Below are positions 1 through 64,000 of a DNA stretch of 64,000 bases, one piece after another. A program made the translations under genes and the position numbers. Each line of letters starts with the position of its first letter. Position 1 is the stretch's first letter. Below the pieces are notes generated by a model. The model did not search any database, was not told the DNA's origin, and saw only the letters and a list, made by a program, of their open reading frames with translations. Origin of the DNA: Prorocentrum cordatum (Eukaryota > Sar > Dinophyceae > Prorocentrales > Prorocentraceae); assembly GCA_963575745.1 (NCBI GenBank), contig CAUYUJ010011492.1, forward strand, positions 142,501 to 206,500, in the 5' to 3' direction.

Positions 1-740
1 GACTCGATTGCGTTTAGGACTGTTTGTGAGGATGTCTCAGGCGGGGCGTTGGTTTCATCACCCCTAAGGGGAGCCGTCAGGGGTGTTTTCACCAGCCCAT
101 TCGCGGCCAGTTTGTGGGGATGTCGTTGGCGGTGGGGCTGTTTTGGTGGGCGGCCTTGTCTGCGTTTAGAGCAGTCTGTGAGGATGTCTCAGGCGGGGCG
201 CTGGTTCCAGCACCCCTAAGGGAGCCGCCATGGGTGTTTTCCTTGGCCCGTTCGCGGCCAGTTTGTGGGTATGTCTCAGGCGGTTTGCTCGTTGTCATGC
301 ACATCGTTGGTTTTCGGATCAGATTTTGAAGATGTCTCAGGCGGGGCGCTGATTTCAGCACCCGTAAGGGGAGCCGCCAGGGGTGCACACACGGGCCCGT
401 TCGCGGTCACTGTGTGGGGATGTCTTAGGCGGTTTGCTTGTTTTCATGCCCGACATCGTTGGCTTTCCGATCAGATTTTGAGGATGTCTCAGGCGGGGCG
501 CTGGTGTCAGCACCCTTGTTAAAATGAACCGCCAGGGGGTAGTACACGGGCCCGTTCGCGCCCAGTTTGTGAGATGTCTTCGGCGGATTGTTCGTTTTCA
601 TGCCCAACATCCTTGGCTTTCAGGGCAGATTCTGAGGATGTCTCAGGCAGGGCGCTGGTTTCAGCACCCCGCACCCCTGACGGGACCCGCCAGGGGTGTT
701 TTCACGGGCCCGTTCGCGGCCAGTTTGAGGAGGGGGAATG
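1..740. repeat. Tandem array, about 152-bp unit, five copies
   Basis: The core GAGGATGTCTCAGGCG recurs at about 28, 180, 328, 480 and 634, spaced 148-154 bp. Each unit also carries a GGGGAGCCGCCAGGGGTG-like block and a CCCGTTCGCGGCCAGTTTGT block. The array enters from the left edge. The short reading frames in it shift between units, so I call no gene. The core is shared with the 42-bp arrays at 4.9-9.6 kb. Confidence 0.85.
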
Positions 741-1158
741 AATAGGAGGCTCATATGCAACCATATTCAAAGCTCATTCTGACTCATACTCACTCACTCG
801 CATTAGGATTCGCTCGTCTTCGTCGGCCCTGTCGCCCACGTGGACGCGCTATTATAGTCAAGCGTTCATGAACAGACGCTCGCTATGGCATGACATAAAA
901 CATGAGATGCACATATGGGGAGCTCCACGCAGTGAGTAATTATTTTAACCTTTTACGGCTACTACGATTACGAGCAACAGTACCCTATTGGACAGATAGT
1001 ACTAGTACGTTTCTGTGCGTCCCAGTCACCCAGGTACATACAGGCAACATGGAGACAGAGCAAAACACCGGGTTGGCTGGACGACTGCCCCCCCTCCGCA
1101 ACTCTGCTCCTCTTCTCGGGTGTGTTGCCAGAGATAGCCCTGGCCATTGGCCCCAGGC
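741..1158. other. Unique sequence, nothing recognised
   Basis: Less GC-rich than its surroundings. No protein-like frame, terminal inverted repeat or tandem unit was seen. Confidence 0.5.
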
Positions 1159-1207
1159 TGAAGAGGAGGAGTGGACGAGGACGAGGAGTGGACGAGGGAG
1201 GAGTAGG

Positions 1208-1256
<49 letters not shown>

Positions 1257-1870
1257 GAACAGGAGAAGGAGGAGGAGAAAGCAGAGAGAGGACGAGGAGG
1301 GAAGAGGAGGAGGAGGAGGAGGAGGATAGAAGAGGAGAGACGAGGAGGAGGAGGAGGAGGAGGAGGACGCTGATGATGAGGAGAGGGAGGACGACGAAGA
1401 GGGAAAAGGTGGAGGGGGAGGAGAAAGATTATGGAGGACGAGAAGGGACGAGGAGGAGGAGGAATACGAGGAGGGAAGAGGAATTGGACGATGAGGAGGA
1501 GGAACGGAGGAGGACGAGGAGGGAAGAGGAGGAGGAGGAGGAGGAGATAGGAAATGGAGGCGGAAGAGGAGGAGAGTGGAGGGGGAGCAGGAGGAGGAGG
1601 ACGAGAGGGAGGAGGAGGAGGAGGAGGAGGAAGAGGAGGCGGGAAGAGGAGGGGGAGAGGATGAGGAGGGGGAGGAGGAGGACGAGGAGTGAAGAGGAGG
1701 AGGAGGAGAGGAGGAGGAGGGGGAGGAGGAGGAGAATGAGGAGGAGATAGAAAGAGGAGGCGGGAGGAGGAGGAGGGGAGGAGGAGGAGGAGGAGGAGGA
1801 GGAGGAGTGGGAGGACGAGGAGGGAAGAGAAGGAGGAGGAGGATGAGGAGGAGATAGGAAGAGGAGGCGG
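1159..1870. repeat. Purine tract (GGA/GAC)n
   Basis: About 700 bp of GGA and GAC triplets on the + strand. It produces long Glu/Arg frames forward and Pro/Ser/Leu frames in reverse. These are by-products of the triplet repeat, not genes. Confidence 0.9.
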
Positions 1871-2029
1871 GAAGAGAAAGAGGGCGTCCTCAGCCATTTT
1901 GGCAGACCTTTTCGGGACCGCCGGCCCAGACGGCCTTGGGGGGGGGGGGGGGCCTCCGCGGGCGATGCCCCTCGGGGCGAGGGCGCTGCGATCCGCCGCT
2001 GCTCTCGCGGCCGCTCTCCAGGCGGCTGG

Positions 2030-2420
2030 TGCCGCAGACCCTCGTCGTCGTCCTCGTCCTCGTATTTGTCCTCGTCGTAGGCGCCGCTGTCCTCGTCCTG
2101 CTTCACCTCGCAGCGCACGCGCCTCTCCAACCAAGCAGCGCGCACGGGGGGTTGCATGACAGTCGGACCGAGGCATCAGATCGAGGTCGGTTCGGGGAGG
2201 GTAGCCTAGTGTTCTTCGTATGTGTGTATGTATGTATGTATGTGTGTGTGGGCGCATCCTGCTGGAGGGTCCCCTTGGATGTTCTGTATGTTTTGGCCGG
2301 CGGAGGGTCTCGTGCTCTTGAGGGATGTTATTCTGGCCTAGGTCTGGTTGTAGTCGTCGCTGTCCTCGTCCTGCTCCACCTCGCAGGGCACGCGCCTCTC
2401 CTTCGTCCACGCGCAGAGGA
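2030..2420 (-). other. Duplicated acidic coding-like segment split by element N1
   Basis: On the minus strand two related segments (about 2345-2405 and 2075-2140) encode ERRVPCEVEQDEDSDDYNQ and ERRVRCEVKQDEDSGAYDED. The second runs on into an Asp/Glu tail. About 55 bp are shared between them, and a family N element lies between. This could be a duplicated exon of a minus-strand gene or a short repeat that reads as acidic protein. No wider gene model or function is recognised. Confidence 0.3.
2158..2352. mobile_element. Family N element, copy 1
   Basis: Similar to 45291-45474 and 51065-51293. Shared blocks are AGATCGAGGTCGG, GGAGGGTA.CCTAGTG, GGATGTTCTGT and GCCGGCGGAGGGTCTCGTG. The ends are imperfect inverted repeats of the form ACAGTCGGACCGAGG / CCTAGGTCCGGCTGTA. 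No coding capacity. This copy carries a short ATGT microsatellite. Confidence 0.6.
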
Positions 2421-2469
2421 GGTAGGGGGAGGGGAAAGGCTTCTTAGAAGCACCCCTGCTTCTCAGAAG

Positions 2470-2524
2470 GCGCAATTTTTTGACTATTTTCAAATATTCC
2501 TCCTGTACAGGGACAGGCACGACT
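2470..2524. mobile_element. Family A fragment, right end only
   Basis: Matches the right terminus of family A (AATATTCCTCCTGTA.AGGGACA.GC.CGAC). The left half is absent. Confidence 0.5.
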
Positions 2525-2588
2525 GAAGTGTAGTCGATACGTCATGTCTTGCTGTCGCCGTCCCCCCGTCCCCCGCCTGCGTCTCCAG

Positions 2589-2732
2589 GTGGGCCATGCG
2601 TCACCCCTCCGGCTCGTCGCCGAGCTGCCCGGGGGGCCGGGCGAGCCGGCGCCCGACAACGGCACCGATCAGTGGCTCACCAAGTGGCTCGGGTCCTTAG
2701 GAGGCCCCATGCGAGTCCTGCCCCACCGCTCG
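2589..2732 (+). CDS. Isolated exon of an unknown protein
   Basis: A 144-bp open segment with an acceptor-like CTCCAG before it and a GT donor (GTATCG) after it, phase 0 at both ends. It encodes 48 residues, among them DNGTDQWLTKWLGSLGGPMR. Third positions are strongly G/C. It could be the last traceable exon of an upstream gene or an early exon of the scattered TULIP-like gene, but its phase does not join directly to the exon at 10810. The product is not recognised. Confidence 0.4.
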
Positions 2733-2933
2733 GTATCGTTTAACCCAATCCCGATCCCCATCCCCATCCCTTTCGAGACCCCCACCAAATTACCATCCCA
2801 GTCGGGGATACACCCCTCGAAACCCGAAGGGAACAGTCTACATCCCCATCAAGGGGGGTAAATCGGCCAGTGGGGCCCAGGCCACGCCAGGCCGCCGGTG
2901 GGGAGGGGGATCGGTTGAACGATACTCAACCGC

Positions 2934-3024
2934 CCCACGATTTCTGAGGGGGCGGTGGGGTTTACTTCTCTCGGGAGGTCCCGAACGAAGTGAGCCTTAC
3001 CTCCCCCCTCAGAAATCGTGGGGC
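2934..3024. repeat. Inverted repeat, 20-bp arms
   Basis: CCCCACGATTTCTGAGGGGG near 2935 is mirrored by CCCCCTCAGAAATCGTGGGG near 3004, separated by about 50 bp. The right arm abuts family I copy 1. Confidence 0.7.
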
Positions 3025-3045
3025 TGTGGGGCAGGCTTCGCACGT

Positions 3046-3290
3046 CAAGCAGTGGCGAGGCGTCCTGGCTCGCCTATAGGCCCACCAAACAATGCTCCAA
3101 TAACTTTTTGTGGTTTCAGCGAACTGTACTTGGAATATGTTCTGGCTGGGACTGTCTTGGTTTAGCACATCGGGCTTATGCTCCCCAAAACTGGTTTTTG
3201 TTCTTGGAACATTTTTGGGTTCCAAACACATGTCGTGGTAGGCCCACAGGACTGCCGGGACGGTCGGCCCTTGCTCAAGCACGGGGCCTC
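3046..3290. mobile_element. Family I element, copy 1
   Basis: Non-autonomous element with about 40-bp imperfect terminal inverted repeats (TCAAGCAGTGGCG.. / ..GCTCAAG). Related copies are at 27430-27665, 31067-31300 and 52960-53205. GCACG flanks both ends here, a possible 5-bp target duplication. Confidence 0.65.
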
Positions 3291-3389
3291 CTAGGTCCTT
3301 GAACGTCACCGTGCCCTCTGCCAACGCCTCGGCCACCAGGGGCATCAACATGGGTGCGGAGAGGATCGAAGCGGAGCACGCTGCATAGA

Positions 3390-3440
3390 CTTCAGTCGGC
3401 TGTGTCCCTCTACAGGAGGAGTATTCAAAACTACCCTCAA
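3390..3440. mobile_element. Family A fragment, left end only
   Basis: GTCGGCTGTGTCCCTCTACA followed by GGAGGAGTATTCAAA matches the left end of family A. No right end follows. Confidence 0.45.
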
Positions 3441-3524
3441 AAAAGTATCCTGGCGAAGGACCCAACCATACGCAAGTGTGAGAACCGCAGGGCAGGTGGG
3501 GCGACGCAAGCGGAATTCCCAATG

Positions 3525-4215
3525 GGGCTACGAACCGTGTGAGGGGTGCGCGAAAATGGCGCGGGGCCGCCATGCGAACCCTGCCACTGGGGCCTTCGGT
3601 GGAGCTCCCTGTGGGGCCACGAACAGTGTGAGGGGTGCGCCCAAATGGGGCGAGGCCGCCATGCGAAACCTGCCACTGGGGCCTTCGGTGGAGCTCCCCA
3701 TGGGGCCACGAACCGTGTGAGGGGTGCGCGAAAATGGCGCGGGGCCGCCATGCGAACCCTGCCACTGGGGCCTTCGGTGGAGAACCATGTGAGGGGTGCG
3801 CCCAAATGGGGCGAGGCCGCCATGCGAAACCTGCCACTGGTGCCTTCGGTGGAGCTCCCCATGGGGCCACGAACCGTGTGAGGGGTGCGCGAAAATGAAG
3901 CGGGACCCCCACGCGAACCCTGCCACTCGGGCCTTCGGTGGAGCTCCTTATGGGGCCACGAACCTTGTGAGGGGTGCGCGAAAATGGCGCGGGGCCGCCA
4001 TGCGAACCCTGCCACTGGGTCCTTCGGTGGAGATCCCTATGGGGCCACGAACCGTGTGAGGGGTGCGCGAAAATGACGCGGGGCCGCCATGCGAACCCTG
4101 CCACTGGGGCCTTCGGTGGAGCTCCCTATGAACCGTGTGAGGGGTGCGCAAAAACGCGGGGCCGCCATGCGAACCCTGCCACTGGGGCCTTCGGTGGAGC
4201 TCCCTATGGGGCCAC
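3525..4215. repeat. Tandem array, 89-bp unit, about eight copies
   Basis: The unit contains GTGAGGGGTGCGCGAAAATG, GGCCGCCATGCGAACC and GCCACTGGGGCCTTCGGTGG. Most spacings are 88-89 bp, and two units are shortened. All six frames hold repetitive open stretches. No gene is called. Confidence 0.9.
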
Positions 4216-4329
4216 GAAACGTTGTACTGGGTGGGTGAAAAGCAGGGAGGAGGGAATAGGAGGAGGAGGAGGAGGAGGAGGAGGAGACGGGAGGGACGCG
4301 GGGCGCTGTCTCTTCAAAATGAGGACCCA

Positions 4330-4460
4330 ACACCACAGGCTGGTTGGGAAATAGTCCGGGGCGATGTTTTGACTGTTCTTGTTTGTTTTTGTATATTGTT
4401 CAACCACTTTTTATTTTTCCTACAGAATCCGCCTGCAGGGGGACACGCCCGACTTAACCG
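4330..4460. mobile_element. Family A element, left terminus lost
   Basis: The internal AATAGTCCGGGGCGATGTTTT block and the right end CCGCCTGCAGGGGGACACGC are present. The expected left inverted repeat is replaced by a GGA run (4258-4292). CCGTAAGT just after the right end would be a usable splice donor. Confidence 0.5.
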
Positions 4461-4939
4461 TAAGTATTCGTCATTTCGCGCAGGGTTCTTGGATCTTGCG
4501 GCGCCGCCTTTGGCGCTCTCCCCGCGCCACGGGGGAGGGGGGCAGCGCTGAAGAATTCCGAACGGACCTTCGAACTTCGAACCTTTCTGGGATTAACCTC
4601 ATCTCATGAAGCAATTAAGGACCCCCCCGGGGTTATCATTAGCACCGCCCCGTAATTAAATAATTATTCTGGGGGGTTTTCGCGGAGCGATATAATTAGC
4701 ACCGCGCACTTGAAAGGAACATCAATAATTCCTGCGTCCCTCCTCGGATGGCATCCCAATTGGAATTGTAATCAGAATCAGAATACGAATGAAAATGCGA
4801 AGAATAACAAGAATACTAATAAGGCGGATGTCACAGGTACTGCTGACACCGTAACTGTTACTGCTACCGTGATGACGATGAAACCTGATGGCGTGATGCT
4901 ACTGTTACTGCTACCGCGATGCTACTGTTACCGTGATGC
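4461..4939. other. Unique sequence, nothing recognised
   Basis: Partly AT-rich, with a short degenerate repeat of GATG.TACTGTTACTGCTACC near 4840-4940. No supported gene. Confidence 0.4.
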
Positions 4940-6180
4940 TAGGCGATTTGTGAGGGTGCTCAGGCGATTTTGACAATTCTGTTAAGCAATGTGAGGATGT
5001 CTCAAGCGATTTGGCTAATTCTAAAAAGAAATGTGAGGATGTCTCAAGCGATTTGTGCAATTTTACTAAGATGTGTGAGGATGTTTCAAGCGATTTCTTC
5101 TTCTTCCTTCTCTACTCGTTGTTCTGATCCGCTTGTTTTTTTCCGATGAGGTTTATATTGAACATCCTTTAGAGACATGCGTTTGTTTCGGCCGTCATAG
5201 GGGTCCACCCGAGGGTATCGCCCCCACCCCGCACCGTGGCGTTATCTTAGCACCCGGCCAAAAAATATCCGTGTGACAGCTAGATCGTGCTTGTCGTCGC
5301 CGAAGATACGAAGATACGAACTAAGATAAGAATAATAAGAAGCAAAACATAACGAATAATACGACTAATGAGAAGCATAATACGACTGATTGTAAGAATA
5401 CGGATACTAAACACTGTTTTTTCTCAGGATCCTCATGGAATCGAGGTACTCTGAACAAAGCAGCGACCCTCGTAGACTACGAATGAGGATACGACTAAAA
5501 CGAACGAAGATACGATCGAAGACTAAGAAGAAATGTGAGGATGTCTCAGGGGATTTGGCCAATTCTATTAAGACATGTGAGGATGTCTCCAGCGATTTGG
5601 CCAATTCTAATAAGAAATGTGAGGGTGCTCAGGCGATTTGGATAATTCTGTTGAGCAATGTGAGGATGTCTCAAGCGATTTGGCTAATTCTAAGAAGAAA
5701 TGCGAGGATGTCTCAAGCGATTTGTGCCATTTTACTAAGATGTGTGAGGAGGTTTCAAGCGAGTTCCTCCTCTTCCTTCTTTACTCTTTGTTCTGACCCG
5801 CTTGTTTTTTTCCGATGAGGCTTCTCTTGAAAATCCTTTAGAGGAATGCGTTTTTTCGGCCGTCGTAGGGTGTGGTCCACCCGAGGGTATCGCCCCCACC
5901 CCGCACCGTGGCGTTATCTTAGCACCCGGCCAAAACAAATATCCGCGCGACAGCCAGGTCGTGGTCGTCGTCGCCGTAATCGTCGGAAGACACCAATGGT
6001 AGATAGTTACTCCTGACAACCATGACATGGCTGAGAGGCCCAAGGAACAACTGATGTTTCAGGCGATCTGGCAAATGTTACTAAGAAATGCGAGGATGTC
6101 TCAGGCGAGTTTGCCAATTCTACTAAGAAATGCCAGGATGTCTTAGGCGACGTGGCCAATTCTACCAAAAAATATTATCC
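4940..6180. repeat. Duplicated block containing 42-bp repeats
   Basis: About 4950-5320 and 5625-5985 are direct copies. Each has several 42-bp units (core TGTGAGGATGTCTCAAGCGA) followed by a unique segment with GCACCGTGGCGTTATCTTAG. More 42-bp units lie at 5536-5650 and 6050-6175. Confidence 0.8.
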
Positions 6181-6299
6181 CGGCAAAGCAACCTAACAGC
6201 GATGTGTAGGAGCATATCTGGAAGCATTCCCCTTAAGATTCGGATGGGAATCCAGTTGTAGAATTCTGCTGTTCTCGCAGTCGTAGTCGCATTCGCGAT

Positions 6300-7170
6300 G
6301 ACAGTCGCAGTGGCAACGGCAGTCGCAGTCACAGCCTCAGCCTCAGCCTGCCTCAGCCTCAGCCTCAGCCTGCCTCAGCCTCAGCCTGCCTCAGCCTCAG
6401 CCTCAGCCTGCTTCAGCCTCAGCCTCAGTCTGCCTTCAGCCTCGGCCTCAGCCTCAGCCTGCCTCAGCCTCAGCCTGCATCAGCCTCAGCCTCAGCCTCA
6501 GCCTGCCTCAGCCAGCCTGCCTCAGCCTCAGCCTCAGCCTGCCTCAGCCTCAGCCTCAGCCTGCTCAGCCTCAGCCTCAGCCTCTGCAGCGGCCTCAGCC
6601 TCCGCCTGCCTCAGCCTCAGCCTGCATGAGCCTCAGCCAGCCTCAGCCTGCCTCAGCCTCAGCCTGCCTCAGCCTCAGCCTGCCTCTGCCTCAGCCTCAG
6701 CCTGCCAGCCTCAGCCTCAGCCTGCCTCAGAGCCTGCCTCAGCCTCAGCCTGCCTCAGCCTCAGCCTCAGCCTGCCTCAGCCTCAGCCTCAGCCTGCAGC
6801 CTCAGCCTGCCTCAGCCTCAGCCTCAGCCTCAGCCTGCCTCAGCCTCAGCCTCAGCCTGCTCAGCCTCAGCCTCAGCCTGCCTCAGCCTCAGCCAGCCTC
6901 AGCCTCAGCCTGCCTCAGCCTCAGCCTCAGCCTGCAGCCTCAGCCTCAGCCTGCTTCAGCCTCAGCCTCAGTCTGCCTTCAGCCTCGGCCTCAGCTCAGC
7001 CTGCCTCAGCCTCAGCCTGCATCAGCCTCAGCCTCAGCCTCAGCCTGCCTCAGCATCAGCCTCAGCCTCAGCCTGCCTCTGCCTCAGCCTGCTTTAGCTT
7101 CAGTCTCAGTCTGCCGTCGGCCTCGGCCTCAGCCTCAGCCTGCCTCAGCCTCAGCCTGGCATTCGGATTC
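6300..7170. repeat. CAGCCT hexamer-based array
   Basis: About 870 bp of CAGCCT with CTGCCT variants, bordered by CAGTCGCAGTGGCAACGGCA-like sequence on both sides. It reads as Ser/Ala/Leu/Pro/Gln low-complexity protein in several frames. No gene is called. Confidence 0.9.
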
Positions 7171-7261
7171 GCAGTGGCAGTCGCAGTGGCAACATCAGCG
7201 GCAGTCGCAGTGGCACTGCAAGTAGTTGCAATAGCAATAGCTACACTAGCAGCAGCAACAG

Positions 7262-7552
7262 TGGCCCGGGAGTGGAGTTCTGGGAAGTGGAAGACCACGA
7301 AGTGGCCTACAGTTGGCTCCGGGCATTCAAAATGTGGCCCAGGAATGGTGTTCTGGGAAGTCCAAGAGCACGAAGTGGCCTACAGTTGGCTCCGGGTATC
7401 CAAAATGTGGCCCGGGAATGGGGTCCTGGGAAGTCGAAGAGCACGACGTGGCCTACAGTTGGCTCCGGGCATCCAGAATGTGGCCTGGGAATGGAGTTCT
7501 GGGAGGTCGAAGAGCACGAAGTGTGTGCCTGTTGGCGAAAAGCGAGCCCGGC
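7262..7552. repeat. Tandem array, 73-bp unit, four copies
   Basis: GTGGCCC starts recur at about 7262, 7334, 7407 and 7480. Each unit contains GGAGTTCTGGGAAGT and GTGGCCTACAGTTGGCTCCG. Confidence 0.85.
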
Positions 7553-7689
7553 TCTGTTCCCGGTCTCGGTTCTCCTCCCCGGCACCCGCCCAGACCCCCC
7601 TTAGGAGTCATGATGCTTTCTTTTGACCCTACTAGAAACCTATCAGCAAACGCTGTTAGGTAATAAGGAGTCACTGCTTCTTTCTGAGT

Positions 7690-8150
7690 ACCTGGACTCC
7701 TGCCAGTACCTGGACTACTGCCTCCGAAGGCCTCTGAGAATGAGAGCTCCCTGGGCCCTGAGAGGCCCTGGACCCCGATGGGGAGGAGGTCAGGCGGATC
7801 GGCCGAAGGCCTCTGAGAATAAGAGCTCCCTGGGCCCTGAGAGGCCCTGGCCACTGAGGGGAGGCGAGGGGCCATTTGCTGAAGGCATCTCCAGGGCCCT
7901 GCTATGAGAACCCCTTGCGATACGTCTTGGACCGTCTTGGATTCTTCTGGAACTTCTCGGCCATCTTGGATTATTCTGAAGCTCCCTGGGCCGCGCAGGA
8001 GTCGTCAGGCTCCCTTAGTAGAAGTAATAGTTGGAGTAGGAGTAGGAGGAGAGGGAGGAGGAGCTGGAGTAGGAGTAGGAGTATAGGAGTAGGAGTAGGA
8101 GTAGGAATAGGAATACGAATAGGAGTACGAGTACGAGTAGACGAGTAGGC
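7690..8150. repeat. 76-bp repeat pair and AGTAGG microsatellite
   Basis: AGGCCTCTGAGAAT.AGAGCTC occurs at about 7730 and 7806, with a weaker third copy. AGGAGTAGGAGTAGG repeats fill 8030-8150 and lead into the next 42-bp array. Confidence 0.7.
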
Positions 8151-8154
8151 CAAT

Positions 8155-8812
8155 TTTCTGAAGAATTGCGAGGATGTCTCAGGCGATTTGGCAAATGCTT
8201 ATGAGACTGCGAGGATGTCTCGGGCGATGTGGCCAATTTGATTAAGAAATGTGAGGATGTCTGAAGCGATTTGGCCAATTCTATTAAGAAATGTGAGGAT
8301 GTCTCAGGCGACTTGGCTAGTTAATTCTATTAAGAAATGTAAGGATGTCTCAGGCGATTTGGCCAATTCTACAAAGAAATGTGAGGATGGCTCAGGCGAG
8401 TTGGCCAATTCTATTTAGAAATATGAGGATGTCTCATGCCATTTGGCTAATTCGATCAAGAAGGGTGAGGCTGTCTCAGGCGATTTGGCAATGTCGGATG
8501 TAATTTTGCCAATTCTACTAAGAAGTGTAAGGATGTCTCAGGCGATTTGGCCAAGTCTGTTAAGAAATGAAAATGTCTCAGGCGATTTGGCAAATGCTGA
8601 TAAGAATTGCGAGGATGTCTCAGGCGATGTGGCCAATCCTAATAAGAAATATTAGGATGTCTCAGGCGATTTGGCCAAGTCTGTTAAGAAATGTGATGAT
8701 GTCTCAGGCGATTTGGCACATGCTGATCAGACTTGCGAGGATGTCTCGGGCAATTTGGCAAGTTCGATTTGGAAATGTGAGGATGTCTCAAGCGATTTGG
8801 CCAATCCTATCT
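8155..8812. repeat. 42-bp minisatellite array
   Basis: About 15 units with core GAGGATGTCTCAGGCGATTT followed by GGCCAATTCTATTAAGAAAT. The unit is 14 codons long, so frames stay open across units. Read in frame it gives CEDVSGDLANSIK-type repeats. I treat it as satellite DNA. Confidence 0.85.
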
Positions 8813-8959
8813 GAAAACTGAACGCTTGAGCTCTGAAAGGACGGCAGGCACAGGCTGGAACTCTCCTGAGCACTGAAAGGTTGCCCTAATATTGCCAGGA
8901 CTGTGAAAAGGCGAGCTGGGGGGGAAGGAGGGAGAGGGGGAAGGAGGAGGAGAAGTATT

Positions 8960-9625
8960 AAGCAATGTGAGGATGTCTCAAGCGATGTGGCAAATTCTGC
9001 TAAGAAATGTGAGGATGTCTCAGGCGATTTAATTTACTCGACTAAGAAATGTAAGGATGTCTCAAGCGATTTTGCCAATTCTAATAAGAAATGTGAGGAT
9101 GCCTCAAGCGATTTGGCCAATTCTATTCAGAAATATGAGGATGTCTCAAGCAATTTGGCCAATTCTATTAAGACATGTGAGGATGTCTCAGGCGATTTGG
9201 CAAATTCTATTAAAACATGTGAGGACGTCTCAAGCGATTTGGCCAATTCTATTACGAAGTGTGAGGGTGTCTCAAGCAATTTGGCAAGTTCTATTTGGAA
9301 ATGCGACGACGTCTCAAGCGATTTGGCCAATCCTATTAAGAAATGCGTTGATGTCTCAAGCGATTTGGGCAATTGTATTAAGATCTGTAAGGTTTTCTCA
9401 AGCGATTTGGCAAATGTTCGTAAGAATTGTGAGGATGTCTCAAGCTATTTGGCCAATTCTCGTACGAAATGTGTGGATGTCTCAGGCGAATTGGCCAATT
9501 CTGTTAAGACATATGAGGATGTCTCAGGCGATTTGGCCAAGTCTATTAAAACATGTGAGGATGTCTCAGGCGATTTGGCCAATTCTATTTAGACATGCGA
9601 GGATGTCTGAGGCGATGTGCTTCCT
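8960..9625. repeat. 42-bp minisatellite array, second block
   Basis: About 16 units of the same family, with AAGCGA more common than AGGCGA. Two + frames and one - frame remain open for most of its length. It ends at a short TCC run. Confidence 0.85.
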
Positions 9626-10104
9626 CCTCCTCCTCCTCCTAGCCGCAGGTGCCGGTAGGCCGACTCGCTTGTTCTGATGAAGGAGGGGTCTTCTGAGGGA
9701 CGCGGTCACAGACTTTTCTTCTTAGGGGAAGGGAAACGGGTCTTGCGCCTTCTCGTAGGTTTTGGTTTCCTTGGGCCCTCAATTGGCCCAGGGACTGATC
9801 AAACGATTGCTCAGAAGAAGGAGTTAGTTCCAGAGAACAGCCCCGGTATTCAGCGCACGTCTCCCTTAGGGCTTTGTCTTTCATGCCAGAGAACGAGGGC
9901 GAGGGGGATGGAAAGGAAGGAGGTGGCCGACGAGCAGGAGGGTGAACAACAGGATGATGCGGAGGAGGACGATGAACCAAAGAGGAGAAGCAGCAGCAGC
10001 AGCAGCAGGAGCAGGAGCAGGACAAGCGGAAGTAGCTGAGAATCAGGGGAAGGTGATGGAGGGGAAACGGGGGGCGCGAAAACGCCGTCGAAAGAGGACT
10101 CGGA
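9626..10104. other. No recognised gene; purine-rich
   Basis: Contains a short CAG run (about 9990-10015) and GGA-rich stretches. The layout, with purine-rich DNA running into family H, matches 55680-55985. Confidence 0.4.
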
Positions 10105-10235
10105 CCCAGAAATGTGGCCCGCGCTGGGGTGAGATTGCTGTTCTTAACGACGGCAGCAAAGCGCCGATCCTGAAATGGGGCCAACGTTGCAGCGGAAACA
10201 ACATGTGGAGAACAAGTTGAAAGCATGTTGCATGG
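10105..10235. mobile_element. Family H element, copy 1
   Basis: Similar to 55868-55985. Shared blocks are GTGGCCCGCGCTGGGG, GCGCCGATCC.GAA and CGTTGCAGC.GGA. Element boundaries are not defined. Confidence 0.5.
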
Positions 10236-10809
10236 TAAATCACGTATTCAAAGGCAGTGAATTCAGGGTGGTAACACAGTGCGCTGGAGAGGCAGAAACA
10301 CGAGCACGCATCTGCATGGAAGAGAGTAGAGTAGTGCTCAACTTGTTGAGTATGTGTGGAGCTAAAGAGGGAGGAAAAGGAGAGGAGTAGGAAGGAGGAC
10401 GATGAGGAAAGTGGATCCGCAGATCGCATCACAAGGAGGGAGGTGGAGCTGGAGCAAGAACAAGAGGATCCTGAACATAAGGAGGTCGGAGGAGGTATGA
10501 ATGGATAGTTGAGGAGGAGGGGAGGGGGAGAGGAGGGATGAGGAGGGTGAGAGAGAGAAGGAGGAGCAGGAGGGAGGATCAACGAGAGCGGAGGGGGGAA
10601 GCCAGTGGACGATGAGATGGAGGGAGGTGAGGTGGACGAGGAGGGGGGTGAGAAGGAGGGACGTATCCACGTCCCCATGAAGTGAAGTACGAGGAGCTGC
10701 ATTTTTGAGTTTTCGGCCCCAGGGGGGAGGTGCCTTTTTGGGCCCCTGGGCTTCCTTGATACCAGAAGTTGCTGGGAATGGGTACGTAATGCGTGTTCCA
10801 TGCCTGCAG
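10236..10809. other. No recognised gene; GGA-rich
   Basis: Purine-rich from about 10360 to 10660. The last part ends in CATGCCTGCAG, a plausible 3' splice site for the exon at 10810. Confidence 0.4.
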
Positions 10810-11014
10810 AGGTCTGGCCCTACGACTTCCGCATGCATTCGATGGTTTGTTTCGGCTTCAGGATCAAGGGCATCGATACCGTATCGATCGACGTCGACGT
10901 AGTTGCGATCCAGGCCGAGGGTATTCACGCGACCTGTCATTTTCTCTTGGATTGGTCCTCTCACTGGTCCTGGTCGACGACGTACGACGTCATCGCCAAG
11001 ATCTCCGACGCGAG
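10810..11014 (+). CDS. Exon 1 seen of a TULIP/BPI-like protein gene
   Basis: Open from an AG acceptor (CCTGCAG) to a GC-type donor (GCGAG|GCCAGT). It encodes about 68 residues including GFRIKGIDTVSIDVDVVAIQ and IHATCHFLLDW. The pattern of alternating hydrophobic strands, a Gly, then a Cys and a Trp resembles the N-terminal barrel of BPI/LBP-type lipid-binding proteins. The family call is from recall of the pattern, not a search. Later exons of the same model are at 12791, 37672, 43896 and 44625. The true first exon and signal peptide were not found. Confidence 0.45.
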
Positions 11015-11384
11015 GCCAGTGAATCATAATTTTCTTGTTCCTCAACCTTCTCCCCCTTTCCTTTTCGCCCTCCAGGATTTAGACTCGAGGCTTCTGGACA
11101 TGTTGCAGATGCTGATGCCTGTGGAGACCTCAGGGGATTTGCGGAGACCATGTTTTAATCCTGCATCTTATACCTTTCCTTCTACGTGCTCATCCTGCAG
11201 TTGCTCGTCCATCTTCCCTCCTCCATACACTGTGTCCTGCTCATCCTCCCAGTCCTTTTTACTTAAGACGCTTCGCGTAAACCCCAACAGTCCATCCAGA
11301 AACGATGCCCCAGCGAGTTGTCCTGATCAGGAATGGTGGGGGCACGCAGTGGACTAAAGGGCTGCGGAAGTGGAAGCCAGGAGG
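11015..11384. other. Intronic sequence, nothing recognised
   Basis: No exon, element or tandem repeat was identified. Confidence 0.4.
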
Positions 11385-12160
11385 AGGGGGAGGAGGGACG
11401 AGGGATGAGGGCGGACTGGGAGGAGTATGAGGCGGATGAGGAAGAGGATGGCGAGGAGGAGGAGGAGGAGGAATCTCTGGAGTCTCTCCCTCGTCGCGTT
11501 GCGATGAAAGAGGAGGAGAAGGACGAGGAACAGAGAGGAGGAGGAGGGGAAGAGGAGGAGGAGAATGAGGAGGGCGAGTCAAAAGGCCAGAGGCCCCTTC
11601 GATGCTTCTCGGAGTTCCGTCGGATGTCTATCGGGAGTTTCTGGTCGGCCTCTTGGGGCCTCATGGGATCTTCGTGGCGGTCCCGGGGGCCTCTTGACGC
11701 GTCTTGGGTGCCTCGGGGAAGCCTCTTCGGGCCTCTTGGTGTCTTGGGAGGCATCTTTGGGGCCGCTGAGGGGCCTGTGGGGGCCTCCTGGTGCCACTTG
11801 GGGAACCCTTGAGAGCCTCGGGGTCCATCTTGAGGCCATCTTGGAGGAGATCGATCAAAGACGGGGGGCTCCTTAGTCCCCCCCCAAGAAGCCAACATGT
11901 TGCCAAAACCTATGTACAGTCAATGATTATGACCTTCTCGCCAAGGTCTCTAGCGGCGTCTTGGGTGCCTCTGGGGGGCCCCCTTGGGGTCTCTTGGGAG
12001 CCTTTTGGGGGCCCTCTTGGGGGGCTCCTGGGCACCTATTGGGGCCGTTTTGGGGCACCCATGGGAGCCTCGGGGGCTATCTTGGGGCCATCTCGAAAGA
12101 GATCGATCAAAGGAGGGGAGCTGGGCCCCTCCCTCTCTCCCCCAGAAGGCCAACATGTGG
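11385..12160. repeat. GGA tract followed by degenerate CCTCTTGGGG-type repeats
   Basis: 11385-11580 is GGA-rich. 11580-12160 is a degenerate array of motifs such as GGCCTCTTGGGGCCTC. It is the reverse complement of the CCCCAAGAGGCC-type arrays at 16.2-17.5 and 33.9-35.5 kb and has the same orientation as 25880-26110. Confidence 0.65.
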
Positions 12161-12315
12161 CCAAAACCTTGGTTGCGTGAGTGACGTTGCCTTCTCGCCG
12201 AGGCCACTCTGGACGCTCCAGCGACACGCGGCCCGGCCCGTCCAGACTCGGGGGCAGAGGATGGGGGGAGGGGTAGACCCCTCCCCGAAAGGAAAGTGGG
12301 ACGATGGGAGAGGAA

Positions 12316-12727
12316 ACTCCCAACAGTCAACCCGCATAGTGTTTTTTTGTTAGTCGTTTTTCCCGATCGGCGCGGGCCCTCGCCCCCCCCTCCCCCGTCC
12401 CCCCCCCCCCCCTGGAGTAGATCTTGGCTGTTTTTGGCGCCTGTTTCGAGCAGGTGGAGCCTCCCCCATAGCGGACGCACTGCTGCAAACAGTCGCGCTT
12501 AGCACAGGTCCGGGGCCAGACCCCCCCCCTCCCCCCATGCTTCCCACTGTCGAAACGCCGAATAAAAAACGCTCACATAGTACGGATGAGCAGATTTCCA
12601 AGGTTACCTTTGCATCTTTCCCCTTCGGCCCATTCATGTCCGCTGTCGCTGGCCGCGCCCCGCTCGCACAGCGACTACATCCTGCATCCTTTTATCGTGC
12701 CCTTAGTGTATAGGGGTTGGCTGTCAC
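12316..12727. mobile_element. Family P element, copy 1, interrupted by B1
   Basis: The left end CAGTCAACCCGCATAGT is separated from GGATGAGCAGATTTCCAAGG by a family B element. The uninterrupted copies at 37116-37281 and 52093-52268 show the original continuity. P ends are inverted repeats (CAGTCAACCCGCAT / ATGCGGGTTGACTG). Confidence 0.7.
12338..12573. mobile_element. Family B element, copy 1, nested in P1
   Basis: Flanked by CGCATAGT and CACATAGT, an 8-bp target duplication with one mismatch. It contains CGATCGGCGCGGGCCCTCGC, TGGAGTAGATCTTGGCTGTT and ends in GTCGAAACGCCGAATAAAAA. The terminal inverted repeats are imperfect. Other copies are at 18164, 43292 and 47547. Confidence 0.75.
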
Positions 12728-12790
12728 CCACTAACACGCCCAGAGGGGTGGTGGGATTCTCGTCCCCTTGCTGCTCTTTCTGCTCCCTAG

Positions 12791-12920
12791 GCTCGGAAGT
12801 CCGATCCGGGTCAGCTCGACGGTCGCCGTGGTGCCGACTTCGGGGACCATCTTGTTGCCCGACAAGATCGAGGCCTACGACTGCGTCAAGAACACTGAGT
12901 TTAACAACATCTCGGTCACC
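12791..12920 (+). CDS. Exon 2 of the TULIP/BPI-like gene model
   Basis: Acceptor CTCCCTAG, donor ACC|GCGTAG (GC type, phase 0). It encodes SPIRVSSTVAVVPTSGTILL and then IEAYDCVKNTEFNNISVT. A conserved Cys-Asn-rich strand just before a hydrophobic helix is typical of the first TULIP domain. The next exon in phase is at 37672, whose helix ends in LRSTIVSQLCSAME, so the two cysteines could form the family disulfide (inference). This join implies a 24.7-kb intron that contains the PPR gene. Confidence 0.45.
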
Positions 12921-14479
12921 GCGTAGTCAGATAGAGGAGAGGGAGGAGGATGAGGAGACGAGCGCAGGAGAAGGCACAGGATTGGGATATGATTCCAGGC
13001 CTCGTGATCAGGATCAGGGTCTGAGCCTGATCCGATCAGAGGGAGACGAGAAGACGATACGGCAGGAGGATGAGGATCGAGATTCAATCCCTGACCTCCT
13101 CATGTTCAGGATCATGGTCTATTCCTGATCCAGTCAGGTGAAGAGGGAGGAGGAGGTGGCCGAGGACGACGAGGACGCATGAACAGAAAACATGGCCGTG
13201 GCCTTTGGAAGCTCGCGCGGCGAGCATTCCCAGGGAGCCCACCACCAAGCAGGGTGCTCGAATTTGGTCGAGCGGCCTGCGGGCGTAGATGGTCGCGATC
13301 TCCAAAGGGGCGATTACCGTGGTGATCAAAGTAGTTCGGGCTTTGCCATGCGGAATACCGCCTGGGTCGTCAATCAAATTTCTCCGCGGTCAAGCCCCGC
13401 GAGATATTCCCCGACCCTGGCCAGTTGTTGGCGCGCGCGGCGCAGTGCTCAGATGCCGTGGAATATTGCGAAGGGCGCCGTCTCGTGGCGGGCCTGACTA
13501 ATGAGTTGACCGGGGAGCTGCCGTGCTTGGGTCGGGGGGAGGGGGTGGGAGTTGCAGTCTACGCGTGATCCTTTACTGCGGCCCCAAGTACACCCCCGCT
13601 ATTTGAAATAAGGCCAATGACTCACACCACGGGGCACAATCATTCCGGAAAGTCCCGGATTCTGCGAGCCCAGGGATTCATCCGAGCAGGTGGTCTAACA
13701 TTCGCGCGCCCGACCGTCGACGCATTGTTGAACAGCGCGCGTCGGGGAAGCGGGTCTTCGGGATTGACGACCCAAGCCCATGTCTGGCAGTGCTTCGGGC
13801 CATCGGAGCGGGGCCCCGCGTTGATCCACCAGCGGAAACCGCTGGTGTGAGTGCGCGCTGTCCGGATACGGAGTCCGACCCAGGGTCAGACGGAGATTCG
13901 GATGGCGAAGACATGTGTTGGCAACAAACGTGGCTCAACCAGCGGCGCCCCGCCCCCCCTAGCATCCAACGAGAATAAAAAGGCAGGCGTGACCGCGAGT
14001 CCAGCGGCCGCCGCTTCGCGGCGCAGCGCGCCCAGAGGGCCGCCGTTTTCGCCAGCGACATGTTTCACTGCCCGCAGAGAAAGGACAGGCTTGATTTTCC
14101 ATGATGATGCTATGGCCCGCTATCGGACAACAGTTAGGTGTCTGGCGATTCTTCTGAGGTCCCCAAATTTCTTTCCAAGCGAAAGGTTGGCGCCACCGCG
14201 CCCCATGACATTCCCAAGTCCGAAGCGTCGGGGAACCAGCGTGATCGTAGAGCGCTCAGGGATGAGCGGAGCCGTCTCAGAGCGATCGGCACTGGGGGCG
14301 AGAAGGAGCTCGAAAATACAATGGTGCAGTGGCCCGACTTCAGGGCAAGGCAGCTTGTTTCGGGCGTCTTTCTGCTATCCCGGCAGAACGATTCGGAATT
14401 ACCTGGAGGGCATGAGGGTCGTAAATGCAAATGGCGGTCTGTTTTTGATGGGTCTGGTGTTTGGGGCTAGAATCTAGAT
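12921..14479. other. No recognised gene
   Basis: Moderately GC-rich, non-repetitive sequence with many short frames. An LPCGIPPGSSI stretch near 13345 faintly recalls a reverse-transcriptase motif, but nothing around it supports that. Confidence 0.35.
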
Positions 14480-15320
14480 GTGGCTTTTCCCTTGGAAATT
14501 TCCAGTGGCCATATTACGACGCAGGCTGGTAAAGCGGAAGATGTGTTCGATTTGTTCGAGGGTCGCGAGATGCAGCAGGCTGGCGCCAAATAGGCTTGTA
14601 CCCAGTCCCAGTTCGGCGATGCACCCACCTGGATTTTCTTCCTCGGGAAGAGAGGCCCGGATCTTGGCGAGGCATGCGGATGTCCGCGCGCCCTCTAATT
14701 TGTTCGTTGCATGACCACGCGGATTTGGGAGGCATGCGTGGCCCATGTCTCGCGCGTTGGCTGCAGGAGATCAGGTTGAGGACGTGTGCGCTAGATGCGG
14801 AGAGCCAGGCGTCCGTGCGTTTCACCGCCTGTGGGTTTGCAAGTCCTGCGAGGATCTGCGTGCCGAGCTTGCCCCTGCCAGTGTGATGGAGTGCGCCAGA
14901 CAGCCAGACCCCTCGGAAATTGAAAGGCGTTAGCTCGAGACGGGTCTTCTGTTTCACCCTGGTGGCTGGTGGCCCAAACCCTTCGGACAGGGCGAAGCTT
15001 TCGCCTTTCATTCGTGAAGGTTTCGAGGCTGCTGCACCAGCCGCTTCTTGCGACATATCTACTGGTTTTGCCACGCACGCGGACGAAGGCGAGGAACTGG
15101 TGGGGGATGCCTTCTTGGCTGGCTCGCGTCAGACGTCTCCAATCAAGGAGTCTTGGAGGGCGCGGCGGGAAACGGCCAAGCTCTCGACTGACGGGGGGCT
15201 GGGGGCCCTTCTGCGTGGGCCCCTCTTCCCCAGCCGCCCACAGACTCAGCTCGGCAGTTGGGTTCGGGGCCCCAGCTTGCACGGCAGCTTACCTGTCGTC
15301 CCACCCCGTTCGTTTCAAGA
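14480..15320 (+). pseudogene. Possible LINE remnant with zinc-binding motif
   Basis: A + frame at 14745-14933 encodes RALAAGDQVEDVCARCGEP followed by FHRLWVCKSC. This is a CxxC...H..W.CxxC arrangement like the zinc-binding segment between the reverse transcriptase and RNase H of LINEs with terminal RNase H. The frame is then lost. No reverse transcriptase or RNase H domain is recognisable nearby, so this is at most a decayed fragment. Confidence 0.35.
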
Positions 15321-15429
15321 GTGATTGTCAACATGTTGCGAAATCGTGGCCCTCTTCAAGATTCGAGCGGTGTTCGCATTAGAATCTCCTGAGATCGCGC
15401 AGAAGGCTTGGCCGCCATATTTTGCGCGG

Positions 15430-15740
15430 GCGGAACCTCCGGCATCCCGAAAGGGAAAATGTTTAAGTCATATCACACACCAAATATCAATTATGAGACA
15501 ACATATGAGCACATGTATTTATGTTGTTTTGTTCTATATTGTTCTGGGGTGGGGGGCTTCTGGCATCCCGCGAGGAAAGATACCAAACATAGCAAGAAAC
15601 GGCCAACACTCTATAAGACGATCATTCGACAATGCATGAGTACATCGATGGCATGCCGCTTTGATATGTTGCGGCGGGCGTCTCTGGCATCCCGCGAGGA
15701 CAGATACCACCTTTTTCTCATAACAACGACCCTCCAATTT
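15430..15740. repeat. Degenerate tandem repeat, about 127-bp unit
   Basis: GGCATCCCG-AAAGG or GGCATCCCGCGAGGA recurs at about 15435, 15561 and 15689. The intervening sequence is AT-rich and divergent. Confidence 0.55.
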
Positions 15741-15923
15741 TATGAAGAGTTTACAGCATGTCCGCCGCATGCGAGGCCTCGGAGCCCAGGGCCTGGCCCC
15801 CGACAGCGCGCGGGGGGGCACCGAGGGCCCCAGGGGTGCCCGGGACCCGCCCAGCGAGCCCCCACGCGCCCCCGAGGTGCCAGAAGATGACCCTTAGACG
15901 CCCAGGGGCGCCTGCCTCCAGAT

Positions 15924-16077
15924 TTAAGTCGTGCGCGTCCCTCTACAGGAGGAATGTTCAAACACAGGCATAACAATAGTATGGAAACGTTTTTTTTTCC
16001 TGTGTATTTGTAGTAAACTTTTGAATTGTTTCATTTATGTATTTGTTTGGCCTGTAGGAGGACACGCCCGACCTAAA
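15924..16077. mobile_element. Family A element, near-complete
   Basis: 154 bp with TTAAGTCGTGCGCGTCCCTC at the left and TAGGAGGACACGCCCGACCT at the right. TCCAGAT directly flanks both sides (15917-15923 and 16078-16084), a 7-bp target duplication containing AG|A. Not within a recognised exon. Confidence 0.85.
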
Positions 16078-16199
16078 TCCAGATGTCGACCGCGCGTAAG
16101 AGTGACCCTTCGACGGAGTAACCTCTGGCGCGGGCCCACTGGAGTCCCCCGATTGCCTAACGCGATGCGAAAGCAGCGTCTTGCGCGCTTGCATTTGGT

Positions 16200-17500
16200 C
16201 CCCCCGCGGCCCCCCAGAAGCCGCACACCAGAGGCCTGTCCTGCCCAGGGCATTCTTGCATGCAACCGATGATGGCCCACCACGCTCCCAAGGTGCCCCA
16301 CGCAGGCTTCCCGACGGCCCAAGAGGCCCCCCAGACGCTCTAAGATGGTTCCAAAATGTTTCCCAGGAGGGTCAAAGAGGCAAAGCCCATTGGTTCCCCA
16401 TAAGATCTTGAATGCTTCGGAGATGCTGCCTCTTCGGCGCGCCGACGCTCCGCAACAGCCCCAGAGGCTCCAGCGCTCGCCCCAAGACTCTTCCAAAGGC
16501 CCCCCACAGCTCGCCCAGACTGCTCGAGAAGCTCCAAAGATGCCCCAGGCGACCTCCAGGACAGCCCCTCAAAAAAAGCCGAATGGTTATCAAATCAGTC
16601 CCAGGTGCTCATCACGCCCCCCAGGCGACCCACTACGATCACACGGCGCTCCACGAAATTTTCCAGACAGCCCACAACGCCCCTATGTCCAAGAGGGCTC
16701 CTAGGCGCCCCCGAGGAGGGCCCCAAGAGCGAATCAACAATGGTTGCCCAGAAAGGTTTTTCATGATTGTTCGTGCTTCCGCCTTTTCGCCTTGTCGACG
16801 CTCCGAGACAGCACAAGAAACACAATAGCTCACCCCAAGACCGAATAAGATATCCCCAAGAGGACGCCCAGATTGCCAACGACACACCAAAGACGGTCCA
16901 CGAGACCTCCAGGACAGCCGAAGAAGGCCCCGAATCGCCAGACAAATCATTCCCAGGCCCGTATGCCGGCCCCCACGCGGCACACCGCACCCCACAGGCG
17001 TTCTTCGACGTCTGCCAGGCGCCGTACGACGTCCCCAAATGAGCCCCAGAAGCATGAACATTCGCGCCAAGACGGTTTCAGAGGCTCCCACGAGGGCGTC
17101 CACATTGTCCAAGAGTCCCCAAGGACGCCCCAAGTTCCATTCGCAGTGCAGAAGAAAGAAAGAGACATCCAGCACAGACCAAAAGGCACCGAAACGCAAA
17201 AAGCATTAACTCCCAGACGCCTGTCGCGCTCTCCAGGTTATCAGATCTTTGTCGCATCTTTGTTGTTTTCGGCTTGCCGACGCTCCACAGAACAGCTCCT
17301 GAATCCTCAAAGCTCGCCCCAAAGCGGCCTCAGAATATCCCAAGACCGCGCTGGGAGGGTCCTAGGAGACCCCCAAGACGGCCCAACAGGTTTCCAAGAT
17401 GGCTCGAGAGGGCCCAAAAAACGTTCCAAGAGAGACTCCGGAGGGGAACCGAGAACCGAGTTGCCCGCCCCCAAGAGCTCCAGGGAAGCTCAAAGAGACC
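16200..17500. repeat. Degenerate CCCCAAGA-type repeat array
   Basis: Irregular 25-30-bp motifs built on CCAAGA and AGGCCCCC. 16760-17090 is clearly related to 34225-34550, including CTTCCGCCTTTTCGCCTTG. The array ends just before the spliced-leader relic. No coding. Confidence 0.7.
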
Positions 17501-17503
17501 CTC

Positions 17504-17525
17504 TCCGTAGCCATTTTGGCCCAAG
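17504..17525 (+). other. Relict dinoflagellate spliced-leader sequence
   Basis: TCCGTAGCCATTTTGGC followed by CCAAG matches the 22-nt dinoflagellate spliced leader at 21 of 22 positions, with T to C at position 18. In dinoflagellates this leader is added to mRNA by trans-splicing. A genomic copy just upstream of a gene is the known mark of a reverse-transcribed, reinserted mRNA. It lies 90 bp before the PPR start codon on the same strand. A weaker second TTCGCTCAAG at 17530-17539 could be a remnant of another leader. Confidence 0.85.
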
Positions 17526-17615
17526 GCCCTTCGCTCAAGGAAGTTCGAGCGTCTGTGCAGGCTGTGCTTCTGCCTTCTGCGGAGTCGCAAAGGAGCCTCT
17601 GTCCTGGGGATCGCC

Positions 17616-20388
17616 ATGGCACCTGCGCCCGCGGAGAAAGAGCGCTGCCTTAAGGAGATGCAGGAGGAGCTGGTGCACTGCTCGCGCCGGGGCGAGGTCG
17701 CCCGCGCGGAGGAGCTGCTGGGGCGCATCGCGGCCACCCCGGGCTACCAGGGCTGCGTGGAGGACCTCGGGAGGGTGGAAATGGGGGGGTGGCCCAAATT
17801 GGGGGTGAAGAGGAGGGCCCTAAAGGAGCCGTACTCTTCACCCCCAACAGTTGTATGTTGCTGTGTCGCCCCACTTTGGTGCATCTTGTGCTACGCCGCG
17901 CGCGCGTGACACACTGGTGTCGCCGAGCCGTTGGCCACGTTAACTCGAACGGGTCAGGTTAGCTTTGGCGCAGAATGGGCAAGGCCTGGGTCAGGTTAGG
18001 GTAGGGATTGGCTACGTTAGGGGCGGGGCAACCACCCGCCCGAGAGGACTTCAACGCGGTCATCCACACCTGCACGCAGGCTGGGAGCATGGCGCGGGCG
18101 GAGGAGCACCTCGCTGGCATGGAGAGCCGCGGGCCCGCGCCGAACATACGCACGTACAACATGGTCATGCGATCGTTTTCTTCTTCAGTGTTTTGCCGAT
18201 CGGCGCGGGCCCTCGCCCCCCCCCCTCCCCCGGTCGCGAGGCGCGGGCCCCGGGGATCCCATCGCACCCGCACAGGGTGCGCAGGAGGAGGTTGCGAGAC
18301 AGCGCAGGGCATGCAGGGGGTGGCCTGGGCGACGACTGGATACGCGCGTGACCGCATGTTTTCCCAGCGGTTGGCCCTCGTATGGCTAGGTACGCCAGAA
18401 CCCCGCATGTGCATCCAGCGCGTGGCTTCCGGATGTTCCACATGTGAGTGCCGCCATGTGTGGAGTAGATCTTGGCTGTGTTGGGGATTTGTTTCGAGCA
18501 GGTGGGGTCTCCCCCGTAGGGCGCCCTGCTGCAAGCAGTCGCAGTGAGCAGAGTTCGGAGCCAGACCCCCCCTTCCCCCCCCTTCCGCCCAATGTCGAAA
18601 CGCCGAAAAAGAAAACGTTGACCATCAACGCCTACGCCAACGTGGGGGACGTCGCCCGCACGGAGAAGTTCCTCGAGCGCATGAGGCTCAGAGGAGGAAA
18701 AAATAGCCATACCGCTACCATTCCTCCGTTTTCCCCTTGGGTCTCGTGGGTTGCCCTCGTCGCCACCACTGGGTTCGCCTCGGCATTCTGGTCAGAACGC
18801 GCCCCGGGAGAGGTCCGGGGAGTAGCGGTATCGGTACCTTGTGGTTTCCCTAGAGGCTGCTCGGCGTCCAGCCTAATTACGTGACCTACAGCACCCTCTG
18901 CAAGGTCTACGCCCGCCTCGGCGCGGTCGAGGAGATCGAGCAGGTGATGAAGATCGTCGAGCAGTACGTCGGGCCCGTCAACGAGTACTTCTTCGCCTCC
19001 CTCATCTCCGCGTGCGGCCAGACGACCCCGCCGCAGCCGGAGCGTGCGGAGGGGGCCTTGGATGACCTGGTCCGCCGCGGCCTGAAGGCGCAGAGCGTGA
19101 AGCGGGCGCTGTCGCGGGTCGTTGGCGAGGAGAGGACGGCCCACTTGTTGAAGATGTTGGGGCTCAAGATGGTGGGGCAGCCCCAGGTGCGCTTAGGTCG
19201 GGCATGTCTCCCTACAGGGGGATTTTGGACGACAAATGTAAAAGTGGTACAAAAAAAGCTTTGGAACATAATTCAGAAATATCCAAAACATCATTCCCTG
19301 ACTATTGTTTTGGCTATTTTTGAATATTCCTCCTGTAGAGGGACACGCCCGACTGGAAGGTGCGCCCGGGCGCCACTGCCACGCAGCTGCCGCTGCCCCC
19401 GGGCCTCGTCGCGGAGGCCTCTGGCGCGCGCCGCCGCGTGGTGCCTCCCGCCGCCGGCAAGAGGGCGCCGAGCGGCAAGGGCACAGCGGACGCGCACGAC
19501 GGCAGCGGCAGCAGCACCGGCCTGGGGACGCCGCGCCAGGGGCCCTCCGTGAGCTCCGCGGCGAGCGACGGGTCTGGCAGCGAGGGGCAGGGCCAGGGGC
19601 CGTGGGCCGCAGAACCGAGGATAGGGGAACGAGGGGAACGAAGAATGGCATAAACACAAAAACATGGCGGCGCCTCCGGCGCCGCCCCTGATGCGCTCCG
19701 CGCGCCAGGGAGAGGGCTCCAGCGCCGATCCGAGAAATCCGCGCGGGCCTCCGAGTTCTCATGTTTGTGCCAGTGCCATGCTTCGCTTCCCTATAGAGGA
19801 GGCCCCCGGGCTGCGGCAGGGGCGCCCACGCGGCCCGGGGCGCTGCCAGGGGCGCGGCCCGGGGCGCGGCCACGGGCGTGGCCTGGGGCGCGGCCACGGG
19901 CGCGGCCAGGCCGCAGAGCTTCGGGAAGGCCCACGCGCCCGTGGCGGCCCCGCCCGGCGGGCGCGGCGCCCCAGCGGCCTTGGCCCAGCAGGCGGCCCTG
20001 CGCGGCTGGCAGGCGCAGCCGCCGAGGGCTCAGCAGCAGCAGTAGCCGAGCTGGCAGCAGCAGCAGCCGGCGCGCCCGAGCTTCCAGGCTCAAGTCGGGC
20101 ATGCCCCTCTACAGGAGGAATATTCAAACATGGCAAGACAATATTATGGGGGCGATGCGATGCTTTTGGTTTCATATATAGATCTATAAATAGACTTGGG
20201 GAACAAACATGTTTGACTATTTGTTGTTTTTTATTCTTCCTACATCCGCCTGTAGGAGGACACACCCGACCGCATTCCAGGCCCCGCCAGGCCTCGCGGC
20301 CTTCCAGTCCGCGACCCCGCGGCCGCCGAGCAACGGCGGCAGCCACTACGTCCCCGGCAGCGCACTGCGGCAGGCCGCCTCGCTGTAG
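17616..20388 (+). CDS. Pentatricopeptide-repeat protein gene, seven exons
   Basis: PPR proteins bind RNA, usually in chloroplasts or mitochondria. Proposed exons are 17616-17762, 18047-18163, 18612-18685, 18856-19186, 19360-19619, 19799-20087 and 20281-20388. All joins keep frame, giving 441 codons plus stop. PPR units of about 35 residues: 16-50 (RRGEVARAEELLGRI), 51-85 (FNAVIHTCTQAGSMARAEEH), about 86-123 (NAYANVGDVARTEKFLERM), about 124-158 (YSTLCKVYARLGAVEEIEQV), then a weaker unit and an ALSRVVGEERTAHLLKMLGL segment. The C-terminus is Pro/Gly/Gln/Ala-rich low complexity ending HYVPGSALRQAASL. The start is the first ATG in frame after the leader relic; I see no certain organelle-targeting peptide. 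An in-frame TAG at 20043-20045 (codon 392, inside a Gln run) would truncate the product after the PPR units. It may be a mutation, an assembly error, or a sign that the exon 5-6 frame is wrong. Confidence 0.8.
17763..18046 (+). mobile_element. PPR intron 1, GA-AG, element-derived
   Basis: Exon 1 ends GTGGAG|GACCTC and exon 2 begins CGAGAG|GACTTC, so GAGGAC.TC is duplicated at both ends. Removal restores GCVED-FNAVI exactly in PPR register. The ends are inverted repeats CTCGGGAGGGTGG / CCACCCGCCCGAG. A second internal inverted repeat is TTGGGGGTGAAGAG / CTCTTCACCCCCAA. No other copy was seen in this window. Confidence 0.75.
18164..18611 (+). mobile_element. PPR intron 2, family B element copy 2
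   Basis: Family B ends (GATCGTTTTCTTC.. / ..GAAAAAGAAAACG) sit inside a PPR codon run. A GT donor after ATG and an AG acceptor at 18611 give TYNM|KTLTINAYA. Exact loss of the element would give TYNMVINAYA, which fits the 35-residue PPR period better. The splice pair is therefore uncertain. About 240 bp of extra sequence lie inside this copy (18240-18465). Confidence 0.65.
18686..18855 (+). mobile_element. PPR intron 3, GC-AG, family C element copy 1
   Basis: ATGAG|GCTCAG at the left and TAGAG|GCTGCT at the right. GAGGCT is duplicated and supplies both the AG and the GC. Internal CATACCGCTACC and GTAGCGGTATCGG are inverted. Related copies are at about 26488-26638 and 30363-30512. Splicing gives MRLLGVQPNYVTY, exactly one PPR period. 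Confidence 0.8.
19187..19359 (+). mobile_element. PPR intron 4, GT-AG, family A element
   Basis: Left CCCAG|GTGCGC and right GGAAG|GTGCGC. The 8-bp duplication AGGTGCGC supplies both splice sites. Between them lie TTAGGTCGGGCATGTC and GAGGGACACGCCCGAC, the family A terminal inverted repeats. Splicing rejoins GQPQ-VRPGATATQ. Confidence 0.9.
19620..19798 (+). mobile_element. PPR intron 5, GA-AG, family J foldback copy 1
   Basis: Starts GATAGGGGAACGA after CCGAG and ends CTTCCCTATAGAG before GAGGCC. Almost the whole 179 bp is an imperfect inverted repeat (ATGGCATAAACAC / GTTTGTGCCAGTGCCAT). This boundary choice keeps the frame of the last exon. An AG two bases earlier would break it. Confidence 0.7.
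20088..20280 (+). mobile_element. PPR intron 6, GC-AG, family A element
   Basis: TTCCAGGC is duplicated (20082-20089 and 20275-20282) and gives TTCCAG|GC at the donor and TTCCAG|GC at the acceptor. The element ends AAGTCGGGCATGCCCCTCTA and TAGGAGGACACACCCGACCG. Splicing rejoins ARPSFQ-APPGLAAFQ. Confidence 0.9.
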
Positions 20389-20748
20389 GACGGCACCCGG
20401 CTCCACTGGCAGCCGGCATGCATGCGCTTCTGGAAAGTCAGGCCCCCGGAGACCAGGACACAGATAATCCAGGACACGGACAACCAAGGAAACGGCACTA
20501 TTTCCTGCAAGGTCACCTTTTCCATCACCCGTGCATCTTTTGTTTGTTGCACTGGAGGATTCGGGTTTGTGCCCGGGTTGTTGGGGGGGCCTTGTAGGCT
20601 TTTATATCGGGCCTGTATCCGGGTTTGTTCTGGGAATGTTGCAGTGCACTCTTTTGTTCGTGCCGCCGTCTGGAAGAATTTGTTATGAGGGATGTTGGGT
20701 GTCCGGGTCTAGCGCGTCTGGATTTAATTACGGGGCACTGAAACAACC
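20389..20748. other. Downstream of the PPR gene, nothing recognised
   Basis: The 3' flank of the PPR gene. No polyadenylation signal is obvious and no other gene was seen. Confidence 0.4.
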
Positions 20749-20900
20749 GGGGAGACAGCAATGACATAAACATAAGAATTCAGATGTCCGTGCAGATTCC
20801 TCGCATCGGCGCTGGAGCCCCCTGGCGGCGCCTCCGGCGCCGATCCGAGAAATCCGCGCGTACCTCCGAGTTCTTATGTTTGTGTCATTGCTAGCTCCCC
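20749..20900. mobile_element. Family J foldback element, copy 2
   Basis: GGGGAGACAGCAATGACATA at the left is mirrored by GTGTCATTGCTAGCTCCCC at the right, with CGCGCGGA-type arms around a GGCGGCGCCTCCGGCGCC centre. Confidence 0.75.
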
Positions 20901-22237
20901 TAATTTAAACCGCGCTCTCTGGTCACAGCAACTGCCCCTGGGCAAGCCGTCGGGAGCCTTGAGACATGGGGGTCCATGCAAACGCGGGTCAGTCAGAGAG
21001 CGCGGGACCTTGCAGCAACCTGCAGAGCCAGAGGTGCACTGACCGGGGCTTGCGTACAGGATCTTGCAAGATTTTGCAAGGCCCGACTGACCCGGGTTTG
21101 GATGGATCAGGGCCAGCAGATCCCCGAAGTCAGGCTTTGGGCCATCCACCTCATGAGGGCCGGGCTGCCAGTACCAGAGCCTCCTTCCTCCGGCCATGAT
21201 TATATCAGGCCTGCGTTTGGATGCCACCCACGCAGGCCAGCGCCGGTTCCCATCTCCTTCTGTCCACATGTAAGGGTGCCATCCCCCTCTGTGGCCCTGC
21301 CGAGCTCGGCTTTCTCACTCATGCCCCGGCGGCTGCGGCTGACCGCAGGAAGACCCACGAGAGGTCAGTGCTGCAGCGAGCCCTCGTCGAGCAGGCCGCT
21401 TTTTTCGGGGGCGTCCCCGCCCCCGATTCCGGCCGTCACTCGGCGGGGCGCGGGCGGCTCTTCGCGAGCGCAGCGCGACGGTGCGCTGTTCCTGGACGGG
21501 CAGGAGAGGGATGGATCAAGATTCGGGAGAGGGAGAGGTTTGAGCTCGCGTTGCGCGCCTTCTGTCGCTGCCCGCATCGTCGCCCCGGCCAGGGCCGACT
21601 CTTGGCGGTCAGATGCAGACGCTTTTTTTTGTGTTGTAATATCTTATGCGAACGCGGGCACCGATGGATCGTTGGCACTTCAGCGTACACGCTGATTCGC
21701 CTGTCCGCGCGCTCATTGCGCACATCATGGCGTATCACAATCGCGCCATCCTTTCCAATGGTCCTGCATTGAGATAGATGCCATGGTCTGACGGTGTGAT
21801 GTGTGTTGGTCGTTGGTCGGTGGGGAGAACGTTACCAATGTGCAGATGATTGGTGCCTGTGATCAAGCGTGTGGCTTTTATAGAATTGACCGGTGCGCAG
21901 TCTATTCGCGAAATTGCTGAGGTCCACTTCGAGGTGCCACTGCAGGCCCGTGACCATCCCGCCGCCTTTTGGCTGCAGCGTTGGCCCGTCGGGCTAACGC
22001 TGCAAAGCTCTCCCACCCCTGGGGCTCCAAGGCTGGCCCTCCCAACTGGGGGGGCTTCCGACGAGTGAGGCCGTTGCAGTCCCATTCTGCTCCCCCTCGC
22101 CCTCCCCTTGGCATCGCTCGGATGTGTGCATCTTGTTCTTGGCGAGGAGCATCGAGAAGCATCCTGGGCCATCTGGCAACAGAAAGCACGCACGAACCCG
22201 AAACATGCACGGGGAGTGGACGTCCGAGCGATGTCAA
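20901..22237. other. No recognised gene
   Basis: GC-rich, non-repetitive sequence with overlapping short frames on both strands, none with a motif I recognise. Confidence 0.35.
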
Positions 22238-22238
22238 G

Positions 22239-22390
22239 TCGTAAGTCGGGGATGTCCCTCTGCAGGAGGAATATTCAAGAATAGTTGTCTGGGGACGATT
22301 TTTCGTGCCTTTTCTTTGACTCGTTTCGAATATTTGACTTTGCTTAGTTTTCTCTTCTGGAATCCGCCTGTAGGAGGACATGCCCGACCT
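22239..22390. mobile_element. Family A element, near-complete
   Basis: GTAAGTCGGGGATGTCCCTC at the left gives a GT donor-like start. TAGGAGGACATGCCCGACCT followed by CAG lies at the right. A clean target duplication is not visible. Confidence 0.75.
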
Positions 22391-22766
22391 CAGGCGAGCC
22401 CCGTCCTGGTCGGCGGGCGGCATTATTGCATGTCGCAGAAATTATGCGCCCGGACCGAGACCGAGACCAGGACTGTCCGCCGTCGCGGCCTCGGGGCGGC
22501 AATGTTTGGAATGCCGAATAGAGCCAAACCTCACCGAGAACAAGACCAGGACTTTTACTGCAGTGGCCAGCAGTGCTGGCGCTGCCCGGCGCCCCCCCTT
22601 GGGTCGGGCACACCCGCGCGGCTGCTGCTGCCTTCGCGCCTGCAGCCCCTGCCACGCGGAGGTTTCGGCGGTTCTCCCTGCGCATGCCGACCTCAGGAGC
22701 GCCAGAGGTGTTGGGCGCGAGTGAAGGTCGAAGAAAAAGTCGGTGGTAGAGAGAACCCCCACCAGG

Positions 22767-22901
22767 CCAGCCACATCTGGGGGAGCTGTGGTCCTTACCC
22801 CCCTGGGGGACCCATCGAATTCGACACCCCTCTCGAGAGATCGTCGATGCGATGGGTTCCCCCAGGGGGGTAAGGACCACAGCTCCCCCAGATGTGGCTG
22901 G
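22767..22901. repeat. Family L foldback, copy 1
   Basis: Arms of about 50 bp (CCAGCCACATCTGGGGGAGC / GCTCCCCCAGATGTGGCTGG) around a short loop. The second copy is at 28683-28813. Confidence 0.8.
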
Positions 22902-22904
22902 TCG

Positions 22905-22990
22905 GCCCACCCTGACACGGTTATCAGTGCATTGTCCGTTCTCGGTTCTCGGGAGGGCGCTGCGACCGTTGGTCATTTTCCAGGCTTGCA
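22905..22990. mobile_element. Family M segment, copy 1
   Basis: CCTGACACGG...GTCCGTTCTCGGTTCTCGGGAGGG is related to 28820-28905, 46460-46625 and 47915-48060. The shared block is CGGTTC.CGAGAGGGCGTCGC in the latter two. Boundaries are not defined. Confidence 0.45.
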
Positions 22991-23316
22991 CCCGCCAGGT
23001 ATGAGGGTCGGAGATGCAAGGGGTGGCGGGCCCTCAAGATGCACGTGTTGGAAACGCAGGCCCGCGTGCGCGCCTTCGGCGCGAGGCCCACACATCGGGC
23101 AATGAAGCTCAGCTGTCTTATTTCCTGGCGCGTGTCAGCCGTGATGGTATGCCTCGGTGGCGAGTGCGCGTGCCTCGCGTATATATGACCCCGTGCATGG
23201 AGCGTACAACCGAACCATTTTACGATTCGGGCGTCATGGCGGCGCCAGGTTTGGGCCCGAGGTCGTTTTCACTAAACCACGTTTTGCTAAAGGTGGTTTT
23301 GTCCATCCCCGAACAA

Positions 23317-24785
23317 TTGTTTGATCCGCGGGTCGAAAACGCACCTCTTCCGGTCGAAACTAAGCGGGCCGCGCACAGCTTTAATTGACAGAGGGGGGAG
23401 GGCAGAAGGAGGGGCCTCACGTCAAGGCCAAGAGAGGGCAAAGCCCCGGAATCAGGCGGCGCCGAAGACGATATGCTTGCAAAGGAACGCCTTGTACAGG
23501 AACCCGGTGGCGAAGTATCGGAATAAGCAAAATGCTGTAATGGTGGTGCCGTCAGCGGCGCGTCATGTACACCAGCCTCAAGTGGCCGCGGGAGACGATG
23601 CACCACGTATCCAGGGCGACGCCAGGGAGGGTGAGGAGCACCGATGGGCCGGAGTGCAATGTTGTGCCACCGAACAGGATGCAGGAAATGCCCAGGCCGT
23701 GGTTGTCCAAGGTGCCACGTACACAGGGTAAGGAAACCACAGTCTGAGGCGCGGCAGTCAGGTCATGCCAGGACCGTGCCGCCTATATCGACCGACGGGG
23801 TTCCGGTGTGCTGCAGGGAGGACGCCTGCCCTGGAATGGCGAGCGCGTGGGATTGGGCCGAAGCCGTGCACGCTGCGCTGCCGTAGTCCGTGGTGCCCAG
23901 GGCCGGGCCAGGGCCGCGCTGCGCCCAGGACCGCGGGGCCGCCGAGGCGGCAAGGTTCGAGCAAGCGCCAGGCACCGGGCCGAAACCGCGATGTGCCGGG
24001 CACTGCCGCCATGGGAGGGGGGTAGCGAGCGGGGAGGGGAAAGCGGGCAGGGAGGAGAGGGGCTGGCCAGGCGGGCCAGCCACCGCCAGGGCAGCCCCGC
24101 GCCAGCAGCCGGGCGCAGTGCCAGCGTTGGAGGCAGGGAGATCCTGCGGAAATCAAGGGGGACTAACCGTCCCATATCCAGGTAAACGAGGAGGGAGGGA
24201 CGGCACGTTGCCGAAGGCGTCGACCAGGCCGTACTCGAAGAAAAACGCCATGATACGTGCCAGGGCCAGGAGGGGCGGTTCGGGCGAGGTGTCCGAGGTC
24301 AAGGGGATTGTTCGAAGCACTGCTGTGCGTCAGCGCTTGGGCACTGTATCCCTTGTCAGTGTCCGCTCGGAACGCGTAGCGGGCCGTCCCCCGCGCCCGT
24401 AGTGATTGGCCGTATCCAGGTTCAGCCGGATTCCTGATGCATGGCGCTTTCGCAATCCCAGTCGATATCGCAGTTGGTGCGGGATCAGGAGGGACTGACC
24501 GTCCCATTATCAGGTGTGCATGGGGAGGGGGGAGACAAGGTCGGGCGCTGCGAACGGTGACAAACTGGTCGCACCCGGAGTACAGCGCCAAGAGGCCTGC
24601 CAGGGACAGGAGGGGCGGTTGGCGCGGCACCCTGGGCGGCGGCGTCAGGGGGGAGCGCAGGGCACGTCAGCGCCTGGGGCGCTTCCCGGCCCAGTTGTCG
24701 GTGTACCCAGAGCTGCGTGTTTGGCCATATCCGCGCCCCTCGCCTTTGGCCACCTCCCCCTTCCGCTTTGTCCATCCCCGAACAA
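23317..24785. mobile_element. 1,469-bp insertion in duplication unit 1
   Basis: Absent from unit 2 and bracketed by an exact 19-bp direct repeat, TTTGTCCATCCCCGAACAA, at 23298-23316 and 24767-24785. No poly(A) tail or terminal inverted repeat is obvious. It carries minus-strand coding-like pieces. It may be an insertion with a long target duplication or a deletion in unit 2 between short repeats. Confidence 0.6.
23440..24620 (-). pseudogene. Minus-strand membrane-protein-like exon remnants
   Basis: Three separated minus-strand pieces look protein-like: about 24515-24610 (PPLLSLAGLLALYSGCDQF), about 24185-24290 (PPLLALARIMAFFFEYGLVD) and 23440-23740 (NHGLGISCILFGGTTLHSG, then after a frameshift ITAFCLFRYFATGFLYKAFL). 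The first two share the PPLL.LA start, so one may be a duplicate. The hydrophobic runs suggest membrane segments. The frameshift and missing joins suggest decay. The family is not recognised. Confidence 0.3.
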
Positions 24786-24799
24786 AAACATACATAATC

Positions 24800-24975
24800 A
24801 ACGGCATAAACATTAGTTGGTGGCGTTCCACGCGGATTTTTTGGATCGGCGGTTGGCTCCCCTGGCGGTGCTTCCGGCGCCGCCCACGGCGTGCTGCGCG
24901 CGCCAGGGAGGCGGGTCCAGCGCAGATCCAGGAAATCCACGCGGAGCGCTACAAAGTTTTGTTCATGGCAGTTTT
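24800..24975. mobile_element. Family J element, copy 3
   Basis: GGCATAAACATTAG...CGCGGATTTTTTGGATCGGC at the left is answered by GATCCAGGAAATCCACGCGG and TTTTGTTCATGGCAG at the right. It aligns with copy 5 in unit 2. Confidence 0.65.
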
Positions 24976-25149
24976 TTCGTCTTCCTGAATGGTGGGGCGA
25001 TAAATGTGGTCAGATGAGGAAAAGGTAACCGCATCCCCCGGATAATCATTATATCCCCAGCATACTTGGTCGGGGAAGGGGGACGGCAAGGCCGAGTTTG
25101 ATTATCGCGGTGCGAGGTTGCGAATCGAAGTGTTGTTTGTTTCTTTTGT

Positions 25150-25790
25150 GTTGAGTAGCAAAGGTTCCGAAGGATTCTTGTTGATTGCCATTAGGAGTCC
25201 TATGGATTGCCCCAAGACATCCGTAAGGAATCCTATGGCTTCCCAAAGGAGCCCGACGATATCCTAAGCAATCCAATAGATTTATTTGGGAATCCGATGG
25301 GTGGCCTATAGGTATTCTAAGGACGGCGGTGGATGTCTTCATCGATCTCCCAATAAATCCCATATATTAATTAAGGCGCAGGAAGGATTGCCTAGATAAT
25401 CTTCTTGATCCTCCTTGTTGCGCTCCCGCCCGAATTTGTACTCCCAAGTAAGAAACCGAAGGTCCCGAATCGAAATTGTTGTTGGAATGTTTACCCTGGG
25501 GTTCCTCGTTCACCTCCGCCTCTCCAATGGATTGCTTACGGAATATTATAGACTTCCTGTGGCAGCCCATGCAGTTCCGAAGGACACCTAAATATGTTCT
25601 AAGGAGCCCGATAGATGTCCAATGGGACCCCATGGATTCCCCAAGGGATCCTGTGGATGTCCCAAACAATCTAATGAAATCCTAAAGCATCCTAAGGATC
25701 CCCGAAGGAACCCGATGGATCCCCGAAAGGAATTCCTATGGATTTGCTCTGGACTCTTATGAACATCCAGGGTCATTTTGATCACCATCA
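25150..25790. repeat. Degenerate 25-30-bp repeats
   Basis: Irregular motifs such as CCCAAGGGATCCTGTGGATG and CCGAAGGA.CCCGATGGAT. Duplicated at 29620-30220 in unit 2. No coding. Confidence 0.6.
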
Positions 25791-25821
25791 TCGTCATCAT
25801 CTTCATCATTCTGCTGAGATT

Positions 25822-26429
25822 GCGAAGGCCTTACGGCCGGTGCCGCCGACCCTGAATGGCGACGACGACGACGACGACGATGAGCGCTCTTGAGGGCCTC
25901 GTGGGGGTAGTTTGTGGGCCTCTTGGGAAGCTCTTAGGGGCCGCTTGGAAGCCTCGTGGGGGCCTCTTGGGGCTTCCTGGGGGTCTCTTGGAGGGGGCCT
26001 GGGACGTCTTGGAGGCTTCTTGGACGGTCTTGGGGCTATCTTGGGCGTTTTCGGCCGATCTTTGGGCGACTCGGGGCCCCCTTGGGCCGTCTCGGGGGCC
26101 ATGTTGGGCATTCGGACCTCATTTGGAGTGTTTTCGAGGTTTCGAGGCCGCCCGAGGAAAAACGAATCTGCCCCCCACCCCCCCCAGGACCCCCCCCGGG
26201 ACCCCCCCCTCCACCCCCCCTGGGACCCCCCCCGGGACCCCCCCCCCTGGGGAAGGGATCGAAGGGAAGGGGCTTCCCTTCGACTCGATTACGACACTGC
26301 TCGATTTTTCTCTCGCTCACGAGCTTGAGAAGGAAGCTGCAGGGAAAGGGGACGACGGAGGCGACGACCGACGGAGACGACGACTCGAACAGCCAAGCCC
26401 CTCGCACACGCCGACAGGGTCGGCGGATT
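25822..26429. mobile_element. Family K insertion, 608 bp
   Basis: Absent at the same position in unit 2. Flanked by GATT on both sides (25818-25821 and 26426-26429). Near the left end is GCCGCCGACCCTG and near the right end CGCCGACAGGGTCGGCGG, itself a hairpin. The interior holds CCTCTTGGGG-type repeats, a CCCCCC-rich segment and GAAGGGAAGGGGCTTCCCTT. A related right end is at 33575-33600. Confidence 0.7.
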
Positions 26430-26487
26430 TCCGTGAAAACGTGTACAATCTTCTCTGGGCCCCGAACTTCATTACCCCCTGAAGATT

Positions 26488-26638
26488 ACCCATACCGGTG
26501 CCCTCCGCCCGTTGTCCCTTTTTTGGGCCTCTTGGGAGGCCCTAGCCACCACCGCTGGTGTCGCCTCGAAATCTTGGTCAGGACGCACCCATGGAAGGTC
26601 CAGGGAGTAGCGGTATCGGTACCTTTTGGTTCCCCCAT
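26488..26638. mobile_element. Family C element, copy 2
   Basis: CATACCGGTGCCCTCCG at the left and GTAGCGGTATCGGTACCTT at the right, as in PPR intron 3. Copy 3 is the duplicate at 30363-30512. Confidence 0.65.
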
Positions 26639-26883
26639 GGGGGGCAGCGAGGGTTGCGGAAAAGAAACCTTATAGGGCACCCAAAGGGACCCTTGGCCAG
26701 GAGGGAGCTTCTAGGGCCCGAGAAGGGCACGTTTTTTCCCCGCCCCCATTCATCTCCATCCCAATTCTTCGCGCTCAAGACGCGTGCCGACCCCAAGGGC
26801 GCCGGAAGCGGCGCAGCCAGGAGGCAGAGGAGTACGAGCTTCTGTCTGCAGTGGGAACATCCTGGGAGGGTTGGGGCGGTTTT

Positions 26884-27367
26884 CGGGGCGCCTTGGCTTC
26901 CCCGCAGGCTTGAATTTTGCACAAGGGGGTCATCTCGCAGCCTCTGCCGTAAGCGTTGCAGGTCAGGCTGGGGCACCAACGAGTGGCACTCCGCGCCGGA
27001 AGCTGTCCGCGCCGCGTGCCTCGGGTGCTTCCTTGTCCACGCGCGCGAGCGTGCTTTTGCGGACAGCGCCCACACAGAACGCGGAGGTATAGTAGCGGCA
27101 ATCCGGTGGTGTTTTTTTCAAGTGTCGGGGCGCCTTGGCTTCCCCGCAGGCTTGAATTTGGCACAAGGGGGTCATCTCGCAGCCTCTGCCGTAAGCGTTG
27201 CAGGTCAGGCTGGGGCACCAACGAGTGGCACTCCGCGCCGGAAGCTGTCCGCGCCGCGTGCCTCGGGTGCTTCCTTGTCCACGCGCGCGAGCGTGCTTTT
27301 GCGGACAGCGCCCGCACAGAACGCGGAGGTATAGTAGCGGCAATCCGGTGGTGTTGTTTTCAAGTGT
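26884..27367. repeat. 242-bp tandem duplication
   Basis: Two nearly identical 242-bp copies starting TCGGGGCGCCTTGGCTTCCC meet at about 27125. Unit 2 has only one copy (30760-31000), so this arose after the segmental duplication or was lost from unit 2. Confidence 0.85.
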
Positions 27368-27429
27368 CTGCGCGTTGCAGTGCGCACAATTAGCTCAAAA
27401 CAGGGTCGATTGCGGCAGCGAGCAGGGAT

Positions 27430-27665
27430 CAAGCAGTGGCGGAGCGTCCTGGCTTGCCTATAGCCCCACCACGGATGTTCTAAGAACCTTTTTTTTGTGG
27501 TTTGCACGAAATGTTTCTGAAACATTTCTGGTCGAGGTTGCCTTGTTTTCATACATCGGGTTTATGTCCTGAGAGCCTTGTTTGTGCTATTCGGATCTGT
27601 TTGGGCTCTAAGAAGATGTCGTGGTAGGTCTACAGGAATGCCGGGACGGTCGGCCCCTGCTCAAG
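27430..27665. mobile_element. Family I element, copy 2
   Basis: TCAAGCAGTGGCGGAGCGTC at the left is mirrored by GGACGGTCGGCCCCTGCTCA at the right. AGGGA flanks both ends. Confidence 0.7.
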
Positions 27666-27860
27666 AGGGAGGGGCCCCCCACCCATGGGATGCACACAAG
27701 AGCGAGCCCGTGACGGGTAGCCCGCTCGGCCGTCTCTCTTTCTGACACGGGTGCCGCCCCCGGCAGGATCACGCCCGGCCCGCGACAGAGCGCCCTCGCG
27801 CGTGCCATGACCACTGCGTCCGTGCGGAGTGGATTCATGAGCCGCGCATGTGTCGAAGGA

Positions 27861-28055
27861 GACAAAAACGCCATAGAACATAAGCCTTTGGCGCTCCGCG
27901 CGGATTTCTTGGATCTGCGCTGGGCCCCCCCTAGCGGCGCCTCGGGCGCCGCTCCGGGCGCCAGAGGCGCGACAGGGAGGGGGGTCCAGCGCAGACATAA
28001 GAAATCCGCGCGGAGCGTCAAAATTTTATGTTTGTGTCGTTTTTTGTTCGTCGAA
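27861..28055. mobile_element. Family J element, copy 4
   Basis: Foldback arms around GCGCTCCGCGCGGATTTCTT and AAGAAATCCGCGCGGAGCG. Duplicate of copy 6. Confidence 0.7.
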
Positions 28056-29239
28056 TGTGGGAGAGCTTATGTTATTCGGCGGCGAGCCGTGGGGGGAGTG
28101 AGAAGCGGCGGGCCTTCGTAGAAAGCTCGGAAGTCCCCCGGCCTTGTGGGATGTCTTCCAAGCCTTCCCGGAAGACACAGAAAACCTATCAGAAGGCGCG
28201 AGGGCTTCTGAGAAGTCTCGCCGCCTTCTGAGCAGGCCTTCGCCTTGTCACTTCCCCCCCTCGCTCGCCGCCGAGGAGTGGATTCATGCTTCGTGCACGC
28301 GAGGGAGCTTCTGTTATGCTCGTGCGCAGCCGGCACGTGCCTAAGTTTCAAGAGTTTGGCGCCTGCTCTCGTGCCCCCCGCAGGAGCGGCACGGCGGCAT
28401 GCTGTTGACCCGCATACGTGCCTGCGCAGGTCATCTCGGTGGGTGCCCTTGTCTGTCGATTCCTCATCTCCTGCCCATCCCTCTGATCGCGACGCCGTCT
28501 TCACGAGAGGATCGCTCGAAAAATCTGTGAGGGCCTGGCAAGTGTGTTCGCCCGTCCTGAGTCCCTGCCACGCGGAGGCTTCGGCGGTTCTCCCTGCGCA
28601 TGCCGACCCCAGGAGCGCCAGAGGTGTTGGGCGCGAGTGAAGGTCGAAGAAAAAGTCGGTGGTAGAGAGAACCCCCACCAGGCCAGCCACAACTGGGGGA
28701 GCTGGTCCTTACCCCCCTGGGGGACCCATCGAATTCGACACCACTCAAGAGATCGTCGATGCGATGGGTTCCCCCAGGGGGGTAAGGACCACAGCTCCCC
28801 CAGATGTGGCTGGTCGGCCCACCCTGACACGGTCATCAGTGCATTGTCCGTTCTCGGTTCTCGGGAGTGCGCCGCGACCGTCGGCCATTTTCCAAGCTCG
28901 CGCCCGCCAGGTATGAGGGTCGGAGATGCAAGGGGTGGCGGGCCCTCAAGATACACGTGTTGGAAACGCAGGCCCGCGTGCGCGCCTTCGGCGCGAGGCC
29001 CAAAAATCGGGCAATGAAGCTCAGCTGTCTTATTTCCTGGCGCGTTTCAGCCGTAATGGCATGCCTCGGAGGCGAGTGCGCGTGCCTCGCGTGTATATGA
29101 TCCCGCGCATGGAGGCCCAACATCGAACCATTTTACTCTTCGGGAGTCATGGCGGCGCCAGGTTTGGGCCCGAGGTCGTTTTCACCAAACCACGTTTTGC
29201 TAAAGGTGGTTCTGTCCATCCCCGAACAAACACATGCAG

Positions 29240-29425
29240 AAAAAACTGCATAAACATTAGCTGTTGGCGTTCCACGCGGATTTCTTGGATCGGCGCTTGG
29301 CTCCCCTGGCGGTGCCTCCGGCGCCGCCCGAGGCGTGCTGCGCGCGACAGGGAGGCGGGTCCGGCGCAGATCCAGGAAATCCGCGCGGAGCGCTACAAGG
29401 TTTTGTTCATGGCAGTTTTTTTCGT
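29240..29425. mobile_element. Family J element, copy 5
   Basis: GCATAAACATTAGCTGTTGG to GGTTTTGTTCATGGCAG, foldback arms as in copy 3. Confidence 0.65.
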
Positions 29426-30362
29426 CTTTCAGAATGGTGGGGTGATAAATGGGGTCAGATGAGGAAAAGGTAACCGCATCCCCCGGATAACCATTTATAT
29501 CCCCAGCACATTTGGTCGGGGAAGGGGGTGGCAAGGCCAAGCTCGATAATCGCGGAGCGAGGTTGCGAACCGAAGTGACGCTTGTTTTTCTTGTGTTGAG
29601 TAGCAGAGATTCCGAAGGATTCCCACTGATTGCCTTAGGAATCTTATGGATGCCCCAAGACATCCGAAGGATTTCCCAAGGATAGCATGGATCCCCTAAG
29701 GAACCCGATGGTTTTCCAAAGGAACCCGACGATACCCTAAGCAATCCAATGGATTTACTAGGGATTCCGATAGATTTCTTATAGGTATTCTAAGGACGGC
29801 GGTGGATGTCTTCACCGATCTCCCAAGAAATCCCATATATGTATTAAGGAGCAGGAAGGATTTCCTAAGGAATCTTCTTGATCCTCCTTTTTTGCGCTCC
29901 CGCCCGAATTTTTACTCCCAAATAAGAAGCCGAAGGTCCCGAATCGAGACTGCTTACCCTGGGGGTCCTCGTTTACTTCCGTCTCCTCCAATGGACCGCC
30001 TACGGAATATTATAGACTTCCTATGGCAGCCCATGCAGTTCCGAAGGACACCTAAATTTGTTTTAAGGAGCCCGATAGATGTCCAATGGGACCCCATGGA
30101 TTTCCCAAGGGATCCTGTGGATGTCCCAAACAATCCAATGAAATCCTAAAGCATCCTAAGGATCCCCGAAGGAACCCGATGGATCCCCGAAAGGAATTCC
30201 TATGGATTTGCTCTGGACTCTTATGAACATCCAGGGTCATTTTGATCACCATCATCGTCATCATCTTCATCATTCTGCTGAGATTTCCGTGAAAACGTGT
30301 ACAATCTTCTCTGGGCCCCGAACTTCATTACCCCCCGAAGAATTCATATCAGGAGCACATGT

Positions 30363-30512
30363 TTACCGATACCGGTGCCCTCCGCCCGATGTCCCTTTTT
30401 TGGGCCTCTTGGGAGGCCCTAGCCACCACCGCTGGTGTCGCCTCGAAATCTTGGTCAGGACGCACCCATGGAAGGTCCAGGGAGTAGCGGTATCGGTACC
30501 TTTTGGTTCCCC
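30363..30512. mobile_element. Family C element, copy 3
   Basis: Duplicate of copy 2: GATACCGGTGCCCTCCGCCC to AGCGGTATCGGTACCTTT. Confidence 0.65.
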
Positions 30513-31066
30513 CATGGGGGGCAGCGAGGGTTGCGGAAAAGAAACCCTATAGGGCACCCAAAGGGACCCTTGGCCAGGAGGGAGCTTTTAGGGCCCGAGA
30601 AGGGCACGTTTTTTCCCCGCCCCCATTCATCTCCATCCCAATTCTTCGCGCTCAAGATGCGTGCCGACCCCAAGGGCGCCGGAAGCGGCGCAGCCAGGAG
30701 GCAGAGGAGTACGAGCTTTTGTCTGCAGTGGGAACATCCTGGGAGGGTTGGGGCGGTTTTCGGGGCGCCTTGGCTTCCCCGCAGGCTTGAATTTGGCACA
30801 AGGGGGTCATCTCGCAGCCTCTGCCGTAAGCGTTGCAGGTCAGGCTGGGGCACCAACGAGTGGCACTCCGCGCCGGAAGCTGTCCGCGCCGCGTGCCTCG
30901 GGTGCTTCCGTGTCCACGCGCGCGAGCGTGCTTTTGCGGACAGCGCCCACACAGAACGCGGAGGTATAGTAGCGGCAATCCGGTGGTGTTGTTTTCAAGT
31001 GTCTGCGCGTTGCAGTGCGCACGTTTAGCTCAAAACAGGGCCGATTGCGGCAGCGGGCAGGGATCA

Positions 31067-31300
31067 AGCAGTGGCGGAGCGTCCTGGCTTGCCTATAGCC
31101 CCACCACGGATGTTCTAAGAACCTTTTTTTGTGGTTTGCACGAAATGTTTCTGAAACATTTCTGGTCGAGGTTGCCTTGCTTTCATACATCGGATTTATG
31201 TCCTGAGAGCCTTGTTTGTGCTATTCGGATCTGTTTGGGCTCTAAGAAGATGTCGTGGTAGGTCTACAGGAATGCCGGGACGGTCGGCCCCTGCTCAAGA
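31067..31300. mobile_element. Family I element, copy 3
   Basis: Duplicate of copy 2 with the same inverted ends. Confidence 0.7.
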
Positions 31301-31495
31301 GGGAGGGGCCCCCCACCCATGGGATGCACACAAGAGCGAGCCCGTGACGGGTAGCCCGCTCGGCCGTCTCTCTTTCTGGCACGGGTGCCGCCCCCAGCAG
31401 GATCACGCCCGGCCCGCGACAGAGCGCCCTCGCGCGTGCCATGACCACTGCGTCCGTGCGGAGTGGATTCATGCGCCGCGCATGTGTCGAAGGAG

Positions 31496-31690
31496 ACAAA
31501 AACGCCATAGAACATAAGCCTTTGGCGCTCCGCGCGGATTTCTTGGATCTGCGCTGGGCCCCCCCTAGCGGCGCTTCGGGCGCCGCCCCGGGCGCCAGAG
31601 GCGCGCCAGGGAGGGGGGGTCCAGCGCAGACCTAAGAAATCCGCGCGGAGCGTCAACAGTTTATGTTTGTGTCGTTTTTTGTTCGTCGAA
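31496..31690. mobile_element. Family J element, copy 6
   Basis: Duplicate of copy 4. Confidence 0.7.
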
Positions 31691-32193
31691 TGTGGGAGAG
31701 CTTCTGTTATTCGGCGGCGAGCCGTGGGGGGAGTGAGAAGGGGCGGGCCTTCGTAGAAAGCTCGGAAGTCCCCTGGCCTTGTGGGATGTCTTCCAAGCCT
31801 TCCCGGAAGGCACAGAAAACCTATCAGAAGGCGCGAGGGCTTCTGAGAAGTCTCGCCGCCTTCTGAGCAGGCCTTCGCCTTGTCACTTCCCCCCCTCGCT
31901 CGCCGCCGAGGAGTGGATTCATGCTTCGTGCACGCGAGGGAGCTTCTGTTATGCTCGTGCGCAGCCGGCACGTGCCTAGTTTCAAGAGTTTGGCGCCTGC
32001 TCTCGTGCCCCCCGCAGGAGCGGCACGGCGGCATGCTGTTGACCCGCATACGTGCCTGCGCAGGTCATCTCGGAGGGTGCCCTTGTCTGTCGATTCCTCA
32101 TCTTCCCATCCTTCTGATCGCGACGCCGTCTTCACGAGAGGCTCGCTCGAAAAATCTGTGCGGGCCTGGCAAGTGTGTTCGCCCGCCCTGAGT

Positions 32194-32837
32194 CTCAATG
32201 ACTCATCATTCCATTCAAGGTGAAGTTTTCCATCGGCCCTCGCTTTGTCCTGTTTTATTGTTGCGTGCTTGCTCTTCATGTTCGAAGTTGTCATTGTTCA
32301 CGCGAAAGGCTGGACGCAACTGTCTTGATCTGCCGTCCGCAAAGCCACGAGTGGGCATAGACTGCAACGCTAGCATCCAGACCTGCTGCGCTGATTGTCA
32401 TTCAAACTCGCGCGATCGCCGTTCCAAGGAGATGTGCATCATGATGTGTGCAGGAGGCTTACGGCGACAGTGATGAGGACGCACACCTTTTTTCAGCAGC
32501 GTGCTGTTCCTGGTCAGCGCTCGCGACGTGGAGGAGCGCAGCGGGCAGGGATGCGTCAACGGAGAGCGGGATGTTCGCGGAACCTCGCGAGACTGTTGCA
32601 CATCTTTGGATGCAGCCACAGAGTGCCTGCAAGGGGTTCTCTCTGCGGTGTCAGATTCCGAGCACGTTTCATGATACATTCTACAGGATTTTCGCGCAAT
32701 TTGGTCATGGCACCCCAGTGAGGTGTTCCTCGTGGCCAGTCCCTGTCAACTTGCAGGGTCACAGTGCGCTGATTAGTACACTGTCTCACTGTGGTTGTGC
32801 TCGTTTCACTCGTGCTGGCATTCGTCGAGCGCTTCGG
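32194..32837. other. No recognised gene
   Basis: Unique, less GC-rich sequence past the end of the duplication. A + frame from 32448 is open but shows no motif and runs into a GGA tract. Confidence 0.35.
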
Positions 32838-33217
32838 CTCAGGCGGAGGAGGAGGCGGAGGAGGAGGAGGGAGAGGGAAGGAGGAGGAGGAATGGGAGGA
32901 GGAGGCCGATCTCCGGCGTCGACATCCGACGCCGAGGCTCGTGCCCTTGCTGCTACCGCCGGCCGCGCCCTTGCCCGAGCCCCTTCCCGCGCCCTCGAGA
33001 GGGCGGGGAGCCTCCTCCTCGGCGAGGCGACTCGGCCTACCCTCGGACGGCGCCTGCCTCCTCCTCCTCCTCCTCCTCCTCCTCCTCCTCCTCCTCCTCC
33101 TCCTCCCCTCCCCCTCCNNNNNNNNNNNNNNNNNNNNNNNNNNNNNNNNNNNNNNNNNNNNNNNNNNNNNNNNNNNNNNNNNNNNNNNNNNNNNNNNNNN
33201 NNNNNNNNNNNNNNNNN
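32838..33217. other. GGA tract, CTC tract and assembly gap
   Basis: GGA-rich at 32838-32905 and pure CTC repeats at about 33057-33110. Exactly 100 Ns follow (33118-33217), probably a scaffold join where the triplet run broke the assembly. The true length is unknown. Confidence 0.95.
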
Positions 33218-33600
33218 CGCTCCCCTCAGCGTCGCGGCTCCCCCGAAGGGAGCCGCCCGGGGCCTCCCCCACGCATCCTGGTGCGACCCCCCCACATCCC
33301 CCTTTGCACCCCCCCCCCCGGGGGGAACGGATTAAAGGAAAGGGGCTTCCCTTGGAGTAAGCTGCGAGGTGGCGCAGATTGGCTTTCCCCCCGTGTCTGG
33401 GGTGGAGCAGATTGGCTTCCCCCCTGGGTCGCGGCCGCTCCCCTCGCCCGGGGAGAGTCGACCACCCCCCCTCCTGGAGCCGACGTGGCGGCGTCGTTGG
33501 CAGCTCCCCTCCCCCGAGGGGAGCCGACCACTCCTCTTCCCACGCAAGATGACGAGACCAGGATACGTTTTCCACACGCCGACAGGGTCGGCGGATTTCA
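33218..33600. mobile_element. Family K-like segment truncated by the gap
   Basis: Shares GGAAAGGGGCTTCCCTT, the C-rich block and the terminal hairpin CGCCGACAGGGTCGGCGG (ending near 33598) with 25822-26429. The left end is missing. Confidence 0.5.
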
Positions 33601-33879
33601 TTACGTCCCTTGCCCCCCCTGGGCCGCGCACATGCCGCCGGCCATGATTTGTGCCCCTCCCTCTCGGACGCCCCCCTCTTGGCCGCTCCCGATGCAAGGT
33701 GGAAAGCCATGCCAAGAAACACCCTGCCTGCCTCCGAGGTGCCCTGGGATTCTTGGAGTTTCGATGGTTTCGCTATGGCTAGCGTGACGCTCTCACACCA
33801 AGAGTAAATGGACGCCCTGGGGTCTCAGGGTTGGGCTTGTTGTGGAAGGTTTCTTGTAGTCGAGCTCCTGCTGTACTGT

Positions 33880-35560
33880 GCACAGGCCGAGCTGAGTGAA
33901 CAACAAAGGAATCTGAAAGACCCCCCAAGAGGCCCCCAAGAGAGCTCCCCAGGAACACCAGAACTCGGCCCCAAGACGGTTTCCGAGGCCCACGAGAGCG
34001 CTCACACTGCCCAAGGGGCCACAAAAGCGTCCCGAGGGACCTCCAGGGCAGCCCCAAAATGGCACCGAATGGTTCAAAAAGCTCCCAGACGCTCATCACG
34101 CCCTCCATGTAGCCAACGACGATCCCAAGGCGCTCCACGAAAGCTTCCAGACAGCCCGCACAGCTCCTGGAATGCTACAATAGGGTTCCAAGGGACCCCC
34201 GTGGAGGGCCCCAAGAGCCAACCTTGCTTCGTGCTTCCGCCTTTTCGCCTTGCCGACGCTACAATACTGCCCAAGAAACCCAAAAGCTCACCCCCAGACA
34301 GAACCAGAGGCCCCCAACAGAGCGCCCAGATTGCCCACGACGTGCCAAAGACAGCCCACGAGACCTCCAGCACATCCGGAGGAGGCCCCGAGTCGCCAGA
34401 AAATCGTGCGCAGGCGCTCATGCTGGAACTGACGCGGCACGCACCGCACCCCACAAGCGCTCTTCGACGGTTGCCAGGCGCCCTACAGCGCCCCCGAATG
34501 AGCCCTGGAAGCATCAACCTTCGCCCCAAGACGGTTCCAGAAGCCCCACGAGCCTGGTTGAGCCAAAAGGGGGTCAAGCTACGAGGGGGGGGTGCAATAT
34601 ATTTGGGACGTGCAATCATTACATTCCGGGGCGCTTTTGTATTGCCGAATTTTCGCGCGCAATGCATTAGTTGCAATACAATCCAATACAATTCTGGCGG
34701 AGTACATTTGCAACACAATTGCCCCAAATCTGTTGCACCACCCCCTTTCAGCTGGACCCCCTTTTTGGGTCACCCAGACGAGGGCGTCCACGAGACCTCC
34801 AGGACGGCCGGATAAGGCCCCGGGTCGCCAGAAGGTCGTGCCCAGGCGCTCACGGCGACCCCCAACGTGGGCCATGCCACCCCCGAGGCGCGCTCCTCGA
34901 CGGCTTCCGGGCGGCCCACAACGCCCCCCAAATGAGCCCCACCAGAAGCACCAACATTCGCCCCAAGACGGTTTCAAAGGCTCCGAGACCTCCAGGACGA
35001 CCGGAGAAGGGCCCGAGTCGCCAGAAAATCGTGAGCACAGGTGCTCACGGGCCACACCGCCCCCGAGGCGCGCTCCTCGGCGGCTTCCGGGCGGCCCACA
35101 ACGCCCCCCAAACGGGTCCAGGCAGTTCCCAGACGCCCCCCAAGAGCGCCCCAAGAGGCAAGATTTGCTGGTTTGCCAGAGGGTTTTGACAGGTTACTTG
35201 GATTCGCTCCACACGTGCCCCAGAAGCACCAAAGCTCGCCCCAACGCGCTTTCAGGGGCCCCCACAAGGGCGCCCACCCGTTGCCCAAGAGGACCCTAAT
35301 ACACCCAAGAGACTTGCAGGACAGCCCAAAGAGGTACCGAATTGCTAAAGCATAGTTCCCAGAATCTCATCGCTTCCGTTTTTTTCGGCTTGCCGACGGT
35401 TTTTCGTGCTTTCGTGTTGTTTGGCTTGCCGACGCTCCAACAGCCCCAGATGCCCCAGCGCTCGCCCTTACTGGCGCATCAGAAAAGCCCCAGATGCCCC
35501 AAAGCTCGCCCCAAAACGGCTTCAGAGGCCTCCAAGAAAGCGCGAGGTTGACACTAGGAA
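33880..35560. repeat. Degenerate CCCCAAGA-type repeat array
   Basis: Motifs such as GAGGCCCCCAAGAG and CCCCAAGACGGTTTC. 34225-34550 corresponds to 16760-17090, and 34900-34985 is partly repeated at 35060-35120. An AT-richer insert lies at about 34590-34740 (ATTGCAATACAATCCAATAC). No gene. Confidence 0.65.
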
Positions 35561-35805
35561 ACCTTGGGTGTGTCTAGGGGTAACACCCTCCCTTGTTACT
35601 CCTTCCGCCGCCCCTCTTCTTTCATCCCTGCTGCGGCCCGTGCATTCTCATTTCTCCCTCCTCCTTCCCTTCTCGTTCTTCTTTCCCTTCTCTATCCATT
35701 CATCTGTGCGAGGGGTATGGTTGCACTTGTAACCTCCAGCCCAGGTTCCCAGGGTTTTTTGTCGGAGTCCCCGTCCCTACGTTATCCGAATTTCAAAAAA
35801 AAAAT

Positions 35806-35858
35806 CGGCCCTGGCAATCCAGGGAACGAGAATCTCGTTCCCTGGGTTGCCAGGGCCG
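35806..35858. repeat. Near-perfect hairpin without loop
   Basis: CGGCCCTGGCAATCCAGGGA continues to ACGAGA and is mirrored at once by TCTCGTTCCCTGGGTTGCCA, then GGGCCG. The stem is about 26 bp with one or two mismatches. An A run precedes it. Confidence 0.85.
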
Positions 35859-36281
35859 TTCGATTCTTTGCGGTCGATCGCAGTGTATTGTTGAGCATTG
35901 TAATTGTGCTTGTTGATGCTTCGCAGCGGATTCCTTCACACTGTTTTGTTTAGTCCGGGTTCGCACATCAGTACATCTCTTTGCAATTGCTGTGCGAACT
36001 GTGTTTGCTTGGCGTACGTCTGACGGATCAATCCGCGCTTGTGTCGCTTCTGCCGAGAATCCGAGGGAGTACGCGAGAAGCCCAATACGATTTGGCAATT
36101 TGAGGTCCGGGCCTCAAAGAGATTCCTCAGGAGTGAGGATTGAGGCTCAGAGTACAAGGGGGAGGACCTGAAGGCGCGCCCACTCCGTCCCCTGAGGCAC
36201 GGTGGCGGATCCAGGTACCTACGCACCCAGACCTACACGTATGCGCATAAACGTAAATCCATAGAAGCGGGAGGGAGAAAG

Positions 36282-36313
<32 letters not shown>

Positions 36314-36470
36314 CAAACAGTGAGAGAGAGAGAGAGAGACAGACCTTGGGGTGCAGGGCGAGAGAGGCCCCACCAGGGCCTCCCGCCCCCTTCTCCCCCG
36401 TGCGGGCGACAGGTATGGGCCAGTGGTGCGACGAGGATGAGCTCTACTCGTGTGGAGGAGGGATGGAAGT
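35859..36470. other. No recognised gene; GA microsatellite
   Basis: GAGA-rich at 36285-36345. Otherwise unique sequence. Confidence 0.4.
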
Positions 36471-36472
36471 CG

Positions 36473-36680
36473 GGGAAGGAACAATGGCATAACTTTACAA
36501 ACTCGGAGGTCCGCGCGGATTCTCGGATTCGTGCTGGAGCCCCCTGGCGGCGCCTCTGGCGCCGCCCTTGGCGCGCTCCGCACGCCAGGGAGAGGGGGTC
36601 CAGCGCCGATCGGAGAAACCAGCGCGGACCTCCGGTTTTTTGTGTGTGTGTGTTTATGTAATTTCTCGTTCCCTTGGGAA
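36473..36680. mobile_element. Family J element, copy 7
   Basis: GGAAGGAACAATGGCATAAC at the left and TTATGTAATTTCTCGTTCCC at the right, with GGTCCGCGCGGATTCTCGGA and its complement inside. Confidence 0.75.
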
Positions 36681-37115
36681 GGGGGAGGACGGGGAGTGCC
36701 GGTTGGGCGGAAACGATGGAGAGACAATTCGCGGGAGGGCTGCCGGACGAGCACGTTCCATGGGCGACCTCGGGGCAGCGACGGTGGCGCACCCCGCGTT
36801 CCCCCCTATGGAAAAACACCCAATGCCAGATAGTTGTTCTGGCTTGGTCTGTTGTCTCTCGTTCGCATCCTCTCCTTGTCCTTTCTGTCCTCCCTCCTCT
36901 CGAAGGAGGGTATGTTGAAACAATGCGGCTCTTCCGCCTGGCCCAGATCCGCTGGAAACTGGTTTCTGGATCCCTCCAAGGGTGCATCCTGAATTGCTTG
37001 TCAGGGCGGATCCAGCCATGGCGACGAGAAGCCTCCAAGAGACATGAAAAGGACGATCAACCAGGGAGTGCCGCCGCTGTTCGCGACTGGACCTCCGAGT
37101 CTCGTCCCCCCATAC
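36681..37115. other. No recognised gene
   Basis: Unique sequence between J7 and P2. No motif seen. Confidence 0.35.
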
Positions 37116-37281
37116 AGTCGACCCGAGTAGTAAGGATGAGCAACTTTCCCAGATTACCCTTGCATCCTTGCCCCTTCGGCCCATCCCTATCTGGTCAACC
37201 TGGTTCGAAAAACGTCAACATGGCCCTGCAGGGCCCTTACATCTTTACCCCGCATCCTCACTCCATGGGTTGACTGTGCTT
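37116..37281. mobile_element. Family P element, copy 2
   Basis: ACAGTCGACCCGAGTAGTAA at the left, CCATGGGTTGACTGTGC at the right, and CTTGCATCCTTGCCCCTTCG inside. Uninterrupted reference for P1. Confidence 0.7.
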
Positions 37282-37671
37282 CTACGCGCCTCTGCGCGCG
37301 CGGGAGACGGAGGTGACAGGAGGACCACGACACAGATACGGATGCACCTTGTTTCTCTCCCCCCTCCTCCTCCCAGAAGAGGAGGAGAACAGTCAAGGGC
37401 TCCCTCGAGGGCGTGGAGTTGTTCGCGCTGGTGAGCGGCGCGGCGCGCGACGTTGTTCGCGGCGCTCGTTGTTCCTCAGACCCTTCGTCCTCCTCTTCTC
37501 CCCTGGTGGGCGGCGCGGGAACGCGACGTTGTTCGCGTTTCGCGCAGTCTTCGCGCTTCGCGCAGCGCGCAGCGCGACGCTGGGCGCCCTTAAAGGGGGA
37601 AGGCGATGGACCCGCACGACCGCTCGATTCCCAGGAGGAGCCCGGAGGCGAGGAGGGAGGGAGCGCCCCAG

Positions 37672-37773
37672 GTCCGGGTGCGGGGCGGCTCGTTCTCGAC
37701 CAGCCTCCTCAACAGGGTGCTCATCCCGACGCTGCGCTCCACCATCGTGTCCCAGCTCTGCTCCGCCATGGAG
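37672..37773 (+). CDS. Exon 3 of the TULIP/BPI-like gene model
   Basis: Acceptor CGCCCCAG, GC-type donor ATGGAG|GCAGGA, phase 0 at both ends. It encodes SFSTSLLNRVLIPTLRSTIV followed by SQLCSAME. A long amphipathic helix with one Cys is what TULIP barrels have after the Cys-containing strand of exon 2. Joining to exon 4 gives CSAME-EAARVNGTGAL. A GGA tract begins directly after the donor. An upstream ATG at 37606 would also open this frame, so a separate start cannot be ruled out. Confidence 0.45.
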
Positions 37774-37835
37774 GCAGGAGGAGGAGGAGGACGAGGAGGA
37801 GGAGGAGGAGGAGGAGGAGGAGGAGGAGGAGGCCT
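37774..37835. repeat. GGA tract at the 5' end of an intron
   Basis: About 18 GGA triplets directly after the exon 3 donor. Confidence 0.9.
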
Positions 37836-38039
37836 CTTGGGATCTCCAAGAAGAGGCCCGACAGGGGCACCCAGATACACGGTGCTTCTGGTCCAGAGGC
37901 TTGGTCCCAATCTTGTGGATCCTCACATATGCCACGAGACCTTGCCAGAGCACCAGAGTTGTAGGCAGGGTCTTACTATGTGGAAATAAGATCGCCCTCT
38001 CCAGGCTCACTGCTGTAGCCTCTGATGAATCAGGAGGCA

Positions 38040-38660
38040 AACGCCATGATGATGCCAGGTCCGCAGGTGTGGGTGGGCTTTGCGGTGTTGGACGGGTGGG
38101 ACTTGGTGGGATGGGCCTTCGGACCTCTTAGAGCACTGGAAGCAAACTGTCCCAATTTCGGAGCTCGTGGCGGCGACTGAGGCCGCTCAAGCGACGGAAG
38201 AACCCTTGCCGTTTGTCATAGATGCCCAGTCTGTAATGGATGGCATTCGAGCAGGCCCAAAGCGTAAACACTCCGTCAACACAGGTCTGTGGACGTTGTT
38301 TTGGGCCGCGGTGGGTGAGAGGCCCGTCGAGGCCGCATCTTTTCTTTATTTATATATACATTTATAAACTGACGGTCCTAGAGGCCGAGCAGGCAGGCAT
38401 CGACCCGTTCCATTGGCTTGCCAATGTTCTTGCTGACCTTACAGCGAAAGAGGCCGCCCGTTAGGCCCGACTCCCAGGTCAGGATATTGCAAAAATTGTG
38501 CGGATCGACGAGAAGGCGAGGAAGGTGCGCGGGCACCTCTTGGCCGTCGCGACGGCGGTCGTCAAGGCTGCACCCGCCTTGCACGGCGCTTCCTCGCGCC
38601 AGGATTGCCAGCGCGAGGCCAAGGCGCGGGCAGCAGCCATGAGCAGCAGCAGCAGCAACA
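38040..38660 (+). pseudogene. Retroelement RNase H fragment
   Basis: Encodes PISELVAATEAAQATEEPLP (the E of ..AEL..), FVIDAQSVMDGIRAGPK (a catalytic D) and, after a break at about 38335-38370, DPFHWLANVLADLTAKEAA (the final N..AD motif). These are RNase H landmarks of the terminal RNase H in dinoflagellate LINEs. The break is an AT-rich stretch with a frame change. An upstream part near 38070 (VWVGFAVLDGWDLVG) fits the first strand. A Gln/Ser run follows. No reverse transcriptase lies nearby. Confidence 0.6.
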
Positions 38661-38845
38661 GCCTCCCAACACTCGGCCCAGGTGAGTTCCACAGGTCGAG
38701 TTTTCTGCCGCGTCTGCTTGCCGAGGCCAGGGCCTAGCGGGCGCCGAGCCTGGATTTCGAGCCCGCGCGTCGGATACCCGATTGCGTTGCATTCCAGCCA
38801 CAGGGTCAAGGTTTTTGAAGGAGTTTTCTGGTGCGTGGCCCTCGT

Positions 38846-38870
38846 GTGTGTGTGTGTGCGTGTGTGTGTG

Positions 38871-38911
<41 letters not shown>

Positions 38912-39085
38912 GTGTGCGCGCGTGTGTGTGTGTGTGCGCGCGCGCGTGCGTGCGCGCGTGTGCGTGTGTGTGTGTGTGCGTGTGTGTGCGTGCGCGTGCG
39001 TGTGCGCGTGCGTGTGTGCGTGCGTGTGTGTGCGTGTGGGGGGGGGGGGTAAGGTTGATAAAACCGTGTGTGTGTGTGTACCACC
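38846..39085. repeat. TG/CG microsatellite
   Basis: About 200 bp of GTGTGT with GCGC interruptions, then a G run and a further GTGTGT. The Cys/Val and His/Thr frames are by-products. Confidence 0.95.
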
Positions 39086-39194
39086 TCGGTTTTTGGTCTG
39101 TTACTTCTGATGTGCTTGCTTTCCTGTTGATTATGCTTTTCGTCATCTCTAAAGGGATTGCTCAAAGTAGTGGAATGCAGAACGATTCCTGTTG

Positions 39195-39850
39195 TAGCAC
39201 ATTTAAAATGGAGTTCTTTTGTGGGGAATTACAAGGGGATTCTGTTCATGGTGAATTACAAATTGTTTCCTTTTGTGGCGGGTTACAAAAGGATTCCTTT
39301 TGTTGAGGATTACGAAAAGATCCCTTTTGGGGGAGGATTACAAAGAAATTCCCTTTGGTGGAGGAATACAAAGGGATTCCTTTTGTGGAGGATTACAAAT
39401 TGATTTCCTTTGCGTGCTTTCCTGGAAGTGAGCCAGGGGACAAAAGAACAAAGGAAAAAATCAGAAAATCATTGGACATTGAGAAACTTGTAGGTGCCCG
39501 ATGATTTTCCCATGTTTTGAAGCAGCAACATTTTTTATAAAAAAGGCTTCAACAAGAAATTAATTGGAAATTTCCCACACACGGAATCCTATTGTATTCC
39601 TCCACCAAGGGGAATCTTGTTGCAATCCTCCACAAAAGAGATCCTTTTGTAATTCACCACAGAAGGACTCCCTGTTGTAACTCGCTACAAAAAGGAATCA
39701 TCATGTGATCCTCCCACAAAAGAAGTCCTTTTGTAATTCTCCACAAAAGGAATCCTTTTGTAATCTGCCACAAAATAAAACAATGTGCAGTTCACCACAA
39801 AAGGATTCCCTTTTGTAATTCAACAACAAAAGAAATCAATTTGTAATCCG
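39195..39850. repeat. Large inverted repeat made of about 29-bp units
   Basis: The left arm (39195-39425) repeats TTACAAAAGGATTCCTTTTG. The right arm (39585-39850) repeats the complement, CACAAAAGGAATCCTTTTGT. Each unit is itself partly palindromic (AAAAGGATTCCTTTT). A 160-bp unrelated centre separates the arms. Confidence 0.8.
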
Positions 39851-41190
39851 CTAATGTTTGTTTCGGGCCTCCGGAGGCCGGAGAATCGAGATATTAAGGC
39901 TTATAAATCTCTCTGGAACGCGCTTCGGCGTTCACCCGCTGGAAGTAAGAGGGGCGAGGAGGAAGAGACGGAGGTGGAGGCGGAGGAGGAGGAGGAGGAA
40001 GAAGGGTAAAGAGAGGATAATTTATGGAATCTGCTATGGGTGCCTAGCCCCAGGGAGTTATTCCCTTAGTCTGGTGGGCTGTGTTTCCCATTCGATTGTG
40101 CTCTGTGAAGCTCATTATGACAACGCATTGCTCCCAACGCATGCTCGTCATCACCATCGTCATCAGCAGAATCTTGAAACACATACTCATCATCATCATC
40201 GTCATCAGCAGCATCTTAAAACACATGCTCGTCGTTACCATCGTCATGGGCAGCATCTTGAGACACATATTCGTCATCATCATCATCATCGTCACCATCA
40301 TCATCTGGAAACACATACTCGTCATCACCATCATCGTCATCATCAGCATCTTGAAACACATGGTCGTCATCACCATCGTCATCAGCAACATCTTGAAACA
40401 CATGCTGGTCAGCACCATCGTCATCAGCAGCATATTGAAACACATGCTCGTCAACACCATCGTCATCAACAGCATCTTGAAACACATGCTCGTCATCACC
40501 ATCGTCATCAGCAGAGCATTGAAACACATGCTCGTCATCACCATCACCAGCAACATGTTGAAACACATGCTCGTCATCATCATCATCATCGTCAGCAGCA
40601 TATTGAAACACATGTTCGTCATCATTATCATCATCGTCATCAGCAGCATCTTGAAACACATCATCGTCATCATTACCATCGACATCAGCAGCATGTTGAA
40701 ACACATGCTTGTCATCATCATCGTCATCATCAGCATCTTGAAACACATGCTCGTCATCACCATCGTCATCAGCAGCATCTTGAAACAAATGCTCGTCATC
40801 ACCATCGTCATCAGCATCATCTTGAAACACATGCTCGTCATCACCATCGTCATCAGCAGCATTTTGAAACAAATGCTCGTCATCACCATCGTCATCAGCA
40901 GCATCTTGAAACACATGCTCGTCATCACCATCGTCATCAGCAGCATCTTGAAACACATGCTCGTCATCACCATCGTCATCAGCAACATCTTGAAACAAAT
41001 GCTTGTCATCATCATCGTCATCATCAGCAACCTGAAACACATACTCGTCATCACCATCGTCATCGGCAACATCTTGGAACACGTACTTGTCATCACCATC
41101 GTCACCATCAGCATATTGAAACACATACTTGTCACCATCATCGTCTTCGTGATACCACCGTCGTTATCAGCAGCATCTTGAAACACGCGC
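39840..41190. repeat. Leader plus 42-bp array, long copy
   Basis: A 270-bp leader (GTTTCGGGCCTCCGGAGGCC, GGAACGCGCTTCGGCG, GGAAGAGACGGAGGTGGAGG) is followed from about 40140 by about 25 units of 42 bp (CATCTTGAAACACATGCTCG then TCATCACCATCGTCATCAGC). At least four frames stay open across the array. Confidence 0.9.
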
Positions 41191-41330
41191 TTATCGCCGC
41201 AATGGCCTTCGGAATCCCTTGCGAAGCATAATCGTTATCAACATTGTCATAACCTGCCAGCAGATTCTATTTGTAGTTAATCACACAAGGATTTGTGTTG
41301 TTACCCGCTGCAAAACAACTAATCCGGTAA

Positions 41331-42005
41331 TTCGCTCATGTTTGCTTCGGGCCTCCGGATGCAGGAGAATCGAGGGATTAAGGCTTAAGATGTCCCTCTG
41401 GAACGCGCTTCGGCGCTCACCCACTGGAAGTAAGAGGGATGAGGAGGAAGAGACGGAGGTGGAGGCGGAGGAGGAGGAGGAAGAGGAGGAAAGAGAGGAG
41501 GACTTATGGAACCCGCTATGGGTGCTCAGACCCAGGGGGTTATTCCTTTAGTCTGGTGGACTGTGTTTCCCGATGGTGCCCTGTGAGGCCCATTATGATA
41601 ATGGATTACCCCCAACGCATACCAGAAGATTCGTAACTCTCATTTCTGGTGCTCGCGACCTGCCCCTGACTGGGGATGATCTTGGGGATCCCAGGGTTAT
41701 GTAGAAACCGCCATCTCCGAGGATAGGGCGGGGGCACGACAGGAAAGGGCAGCATCTTGAAACACATACTCGTCATCACCATCGTCATCAGCAGCACCTT
41801 GAAACACGCACTTGTCATCACCATCGTCATCAGCAGCATCTGGAAACACATACTCGTCATCATCATCGTCATCACCAGCATCTTGACACACATACTCGTC
41901 ATCATCATCGCCACCAGCAGCATCTTGAAACACATACTTGTCATCACCATCCTCATCAGCAGCATCTTGAAACACATACTCGTCATCATCATCATCATCA
42001 TATGT
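41331..42005. repeat. Leader plus 42-bp array, short copy
   Basis: Same leader as 39840-40110, then unrelated sequence (41625-41745) and about six 42-bp units (41755-42000). The whole block is a direct duplication with a shorter array. Confidence 0.85.
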
Positions 42006-42591
42006 GTGTTGTCCATATGGGAAGATATCAAGTGAAGTTCTCAACTCGGGTACTCTCTTCCGTAGCTGGTTTGAGGCTCGATCACCTTCCTGCTATCGAG
42101 TACTGCCATAATCGCACGATCGTCGTCGCAGTCGCCATGTTGATGGATTCGACGCACGGATTGTTTGCCACCAGATCGCACATCTCTGGGGATGCTTGGG
42201 TCGCGACAGCGATGATATGATAACGCACTGTGTGATAGTATGAAAACACGCATGTACACGCGCGCACAACTTTGTCAACTGATGCCGATGATGATGATGC
42301 TAGTGACGGCGATGCAACGCAGCAAAACGAAGTTGTACGCACACGCGGTTTTATCAACTCCACGGGGGGGGGGCGCCGCCAGCTTTCAGAACCTCGGCGC
42401 TGTGTGCAGGCCAGAGACCATCACCAACGGTGGAAGGCGTCTCGTGAATTTCCTCGAGGATGGGGATCGCTCCGACGGGCGTCGAAGCGCGGGCCCAATC
42501 AGATGACCTGAGGCCACCCAGGCTCATTTTTGGAGCGGCATCAGTGCCGCGCGGCCCGAGTCAGAGGAAATGGCCGTTCAGTTAGGTAGGA
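42006..42591. other. No recognised gene
   Basis: Unique sequence. Short frames on both strands without a motif. Confidence 0.35.
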
Positions 42592-43130
42592 GGTATGAGG
42601 AGGAGGAGGAGGAGGAGGAGGAGGAGGAGGAGGAGGAGGAGGAGGAGGGAGAGGAGGAGGAGGGGAGGAGGAGGGAGGAGGAGGAGGGGGGGGGAAAAGG
42701 AGGAGGGGGGGAAGGAGGAGGAGGCGGAGGAGGAGGGAGGAGGAGGAGGAGGAGGAGGAGGAGGAGGAGGAGGAGGAGGAGGAGGAGGAGGAGGAGGAGG
42801 AGGGGGAGGAGGAGGAGGGGAGGAGGAGGAGGAGGAGGAGGAGGAGGAGGAGGGGGAGGAGGAGGAGGAGGAGGAGGAGGAGGAGGAGGGGAGGAGGAGG
42901 AGGAGGAGGGAGGAGGAGAGGAGGAGGAGGAGGGAGGAGGAGGAGGAGGAGGAGGAGGAGGAGGAGGAGGAGGAGGAGGAGGAGGAGGAGGAGAGGAGGA
43001 GGAGGAGGAGGAGGAGGAGGAGGAGGAGGAGGTGGAGGAGGAGGAGGAGGAGGAGGAGGAGGGGGTGGGGGCGGAGGCGGAGGCGGGGCGGAGGGAAGGG
43101 GGAGGGAACGGGGGAGGAAAACGGGGGGGG
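42592..43130. repeat. Long GGA tract
   Basis: About 540 bp of GGA repeats with few interruptions, opening very long Glu, Gly and Arg frames forward and Pro, Ser and Leu frames in reverse. None is a gene. Confidence 0.95.
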
Positions 43131-43291
43131 GGGAGCAGGGAACCCTGCGCGCGCGGGGGGTCGGCGTGCGAGGCGCGCGGGCCCTCTGCTTTGGGTGCCC
43201 AGAGGGTTGTTCCAAGGAATCAGCGGGGGGGGGGGGGGCGCCTCGCAGGCCTCCAAGCCCCCCCCGAGAAGCAAAAACTGCTCACTGGGAC

Positions 43292-43767
43292 CGTTTGTTT
43301 GTTTATTGTTTTGCCGATCGGCGCGGGCCCTCGCCCCAGCCCCCGCCCCCCGCGGAGTAGATGTTCCCAGGCGCTTGTTTCAGGCAAGCGGGCCCCCCCC
43401 TCCTCAGGTGATCGCCAACATGGATCAATTGGGGCGTGGATTAGCGACGGGTCCCGTTTTCGTAGGGAAAAGTGGATTCCCGCCGCCGAGTGAGGCGGCG
43501 CCGGCCGCGTTATCGGGGGAAGGCGCCTCCTCCGATCCGTGGATTATGCGACCGCGCGCCAAATCCATGGATCAATCCATGTTTGCGCGCCCCCGACCCC
43601 CCCCGTTGAGTAGATTTTTGCTGTTTCGGGCGCCTGTTTCAGGCAGGTGGGGCTTCCCCCGCAGGACGTTGCGTTGCAAACAAAGTCGCAATGAGCAGAG
43701 GTCCGGAGCCAGACCCCCCCCCTTTCCGTCCAATGTCGAAACGCCGAATAAAAAAAAAAAAAAACGC
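43292..43767. mobile_element. Family B element, copy 3, with nested D1
   Basis: GCCGATCGGCGCGGGCCCTC at the left and GTCGAAACGCCGAATAAAA at the right. A family D element interrupts it at 43408-43598, and the GGAGTAGAT...CGCCTGTTTCAGGCA block appears on both sides of it. It ends in an A run. Confidence 0.75.
43408..43598. mobile_element. Family D element, copy 1
   Basis: GATCGCCAACATGGATCAAT at the left and AATCCATGTTTGCGCGCCCC at the right are inverted. Inside are GGATTAGCGACGGGTCCCGT and CCGATCCGTGGATT. Other copies are at 46104-46284 and 51624-51803. Confidence 0.75.
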
Positions 43768-43895
43768 GCACGGGCAAATGCTCCCCGCAAGGTTACAAGG
43801 ACGCCGCGTGGAATTCCAGGCCCGTTTGAGAAGGCCCCCGCTTGGCTAGATGGACGCCCCCCCCCGTCCGCCGCTCTCCGCGCGCGTTGCCACAG

Positions 43896-44315
43896 GAGGC
43901 CGCCCGCGTCAACGGCACGGGGGCGCTGCGGAGTCTCGGCGACGAGGTCCGCTTCCAGATGGGGGCCAAGCCGGCGTCGGCGTCGCCACACCTGTCCGAT
44001 CCGAATTCAGACTTAGTCGATTTGGCGACCAATCCGGCGATGAAGCTGATCAAGCAGATTACCGTTCACGTCCTCGGCAACGCGTCCAACACACTCAGCC
44101 TGAACTCCATCGCGAGCAGATTTCTTGGGCCCGAGGGTTATCTCTCTCTGGGTACGCTCTACAAGCTGCCCGTTTCTGGCAACGTCAACATTCCGAATTT
44201 GGGGTCCCTCAATTTCACGCTCCATGCAGCCGAGGTGAGCGGTCTGAACCGCTGGTCCAGCGTCCTGGTGGAAGCGCCCTCCGCACGGGAGTTGTCGTAC
44301 AGTCTGGGCCTTCAG
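43896..44315 (+). CDS. Exon 4 of the TULIP/BPI-like gene, start of second domain
   Basis: Acceptor GCCACAG, GC-type donor CTTCAG|GCTTCG, phase 0 throughout. 140 residues including DLVDLATNPAMKLIKQITVH, SLNSIASRFLGPEGYLSLGT, GNVNIPNLGSLNFTLHAAEV and SGLNRWSSVLVEAP. A helix, then a strand series with a conserved P-x-LG, then SGL..W, fits the start of a TULIP C-terminal barrel, which binds lipid at membranes. Family membership is judged by pattern only. GC3 is high and codon use matches the PPR gene. No start codon or signal peptide falls here, so it is internal. Confidence 0.5.
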
Positions 44316-44624
44316 GCTTCGTTGTTTTTTGTTTCTCTCTCTCTCTCTCTCTCCCTATTTTTCTCTTTCTGTCTCTCTGTCCTCCTTCCTCCATTCATTC
44401 CCTCCCCTGACATCCTTGCGTCGTGGGAAATTACGACGGTTGGTTTGCGGTTGTTTTCTGCATCTTGGGTGTTTTGCCAGGCCTTGGGGCCGTCCAAAAA
44501 CAATTCAGAACGAAAAACCGGTCTCTTGGAAGGCCTCTTATAGTTCAGTGGAGCCACGCTGCGGCAAAAATCGCGATGCCCAGTGTTTTTGGTCTTCCCT
44601 CCTTCTCCCCCGTCCTCAGCGCAG
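44316..44624. other. Intron between exons 4 and 5
   Basis: 309 bp with a CT-rich stretch (44335-44410) and a pyrimidine-rich end CTTCTCCCCCGTCCTCAG, a conventional 3' splice site. Confidence 0.45.
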
Positions 44625-44834
44625 GGGTTGGACGCGAACGTGTCCGTCGAGCTCTCCATCGTGCCCGACCCCGACGGCATGCTCAGCGGAGAGAGCTTGA
44701 ACGAGCCCTTCGCCTTGAGGCTCCAGCGGCGCCCCCTGCAAGCGGCGGGTTCGCGCCGCGCCGCTGCGGCGGCGGCGCCGGCGCGGCCGGTCGAGGTTTT
44801 GAGCGCCCTCAGGGGGCCTGCTCTGGGTCCCAGG
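44625..44834 (+). CDS. Exon 5 of the TULIP/BPI-like gene model
   Basis: Begins after AGCGCAG and encodes GLDANVSVELSIVPDPDGML and SGESLNEPFALRLQ, then an Ala/Arg-rich stretch ending ALRGPALGPR. Joined to exon 4 in phase 0 it gives SLGLQ-GLDANVSVEL, a strand continuing the barrel. It ends at CCCAGG|GTTAGG, the left edge of family A element 44835-44990, so that element would again be an intron. Confidence 0.45.
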
Positions 44835-44990
44835 GTTAGGTCGGGCGTGTCCTTCTCCAGGAGGAAGATTCAATAATAGTCGAAAAAAGAGTCAGGGGGT
44901 ATTTTTGTCGGTGCTCTTGGCTGTTTTTTGTTTGATTTGCTTTGATTCTTTCTCATTTGTCGTCCAAATTCCCCCTGTAGGGGTTTCTAG
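44835..44990 (+). mobile_element. Family A element acting as a possible intron
   Basis: GTTAGGTCGGGCGTGTCCTT at the left. At the right CCCCCTGTAG is kept but the terminal GCCCGAC is lost. TCCCAGGG before and TTCTAGGG at the end may be a mutated 8-bp duplication. Splicing at CTGTAG (44980) keeps frame with GFLGPAESRQREVL. Splicing at TTCTAG (44990) gives another frame, so the acceptor is open. Confidence 0.6.
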
Positions 44991-45062
44991 GGCCCGCGGA
45001 GAGCCGACAGCGCGAAGTTCTCGCCATGGGGTCCTACAGGGGCACGGGTCCCAGACCCTGGG
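44981..45062 (+). CDS. Possible exon 6 of the TULIP-like gene
   Basis: Encodes GPAESRQREVLAMGSYRGTG then PRPWG and ends at a strong GTGAGTG donor. It is short and its 5' edge depends on which AG in the preceding element is used. Confidence 0.35.
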
Positions 45063-45084
45063 GTGAGTGTTTTTGTTTCTCTTC

Positions 45085-45285
45085 TTTCTCCTCCTCCTTT
45101 TCCTCCTCTTTTTCTTCCTCCTCCCCCTCCCCCTCCTCTTCCTCCTCCTCCTCCTCCTCCTCCTCCTCCTTCCTCCTCCTCCTCCTCGTCCCCCTCCTCC
45201 TCCTCCTCCTCCTCCTCCTCTTCCTCTTCCCCTCCTCCTCACCCTCCTCTTCCTCCTCCTCCTCCCCCTCCCCCTCCCAGGGTAA
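45085..45285. repeat. CCT/CTT pyrimidine tract
   Basis: About 200 bp of TCC repeats in the intron after exon 6. Confidence 0.95.
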
Positions 45286-45290
45286 CGCTC

Positions 45291-45474
45291 GTTACAGCCA
45301 GACTGAGATATAAGATCGAGGTCGGCTCGGGGAGGGTACCCTAGTGTTCTCCGTGTTCGTTGGATGCTCTCGTGCATCCTGGAGAGGGTGCCCTCGGATG
45401 TTCTGTACGTTTGGGCCGGCGGAGGGTCTCGTGTTCTTGAAGTTTGTTTTTCTGTTGTAGGTCCGATTGTACCC
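45291..45474. mobile_element. Family N element, copy 2
   Basis: ACAGCCAGACTGAGATATAA at the left and TTGTAGGTCCGATTGTACC at the right, with the shared internal blocks. Confidence 0.65.
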
Positions 45475-45713
45475 GGGCCACCCCCCTCTTCTCCCGGGTA
45501 ACGCTAACGATCGTCCGGGGGGGTAGGGGTGGATTTGGACGCCCCCGCTACATGCTGTGGAGCACGCGGGCGATTGATGCGCCGGTGACGCTGGCAAACC
45601 CTGGCGGGTGCACGCCGCGGCCACCGTTACCCGTTACCCTCCCGCCCGACCCCTCCGGGTAACGACCGTTACCCGGGGTACAGAATCGGTCAGGGCCTTT
45701 TCAAGGACCAGCT
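45475..45713. other. Short repeats of CGTTACCCG, no gene
   Basis: GGTAACG / CGTTACC motifs recur at 45497, 45625, 45657 and 45668 and can pair with each other. They end at the family A target site. Confidence 0.4.
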
Positions 45714-45866
45714 TTGGGTCGGGCATGTCCTCCTACAGGCGGACTTTTACAGAAAAATGAAAAGTAGCCAAACCATATTCAATTGTCAAAATCAGTCGAA
45801 CATCGCCCCCAGACTTTTTTTTGTATTTTTCCCTATTCCTCCTGTAGAGGGACGTGTTCGACTTAA
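45714..45866. mobile_element. Family A element with exact 8-bp duplication
   Basis: GACCAGCT at 45706-45713 and 45867-45874. Ends GGGTCGGGCATGTCCTCCTA and TAGAGGGACGTGTTCGACTT. 153 bp. Confidence 0.85.
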
Positions 45867-46060
45867 GACCAGCTCTTCATCCCGAGTCCTTTCTGGGGAG
45901 GTCCCAGGGTCCCGTGCCGGGGCTCCGATGCCCTCGAGCAGCGACAGACCGCCAAGGCATGTTAGTTCTCCCCCGACGCGAGAGATCGCGGCGCGAAATT
46001 CGCGCGCGGGGGGGATGGGGCCGATGGTTTCTGGGGGACCTCCAAGAGCGGGGGCGGCGG

Positions 46061-46315
46061 TCGTCGTCGGGGCACGAGCCCGTCGCACGCCAGCCTGCTT
46101 CTGGCGATCGCAAACGTGGATCAAGGGGGCGTGGATTAGCGACGGGTCCCGTTTCAATGGGAACTCGCGGATCTCCGCCGCCGAACGGGGCGGCACCGGC
46201 CGCGTGTTGGGGAGGGCGCCTCCCCCGATCCGTGGATTGCACGCCAAATCTATGGATCGCTAATCCATGTTTGCGCGCCCCCGATCGTCGTCGGGGCACG
46301 AGCTTGTCGCACGCC
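46061..46315. mobile_element. Family D copy 2 between 31-bp direct repeats
   Basis: The element is 46104-46284 (GATCGCAAACGTGGATCAAG to ATCCATGTTTGCGCGCCCCC). TCGTCGTCGGGGCACGAGC plus 12 more bases occurs at 46061-46091 and 46285-46315 with two mismatches. Confidence 0.65.
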
Positions 46316-46459
46316 CGCCTCCCGCTCCCCCCCCCTCCCTCCGAGTCTTCCTGCACTGCCTGTTTCTCCTCTACGGTCGAGGCGCTGAGGTGACGGGCAG
46401 TTCGGACTCGGAAGAGACTCCCTGTTTCTCTTCAGCTCGGCTGTACTCCACACCTCCGT

Positions 46460-46625
46460 TCGGGGGTCGATTGACCTCCTACCTTGACACGTCTATTAGC
46501 GAACTGGCCGTTTTCGGTTCGCGAGAGGGCGTCGCGGCCGTCATTTTTGCGGGTCCGGGTCCGTCGGTTTCGGTCCTCGGCCGTTTTTACTAAACGGTGA
46601 TGTACTAAAGGGAGGTTTGTCCACC
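46460..46625. mobile_element. Family M element, copy 3
   Basis: GTTCGGGGGTCGAT, CCTTGACACGTC.ATT.GCGA, CCGTTTTCGGTTCGCGAGAG and GTCCACCGCCGA are shared with 47910-48060. Confidence 0.6.
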
Positions 46626-46721
46626 GCCGATCTATCCCCGACACCCCTTTCCCCGCAACTGCATCCCCATGCGTTGGGTGCATCGAGAAAGAGTAAGCGG
46701 CGAGTTTTGGTTTGTGTGTGA

Positions 46722-47350
46722 GTGACACCGTGTGTGTGTGCGCGTGTGTGTATGTCTGTCTGTCTGTCTGTCTGTCCGTCCGTCCGTCCGTCCGTCCGTC
46801 CGTCCGTCCGTCCGTCCGTCCGTCTGCATGCATGCATGCATGCATGCATGCATGCATGCATGTATGTATGTATGTATGTATGCATGCATGCATGTATGTC
46901 TGTATGTAGTTATGTATGTATGTATGTATGTATGTATGTATGTATGTATGTATGCATGCATGCATGCAGGCAGGCATGCATGCATGCATGCATGCATGCA
47001 TGCATGCATGCATGTTTATGTATGTTTATGTATGTATGTATGCATGCATGCATTTATGTATGTATGCATGCATGCATGCATGCATGCATGCATGCATGCA
47101 TGCATGTATGTATGTATGTATGTATGTATGTATGTATGTATGTATGTATGTATGTGTGCGCGTGCGTGCGTGCGTGCGTGCTTGCGTGCGTGCGTGCGTG
47201 TGTGCATGTGTGTACAGTGTGTGTGTGTATGTATGTATGTATGTATGCATGTGTGTGCGCGTGCGTGCGTGCGTGCGTGCGTGCGTGCATTTGTGTGCAC
47301 AGTGTGTGTGTGTGTGAGAGTGTGTGTGTGAGTGTGTGTGTGTGTGGGGG
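46722..47350. repeat. Compound tetranucleotide microsatellite
   Basis: Successive GTCT, GTCC, ATGC, ATGT, GTGC and GT runs over 630 bp. All long frames here are artefacts. Confidence 0.95.
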
Positions 47351-47546
47351 GGGGGGGGCGGTGGAGGGGTTCTGGAGGCTGGTTTCAGGCCTCAGGACAG
47401 TCAAGCATTGCTCTGGAGTGAAGAACTGACCCTGGGAATAGGATCGAGAGATCGGGGGCCCACGCATCGAATAAACCGAAGCGCCAAATCTCCAGGTCCC
47501 CTCAAGCCCCCCCACATCCTCCCTTCCCCCCGACCCCCATCCCATG

Positions 47547-47772
47547 TGATCGTTTTCTTCTTCATTGGTTTGCCGATCGGCGCGGGCCCTCGCATCCCCC
47601 CCCCCATGGAGTAAATCGTGGCTGTTTTTGGCGCCTGTTTCAGGCAGGTGGAGTCTCCCCCATGAGACGCACTGTTGCAAACAGTCGCACTGAGCAGAGG
47701 TCCGGAGCCAGACCCCACTCTCCCCCCACCCCTTCCGCCCAATGTCGAAACGCCGATCCAGAACACGTTCAC
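47547..47772. mobile_element. Family B element, copy 4
   Basis: GATCGTTTTCTTCTTCATTG at the left and AATGTCGAAACGCCGATCCA at the right. Uninterrupted, 226 bp. Confidence 0.75.
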
Positions 47773-47914
47773 CGTGGAAGGGAAGGGGTGGGGAGTGGGC
47801 GGGAGAGGGCGGAGGGAGCACCAGCGGGGTGAGAGGATGATTGATGTGAGATGGCTCAGGGGCGCCTTCAGCCCCGATGGTGGGACCGGAGGCCTGGTGT
47901 ACCACCATAGTTCG

Positions 47915-48060
47915 GGGGTCGATAACCTCCTACCCTGACACGTCGATTTGCGAACTGGCCGTTTTCGGTTCGCGAGAGGGCGTCGCGGCCGTCATTTTTG
48001 CGGGTCCAGGTCCGTCGCTTTCGGTCCTTGGCCGTTTTAGGGAGGTGTGTCCACCGCCGA
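47915..48060. mobile_element. Family M element, copy 4
   Basis: Same blocks as 46460-46625, with a deletion of the ACTAAACGG..ACTAAAGG part near the right end. Confidence 0.6.
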
Positions 48061-48214
48061 ATAGTGTAGCATTCGAGGTCGGGACAACAGCGGAGCGACA
48101 CGACGGGGTCGATGCAGAGTTCCCCAGAAGCCTCACTGGCTTCGTCCAGGCGCCACGTCTTGCCTCGAGTGCGACGGTTCAGCCTGCGCCTCGTGCCTGC
48201 TTTGGGGGGACAAG

Positions 48215-48361
48215 ATTAAGTCGGGCATGTCCCTCTACAGGAGGACTATTCAAACATAGTCTGGGGACGATTTCCTATCAGTTTTGGTTATTCGGGGGTA
48301 TTTTTGGATTTGTTTTATTTTTCGTCCAAAATCCCGCTGTAGGAGGACACGCCCGACCTAA
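48215..48361. mobile_element. Family A element, near-complete
   Basis: TAAGTCGGGCATGTCCCTCT at the left and TAGGAGGACACGCCCGACCT at the right. No clear target duplication. Confidence 0.8.
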
Positions 48362-48691
48362 AGAAAAATCCCGAAGACCCCTTCATGTTGAAGCTGGACC
48401 GTGGAAAAGACTGAGTAGGCTTCCCTAGGCTTCCACCTCGTCGCTGCAGGCGGATCCCCTTTGGAGTCTGCCCAGATTTCTCCAGAGGGCTGGGGGCTTT
48501 GGCATCGCTCGGACGTGTGTAGTTTTCCGAGGAGCATTTTGGGTCATCTTGCGAAACAAGTGCGCACGAAACCAACAAATCCATGATGAATGGACGTCCG
48601 AGAACGGTGGCGAGGGGGCGTGGTCAGAGGCCTCAACGTGCTGCAGGGGGACGCGATGTGAGACTGTCTGCAAAATCGGCTCCGCCCTGCT
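48362..48691. other. No recognised gene
   Basis: Unique sequence partly resembling 22100-22200 (GGCATCGCTCGGA.GTGTG). Confidence 0.35.
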
Positions 48692-48902
48692 TTAGGGGAA
48701 CAAGCAATGACATAAACATAAAAACTCTGAGCTCCGCGCGGATTTCTCGGATCGGCGCTGGACCCCGCTCCCTGGCGCGCGGAGCGCGCCAGAGGCGGCT
48801 CCGGAGGCGCCGCCAGGGGGTTCCAGCGCGAATTCGAGAAATCCGCGCGGACCTCCGAGCTTGTATGTTCATGTCATTGTTTGTTTCCCTATCGTTTCCC
48901 CT
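48692..48902. mobile_element. Family J element, copy 8
   Basis: TAGGGGAACAAGCAATGACA at the left and TCATTGTTTGTTTCCCTATC plus GTTTCCCCTA at the right. Arms carry CCGCGCGGATTTCTCGGATC and its complement. This copy shows the full terminal repeat best. Confidence 0.85.
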
Positions 48903-49129
48903 ACTCTGATTCATTCAATGGGCACGATGACTTTCACCGCGTGTGCCTGTACGTACAGTAAGTAGCACACAACTGACCTGCCCTCCCGCCTCACGCATCG
49001 TGCCGTTTACCCCGCGGCCCACCACGGGGCCCGTTTCGCCTCGATATGAGTTCCATATCAGCCACTGGAAAGGCAGCAGCGTCTTCATAGGGAGGGCAGG
49101 ATGCAATCACTGTGCTTCGACAGGGATGG

Positions 49130-49620
49130 GCTTTGGGCACGAAGAACGGATGCCAATGCCTGTCCATCGACGGGGATGGATGGGCATCCAGGCTAACACG
49201 GCGCCCCCTCGACATCGGAAGGTTGCTTCGCCCGCAATTGCGAAGTTTCCGCACCAGAGCCGCTTACCCAGCTCAAGCTCCTGGTGCCCAGCAAAACCTC
49301 AGTTGCGAGAACGGGAGTCTTTTGCCTGCCCACCAACAGGGATGAACATCCTTTTTCTAGGCCGAAGGATCGGATGCCCATGCCTGTCCATCGACAGGGA
49401 TGGAAACCCAGGCCAACATGGTGCCTACAGAAGGCCATCAATGGCGAAATTGCCGCGCCCGCGACAGCCACATGTCCGCCTCATGGCCACTGAGACTTGC
49501 CAGGTTTCTCGGATGCCGGGCGATACTGTCATTTCGACGGTGAGATGCCCATGACCGTCCACCAGTAGGGGTGGGCATCGCAGTTGTAGGCACGAGGTCC
49601 GGGTGCCAATGCGTACCCAT
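49130..49620. repeat. Dispersed hairpin repeats, first cluster
   Basis: TGCC.ATGCCTGTCCATCGAC followed by GGGATGG.CATCC occurs at about 49148, 49377, 49547 and 49591. The motif is self-complementary (GCCTGTC..GACAGGG.). More copies are at 51.0, 51.47 and 53.6-55.3 kb. Confidence 0.75.
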
Positions 49621-51064
49621 CGTCAGAGATCCTTAGCGCGTGTACACCTTTGCAGACGTGAGAAGACGCCGCACTCAGGTATTCCATGTCAAATGCGCAC
49701 TGGGGGTGCCATTTCTGTGCCTTTGACTTCGCTTACCCCCATTCGGCGATCAATTGTCTGACGGCGCATGTGTAATCCACGTTCTTCGGCGGTGCTTGAA
49801 GCACCCCAACCATTCTCGGAATGCCCGAAGACAGTGGCACGATCCAACGCATCAATGCCGCAACGTCGACGAGATTTGAGGGGCAATGGGTCGGAGAAGA
49901 GGAGAGGAGAACATGGGGGGGGCTGATCGGCAAGGATGCACGCGCACGAGTGCCGCGGAGAATTCCAGCCCGCAGCGCCCAACCTTGCGCCCAAATATCC
50001 AGACCTGGAAGCAACGACGAACACTTTGCTAATACTGCCGAAGGGCACCGGAGCACAATAGTGCACCGAAACGGGCCCAAGCAAACGTCGCGGCGGCATC
50101 AAATTCTGCCCCAGCGCCTTGGGCGCAAATTGCGAAGCGAAATGAACCTCGCGCGCAAGCGAATATGAAATCGAAGGGCCTGCTTTGGACGGGCTGTGGG
50201 CTGGGGGGACAAAAAGAACACTTGTCCTGAGGGCGGCTCGCGCGGCGCATGCCCTCCTCCCCACTCTCAAAAGGAGCCGCTGGTGCTGCAAAGGCGCAAA
50301 ATCCCCCAGCCCCCGTGAGGTCGCGCAAGATCTCCGATGAGCGCCGCGAAACCAGCCCCTCACGCATTTGATAGCCACTCTTTGCAAGGCCCCAGGGCCT
50401 CGGCTTGTTCGCCAGCCTTCCGAGCGCCGTGGCCCACCCCACGCTTCCCGCGCCCTCCGCATGCCAGAGCCCACCACGCGGTAGTGAAGCTCCGTCAGAT
50501 TGAGTTCGACCAGGGACTCACGGAACCCCTCGTGGAGGTTTTTCGGGGTCCATTTGGACCTTTCTCGGGAAGTTTTCGGACCATCCTAGAGCTCTCCCAG
50601 GGACCCCCACAGTCGGCTGCTGAAGAAGGAACCCTTTTCGTTGGGGATGGGCTCGGTGTTCCTTAATTGTTTATAGGCAGTCTTGGGTTTTCCGTAGGTC
50701 TTCGATTGCAAATCAAAGGTTAATTTATCGAGCAAAAGGCCCCCCGTTCTGTATTTCGGGTTGCTTATGACAGCAAATTCGATTGTACACTCGGCTTCAG
50801 CGGTCCATCCAGCATTGTCGTCAAATATTCGGCGGGGCATCTGAGTTGGGCGACCCTGGCAGCCGGCCGTCGCGAAGCACGGCGGGGCGCCCAGGCCATT
50901 TCGGCGCCCACGTGGCATTCTTCATTGTCGAATGCCGCCGCGCCCGCGAATGCCACGCGGCCGTCTCGCGCCTGGTATAACTGGGCAACCAGCAAAACTT
51001 TCCGCGCAAGGAGCGGATATCTATACTTGTCCATCGACAGGGATGACCACCCGGTCGAACACGG
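49621..51064. other. No recognised gene or element
   Basis: About 1.4 kb of mostly unique sequence with overlapping short frames on both strands, the longest on the minus strand, all without motif. One hairpin repeat lies at about 51026. Confidence 0.4.
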
Positions 51065-51293
51065 CGTCTACGATCGGACAGAGATATTAGATCGAGATCG
51101 ATTCGAGGAGGGTACCCCAGTGTTTTTCGTGTTTGTTGAATGTTCCTGTGCATCCTGGGGGATGGCACCCTCGAATGTTCTTTAATTTGGGCTCCCGGGG
51201 AGGGTACCCTTGGATGTTCTGTTTGCTTTGGCCGACGGAGGGTCTCATGCCATGCTCTTGAGGGATGTTCTTCCGGCCTAGGTCCGGCTGTAC
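51065..51293. mobile_element. Family N element, copy 3
   Basis: ACGATCGGACAGAGATATTA at the left and GGCCTAGGTCCGGCTGTACC at the right. It abuts the target site of the next family A element. Confidence 0.65.
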
Positions 51294-51301
51294 CTATGCT
51301 T

Positions 51302-51458
51302 AGGTCGGACATGTCTTCCCACAGGTGGATTTTGGAAGACAATAAAGCACGTTCAAACAAACATCAAAGATAGCCGAAAAAGTAAAAGGAAAGTCGTCCC
51401 CTGATTATTGCTTGGCTATTTCTGAATAATCCTCCTGTAGAGGGACATGCCCGACTTA
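51302..51458. mobile_element. Family A element with 11-bp flanking repeat
   Basis: TACCTATGCTT occurs at 51291-51301 and 51459-51469. Ends AGGTCGGACATGTCTTCCCA and TAGAGGGACATGCCCGACTT. Confidence 0.85.
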
Positions 51459-51623
51459 TACCTATGCTTGCCCCTCGGCAGGGGTGGTCACCCGGTCGAA
51501 CACGCCGCGCTTCTGGCCGCCTGCCCTGTGGCGGGCGGCTGCCTGATGGGGCATGGCAGAAGCGACGACCTGGGCGAAGAGCCCATGGTGGGAGCAGGAA
51601 CCGCTGAAGGTCTTCAGCTTTCA

Positions 51624-51803
51624 GGCGATCGCAAACATGGATCAAGGCGGCGTGGATTAGCGACGGGTCCCGTTTCCATGGGAAACCGCGGATTCCGCCG
51701 CCGAGCGAGGCGGCACCGGCCGCATTTTGAGTTGGGCACCTCCCCCGATCCGTGGATTGCGCGCCAAATCTACGGATCGCTAATCCATGTTTGCGCGCCC
51801 CCT
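51624..51803. mobile_element. Family D element, copy 3
   Basis: GATCGCAAACATGGATCAAG to ATCCATGTTTGCGCGCCCCC, with GGATTAGCGACGGGTCCCGT and CCGATCCGTGGATTGCGCGC inside. Confidence 0.8.
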
Positions 51804-52092
51804 TCTTTTCTCTCGGTGGTGAACAGGACCAGTCTCAAGACCTCCTCTCCTCCCTCCTCCTCGTCACGGTCCTCCTGTCGTCGTCGTCGTCGTCGTCGTC
51901 GTTGTAACGCGGCGGGTGCCGCGGGAAAAGATAATCAGCTGCTCCCTATCGGCGGGTCCCCAGTTCTTCAATCAGGCCGCCCAGAACATGATGAGTTACC
52001 CCCTGTTGGGTGGGGGGTCTAAAGACCTCTCAGGGTTACATGAATCCAGGGGCGCCGATCATCTATGTCTTCGGCGAGGCTCCCGGGCGAAT

Positions 52093-52268
52093 ACAGTCAA
52101 CCCGCATAGGAAGGATGGGCAGCCCTCCCAAGGGCACCCTTGCGTCATTGCTCCTTCGGCCCATCCTTAGCGAATTTTGCTGGCCATCCTCGGTCGAAAA
52201 GCGCGAACATGGCCCCCCAAGGTCCCTTGCATCCTTACCGCGCATCCTTATGATGCGGGTTGACTGTA
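52093..52268. mobile_element. Family P element, copy 3
   Basis: ACAGTCAACCCGCATAGGAA at the left and ATGATGCGGGTTGACTGTAC at the right. The best-preserved terminal inverted repeats of the family. Confidence 0.8.
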
Positions 52269-52270
52269 CG

Positions 52271-52436
52271 TGTAGTCGGGCGTGCCCCTCTACAGGAGGA
52301 GCACTGAGAAATAGTTCAAAAAGAGTATAGGGGGCGATGTTTCTAGCATTGTTTGGTTACTTGTTGAGCATCTCTTGCCAATTGTTCAATTTTTGTTCCT
52401 CCAGAATCCGCCTGTAGGGGGACATGCCCGACCTGA
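52271..52436. mobile_element. Family A element next to P3
   Basis: AGTCGGGCGTGCCCCTCTAC at the left and TAGGGGGACATGCCCGACCT at the right. GACTGTACGTG before and GACCGCACGCG after may be a duplication with three transitions. Confidence 0.8.
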
Positions 52437-52448
52437 CCGCACGCGCAG

Positions 52449-52575
52449 TGCCCGCCCCCATGGGCTGTTCGCCCTGCCGCCGCCGCCGAGCATGCCCCCC
52501 GAGGGCAGCGAGCTGTCTGTCGAGGGGCGCCTCGGCCCGTTCGCCTGCTGTAAACCGCCCGTCGAGCAGGGGCGA
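52449..52575 (+). CDS. Possible exon after family A element
   Basis: An acceptor-like CACGCGCAG precedes a frame reading HGLFALPPPPSMPPEGSELS then VEGRLGPFACCKPPVE. It is hydrophobic/Pro-rich, with third positions mostly G/C. It could belong to the TULIP-like gene between exon 6 and the exon at 56370. Phases are not determined. Confidence 0.3.
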
Positions 52576-52959
52576 GGAATGTGCATCACTCGCCAAACCA
52601 CCCCACCCAACCCGAAGGCTTCAATTTGCCCTCCATTTCCAGTGGGGGGGGGGGTCGGGGAACATTAGGAAAATACGCATGAAACCCGTACCCCCCCCCA
52701 ACCCGAAATTCCGGTCTTCGGGTTGGGTTAGGGTGGTCTGGTGGGCAGTCAGTCGCCCATTGATCGCCGGTAGGGGTCCGATAGCCCCAACCTGCAGAGG
52801 AAAGTGCGGATTCATTATCGGGGGCCTATCGCCGATCTATCGGCGATGTGTCGAGTACTCAGCTCGATGGATCACCCCCTGTGCCAGTCTCCCCTATCGT
52901 TGCCCCTCAAATCCCAGGGGCTTTAGGCGGCTTCTGCGGGGCCTGATCTGGACCAGGTG
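52576..52959. other. No gene; short hairpin
   Basis: CCAACCCGAA and TTCGGGTTGG near 52697-52727 form a 10-bp stem. Confidence 0.4.
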
Positions 52960-53205
52960 TCAAGCGGTGGCGAAGCGTCCCCGTTTGTCTACAGGCCCAC
53001 CAGAGAAAATGTTCCAATAACCTTGTTTGAGGTCTGCACGACCTTGTCTTGGAACATTTGTTCTGGCTCGGAAGGTCTTGTGTGAGCACCTCGGATTTGT
53101 GTTCTAAGAGCCTTGTTTGGGCTGTCAGAAAATTTGGGGGTTCTACGTACACTTTGTGGCAGGCATATGCGAATGCTGGGACGGTCGGTCGCTGCTCAAA
53201 GACGG
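52960..53205. mobile_element. Family I element, copy 4
   Basis: TCAAGCGGTGGCGAAGCGTC at the left and GGGACGGTCGGTCGCTGCTC at the right. The most diverged copy. Confidence 0.65.
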
Positions 53206-53634
53206 GCCCGGCAAACCAGCGGCACAAATCATGTGATTCTCGAGGGCCTTCCAGGGGCCATTGGAGCTCCAAACCAGCATGTTTTGTAGCCCTTGGCACC
53301 GTGACACCACGTCGCGGAATGGGCGCGCCAGACCGGTCATTGCAAATCATCATCCACACCAACATTTGAGCCTCAGCATCAGTAGGAAAAGGTTTGATGA
53401 TGGAGCGTTCGTGCCGTCGCGCACTTTCAGGGTTTCCATCAAGCCGGGGATGTCCAAAGCAGGCTGCTGCATGTTCAGACTAGAAGGAAGGAAATGTCCC
53501 GGCACGAAGTATAACAGTTGACGCTTGATGAGCCAGCAGCGGCAATACGCAATACGGCCGCCCCGCGGCCATCGAGGCGGGCCAAATTTCCCAGAGGCCT
53601 AACTAGCAAAGCCTCCGTTGCGGCGGCGGGGGGC
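53206..53634. other. No recognised gene
   Basis: Unique sequence; no motif. Confidence 0.35.
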
Positions 53635-54350
53635 CCATGCCTGTCCATCGACCTGCATGGGCATCCCAGCTTCTGGCGCCAGGGGCGCATGCCCATGCCT
53701 GTCCCTCGACAGGGATTGGCACCAATGCTGGCGCAGCTCCAGTTTGACATCGGAAGTGTCGGAGGTCCCCGCGCCCGAATCGGAGAGCTGGCCGTCTCAC
53801 ATCTGTTTTGGCTGGCCAGAGGCTCCAGTGCCGAGCAGGGCCCTCTTCGCGAGGGCGGCTTGCCCATGCCTGTTCATCGACAGGTTGCAGGAGGAGCGGA
53901 TGCAGAGGCCTGTCCATCGACAGGAGTGGGTATCCAAGCCAATGTGGCGCCCACGGAACACCGTCAACGGCGGAGCTACCGCGCTGGCAACGGCAATACG
54001 GCCGTCTCATGGCCATTGAGGCGGTCCAAGTTTCCCGGGTGCGTGGCAAAACGCTTCACTGCAAGGGCGGGATGCCCATGCCTGCCTTCTGCAGCAAATC
54101 GTGGGAGCCTGGTATACCATCTTAATTCTGACTTGAGCGTCGACTAGCGTATGGGATTCGATGAGGTAACGTCGGTCAGCGTCGATCAGCGTCGATTTAG
54201 CGTCGTTCAGCGTCGATTCGCAAGAGCCGACAAGATGGTATGGAAAGCTCCCATGAGTTGCCACCGAACCTGCCCATCGGCAGGAATGGACATCGTAGCT
54301 ACAGTTGCGACGTGCGGGCCCCAGTGTCTGCCCCTCGCCAGGGAGTGGCA
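53635..54350. repeat. Dispersed hairpin repeats, second cluster
   Basis: At least seven copies of the CCTGTCCATCGACAGG-type hairpin (about 53640, 53697, 53872, 53911, 54074, 54268, 54332). They alternate with a linker GGCGGAGCTACCGCGCTGGC-like sequence. Short GTCGATCAGC repeats lie at 54170-54225. Single further copies are at about 54955 and 55315. Confidence 0.7.
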
Positions 54351-54406
54351 CCCACGCAAACGAGATGCCCTTTTTGACATCTTACATGTCGAAGGTTGCC
54401 GCGCCA

Positions 54407-54641
54407 GAAACGGCGATACACATTTTCGCCATAACATGTGTGTATATATACACACACTGACACCCTCCGATGGATAATTCCTGGGCCTCAGGGGAGGGTG
54501 GCGATGTAAAAGTCACCACTGGGAGCCAGCGATGTTATGCACCGCCGCCCTCCCTCAAGGTGTATTCAACATTCGTCGGAGGGCGACGGTGTATACATAT
54601 ATACACACACCGTCGTGGCGTAGTGTTGCCGTTTCACGGAT
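54407..54641. mobile_element. Foldback element with TATATA arms
   Basis: Arms of about 65 bp: GAAACGGCGATACACATTTT...GTGTATATATACACACAC...CCCTCCGATG at the left, with the reverse complement CGTCGGAGGG...TGTATACATATATACACACA...GCCGTTTC at the right. Confidence 0.75.
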
Positions 54642-55049
54642 GTTTCTAGCTGGCTAGCGGTCCAGGGTTCCCAGCAGTGCCCCTCCATCCAGGCTTCCAC
54701 CTCCAAGCGTCCACCTCCAGCTTTCGACTTAGGGGTATGATCTCCAGCTTCACGGGCAATCAAGACATCTGATCAGGCCTCGCTTTCTGATTCTCCAGCG
54801 CTCCGGCGCCGCACCCGCAGCACCCTAGACGTTGCTCATGTGCGGGCGTGCTTCCGTGCTTCCGTGGTTCCCTCTCTGCGAGGGCACGATGCGGAGGCCT
54901 CTCCATCAGCACGGACGGCTCTCACAGTTCTAGGCACGAGGAGCGGCTACCCATGCACGTCCATCGACAGGAAGGGGCAGCCAAGCCAACGCGGTGCCTA
55001 CCCAACGCCCTCAACGGCGAGACTGCCGCGCCCGCAACGGCCATCTAAG
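54642..55049. other. No recognised gene
   Basis: Unique sequence with one hairpin repeat at about 54955. Confidence 0.35.
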
Positions 55050-55242
55050 CGAAACGAAGAACGACATGAACATAAAGACTCAGAGGTCCGCGCGGATTTC
55101 TCGGATCGGCGCTGGAACCCCCTGGCGGCGCCTCCAGCGCCGCCCCTGGAGCGCTCCGCGCGCCAGAAAGAGGGGCCCAGCGTGGATCCGAAGAATCCAC
55201 CTCCGAGTTGTTATGCATGCTTGTATCATTATTCGTTCCCTA
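55050..55242. mobile_element. Family J element, copy 9
   Basis: AACGAAGAACGACATGAACA at the left and ATCATTATTCGTTCCC at the right, with GGTCCGCGCGGATTTCTCGG inside. Confidence 0.75.
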
Positions 55243-55339
55243 CATATGACCGTCTCGCGGCCCCTCAGGTCGGCCAAAGCTCCTTGCGCCCACTGGATTG
55301 CCTGGGTTGGGTGCCTATGCCAGTCCATCAATAGGGACG

Positions 55340-55867
55340 GGCATACGATCTCAGGCCACTGTCGCCCTGCCATCCACTCGTCAAGGAACTACGCATCGGG
55401 CGGGAAGTTGTTCGTGCTCATAAAACCCTGAGTGGCGGCCCCGTGCGTCCTTTTTGAACCATGCTCTTAACCAGTATCGAGTGGCGTCGGCACGGGGGAA
55501 AGGGGAGAGGCGAGGGACAAGCGAATCGCGCTCACGCCGCATCTAACACTCAACATGTGCCAAGTATACTTTGTCATGGTGTCGTTTTTTTTCTACCCGC
55601 CGACGGGTGTCATAGCGGATTCGGCCCTCCAAAGAGGACACCATCATGTCATGCGCACTCGTAAAAACAGAGCTGCGTACATGGGAGGAAGAGTTGGTGG
55701 GATGAGCAAGAAGACGAAAGAGAAAGTGGAGCAAAGAGAGAAAACGAGGACGCGGACGAACAGCAGGAGCAGGAATTGGAATGGAAGGAGCGGGAGGGGC
55801 AGGAGGACCAGGGGAAGGCGGAGGAGGGGAAAGAAGGGGGGCGACAACGATGTAATAATCGGATCCA
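55340..55867. other. No recognised gene; purine-rich
   Basis: 55680-55850 is GA-rich (GAGAAAACGAGGACGCGGAC) and leads into family H copy 2, as at 10 kb. Confidence 0.4.
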
Positions 55868-55985
55868 GAAAAGTGGCCCGCGCTGGGGCGAGAGTGTCAT
55901 TCTGAACGATGGGAGCGAAGCGCCGATCCGAACATGAGGCCCACGCTGCAGCCGGACACACGGGAACATCAGTTTGAAACACCGA
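55868..55985. mobile_element. Family H element, copy 2
   Basis: GTGGCCCGCGCTGGGGCGAG, GAAGCGCCGATCCGAACATG and CACGCTGCAGCCGGA match 10105-10235. Confidence 0.5.
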
Positions 55986-56267
55986 AAACACTCGGATTTA
56001 CAAAACAACGCACAGAGCATCGGCGTTAGACATCTTGTTTGTCAACATGATCAACGGAGAGGGCCGCTTCCGGGCAGCGTCGGAGGAGCGATCGTACACG
56101 CAAGCCGCATAGAAAGGATGAGTTTCCCTTACAGTCTGTGTAGCCCAGAATCGTTCGATATGGAACGGTTTTGACGTTTCGGAAACGGCCGATCGTTCAA
56201 GGCTGAACGATCCCCGCGGTGTCAGAAACCAACGCCGAAGTCGGCACGACACGAACCTGAAGCATTT

Positions 56268-56345
56268 CCCAGGAGGAGCAAGTGGAGGAGGAGGAGGAGG
56301 AGGAGGAGGAGGAGAAGGGAAAAGGAGGAGGAGGAAGGGGGAGGA
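56268..56345. repeat. GGA tract close to a 3' splice site
   Basis: GGA repeats end about 25 bp before the CGCGCAG acceptor at 56369. Confidence 0.9.
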
Positions 56346-56369
56346 ACGGGTACATATCCGCCCGCGCAG

Positions 56370-56456
56370 AGGCTCTCGCTGGACGACGTGCGGGTGGAGG
56401 GCGGGGCCAGCCTGGAACTCAATTCGACGCACCTGGGGCTCTTCACCGTGGACCAG
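56370..56456 (+). CDS. Possible later exon of the TULIP-like gene
   Basis: Acceptor CCCGCGCAG and GA-type donor GACCAG|GAGCTC. 29 codons, including RLSLDDVRVEGGASLELNST and HLGLFTVDQ, alternating hydrophobic residues like a barrel strand pair. The right edge borders the minus-strand LINE. Confidence 0.4.
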
Positions 56457-56479
56457 GAGCTCCCCCCTCTTCCCCCCGC

Positions 56480-56981
56480 CTCCGAGCTTGGCGAAGAAGT
56501 CCGCCCAAGCATTACCCATGAACCTCCAAATTTCGCCAGCACGCGTTCCTTGCTCAATTATCCTCTCCACACAGAGGTGCGCAGGAGTCCAGAGGAACTC
56601 GGGGCGCATAGCATGGCGAGCACATGCACGACATATGCTGCGCCAAATCGATGCGTGCGGGGCAAGGCCATGCTCAAGGTTGGGATCCCAACCCTGCCCC
56701 TCGCGAGCAAACGAAAGGTGATCACTAATTATGACGGGAGGCTGGTCTCCAGCAGGCCCCAGGGAAATTGCATCGAGCCCAGCCCACTTTTCTGACCGAA
56801 GGACCGATTGGAAGCGCCCTGGGAGCCCGCCGAACTTGGCTCTCAAGGGCCAGCCGTCCTCGGAGATCTCGACAGCGCTCCAGCCACATCGAGTGGCTTC
56901 GGGCACCGCACTGTGCAGCCCCGACCCGTCAGTGAACCTATATCTTCCCCAGGGACCGTCTGCGAGACCCCAGGTGAGCAC
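56480..56981 (-). pseudogene. RNase H domain of the LINE
   Basis: RYRFTDGSGLHSAVPE has the first catalytic Asp, LRSEKWAGLDAISL the Glu, VIISDHLSFAREG the second Asp and FMGNAWADFFAKLGG the last Asp. The D-E-D-D set is therefore intact although the element is broken elsewhere. The minus frame runs on past 56480 into antisense of the exon at 56370, which is not retroelement. Confidence 0.7.
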
Positions 56982-59000
56982 CGGCGGGCGAGCTCAGGGA
57001 GAGGCCAATTGGATGGGGAACGAAGGAAGCCCGTAGAGGAGAGGAACTCGATCCCAATCAGGAGGACCGATGTTGACATCGTACCCTTCTCTCCCGCAAG
57101 GCCTGCCTACGCGCCCAAACATCTTCCAGAAAACCCATGCTGCCCGCCTCCTCCTTCCCAGACACGAAGGCACACGAGCAATCATAGAGTTGGTGGCCCA
57201 ATGTGCTGTGAGGGGCTTGGCAGAAAGTGCAAGCAGCAGATGGGACCAGCCCAGCCGCATGCTTGCGAGCTGGTGGCCACAACCCTCCAGACCAGAGCGC
57301 ACGGAGCGACCCCTGCCGGCCACCCGCGGGGAGGGCCAGAATCGGGAGGCGCATCGCTCGACCCCAACAGTACTCTGAGCCCGTCGCTTCTGGCCAGTGG
57401 AAAGGGACCCTGCGCCAGAGCCAACGCTCCACACCATCGCGCAACAAGTTGCGGACCTCGCACGGCGAATACACATACAGCGAGATATGGTCTCCGAGGT
57501 CGGATGTGAGAAGGTGGGGAGCGGCCATGTCCCACCCGACCCTGCGAAGGGAGAGAAGAACGGCAGACATCGGCCCAAAGCATTGCCTCCAGGTCTCCTG
57601 GGCTCCGAGCTTACCCCGGATTGTGCTCCAAGCCCTCCTCAACATATTAGGGGAAGCCTACCATCCCAGAGCTAACACGCATACCTGGCTACAAGGGGGC
57701 ATGTGGCATCAAGAGTGGGATCATACAGCCTATCCTTCTGCGTGCACGTGTAAACTGTGAGGGAGGCCAGGCCACGCCTCGCGCCTACCAGTTCCCCTGC
57801 AAAAGAACGGAGTTTCATCGAGTTTCATCAGAGTGGTGCCAGTGAGGCCTACCACACCATCCCCATGACTACCCGACGGCAAAACCCCCGTGCGCCACAG
57901 AACCCAGACCTTCAGACCCCCAGCCCTCCTAATGGCGCGAAGACGGCCCCGCCTCCCAAGCACGGCCCCCAACCTCTTCCTCTCAAGGGCTCTGTGGGCG
58001 GTGCCTCCAGCAAAGGTGTCGTGGCCAAGATTCCGCGCCGTCCGAAACGCCTGGAGCTTCAGTCTGGCCGCTGTCAACTTCACAGCACGAGCTGCTCCCG
58101 TCGAGGACGCAAGACAACTGGCCTTGGAGGCCTGCAACAGAAACCCTAGCTGGCGGGTGTAGCCGGCGAAATCCGTGACAGCATTAAAAACAACCCCGGC
58201 ATATTTAGCCAGGATTCCTATCCACTGAAACGAAACATCATCCATGAGGCCTCGGGGCACCACACATTCGGATTCCCTCTTGAGCCTCTGGAGAGGCCGA
58301 ACGAGGAGGACCTGCATGAGAGTGGTGGCGTGGGAGCAGCCCGCCAAAATTCCCTGGAAAGTCGTGTAGGAACGGCTCAGGGAATTGAAACCTTTTGATG
58401 CGCCGAGGCTGTTGATAGTTACACACCAGCATCCACGCTAAACGCACAGGAAATCCTACGGCAACAGCCTCGGCCATCACAGCACTAAGCAAGACAAGCT
58501 CATAACATTTAATCATGCCGATCAGAACTGTCACTCAATGCTGGCCAGTGTTCCGAGCGACCTCAGCCTCCAAATTGTGAGCGAAAGCACAATCGAGACT
58601 GGAACGCCCTGGACCGGAGCCCCACAGGAGCTCACTACGATGCCCCCTTTCCCACTCCACCGAAACAGGCCTCCGAACCCTCCCCCACACCCTTATTAAA
58701 GTATGCATGAGGACAATCAGCCTGTGTTCGCCAGGCTTGTCCGGCTTCGGCAGCCTCACCATCTCCGTAGCCACCCGCCCTTAGGGCCAGCAGCAGAGTT
58801 TTTCGCACAACATGAAGAGGAGCGCCACCGTCTGCAGTGCCTGGTCGCTCAGGTGCCACAGACTGCACGGGGACTTGCGCCCAGGACCGGGGTCCCCCCA
58901 TTGCCCCCCGTATCAAGTGCACCCGCAAGGAGCCCCGAGAGGCCCGCACTCTTCCCATGTTAGCCCCGCCCCCAGTCGACGAGGGGTCCCAGTGGCTTCC
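56480..59000 (-). mobile_element. LINE-type retrotransposon, degenerate
   Basis: On the minus strand, in order: reverse transcriptase (58774-58535, MVRLPKPDKPGEHRLIVLMH then LIRVWGRVRRP; continued 58347-57730 with KASCLASSTGAARAV), a zinc-binding segment (57645-57058, ACTFCQAPHSTLGHQLYDC) and a terminal RNase H (56981-56480). This order is that of LINEs with C-terminal RNase H in dinoflagellates. Frameshifts and stops separate the parts, and the catalytic YADD-type motif is not readable, so it is inactive. No poly(A) or target duplication was found. It lies in an intron of the TULIP-like gene model, antisense to it. Confidence 0.75.
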
Positions 59001-59007
59001 CCCCTGA

Positions 59008-60060
59008 ATGCCCACCAGGGCCATCATGTATATGCTCCACATGTGTTCTGGGCCTCGTGGGGTAGCAGATAATCAAGATCAACTGGAGGCTCTCACAAGA
59101 TCCCACCCGTTCAATCTCCATGGTCAATGCATCGACATCGTCTTTGATGCGTCTCTTGGGGACCTACAGTCTGACCTAGGCATCTCTCTCTGGTTAGAGA
59201 TGCTTCGCTCAGGACGGATAGCTGAGGTCATCATGGGCTCTCCCTAGCAAGAGCTGGACCAATCCGAGAAACAGGCCAAAGCGCTCGCAGGGTCATCTAT
59301 GGGGACTTGGACACTTGAGTGACAGAGAAAACAAGAAGGTCTCTGCGGCCAATCAGCTCTTTCGCACGGCTCTTACCTTTCTGCATGAAGCTTGGATTCA
59401 CCAAGTACCTGCCATCCTGGTGCACCCTGCCCAAAGTGATTGGATTCCTGCCCCCCCCAGCGCATGGGCGTTTCAAGAAGTACGAGCGCTCTCAGCACAG
59501 CCGCATGTGAGCCTGCGCGCTCTTCATTTACGCAGATGTGGTGCCAGTGCTTGCCGTCCTACCTCTTTGTTGGCCGTCCACACCCCGTCCCTGTTCCCAC
59601 GGCCCGACTCGATGCAGGACGGACCCTTTTGCAACCATCTCCAGGGACATGCGGCCTTGGGCGGCCTCACTTCAGTTCACCCGTTGGGCCCTGCTAGGCC
59701 TCATTTGTTACCCTCAGGTCTTTGTGACCTCCTTGCGTCCACCATGTTTCAGGCTTGGCAACGTTGGCCGATCCTTGGCGGCCGATGCGACCAGTTACCC
59801 ACGGGCCAACCTTCCCGAGGGCCTCGTTGTTGGACCCTTTCCAGGGAGAAGAAGTTCAGGGAGGTTGTTGACCTTGGTTTTCCAGGATCTGATTGGTCAT
59901 TACCGTTTGGGCTACGCAAATGTTGCACCCCTCAGGACCCTTATGTGTACACAGTTGCAGGGTCAGAGTGTGCAGTGCACCGGCGGAGGTTATGCCCAGC
60001 TGTGCTGACCTATGAGTGTCCCCGTTCCTTCCACTCACCTTCGACTGCTGCTCAAGTTAG
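59008..60060 (+). pseudogene. Relict retroelement ORF with GDL/HPA/KPTxLL-type motifs
   Basis: A + strand reading, broken by stops near 59246 and 59322, gives FSGP-like CSGPRGVADNQDQLEALT, GDLQSDLGISLWLEMLRSGR then IAEVIMGSP, and in the next frame HEAWIHQVPAILVHPAQSDW, SAWAFQEVRAL and ACRPTSLL. The series SG.R...GDL...W...I..G.V..V..GPP, then HPA.S...SAW, then KPT.LL is one I associate with a retroelement-borne ORF common in dinoflagellates. The exact class (DIRS-like or other) is uncertain. Confidence 0.4.
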
Positions 60061-60387
60061 GTGTCTTTTATAGGGGGAAGGGCCTGTGCGGGAAGGTGTG
60101 CCGTGCTCACGAACAACGCCAGAGTCCGTTCTCTTTCAAAACCAGTACCGTTCAGGTGCTGCGGCCCAGCCGCGGCTCGTCTTTGACACTACCCTACACA
60201 CGGACGAAGGTATCTTCTTTTCCTTCCCCCTGTTCCAAGGCTTGATTCCCTTTTCGTGCGCCTGTGGCAGTAGTCCGTCGTGGAGACCTAGGCAGCTACC
60301 AGTGCTGCTTGCTGCTCTCTCCCTTTTGTTCTATTCCTTTTCTCTGCATCCCACCCCGTATCGGCATCAACCATCTTCGCCTGACCA
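60061..60387. other. No recognised gene
   Basis: Unique sequence; no motif. Confidence 0.35.
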
Positions 60388-60556
60388 TGAATGAATGAAT
60401 GAATGAATGAATGAATGAATGAATGAATGAATGAGGAGGAGGAGGACGAAGAAGAGGAGGAGGAGGAGGAGGAGGGAGAGAAGGAGGAGGAGGAGGAGGA
60501 GGAGGAGGAGGGAGACGAGGAGTATGAGGAGGGAAAGGAGGAGGAGGAGGAGCAAG
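60388..60556. repeat. ATGA and GGA microsatellites
   Basis: ATGA repeats at 60388-60433, then GGA repeats to 60556, about 28 bp before the next acceptor. Confidence 0.95.
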
Positions 60557-60583
60557 AGGCCTCTGTCTTGCCCCCCCCCCCAG

Positions 60584-60756
60584 CTGCCGGAGCTCGGCTG
60601 CTCCGCCCCCGCGCTGCGCTCGGCGGTGCTCCAGGGGCTGGCGCTGACGGTGGTGCCCTCGCGGTTGACGGTGCTGCCTCGGGGCGCGGCGTCGCTGGAG
60701 ATGGATATCGACCACATGGTCAACGAGGTCGCCGCTGCGCCTCCCTGCATCCTGAA
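60584..60756 (+). CDS. Possible last exon seen of the TULIP-like gene
   Basis: Acceptor CCCCCCCCCCCAG. Encodes LPELGCSAPALRSAVLQGLA, LTVVPSRLTVLPRGAASLEM and DIDHMVNEV. The right edge is a family A element at a GT (CTGAA|GTCGG), so the element would be the next intron. The gene may continue beyond it. Confidence 0.4.
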
Positions 60757-61013
60757 GTCGGTCGTTTCCCTCTACAGGAATAGTATTCAGAAATAGTCAA
60801 CGAATAACCTGGGGACCATTGTCTTACTATTGTTGACTAGGCTTGAGTATTTTTGAACAGCGATTATTTCTCTTCCAAAACCCCCTTCAGGAGGACATGC
60901 CCGACATAACTCCATCTTGCTTCCTCCCCAGATAGGGGAACGAACCATGATATCGACCCTGTGAACAACGAGTTCGTCGCGTCGCCTCCCTCCATCCTGC
61001 ACTCCCCAGATAG
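60704..61013. repeat. Tandem duplication of an exon end, one copy carrying an element
   Basis: GATATCGACC...CTGCATCCTG (60704-60754) recurs as GATATCGACC...CTCCATCCTG (60949-61003). Copy 1 is split by a family A element before CCTCCCCAGATAGGG. In copy 2 the same junction is intact (CACTCCCCAGATAGGG). Confidence 0.75.
60755..60908. mobile_element. Family A element in duplicated exon copy 1
   Basis: AAGTCGGTCGTTTCCCTCTA at the left and TTCAGGAGGACATGCCCGAC at the right. Flanks CTGCATCCTG and CTCCATCTTG are the target duplication, confirmed by the empty copy CTCCATCCTG. Confidence 0.85.
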
Positions 61014-61187
61014 GGTTAAGTCGGGCGTGTCCCTCTACAGAGGGAGTATTCCCAACTAGTAAAACATAGTCGGGACGACGTTTTGATATTTTTGGATGTT
61101 TTGGGGCTCTTGGGTGTGTGTGTGTGTGTGTGTGTTTATTTCTTCGCCTGAAAATTCGCCTGTAGGGGGACATGCCCGACCTAAATA
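61014..61187. mobile_element. Family A element after duplicated exon copy 2
   Basis: TTAAGTCGGGCGTGTCCCTC at the left and TAGGGGGACATGCCCGACCT at the right. It contains a short TG run. AGATAGGG before and ATATAAGGG after may be a mutated duplication. Confidence 0.8.
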
Positions 61188-61189
61188 TA

Positions 61190-61300
61190 AGGGAGCGAAC
61201 AATGACATACCTTTGAAAAGCTCGAGAACCCGCGCGGATTTCTCGAATCCGCGCGGACCTCCGAGTTGTTGCGTTTATGCCATTATTCGGTTCCTTACCG
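61190..61300. mobile_element. Family J element, deletion derivative
   Basis: TAAGGGAGCGAACAATGACA at the left and GCCATTATTCGGTTCCTTA at the right. The whole GGCGCC-rich centre is missing, so CGCGCGGATTTCTCGAATCC meets its complement directly. 111 bp. Confidence 0.8.
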
Positions 61301-64000
61301 GAAGAGTAAAATCTGCGTCGCCGGAACACTCATACAACATGTGTCAGTCTCCGCCCCAGGGGCGATTCGCGCACCGAAAGGAATATTATAGTATATGCGT
61401 CGTGGCGGGCGCTTTCTGGCCACACCGCTCGGGAAACGATATGCTACACGATGGATGTACTATATGCTCGGGTCGGACGCGCGCCTCCGAGTAAAGTGCT
61501 ACTATGTCTTCGTGCGTCTCATCAGAAGTACCGATGCCGCTAACCTTTGCCCGTTGGCCCCTTTTTCGGCCTCTTGGAATCCATGCCTCTTAGATGGGGT
61601 CGGAGTCGATGGGGTCGGAGGGTCGCGCCGCTTCGCCGATGCATCGGCGATGCGGCTCGATGTGGAGCCCGATGTTCTTCACACTGGAGTCGCCTAAGCA
61701 TCGCCAGTGTCGCCGATGCATGTGTACGATGGTGCAGACCTGGCCGGTGGCAGCGCCTGCGTAGCTGTACTGCGCGATGCCTTTAAGGCGCGCGCGTTTC
61801 TGGGGGCATCCCGACTCATAGTGCGGGCGCCGTCCCCCAGGGGGTGGACATATGCGGATTGGCTTTCTGGTTCGATCATCCCTCTCCCAGGTTATCCGCC
61901 GAGTTGGCTTTGTCCTCTGGGCCAGGCGACCGTCATCGACAGTCTCGGGAGGAAACTAAATGTGCCAAGTTGCATATGTGGGCAGTTCCCCGTCATGCGT
62001 CGATGGACACACCCACATCGGTCAACGTTTTTTTTTGCGCGGAGGAGATATTCCGATGACGCCCATTTTGTCAAGGTTCTTATGCTTATTCTCGATTCAT
62101 CCATTGTCCGTTTGCTTCCTCCCTTCCCTTCCCTTCTGCCTTGTGCGGCACGCCGCGCGTGCCGAACAAGCCGCCGCTGGACGTCGTGACGCATCTGAGC
62201 GCGCGTGCATTGCTTGCGGGAATTTACAGTATGTGATCGCGTTGCGGAGCTCGGGCGCCCTGGCAGAGTTTCATGGTGAACGGGCCCAGACTGGCCAGTT
62301 AGATGCTGTTTTCGGCTTACGATATCGCCTTCACAGGCGGCGGACCTTGCGCGGGACGCATGCGTCACCTCTCCCAGGCTCGAAAGGAGACTCGAGAGTC
62401 AGAGATGCTGAAAATGTACGGGTTGCGGACTTCCTTGCCCATTTGGACCGCGTGCAAGTCGCGCGGTGCACGTCGCGTCAGGCAAGCAGGGACCGATTTC
62501 TGCGCGCGCAGACGATTCCATGACTTAGAGCAGGTGCCTTGTTAGGATGCTGCGAACCCATGACTTCACACTTTGCCATCATCTACGCTCTTATTTGTCA
62601 AGAGGTAGTCCCGAAGCCGGCGGGGGCCATGATCACCCTCATGATGTGATTGGCGGGGTGAGATCGCATCTGTCGCTGTCAGGTTACTCTTCTCACGCAT
62701 TTTCTCGTTGCGGGCGCGCGGGCGCGGGCGTCTCCCATCGGAGGGGGGTCTTCCTCCCCCCTTCTTCCTCCTTCGTCCGGTCCCGCGGCCTCCGGGGGTC
62801 GCGGGGGCCTCTTCCCCGCGTCTCCCTGGAGTCGGGCCTGGCCCATCCTTCCATTATCTTCTTCTTCCCCCGTCAGGCAGGGCACCTCAAGCAGGAGGGC
62901 CGCAGCCCTGCAGAAACCTCTTGCAGGGGGTGGCGGCCCTGCAGGAACCTTCAGCAGGGGGACCGCGGCCCTGCGAACTGGCGCCTCCATGACAAGAGCA
63001 TGGGCGCGGCGCGCTCGCGGTGGTCAGCGTTCGACCGACGCGAGGGCTCGCATATTTCGGGGTGCGTGCCTGTTGATCGCGAGGTCCATTCGTCCTTCCT
63101 TTTTCTCCCTCCTTCTTTCTCCATCCCCCCCCGCGTCGTCTCGCGCCAGGGGGGCGGCGGCGCTTTCGGCGCCCCCTCCCCCGCTCGGGGCAGCTGAGCC
63201 CTGAAGGCCCCAGTTGTCGAGCTCGCTGCGTCTACGTCGTTCCCGCTAATCGGCCCGCGTTTGCGGCGTATGTCAGTTCTCCATAGGAACGCGCCCCTCG
63301 GGTCGAACGGGGAAAGTTCCGCCCCCCCCCACGGGCGCGCGTCGACACGTTCCTTTTCTCATGAATTTTCAAGTGTTTGCCATCCGTCTCGGTCGTTGTC
63401 GTCAGGTGCGTATCTTGTTAATCGATCGCACTAGTTGGCACCAGCGCTCCTCCTTCTCGCAGGTGTGCGTCTTGGCGTTTTTCCACGACCGCCGTTTTAC
63501 GATTGTTTTCACGGTGATGTTGTTTCTTTCTTTCGCCCCTGCCAGGCCCTGTCGGCGCCCCGCCTGCGGGCGCCCTCTGGGCAGTTGAGCCTTCAGGGCG
63601 CCTGTCGTCGAGCTCCCATCTTTTGCCTGCTTCCGACGCGCGTGTCCGCGCGTCGCAACGGGGAGGGCGCGCGCGCGATGGCGCGGGCCTGGCCGGCGGC
63701 AGCGCCCGCGCAGTTTTACCTCTCATTTCGCTGCGCGCTGCCCGCGAGTAAGGCGCGCGCGTTTCCGGGGGGCATCCCGACTCGTGGCGCGGGCGTTGTC
63801 CCCCAGGGGGTGGGCGCGTGCAGATTGGCTCTATGATGCGATCATCGCTCTCTCAATGCATCGCCGATGCATCGGCGACGCGGCGCGATCCCCCGACCCC
63901 GTCTATTCCGACCCCGTTTAAGGGGGCCTCGATAGGGAAGGCCTTTGTCGCCGCCGCTGGATTCGCATCGGAATCGCGGTCCGAGCGCGCCCGCGGGGAG
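61301..64000. other. No recognised gene; dispersed duplicate segments
   Basis: 61735-61890 and 63670-63845 are related (CTGGCCGG.GGCAGCGCC, GGCGCGCGCGTTTC, GTCCCCCAGGGGGTGG). 63145-63220 and 63540-63610 are also related. CCGATGCATCGGCGATGC-type palindromes occur at 61637-61650 and 63858-63880. GGGCCCTGCAG-like repeats lie at 62900-62975. No coding exon is convincing. Confidence 0.5.

Follow-up and report, generated by a model that had tools for sequence, protein, structure and literature searches.

A candidate retrogene in Prorocentrum cordatum whose six predicted introns are inserted elements of five families

Introners of dinoflagellates, Polarella glacialis among them, were reportedly treated by Roy et al. 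in 2023. The kind is known: introners in Prorocentrum cordatum, in other dinoflagellates and in eukaryotes at large are already published. For dinoflagellates, the accessible part of one source presents them as transposon-like repeats that create introns, with many families per genome (PMC11453091). In P. cordatum itself, the part of the genome study available to us reports introners found by pattern, namely inverted repeats of 8-20 nt and direct repeats of 3-5 nt near intron ends, and gives donor frequencies of 24.7% GT, 51.4% GC and 23.8% GA with an AGG acceptor in 79.7% (PMC10666404). Comparison between species is the usual way to infer intron gain. In a retrocopy, which starts without introns, every intron is a polarised gain.

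Here we describe a gene for a PPR protein on the (+) strand of a 64-kb stretch of P. cordatum DNA (the window; GC content 58.3%), with six inserts across positions 17763-20280 (Table 1). Its product matches Pfam PPR_2 and PPR_3 (E 6e-13 each). We consider it quite probable that the gene began as a retrocopy of a spliced mRNA and that its introns then arose from five families of short non-autonomous DNA transposons (MITEs), their splicing being predicted from frame, splice signals and homologues. Genome-wide searches covered an assembly of 4,128,499,153 bases in 21,875 contigs.

Table 1. Features of the gene in window coordinates, and matching pieces of the paralogue on contig C4158.
Feature	Position	Strand	Predicted intron	Details
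Relict dinoflagellate spliced leader	17504..17525	+		20 of 21 bases of CCGTAGCCATTTTGGCTCAAG at 17505, T before; 90 bp upstream of ATG
Exon 1	17616..17762	+		ATG at 17616; frame and joins; Pfam PPR
Insert 1 (family K)	17766..18044	+	17763-18046 (GA-AG)	13-bp inverted repeats CTCGGGAGGGTGG/CCACCCGCCCGAG; 5-bp direct repeat AGGAC
Exon 2	18047..18163	+		Frame and joins, homologue alignment
Insert 2 (family B)	18169..18622	+	18164-18611 (GT-AG), three extra codons left	Inverted repeats around CGTTTTCTTCTTC/GAAAAAGAAAACG; 3-bp direct repeat CAT
Exon 3	18612..18685	+		Frame and joins, homologue alignment
Insert 3 (family C)	18688..18852	+	18686-18855 (GC-AG)	TCAGAGGAGGAAAA..GGTTTCCCTA; 5-bp direct repeat GAGGC
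Exon 4	18856..19186	+		Matches four separate places of the C4158 paralogue
Insert 4 (family A)	19193..19357	+	19187-19359 (GT-AG)	TTAGGTCGGGCATG..CACGCCCGACTGGA; 8-bp direct repeat AGGTGCGC
Exon 5	19360..19619	+		Frame and joins
Insert 5 (family J)	19622..19795	+	19620-19798 (GA-AG)	TAGGGGAACGA..CGCTTCCCTATA; 5-bp direct repeat GAGGA
Exon 6	19799..20087	+		Holds in-frame TAG 20043-20045
Insert 6 (family A, second copy)	20090..20274	+	20088-20280 (GC-AG)	TCAAGTCGGGCATG..CACACCCGACCGCA; 8-bp direct repeat TTCCAGGC
Exon 7	20281..20388	+		Ends at second in-frame TAG, 20386-20388; coding only if TAG 20043 is not terminating
C4158 piece	contig 17.95 kb			Coding 203-294
C4158 piece	contig 91.9 kb			Coding 326-418
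C4158 piece	contig 95.8 kb			Coding 442-523
C4158 piece	contig 103.6 kb			Coding 522-566
C4158 piece	contig 138.7 kb			Coding 551-661

Upstream of the start codon lies a relict of the dinoflagellate spliced leader (reference sequence in PMC6050394, as given in its accessible part), the sole match with five or fewer substitutions on either strand of the 64 kb. Close behind it stands a second, shorter GCTCAAG, possibly the remains of an earlier leader. Contig C4158 bears a paralogue whose coding sequence is split into five exon pieces over about 121 kb, each 90-96% identical to the window gene; three of these pieces, once trimmed, agree with it at 255 of 275 bases. The coding stretches 295-325 and 419-441 were not found in this paralogue. 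It is broken at coding positions 204, approximately 291, 417-441, 522 and 561, all points at which the window gene runs on unbroken, which marks the window gene as the processed copy. A third paralogue, on contig C13259, matches in three pieces at 83-90% identity and has breaks at other places too. Both features by which dinoflagellate retrogenes are recognised are thus present, a DinoSL relict upstream of the start codon and a close paralogue with extra introns. The initial annotation had called the gene a retrogene without stating evidence; the relict and the paralogue breaks absent from the window gene now supply it. In the proposed history, a spliced and trans-spliced PPR mRNA would have been reverse-transcribed and would have integrated into the genome as an intron-free copy, preceded by the leader relict.

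All six inserts have inverted repeats at or near their ends and are flanked by perfect direct repeats, of 5, 3, 5, 8, 5 and 8 bp in order. Insert 1 departs somewhat from its family: its edges lie one or two bases off, with family ends of TCGGGC..GCCCGA and, here, a perfect repeat outside CTCGGG..CCCGAG, a shift that counts against the proposed history. Its interior consists mostly of 178 bp (17851-18028) from a different repeat, with a minisatellite of about 42 bp lying upstream of that repeat elsewhere; this foreign interior, too, counts against the history. In insert 5, two additional bases (TA) stand ahead of the right copy of the direct repeat, again a point against it.

Excision of each insert together with one repeat copy preserves the reading frame at six of six sites, for which chance would be (1/3)^6 = 0.0014. 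After the six excisions a single open frame runs as far as the TAG at the end of exon 7, broken only by the TAG in exon 6, upstream of insert 6, and the PPR part is free of stops outside the inserts. Each of the six predicted introns has a length that is not divisible by three; retention of any single one would therefore shift the frame. Seven related proteins were found, and six of them (P0001-P0006), predicted from contigs of 1.2-1.7 kb that could be RNA or DNA, are 47-50% identical. These six align gap-free across the joins left by inserts 1 and 3 (VEDFNAV and RMRLLGVQPN). At insert 2, exact excision leaves TYNMVINAYA, which is as long as the corresponding TYNSVINACA in the homologues. There is, however, no AG at this duplicated site, and the sole GT-AG reading found by inspection retains 9 extra bases, adding three residues (NMKTLTINAY); that insert 2 is not exactly removable by GT-AG also counts against the proposed history. 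This homologue comparison covers sites 1-3, inserts 4-6 sitting in a poorly conserved tail.

The initial annotation had taken all six introns, over the same span, for inserted mobile elements, and had noted inverted repeats and a duplication of intron 1's own. Its boundaries are exact, with predicted intron 1 starting at 17763 and intron 6 finishing at 20280, and the insertions are borne out at every site by inverted repeats, perfect direct repeats and relatives elsewhere, insert 1 included, with its 13-bp inverted repeats and perfect AGGAC. Its further claim, that removal of introns 1, 3, 4 and 6 at the duplicated sites restores coding sequence, extends to all six sites with the frame kept, a single TAG standing before insert 6.

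The inserts fall into five families, in the order K, B, C, A, J and A, each with copies elsewhere in the genome. All 40 scored candidates match for family A (of 3,357 first-look candidates) and for family C (of 2,290), as do the 40 scored places for family J (of 1,180), the gene's own copy being included in each case. The left end of insert 1 (family K) occurs at 39 other places, 40 of its 304 first-look candidates having been scored; the top match at each place starts at query position 1-8, position 4 being the first base of the inverted repeat, and six of the 40 places match on both strands, overlapping or adjoining in a palindrome-like manner. With the gene masked, the window holds a further 3 copies of B, 3 of C, 11 of A and 10 of J (E 1e-5). 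The initial annotation had placed relatives of introns 2-6 elsewhere in the window as families B, C, A, J and A, had no second copy of intron 1, counted at least four or five unrelated families and let its case depend on their occurrence elsewhere in the genome; these expectations held, with copies of all five families found, the 39 places for insert 1 among them, and with three direct-repeat lengths (3, 5 and 8 bp). Low-complexity or chance repeats were considered as the source of the inserts and rejected on the strength of such copies.

Family A has the ends TTARGTCGGGC..GCCCGAC plus four bases. Of 30 sampled copies (own included, one base of slack), 22 have 8-bp direct repeats that agree at 7 or more positions. 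The duplication consensus is nnCTAnnn, and 18 of the 27 sampled repeats that could be read have TA at positions 4-5, which matches the 8-bp nnnTAnnn pattern of hAT/Buster elements; the two copies of family A in the gene are without TA at positions 4-5, a further point against the proposed history. In family C, the 5-bp repeats agree at 4 or more positions in 19 of 30 sampled copies, again with one base of slack. Family B comprises nine rows from window and flanks (own included), seven of which keep the AG near the right end; its 3-bp repeats are clear by eye in three of the nine, the gene's own among them. Clear duplications are rare in the other copies checked of B (2/8), J (2/7, 5 bp, found by a pattern that does not catch the gene's own copy) and K (3/8 fetched copies, L100, L101 and L104, with the 5-bp repeat not seen by eye in the remaining five), and this rarity counts against the proposed history as well.

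With lengths of 165-454 bp, inverted repeats, target duplications and many copies, the inserts conform to MITEs, their non-coding nature being judged from size only. In 217 kb of flanks there are 17-21 A-like and 20-21 J-like copies, depending on the merging rule. Densities come to about one copy per 5-13 kb for A and J (queries from inserts 4 and 5) and one per 15-54 kb for B and C; these figures, from window and flank samples in which the searched copies were masked, vary with sample and merging rule and are rough, as the flanks were chosen around element matches. The density sample comprised 82 of 87 loci, the five left out being window copies or overlapping duplicates. By a crude test, which does not measure a share in introns, the longest open frame over joined flanks had a median of 237 codons for C, against 235 at control sites of the same loci, and of 229 against 237 for A (30 + 30 loci). 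Since the flanks of A and C are no more open than the controls, these appear to be general MITEs that turned into introns in some instances. The length of a direct repeat serves as a guide to the kind of transposase. Lengths of 3, 5 and 8 bp therefore suggest that probably at least three kinds lie behind the five families, whose members would have landed in the coding sequence of the intron-free copy.

The predicted introns begin with GA, GT, GC, GT, GA and GC in order, two of each, and all six end in AG, five of them at AG|G. Sense-strand AGG occurs in five of the six direct repeats, as compared with 9 of 86 strand readings in 43 other sampled repeats (Fisher P = 0.0002). This background was read by eye from 43 copies out of the 58 others in the sample (A, 27 of 29; C, 16 of 29), the 15 dropped ones having no repeat seen or being omitted. 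Given AGG in five of the six repeats, target duplication alone would give both splice sites. Under the proposed history, duplication of a target with AG|G would have placed AG at the insert's end and GT, GC or GA at its start, and exact removal by the spliceosome would have let the insert survive as an intron, which fits five of the six. For the family B insert, whose repeat is CAT, the donor would be a GT immediately before it and the acceptor an AG close to the element's own end, so that three extra codons remain. On a simple reading, many insertions occur, and those with AG|G made on both sides by duplication are tolerated. The locus thus presents one feature expected of introners, namely elements in coding sequence with usable splice signals at the duplication, five times exactly at AG|G, once with three extra codons, and with insert 6 behind an in-frame TAG.

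That TAG, at 20043, is a further count against the proposed history; it may end the protein, with insert 6 behind the stop, or signal decay of the copy. A dead retrocopy that gathered MITEs as any DNA does, its splice-like edges unused, would account for the TAG, and would sit well with how common A and J are and with flanks of A and C copies that are not more open than control sites. It sits poorly with a frame kept through all six removals, with the excess of sense-strand AGG in the repeats and with a stop-free PPR part. Differences from the C4158 paralogue in three exons, 11 silent and 8 changing, likewise lean to constraint, although they do not settle the question of decay. On balance, we regard a dead copy as unlikely.

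Comparison with the presumed parental structure covers coding positions 203-661. The C4158 paralogue shows an empty site at insert 2, its exon there (L090) reading uninterrupted ACATGGTAATCAACGCC. The paralogue also breaks at coding 329 and 660, the positions of inserts 3 and 4, and this coincidence, alone suggestive of inherited introns, counts against the proposed history. If partly spliced RNA had been copied back, inserts 3 and 4, and perhaps others, would be parental introns, in line with a review that, in its accessible part, takes introns in dinoflagellate retrogenes as retained (PMC6050394). However, the paralogue's letters at these breaks (..TTCCAGTGAG|GCTTC and CAG|GCCCATCG, near edges only) show no relation to family C or family A, inserts 3 and 4 are both flanked by perfect direct repeats, and insert 2 has an empty counterpart in the paralogue. 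Reuse of sites is also not improbable: coding 203-661 holds ten AGG sites, five of them used by the paralogue, and two draws would both fall on used sites with P = 0.22, so the double coincidence does not call for inheritance of inserts 3 and 4. Moreover, the paralogue's acceptor for 329 may instead be CAG|TGAG, 4 nt upstream. We therefore hold retention of parental introns to be very unlikely. The same shared positions would follow if elements had entered or replaced older introns at 329 and 660, leaving inserts 1, 2, 5 and 6 as the only makers of new introns; with no leftover of an older intron between repeats and elements at inserts 3 and 4, we give this hardly any credence.

Retroposition followed by MITE insertion thus remains our preferred history, and it offers six candidate gains from five element families in one gene, with an intron-rich paralogue for comparison and one empty site visible. 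We speculate, a little short of even confidence, that retroposition strips a dinoflagellate gene of all its introns and that MITEs of several transposase classes then rebuild the set at AG|G targets, sometimes at parental intron sites. If this reset and refilling were true, intron positions common to paralogues would be convergent and the introns of retrogenes new, not retained. The locus accordingly questions the reading of dinoflagellate retrogene introns as retained, and it offers a specific example of target duplication giving rise to AG|G 'proto-splice' sites. It also suggests that spliced-leader-tagged retrogenes could act as clocks for intron gain.

Among the titles listed in a search of the literature, none described a retrogene refilled by several families or introners in retrogenes, most subscription papers lying outside full-text reach. 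The several-family introners of other dinoflagellates (PMC11453091, accessible part) are similar as intron-creating, transposon-like repeats; here, a single gene with a known zero-intron start carries five families, which are defined by genomic copies and not by the introns of other genes. With the P. cordatum introner elements of Dougan et al. 2023 (PMC10666404), the inserts share inverted repeats near both intron ends, GC, GT and GA donors and AGG acceptors, whereas sequence families, a link to retrogenes and 8-bp duplications are not given there as far as the accessible text goes. The DNA-transposon introners of Gozashti et al. 2022 (PMC9860276) likewise recruit splice sites from the duplication and in some cases add codons, as insert 2 would; in the available part of that paper, families are built from similar introns (at least four) of genes without protein similarity, in contrast to the genomic copies used here. 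Introner elements of Amoebophrya (Farhat et al. 2021, PMC7789003) also have inverted repeats at intron ends and short direct repeats over exon borders, but their borders are described in the accessible text as mostly non-canonical, with few assignable to MITE families, unlike the predicted GT/GC/GA-AG borders of this gene. Family A resembles hAT/Buster MITEs such as Mar in its 8-bp duplications with TA in the middle, although the terminal repeats differ, CAGRGGTAGGC in Mar according to the accessible part of its description (PMC3517528). Dinoflagellate retrogenes with DinoSL relicts have the same upstream leader and intron-rich paralogue; the review takes their introns as retained, in the part available (PMC6050394), whereas those at the window locus look newly inserted. 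What is special here is the combination, within one gene, of a zero-intron start and three direct-repeat lengths.

A further candidate element intron lies at one locus elsewhere in the genome assembly (L067), where a family A copy is flanked by the duplication GAGTAGGT; the joined flanks are open throughout the tested 1.2 kb (399 codons). The PPR gene also has a third paralogue, which lies in three pieces on contig C13259 of assembly G000. The coding positions of its breaks partly differ from those of the paralogue on contig C4158, and intron positions look labile.

The interior of insert 1 (family K) matches the 3′ part of another repeat, which elsewhere carries an upstream minisatellite of ~42 bp and ends in a G run, followed in many copies by TGTA. 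Two segments of the window hold several element copies repeated at similar spacing, which points to a duplicated segment. Separately, CATGCTCGTC occurs ten times at spacings that are mostly multiples of ~42 bp, likely a tandem array.

Features of the window and associated loci
Feature	Position	Paired position or loci
Interior of insert 1, repeat match	17851-18028	L003, L005-L008, L041-L057
In-frame TAG, exon 6	20043-20045	
Exon 7	20281-20388	
Second TAG	20386-20388	
Segments with repeated elements	~24860-28070	~29300-31700
Element pair	24863	29307
Element pair	26487	30400
Element pair	27934	31568
CATGCTCGTC array	~40149-40965	
Third PPR paralogue (C13259)		L095-L097

At the 3′ end of the window PPR gene, the exon 7 tail, GSHYVPGSAL, resembles by eye CGYVPGAHFL close to the end of P0006, one of six homologous proteins, a likeness hinting that exon 7 was formerly coding. 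The glutamine-rich stretch of exon 6 holds an in-frame TAG, and its frame runs past this triplet and across insert 6 to the second TAG. The first TAG could represent a stop, decay, an assembly error or RNA editing, the last of which is reported for Prorocentrum cordatum in passages of PMC10666404.
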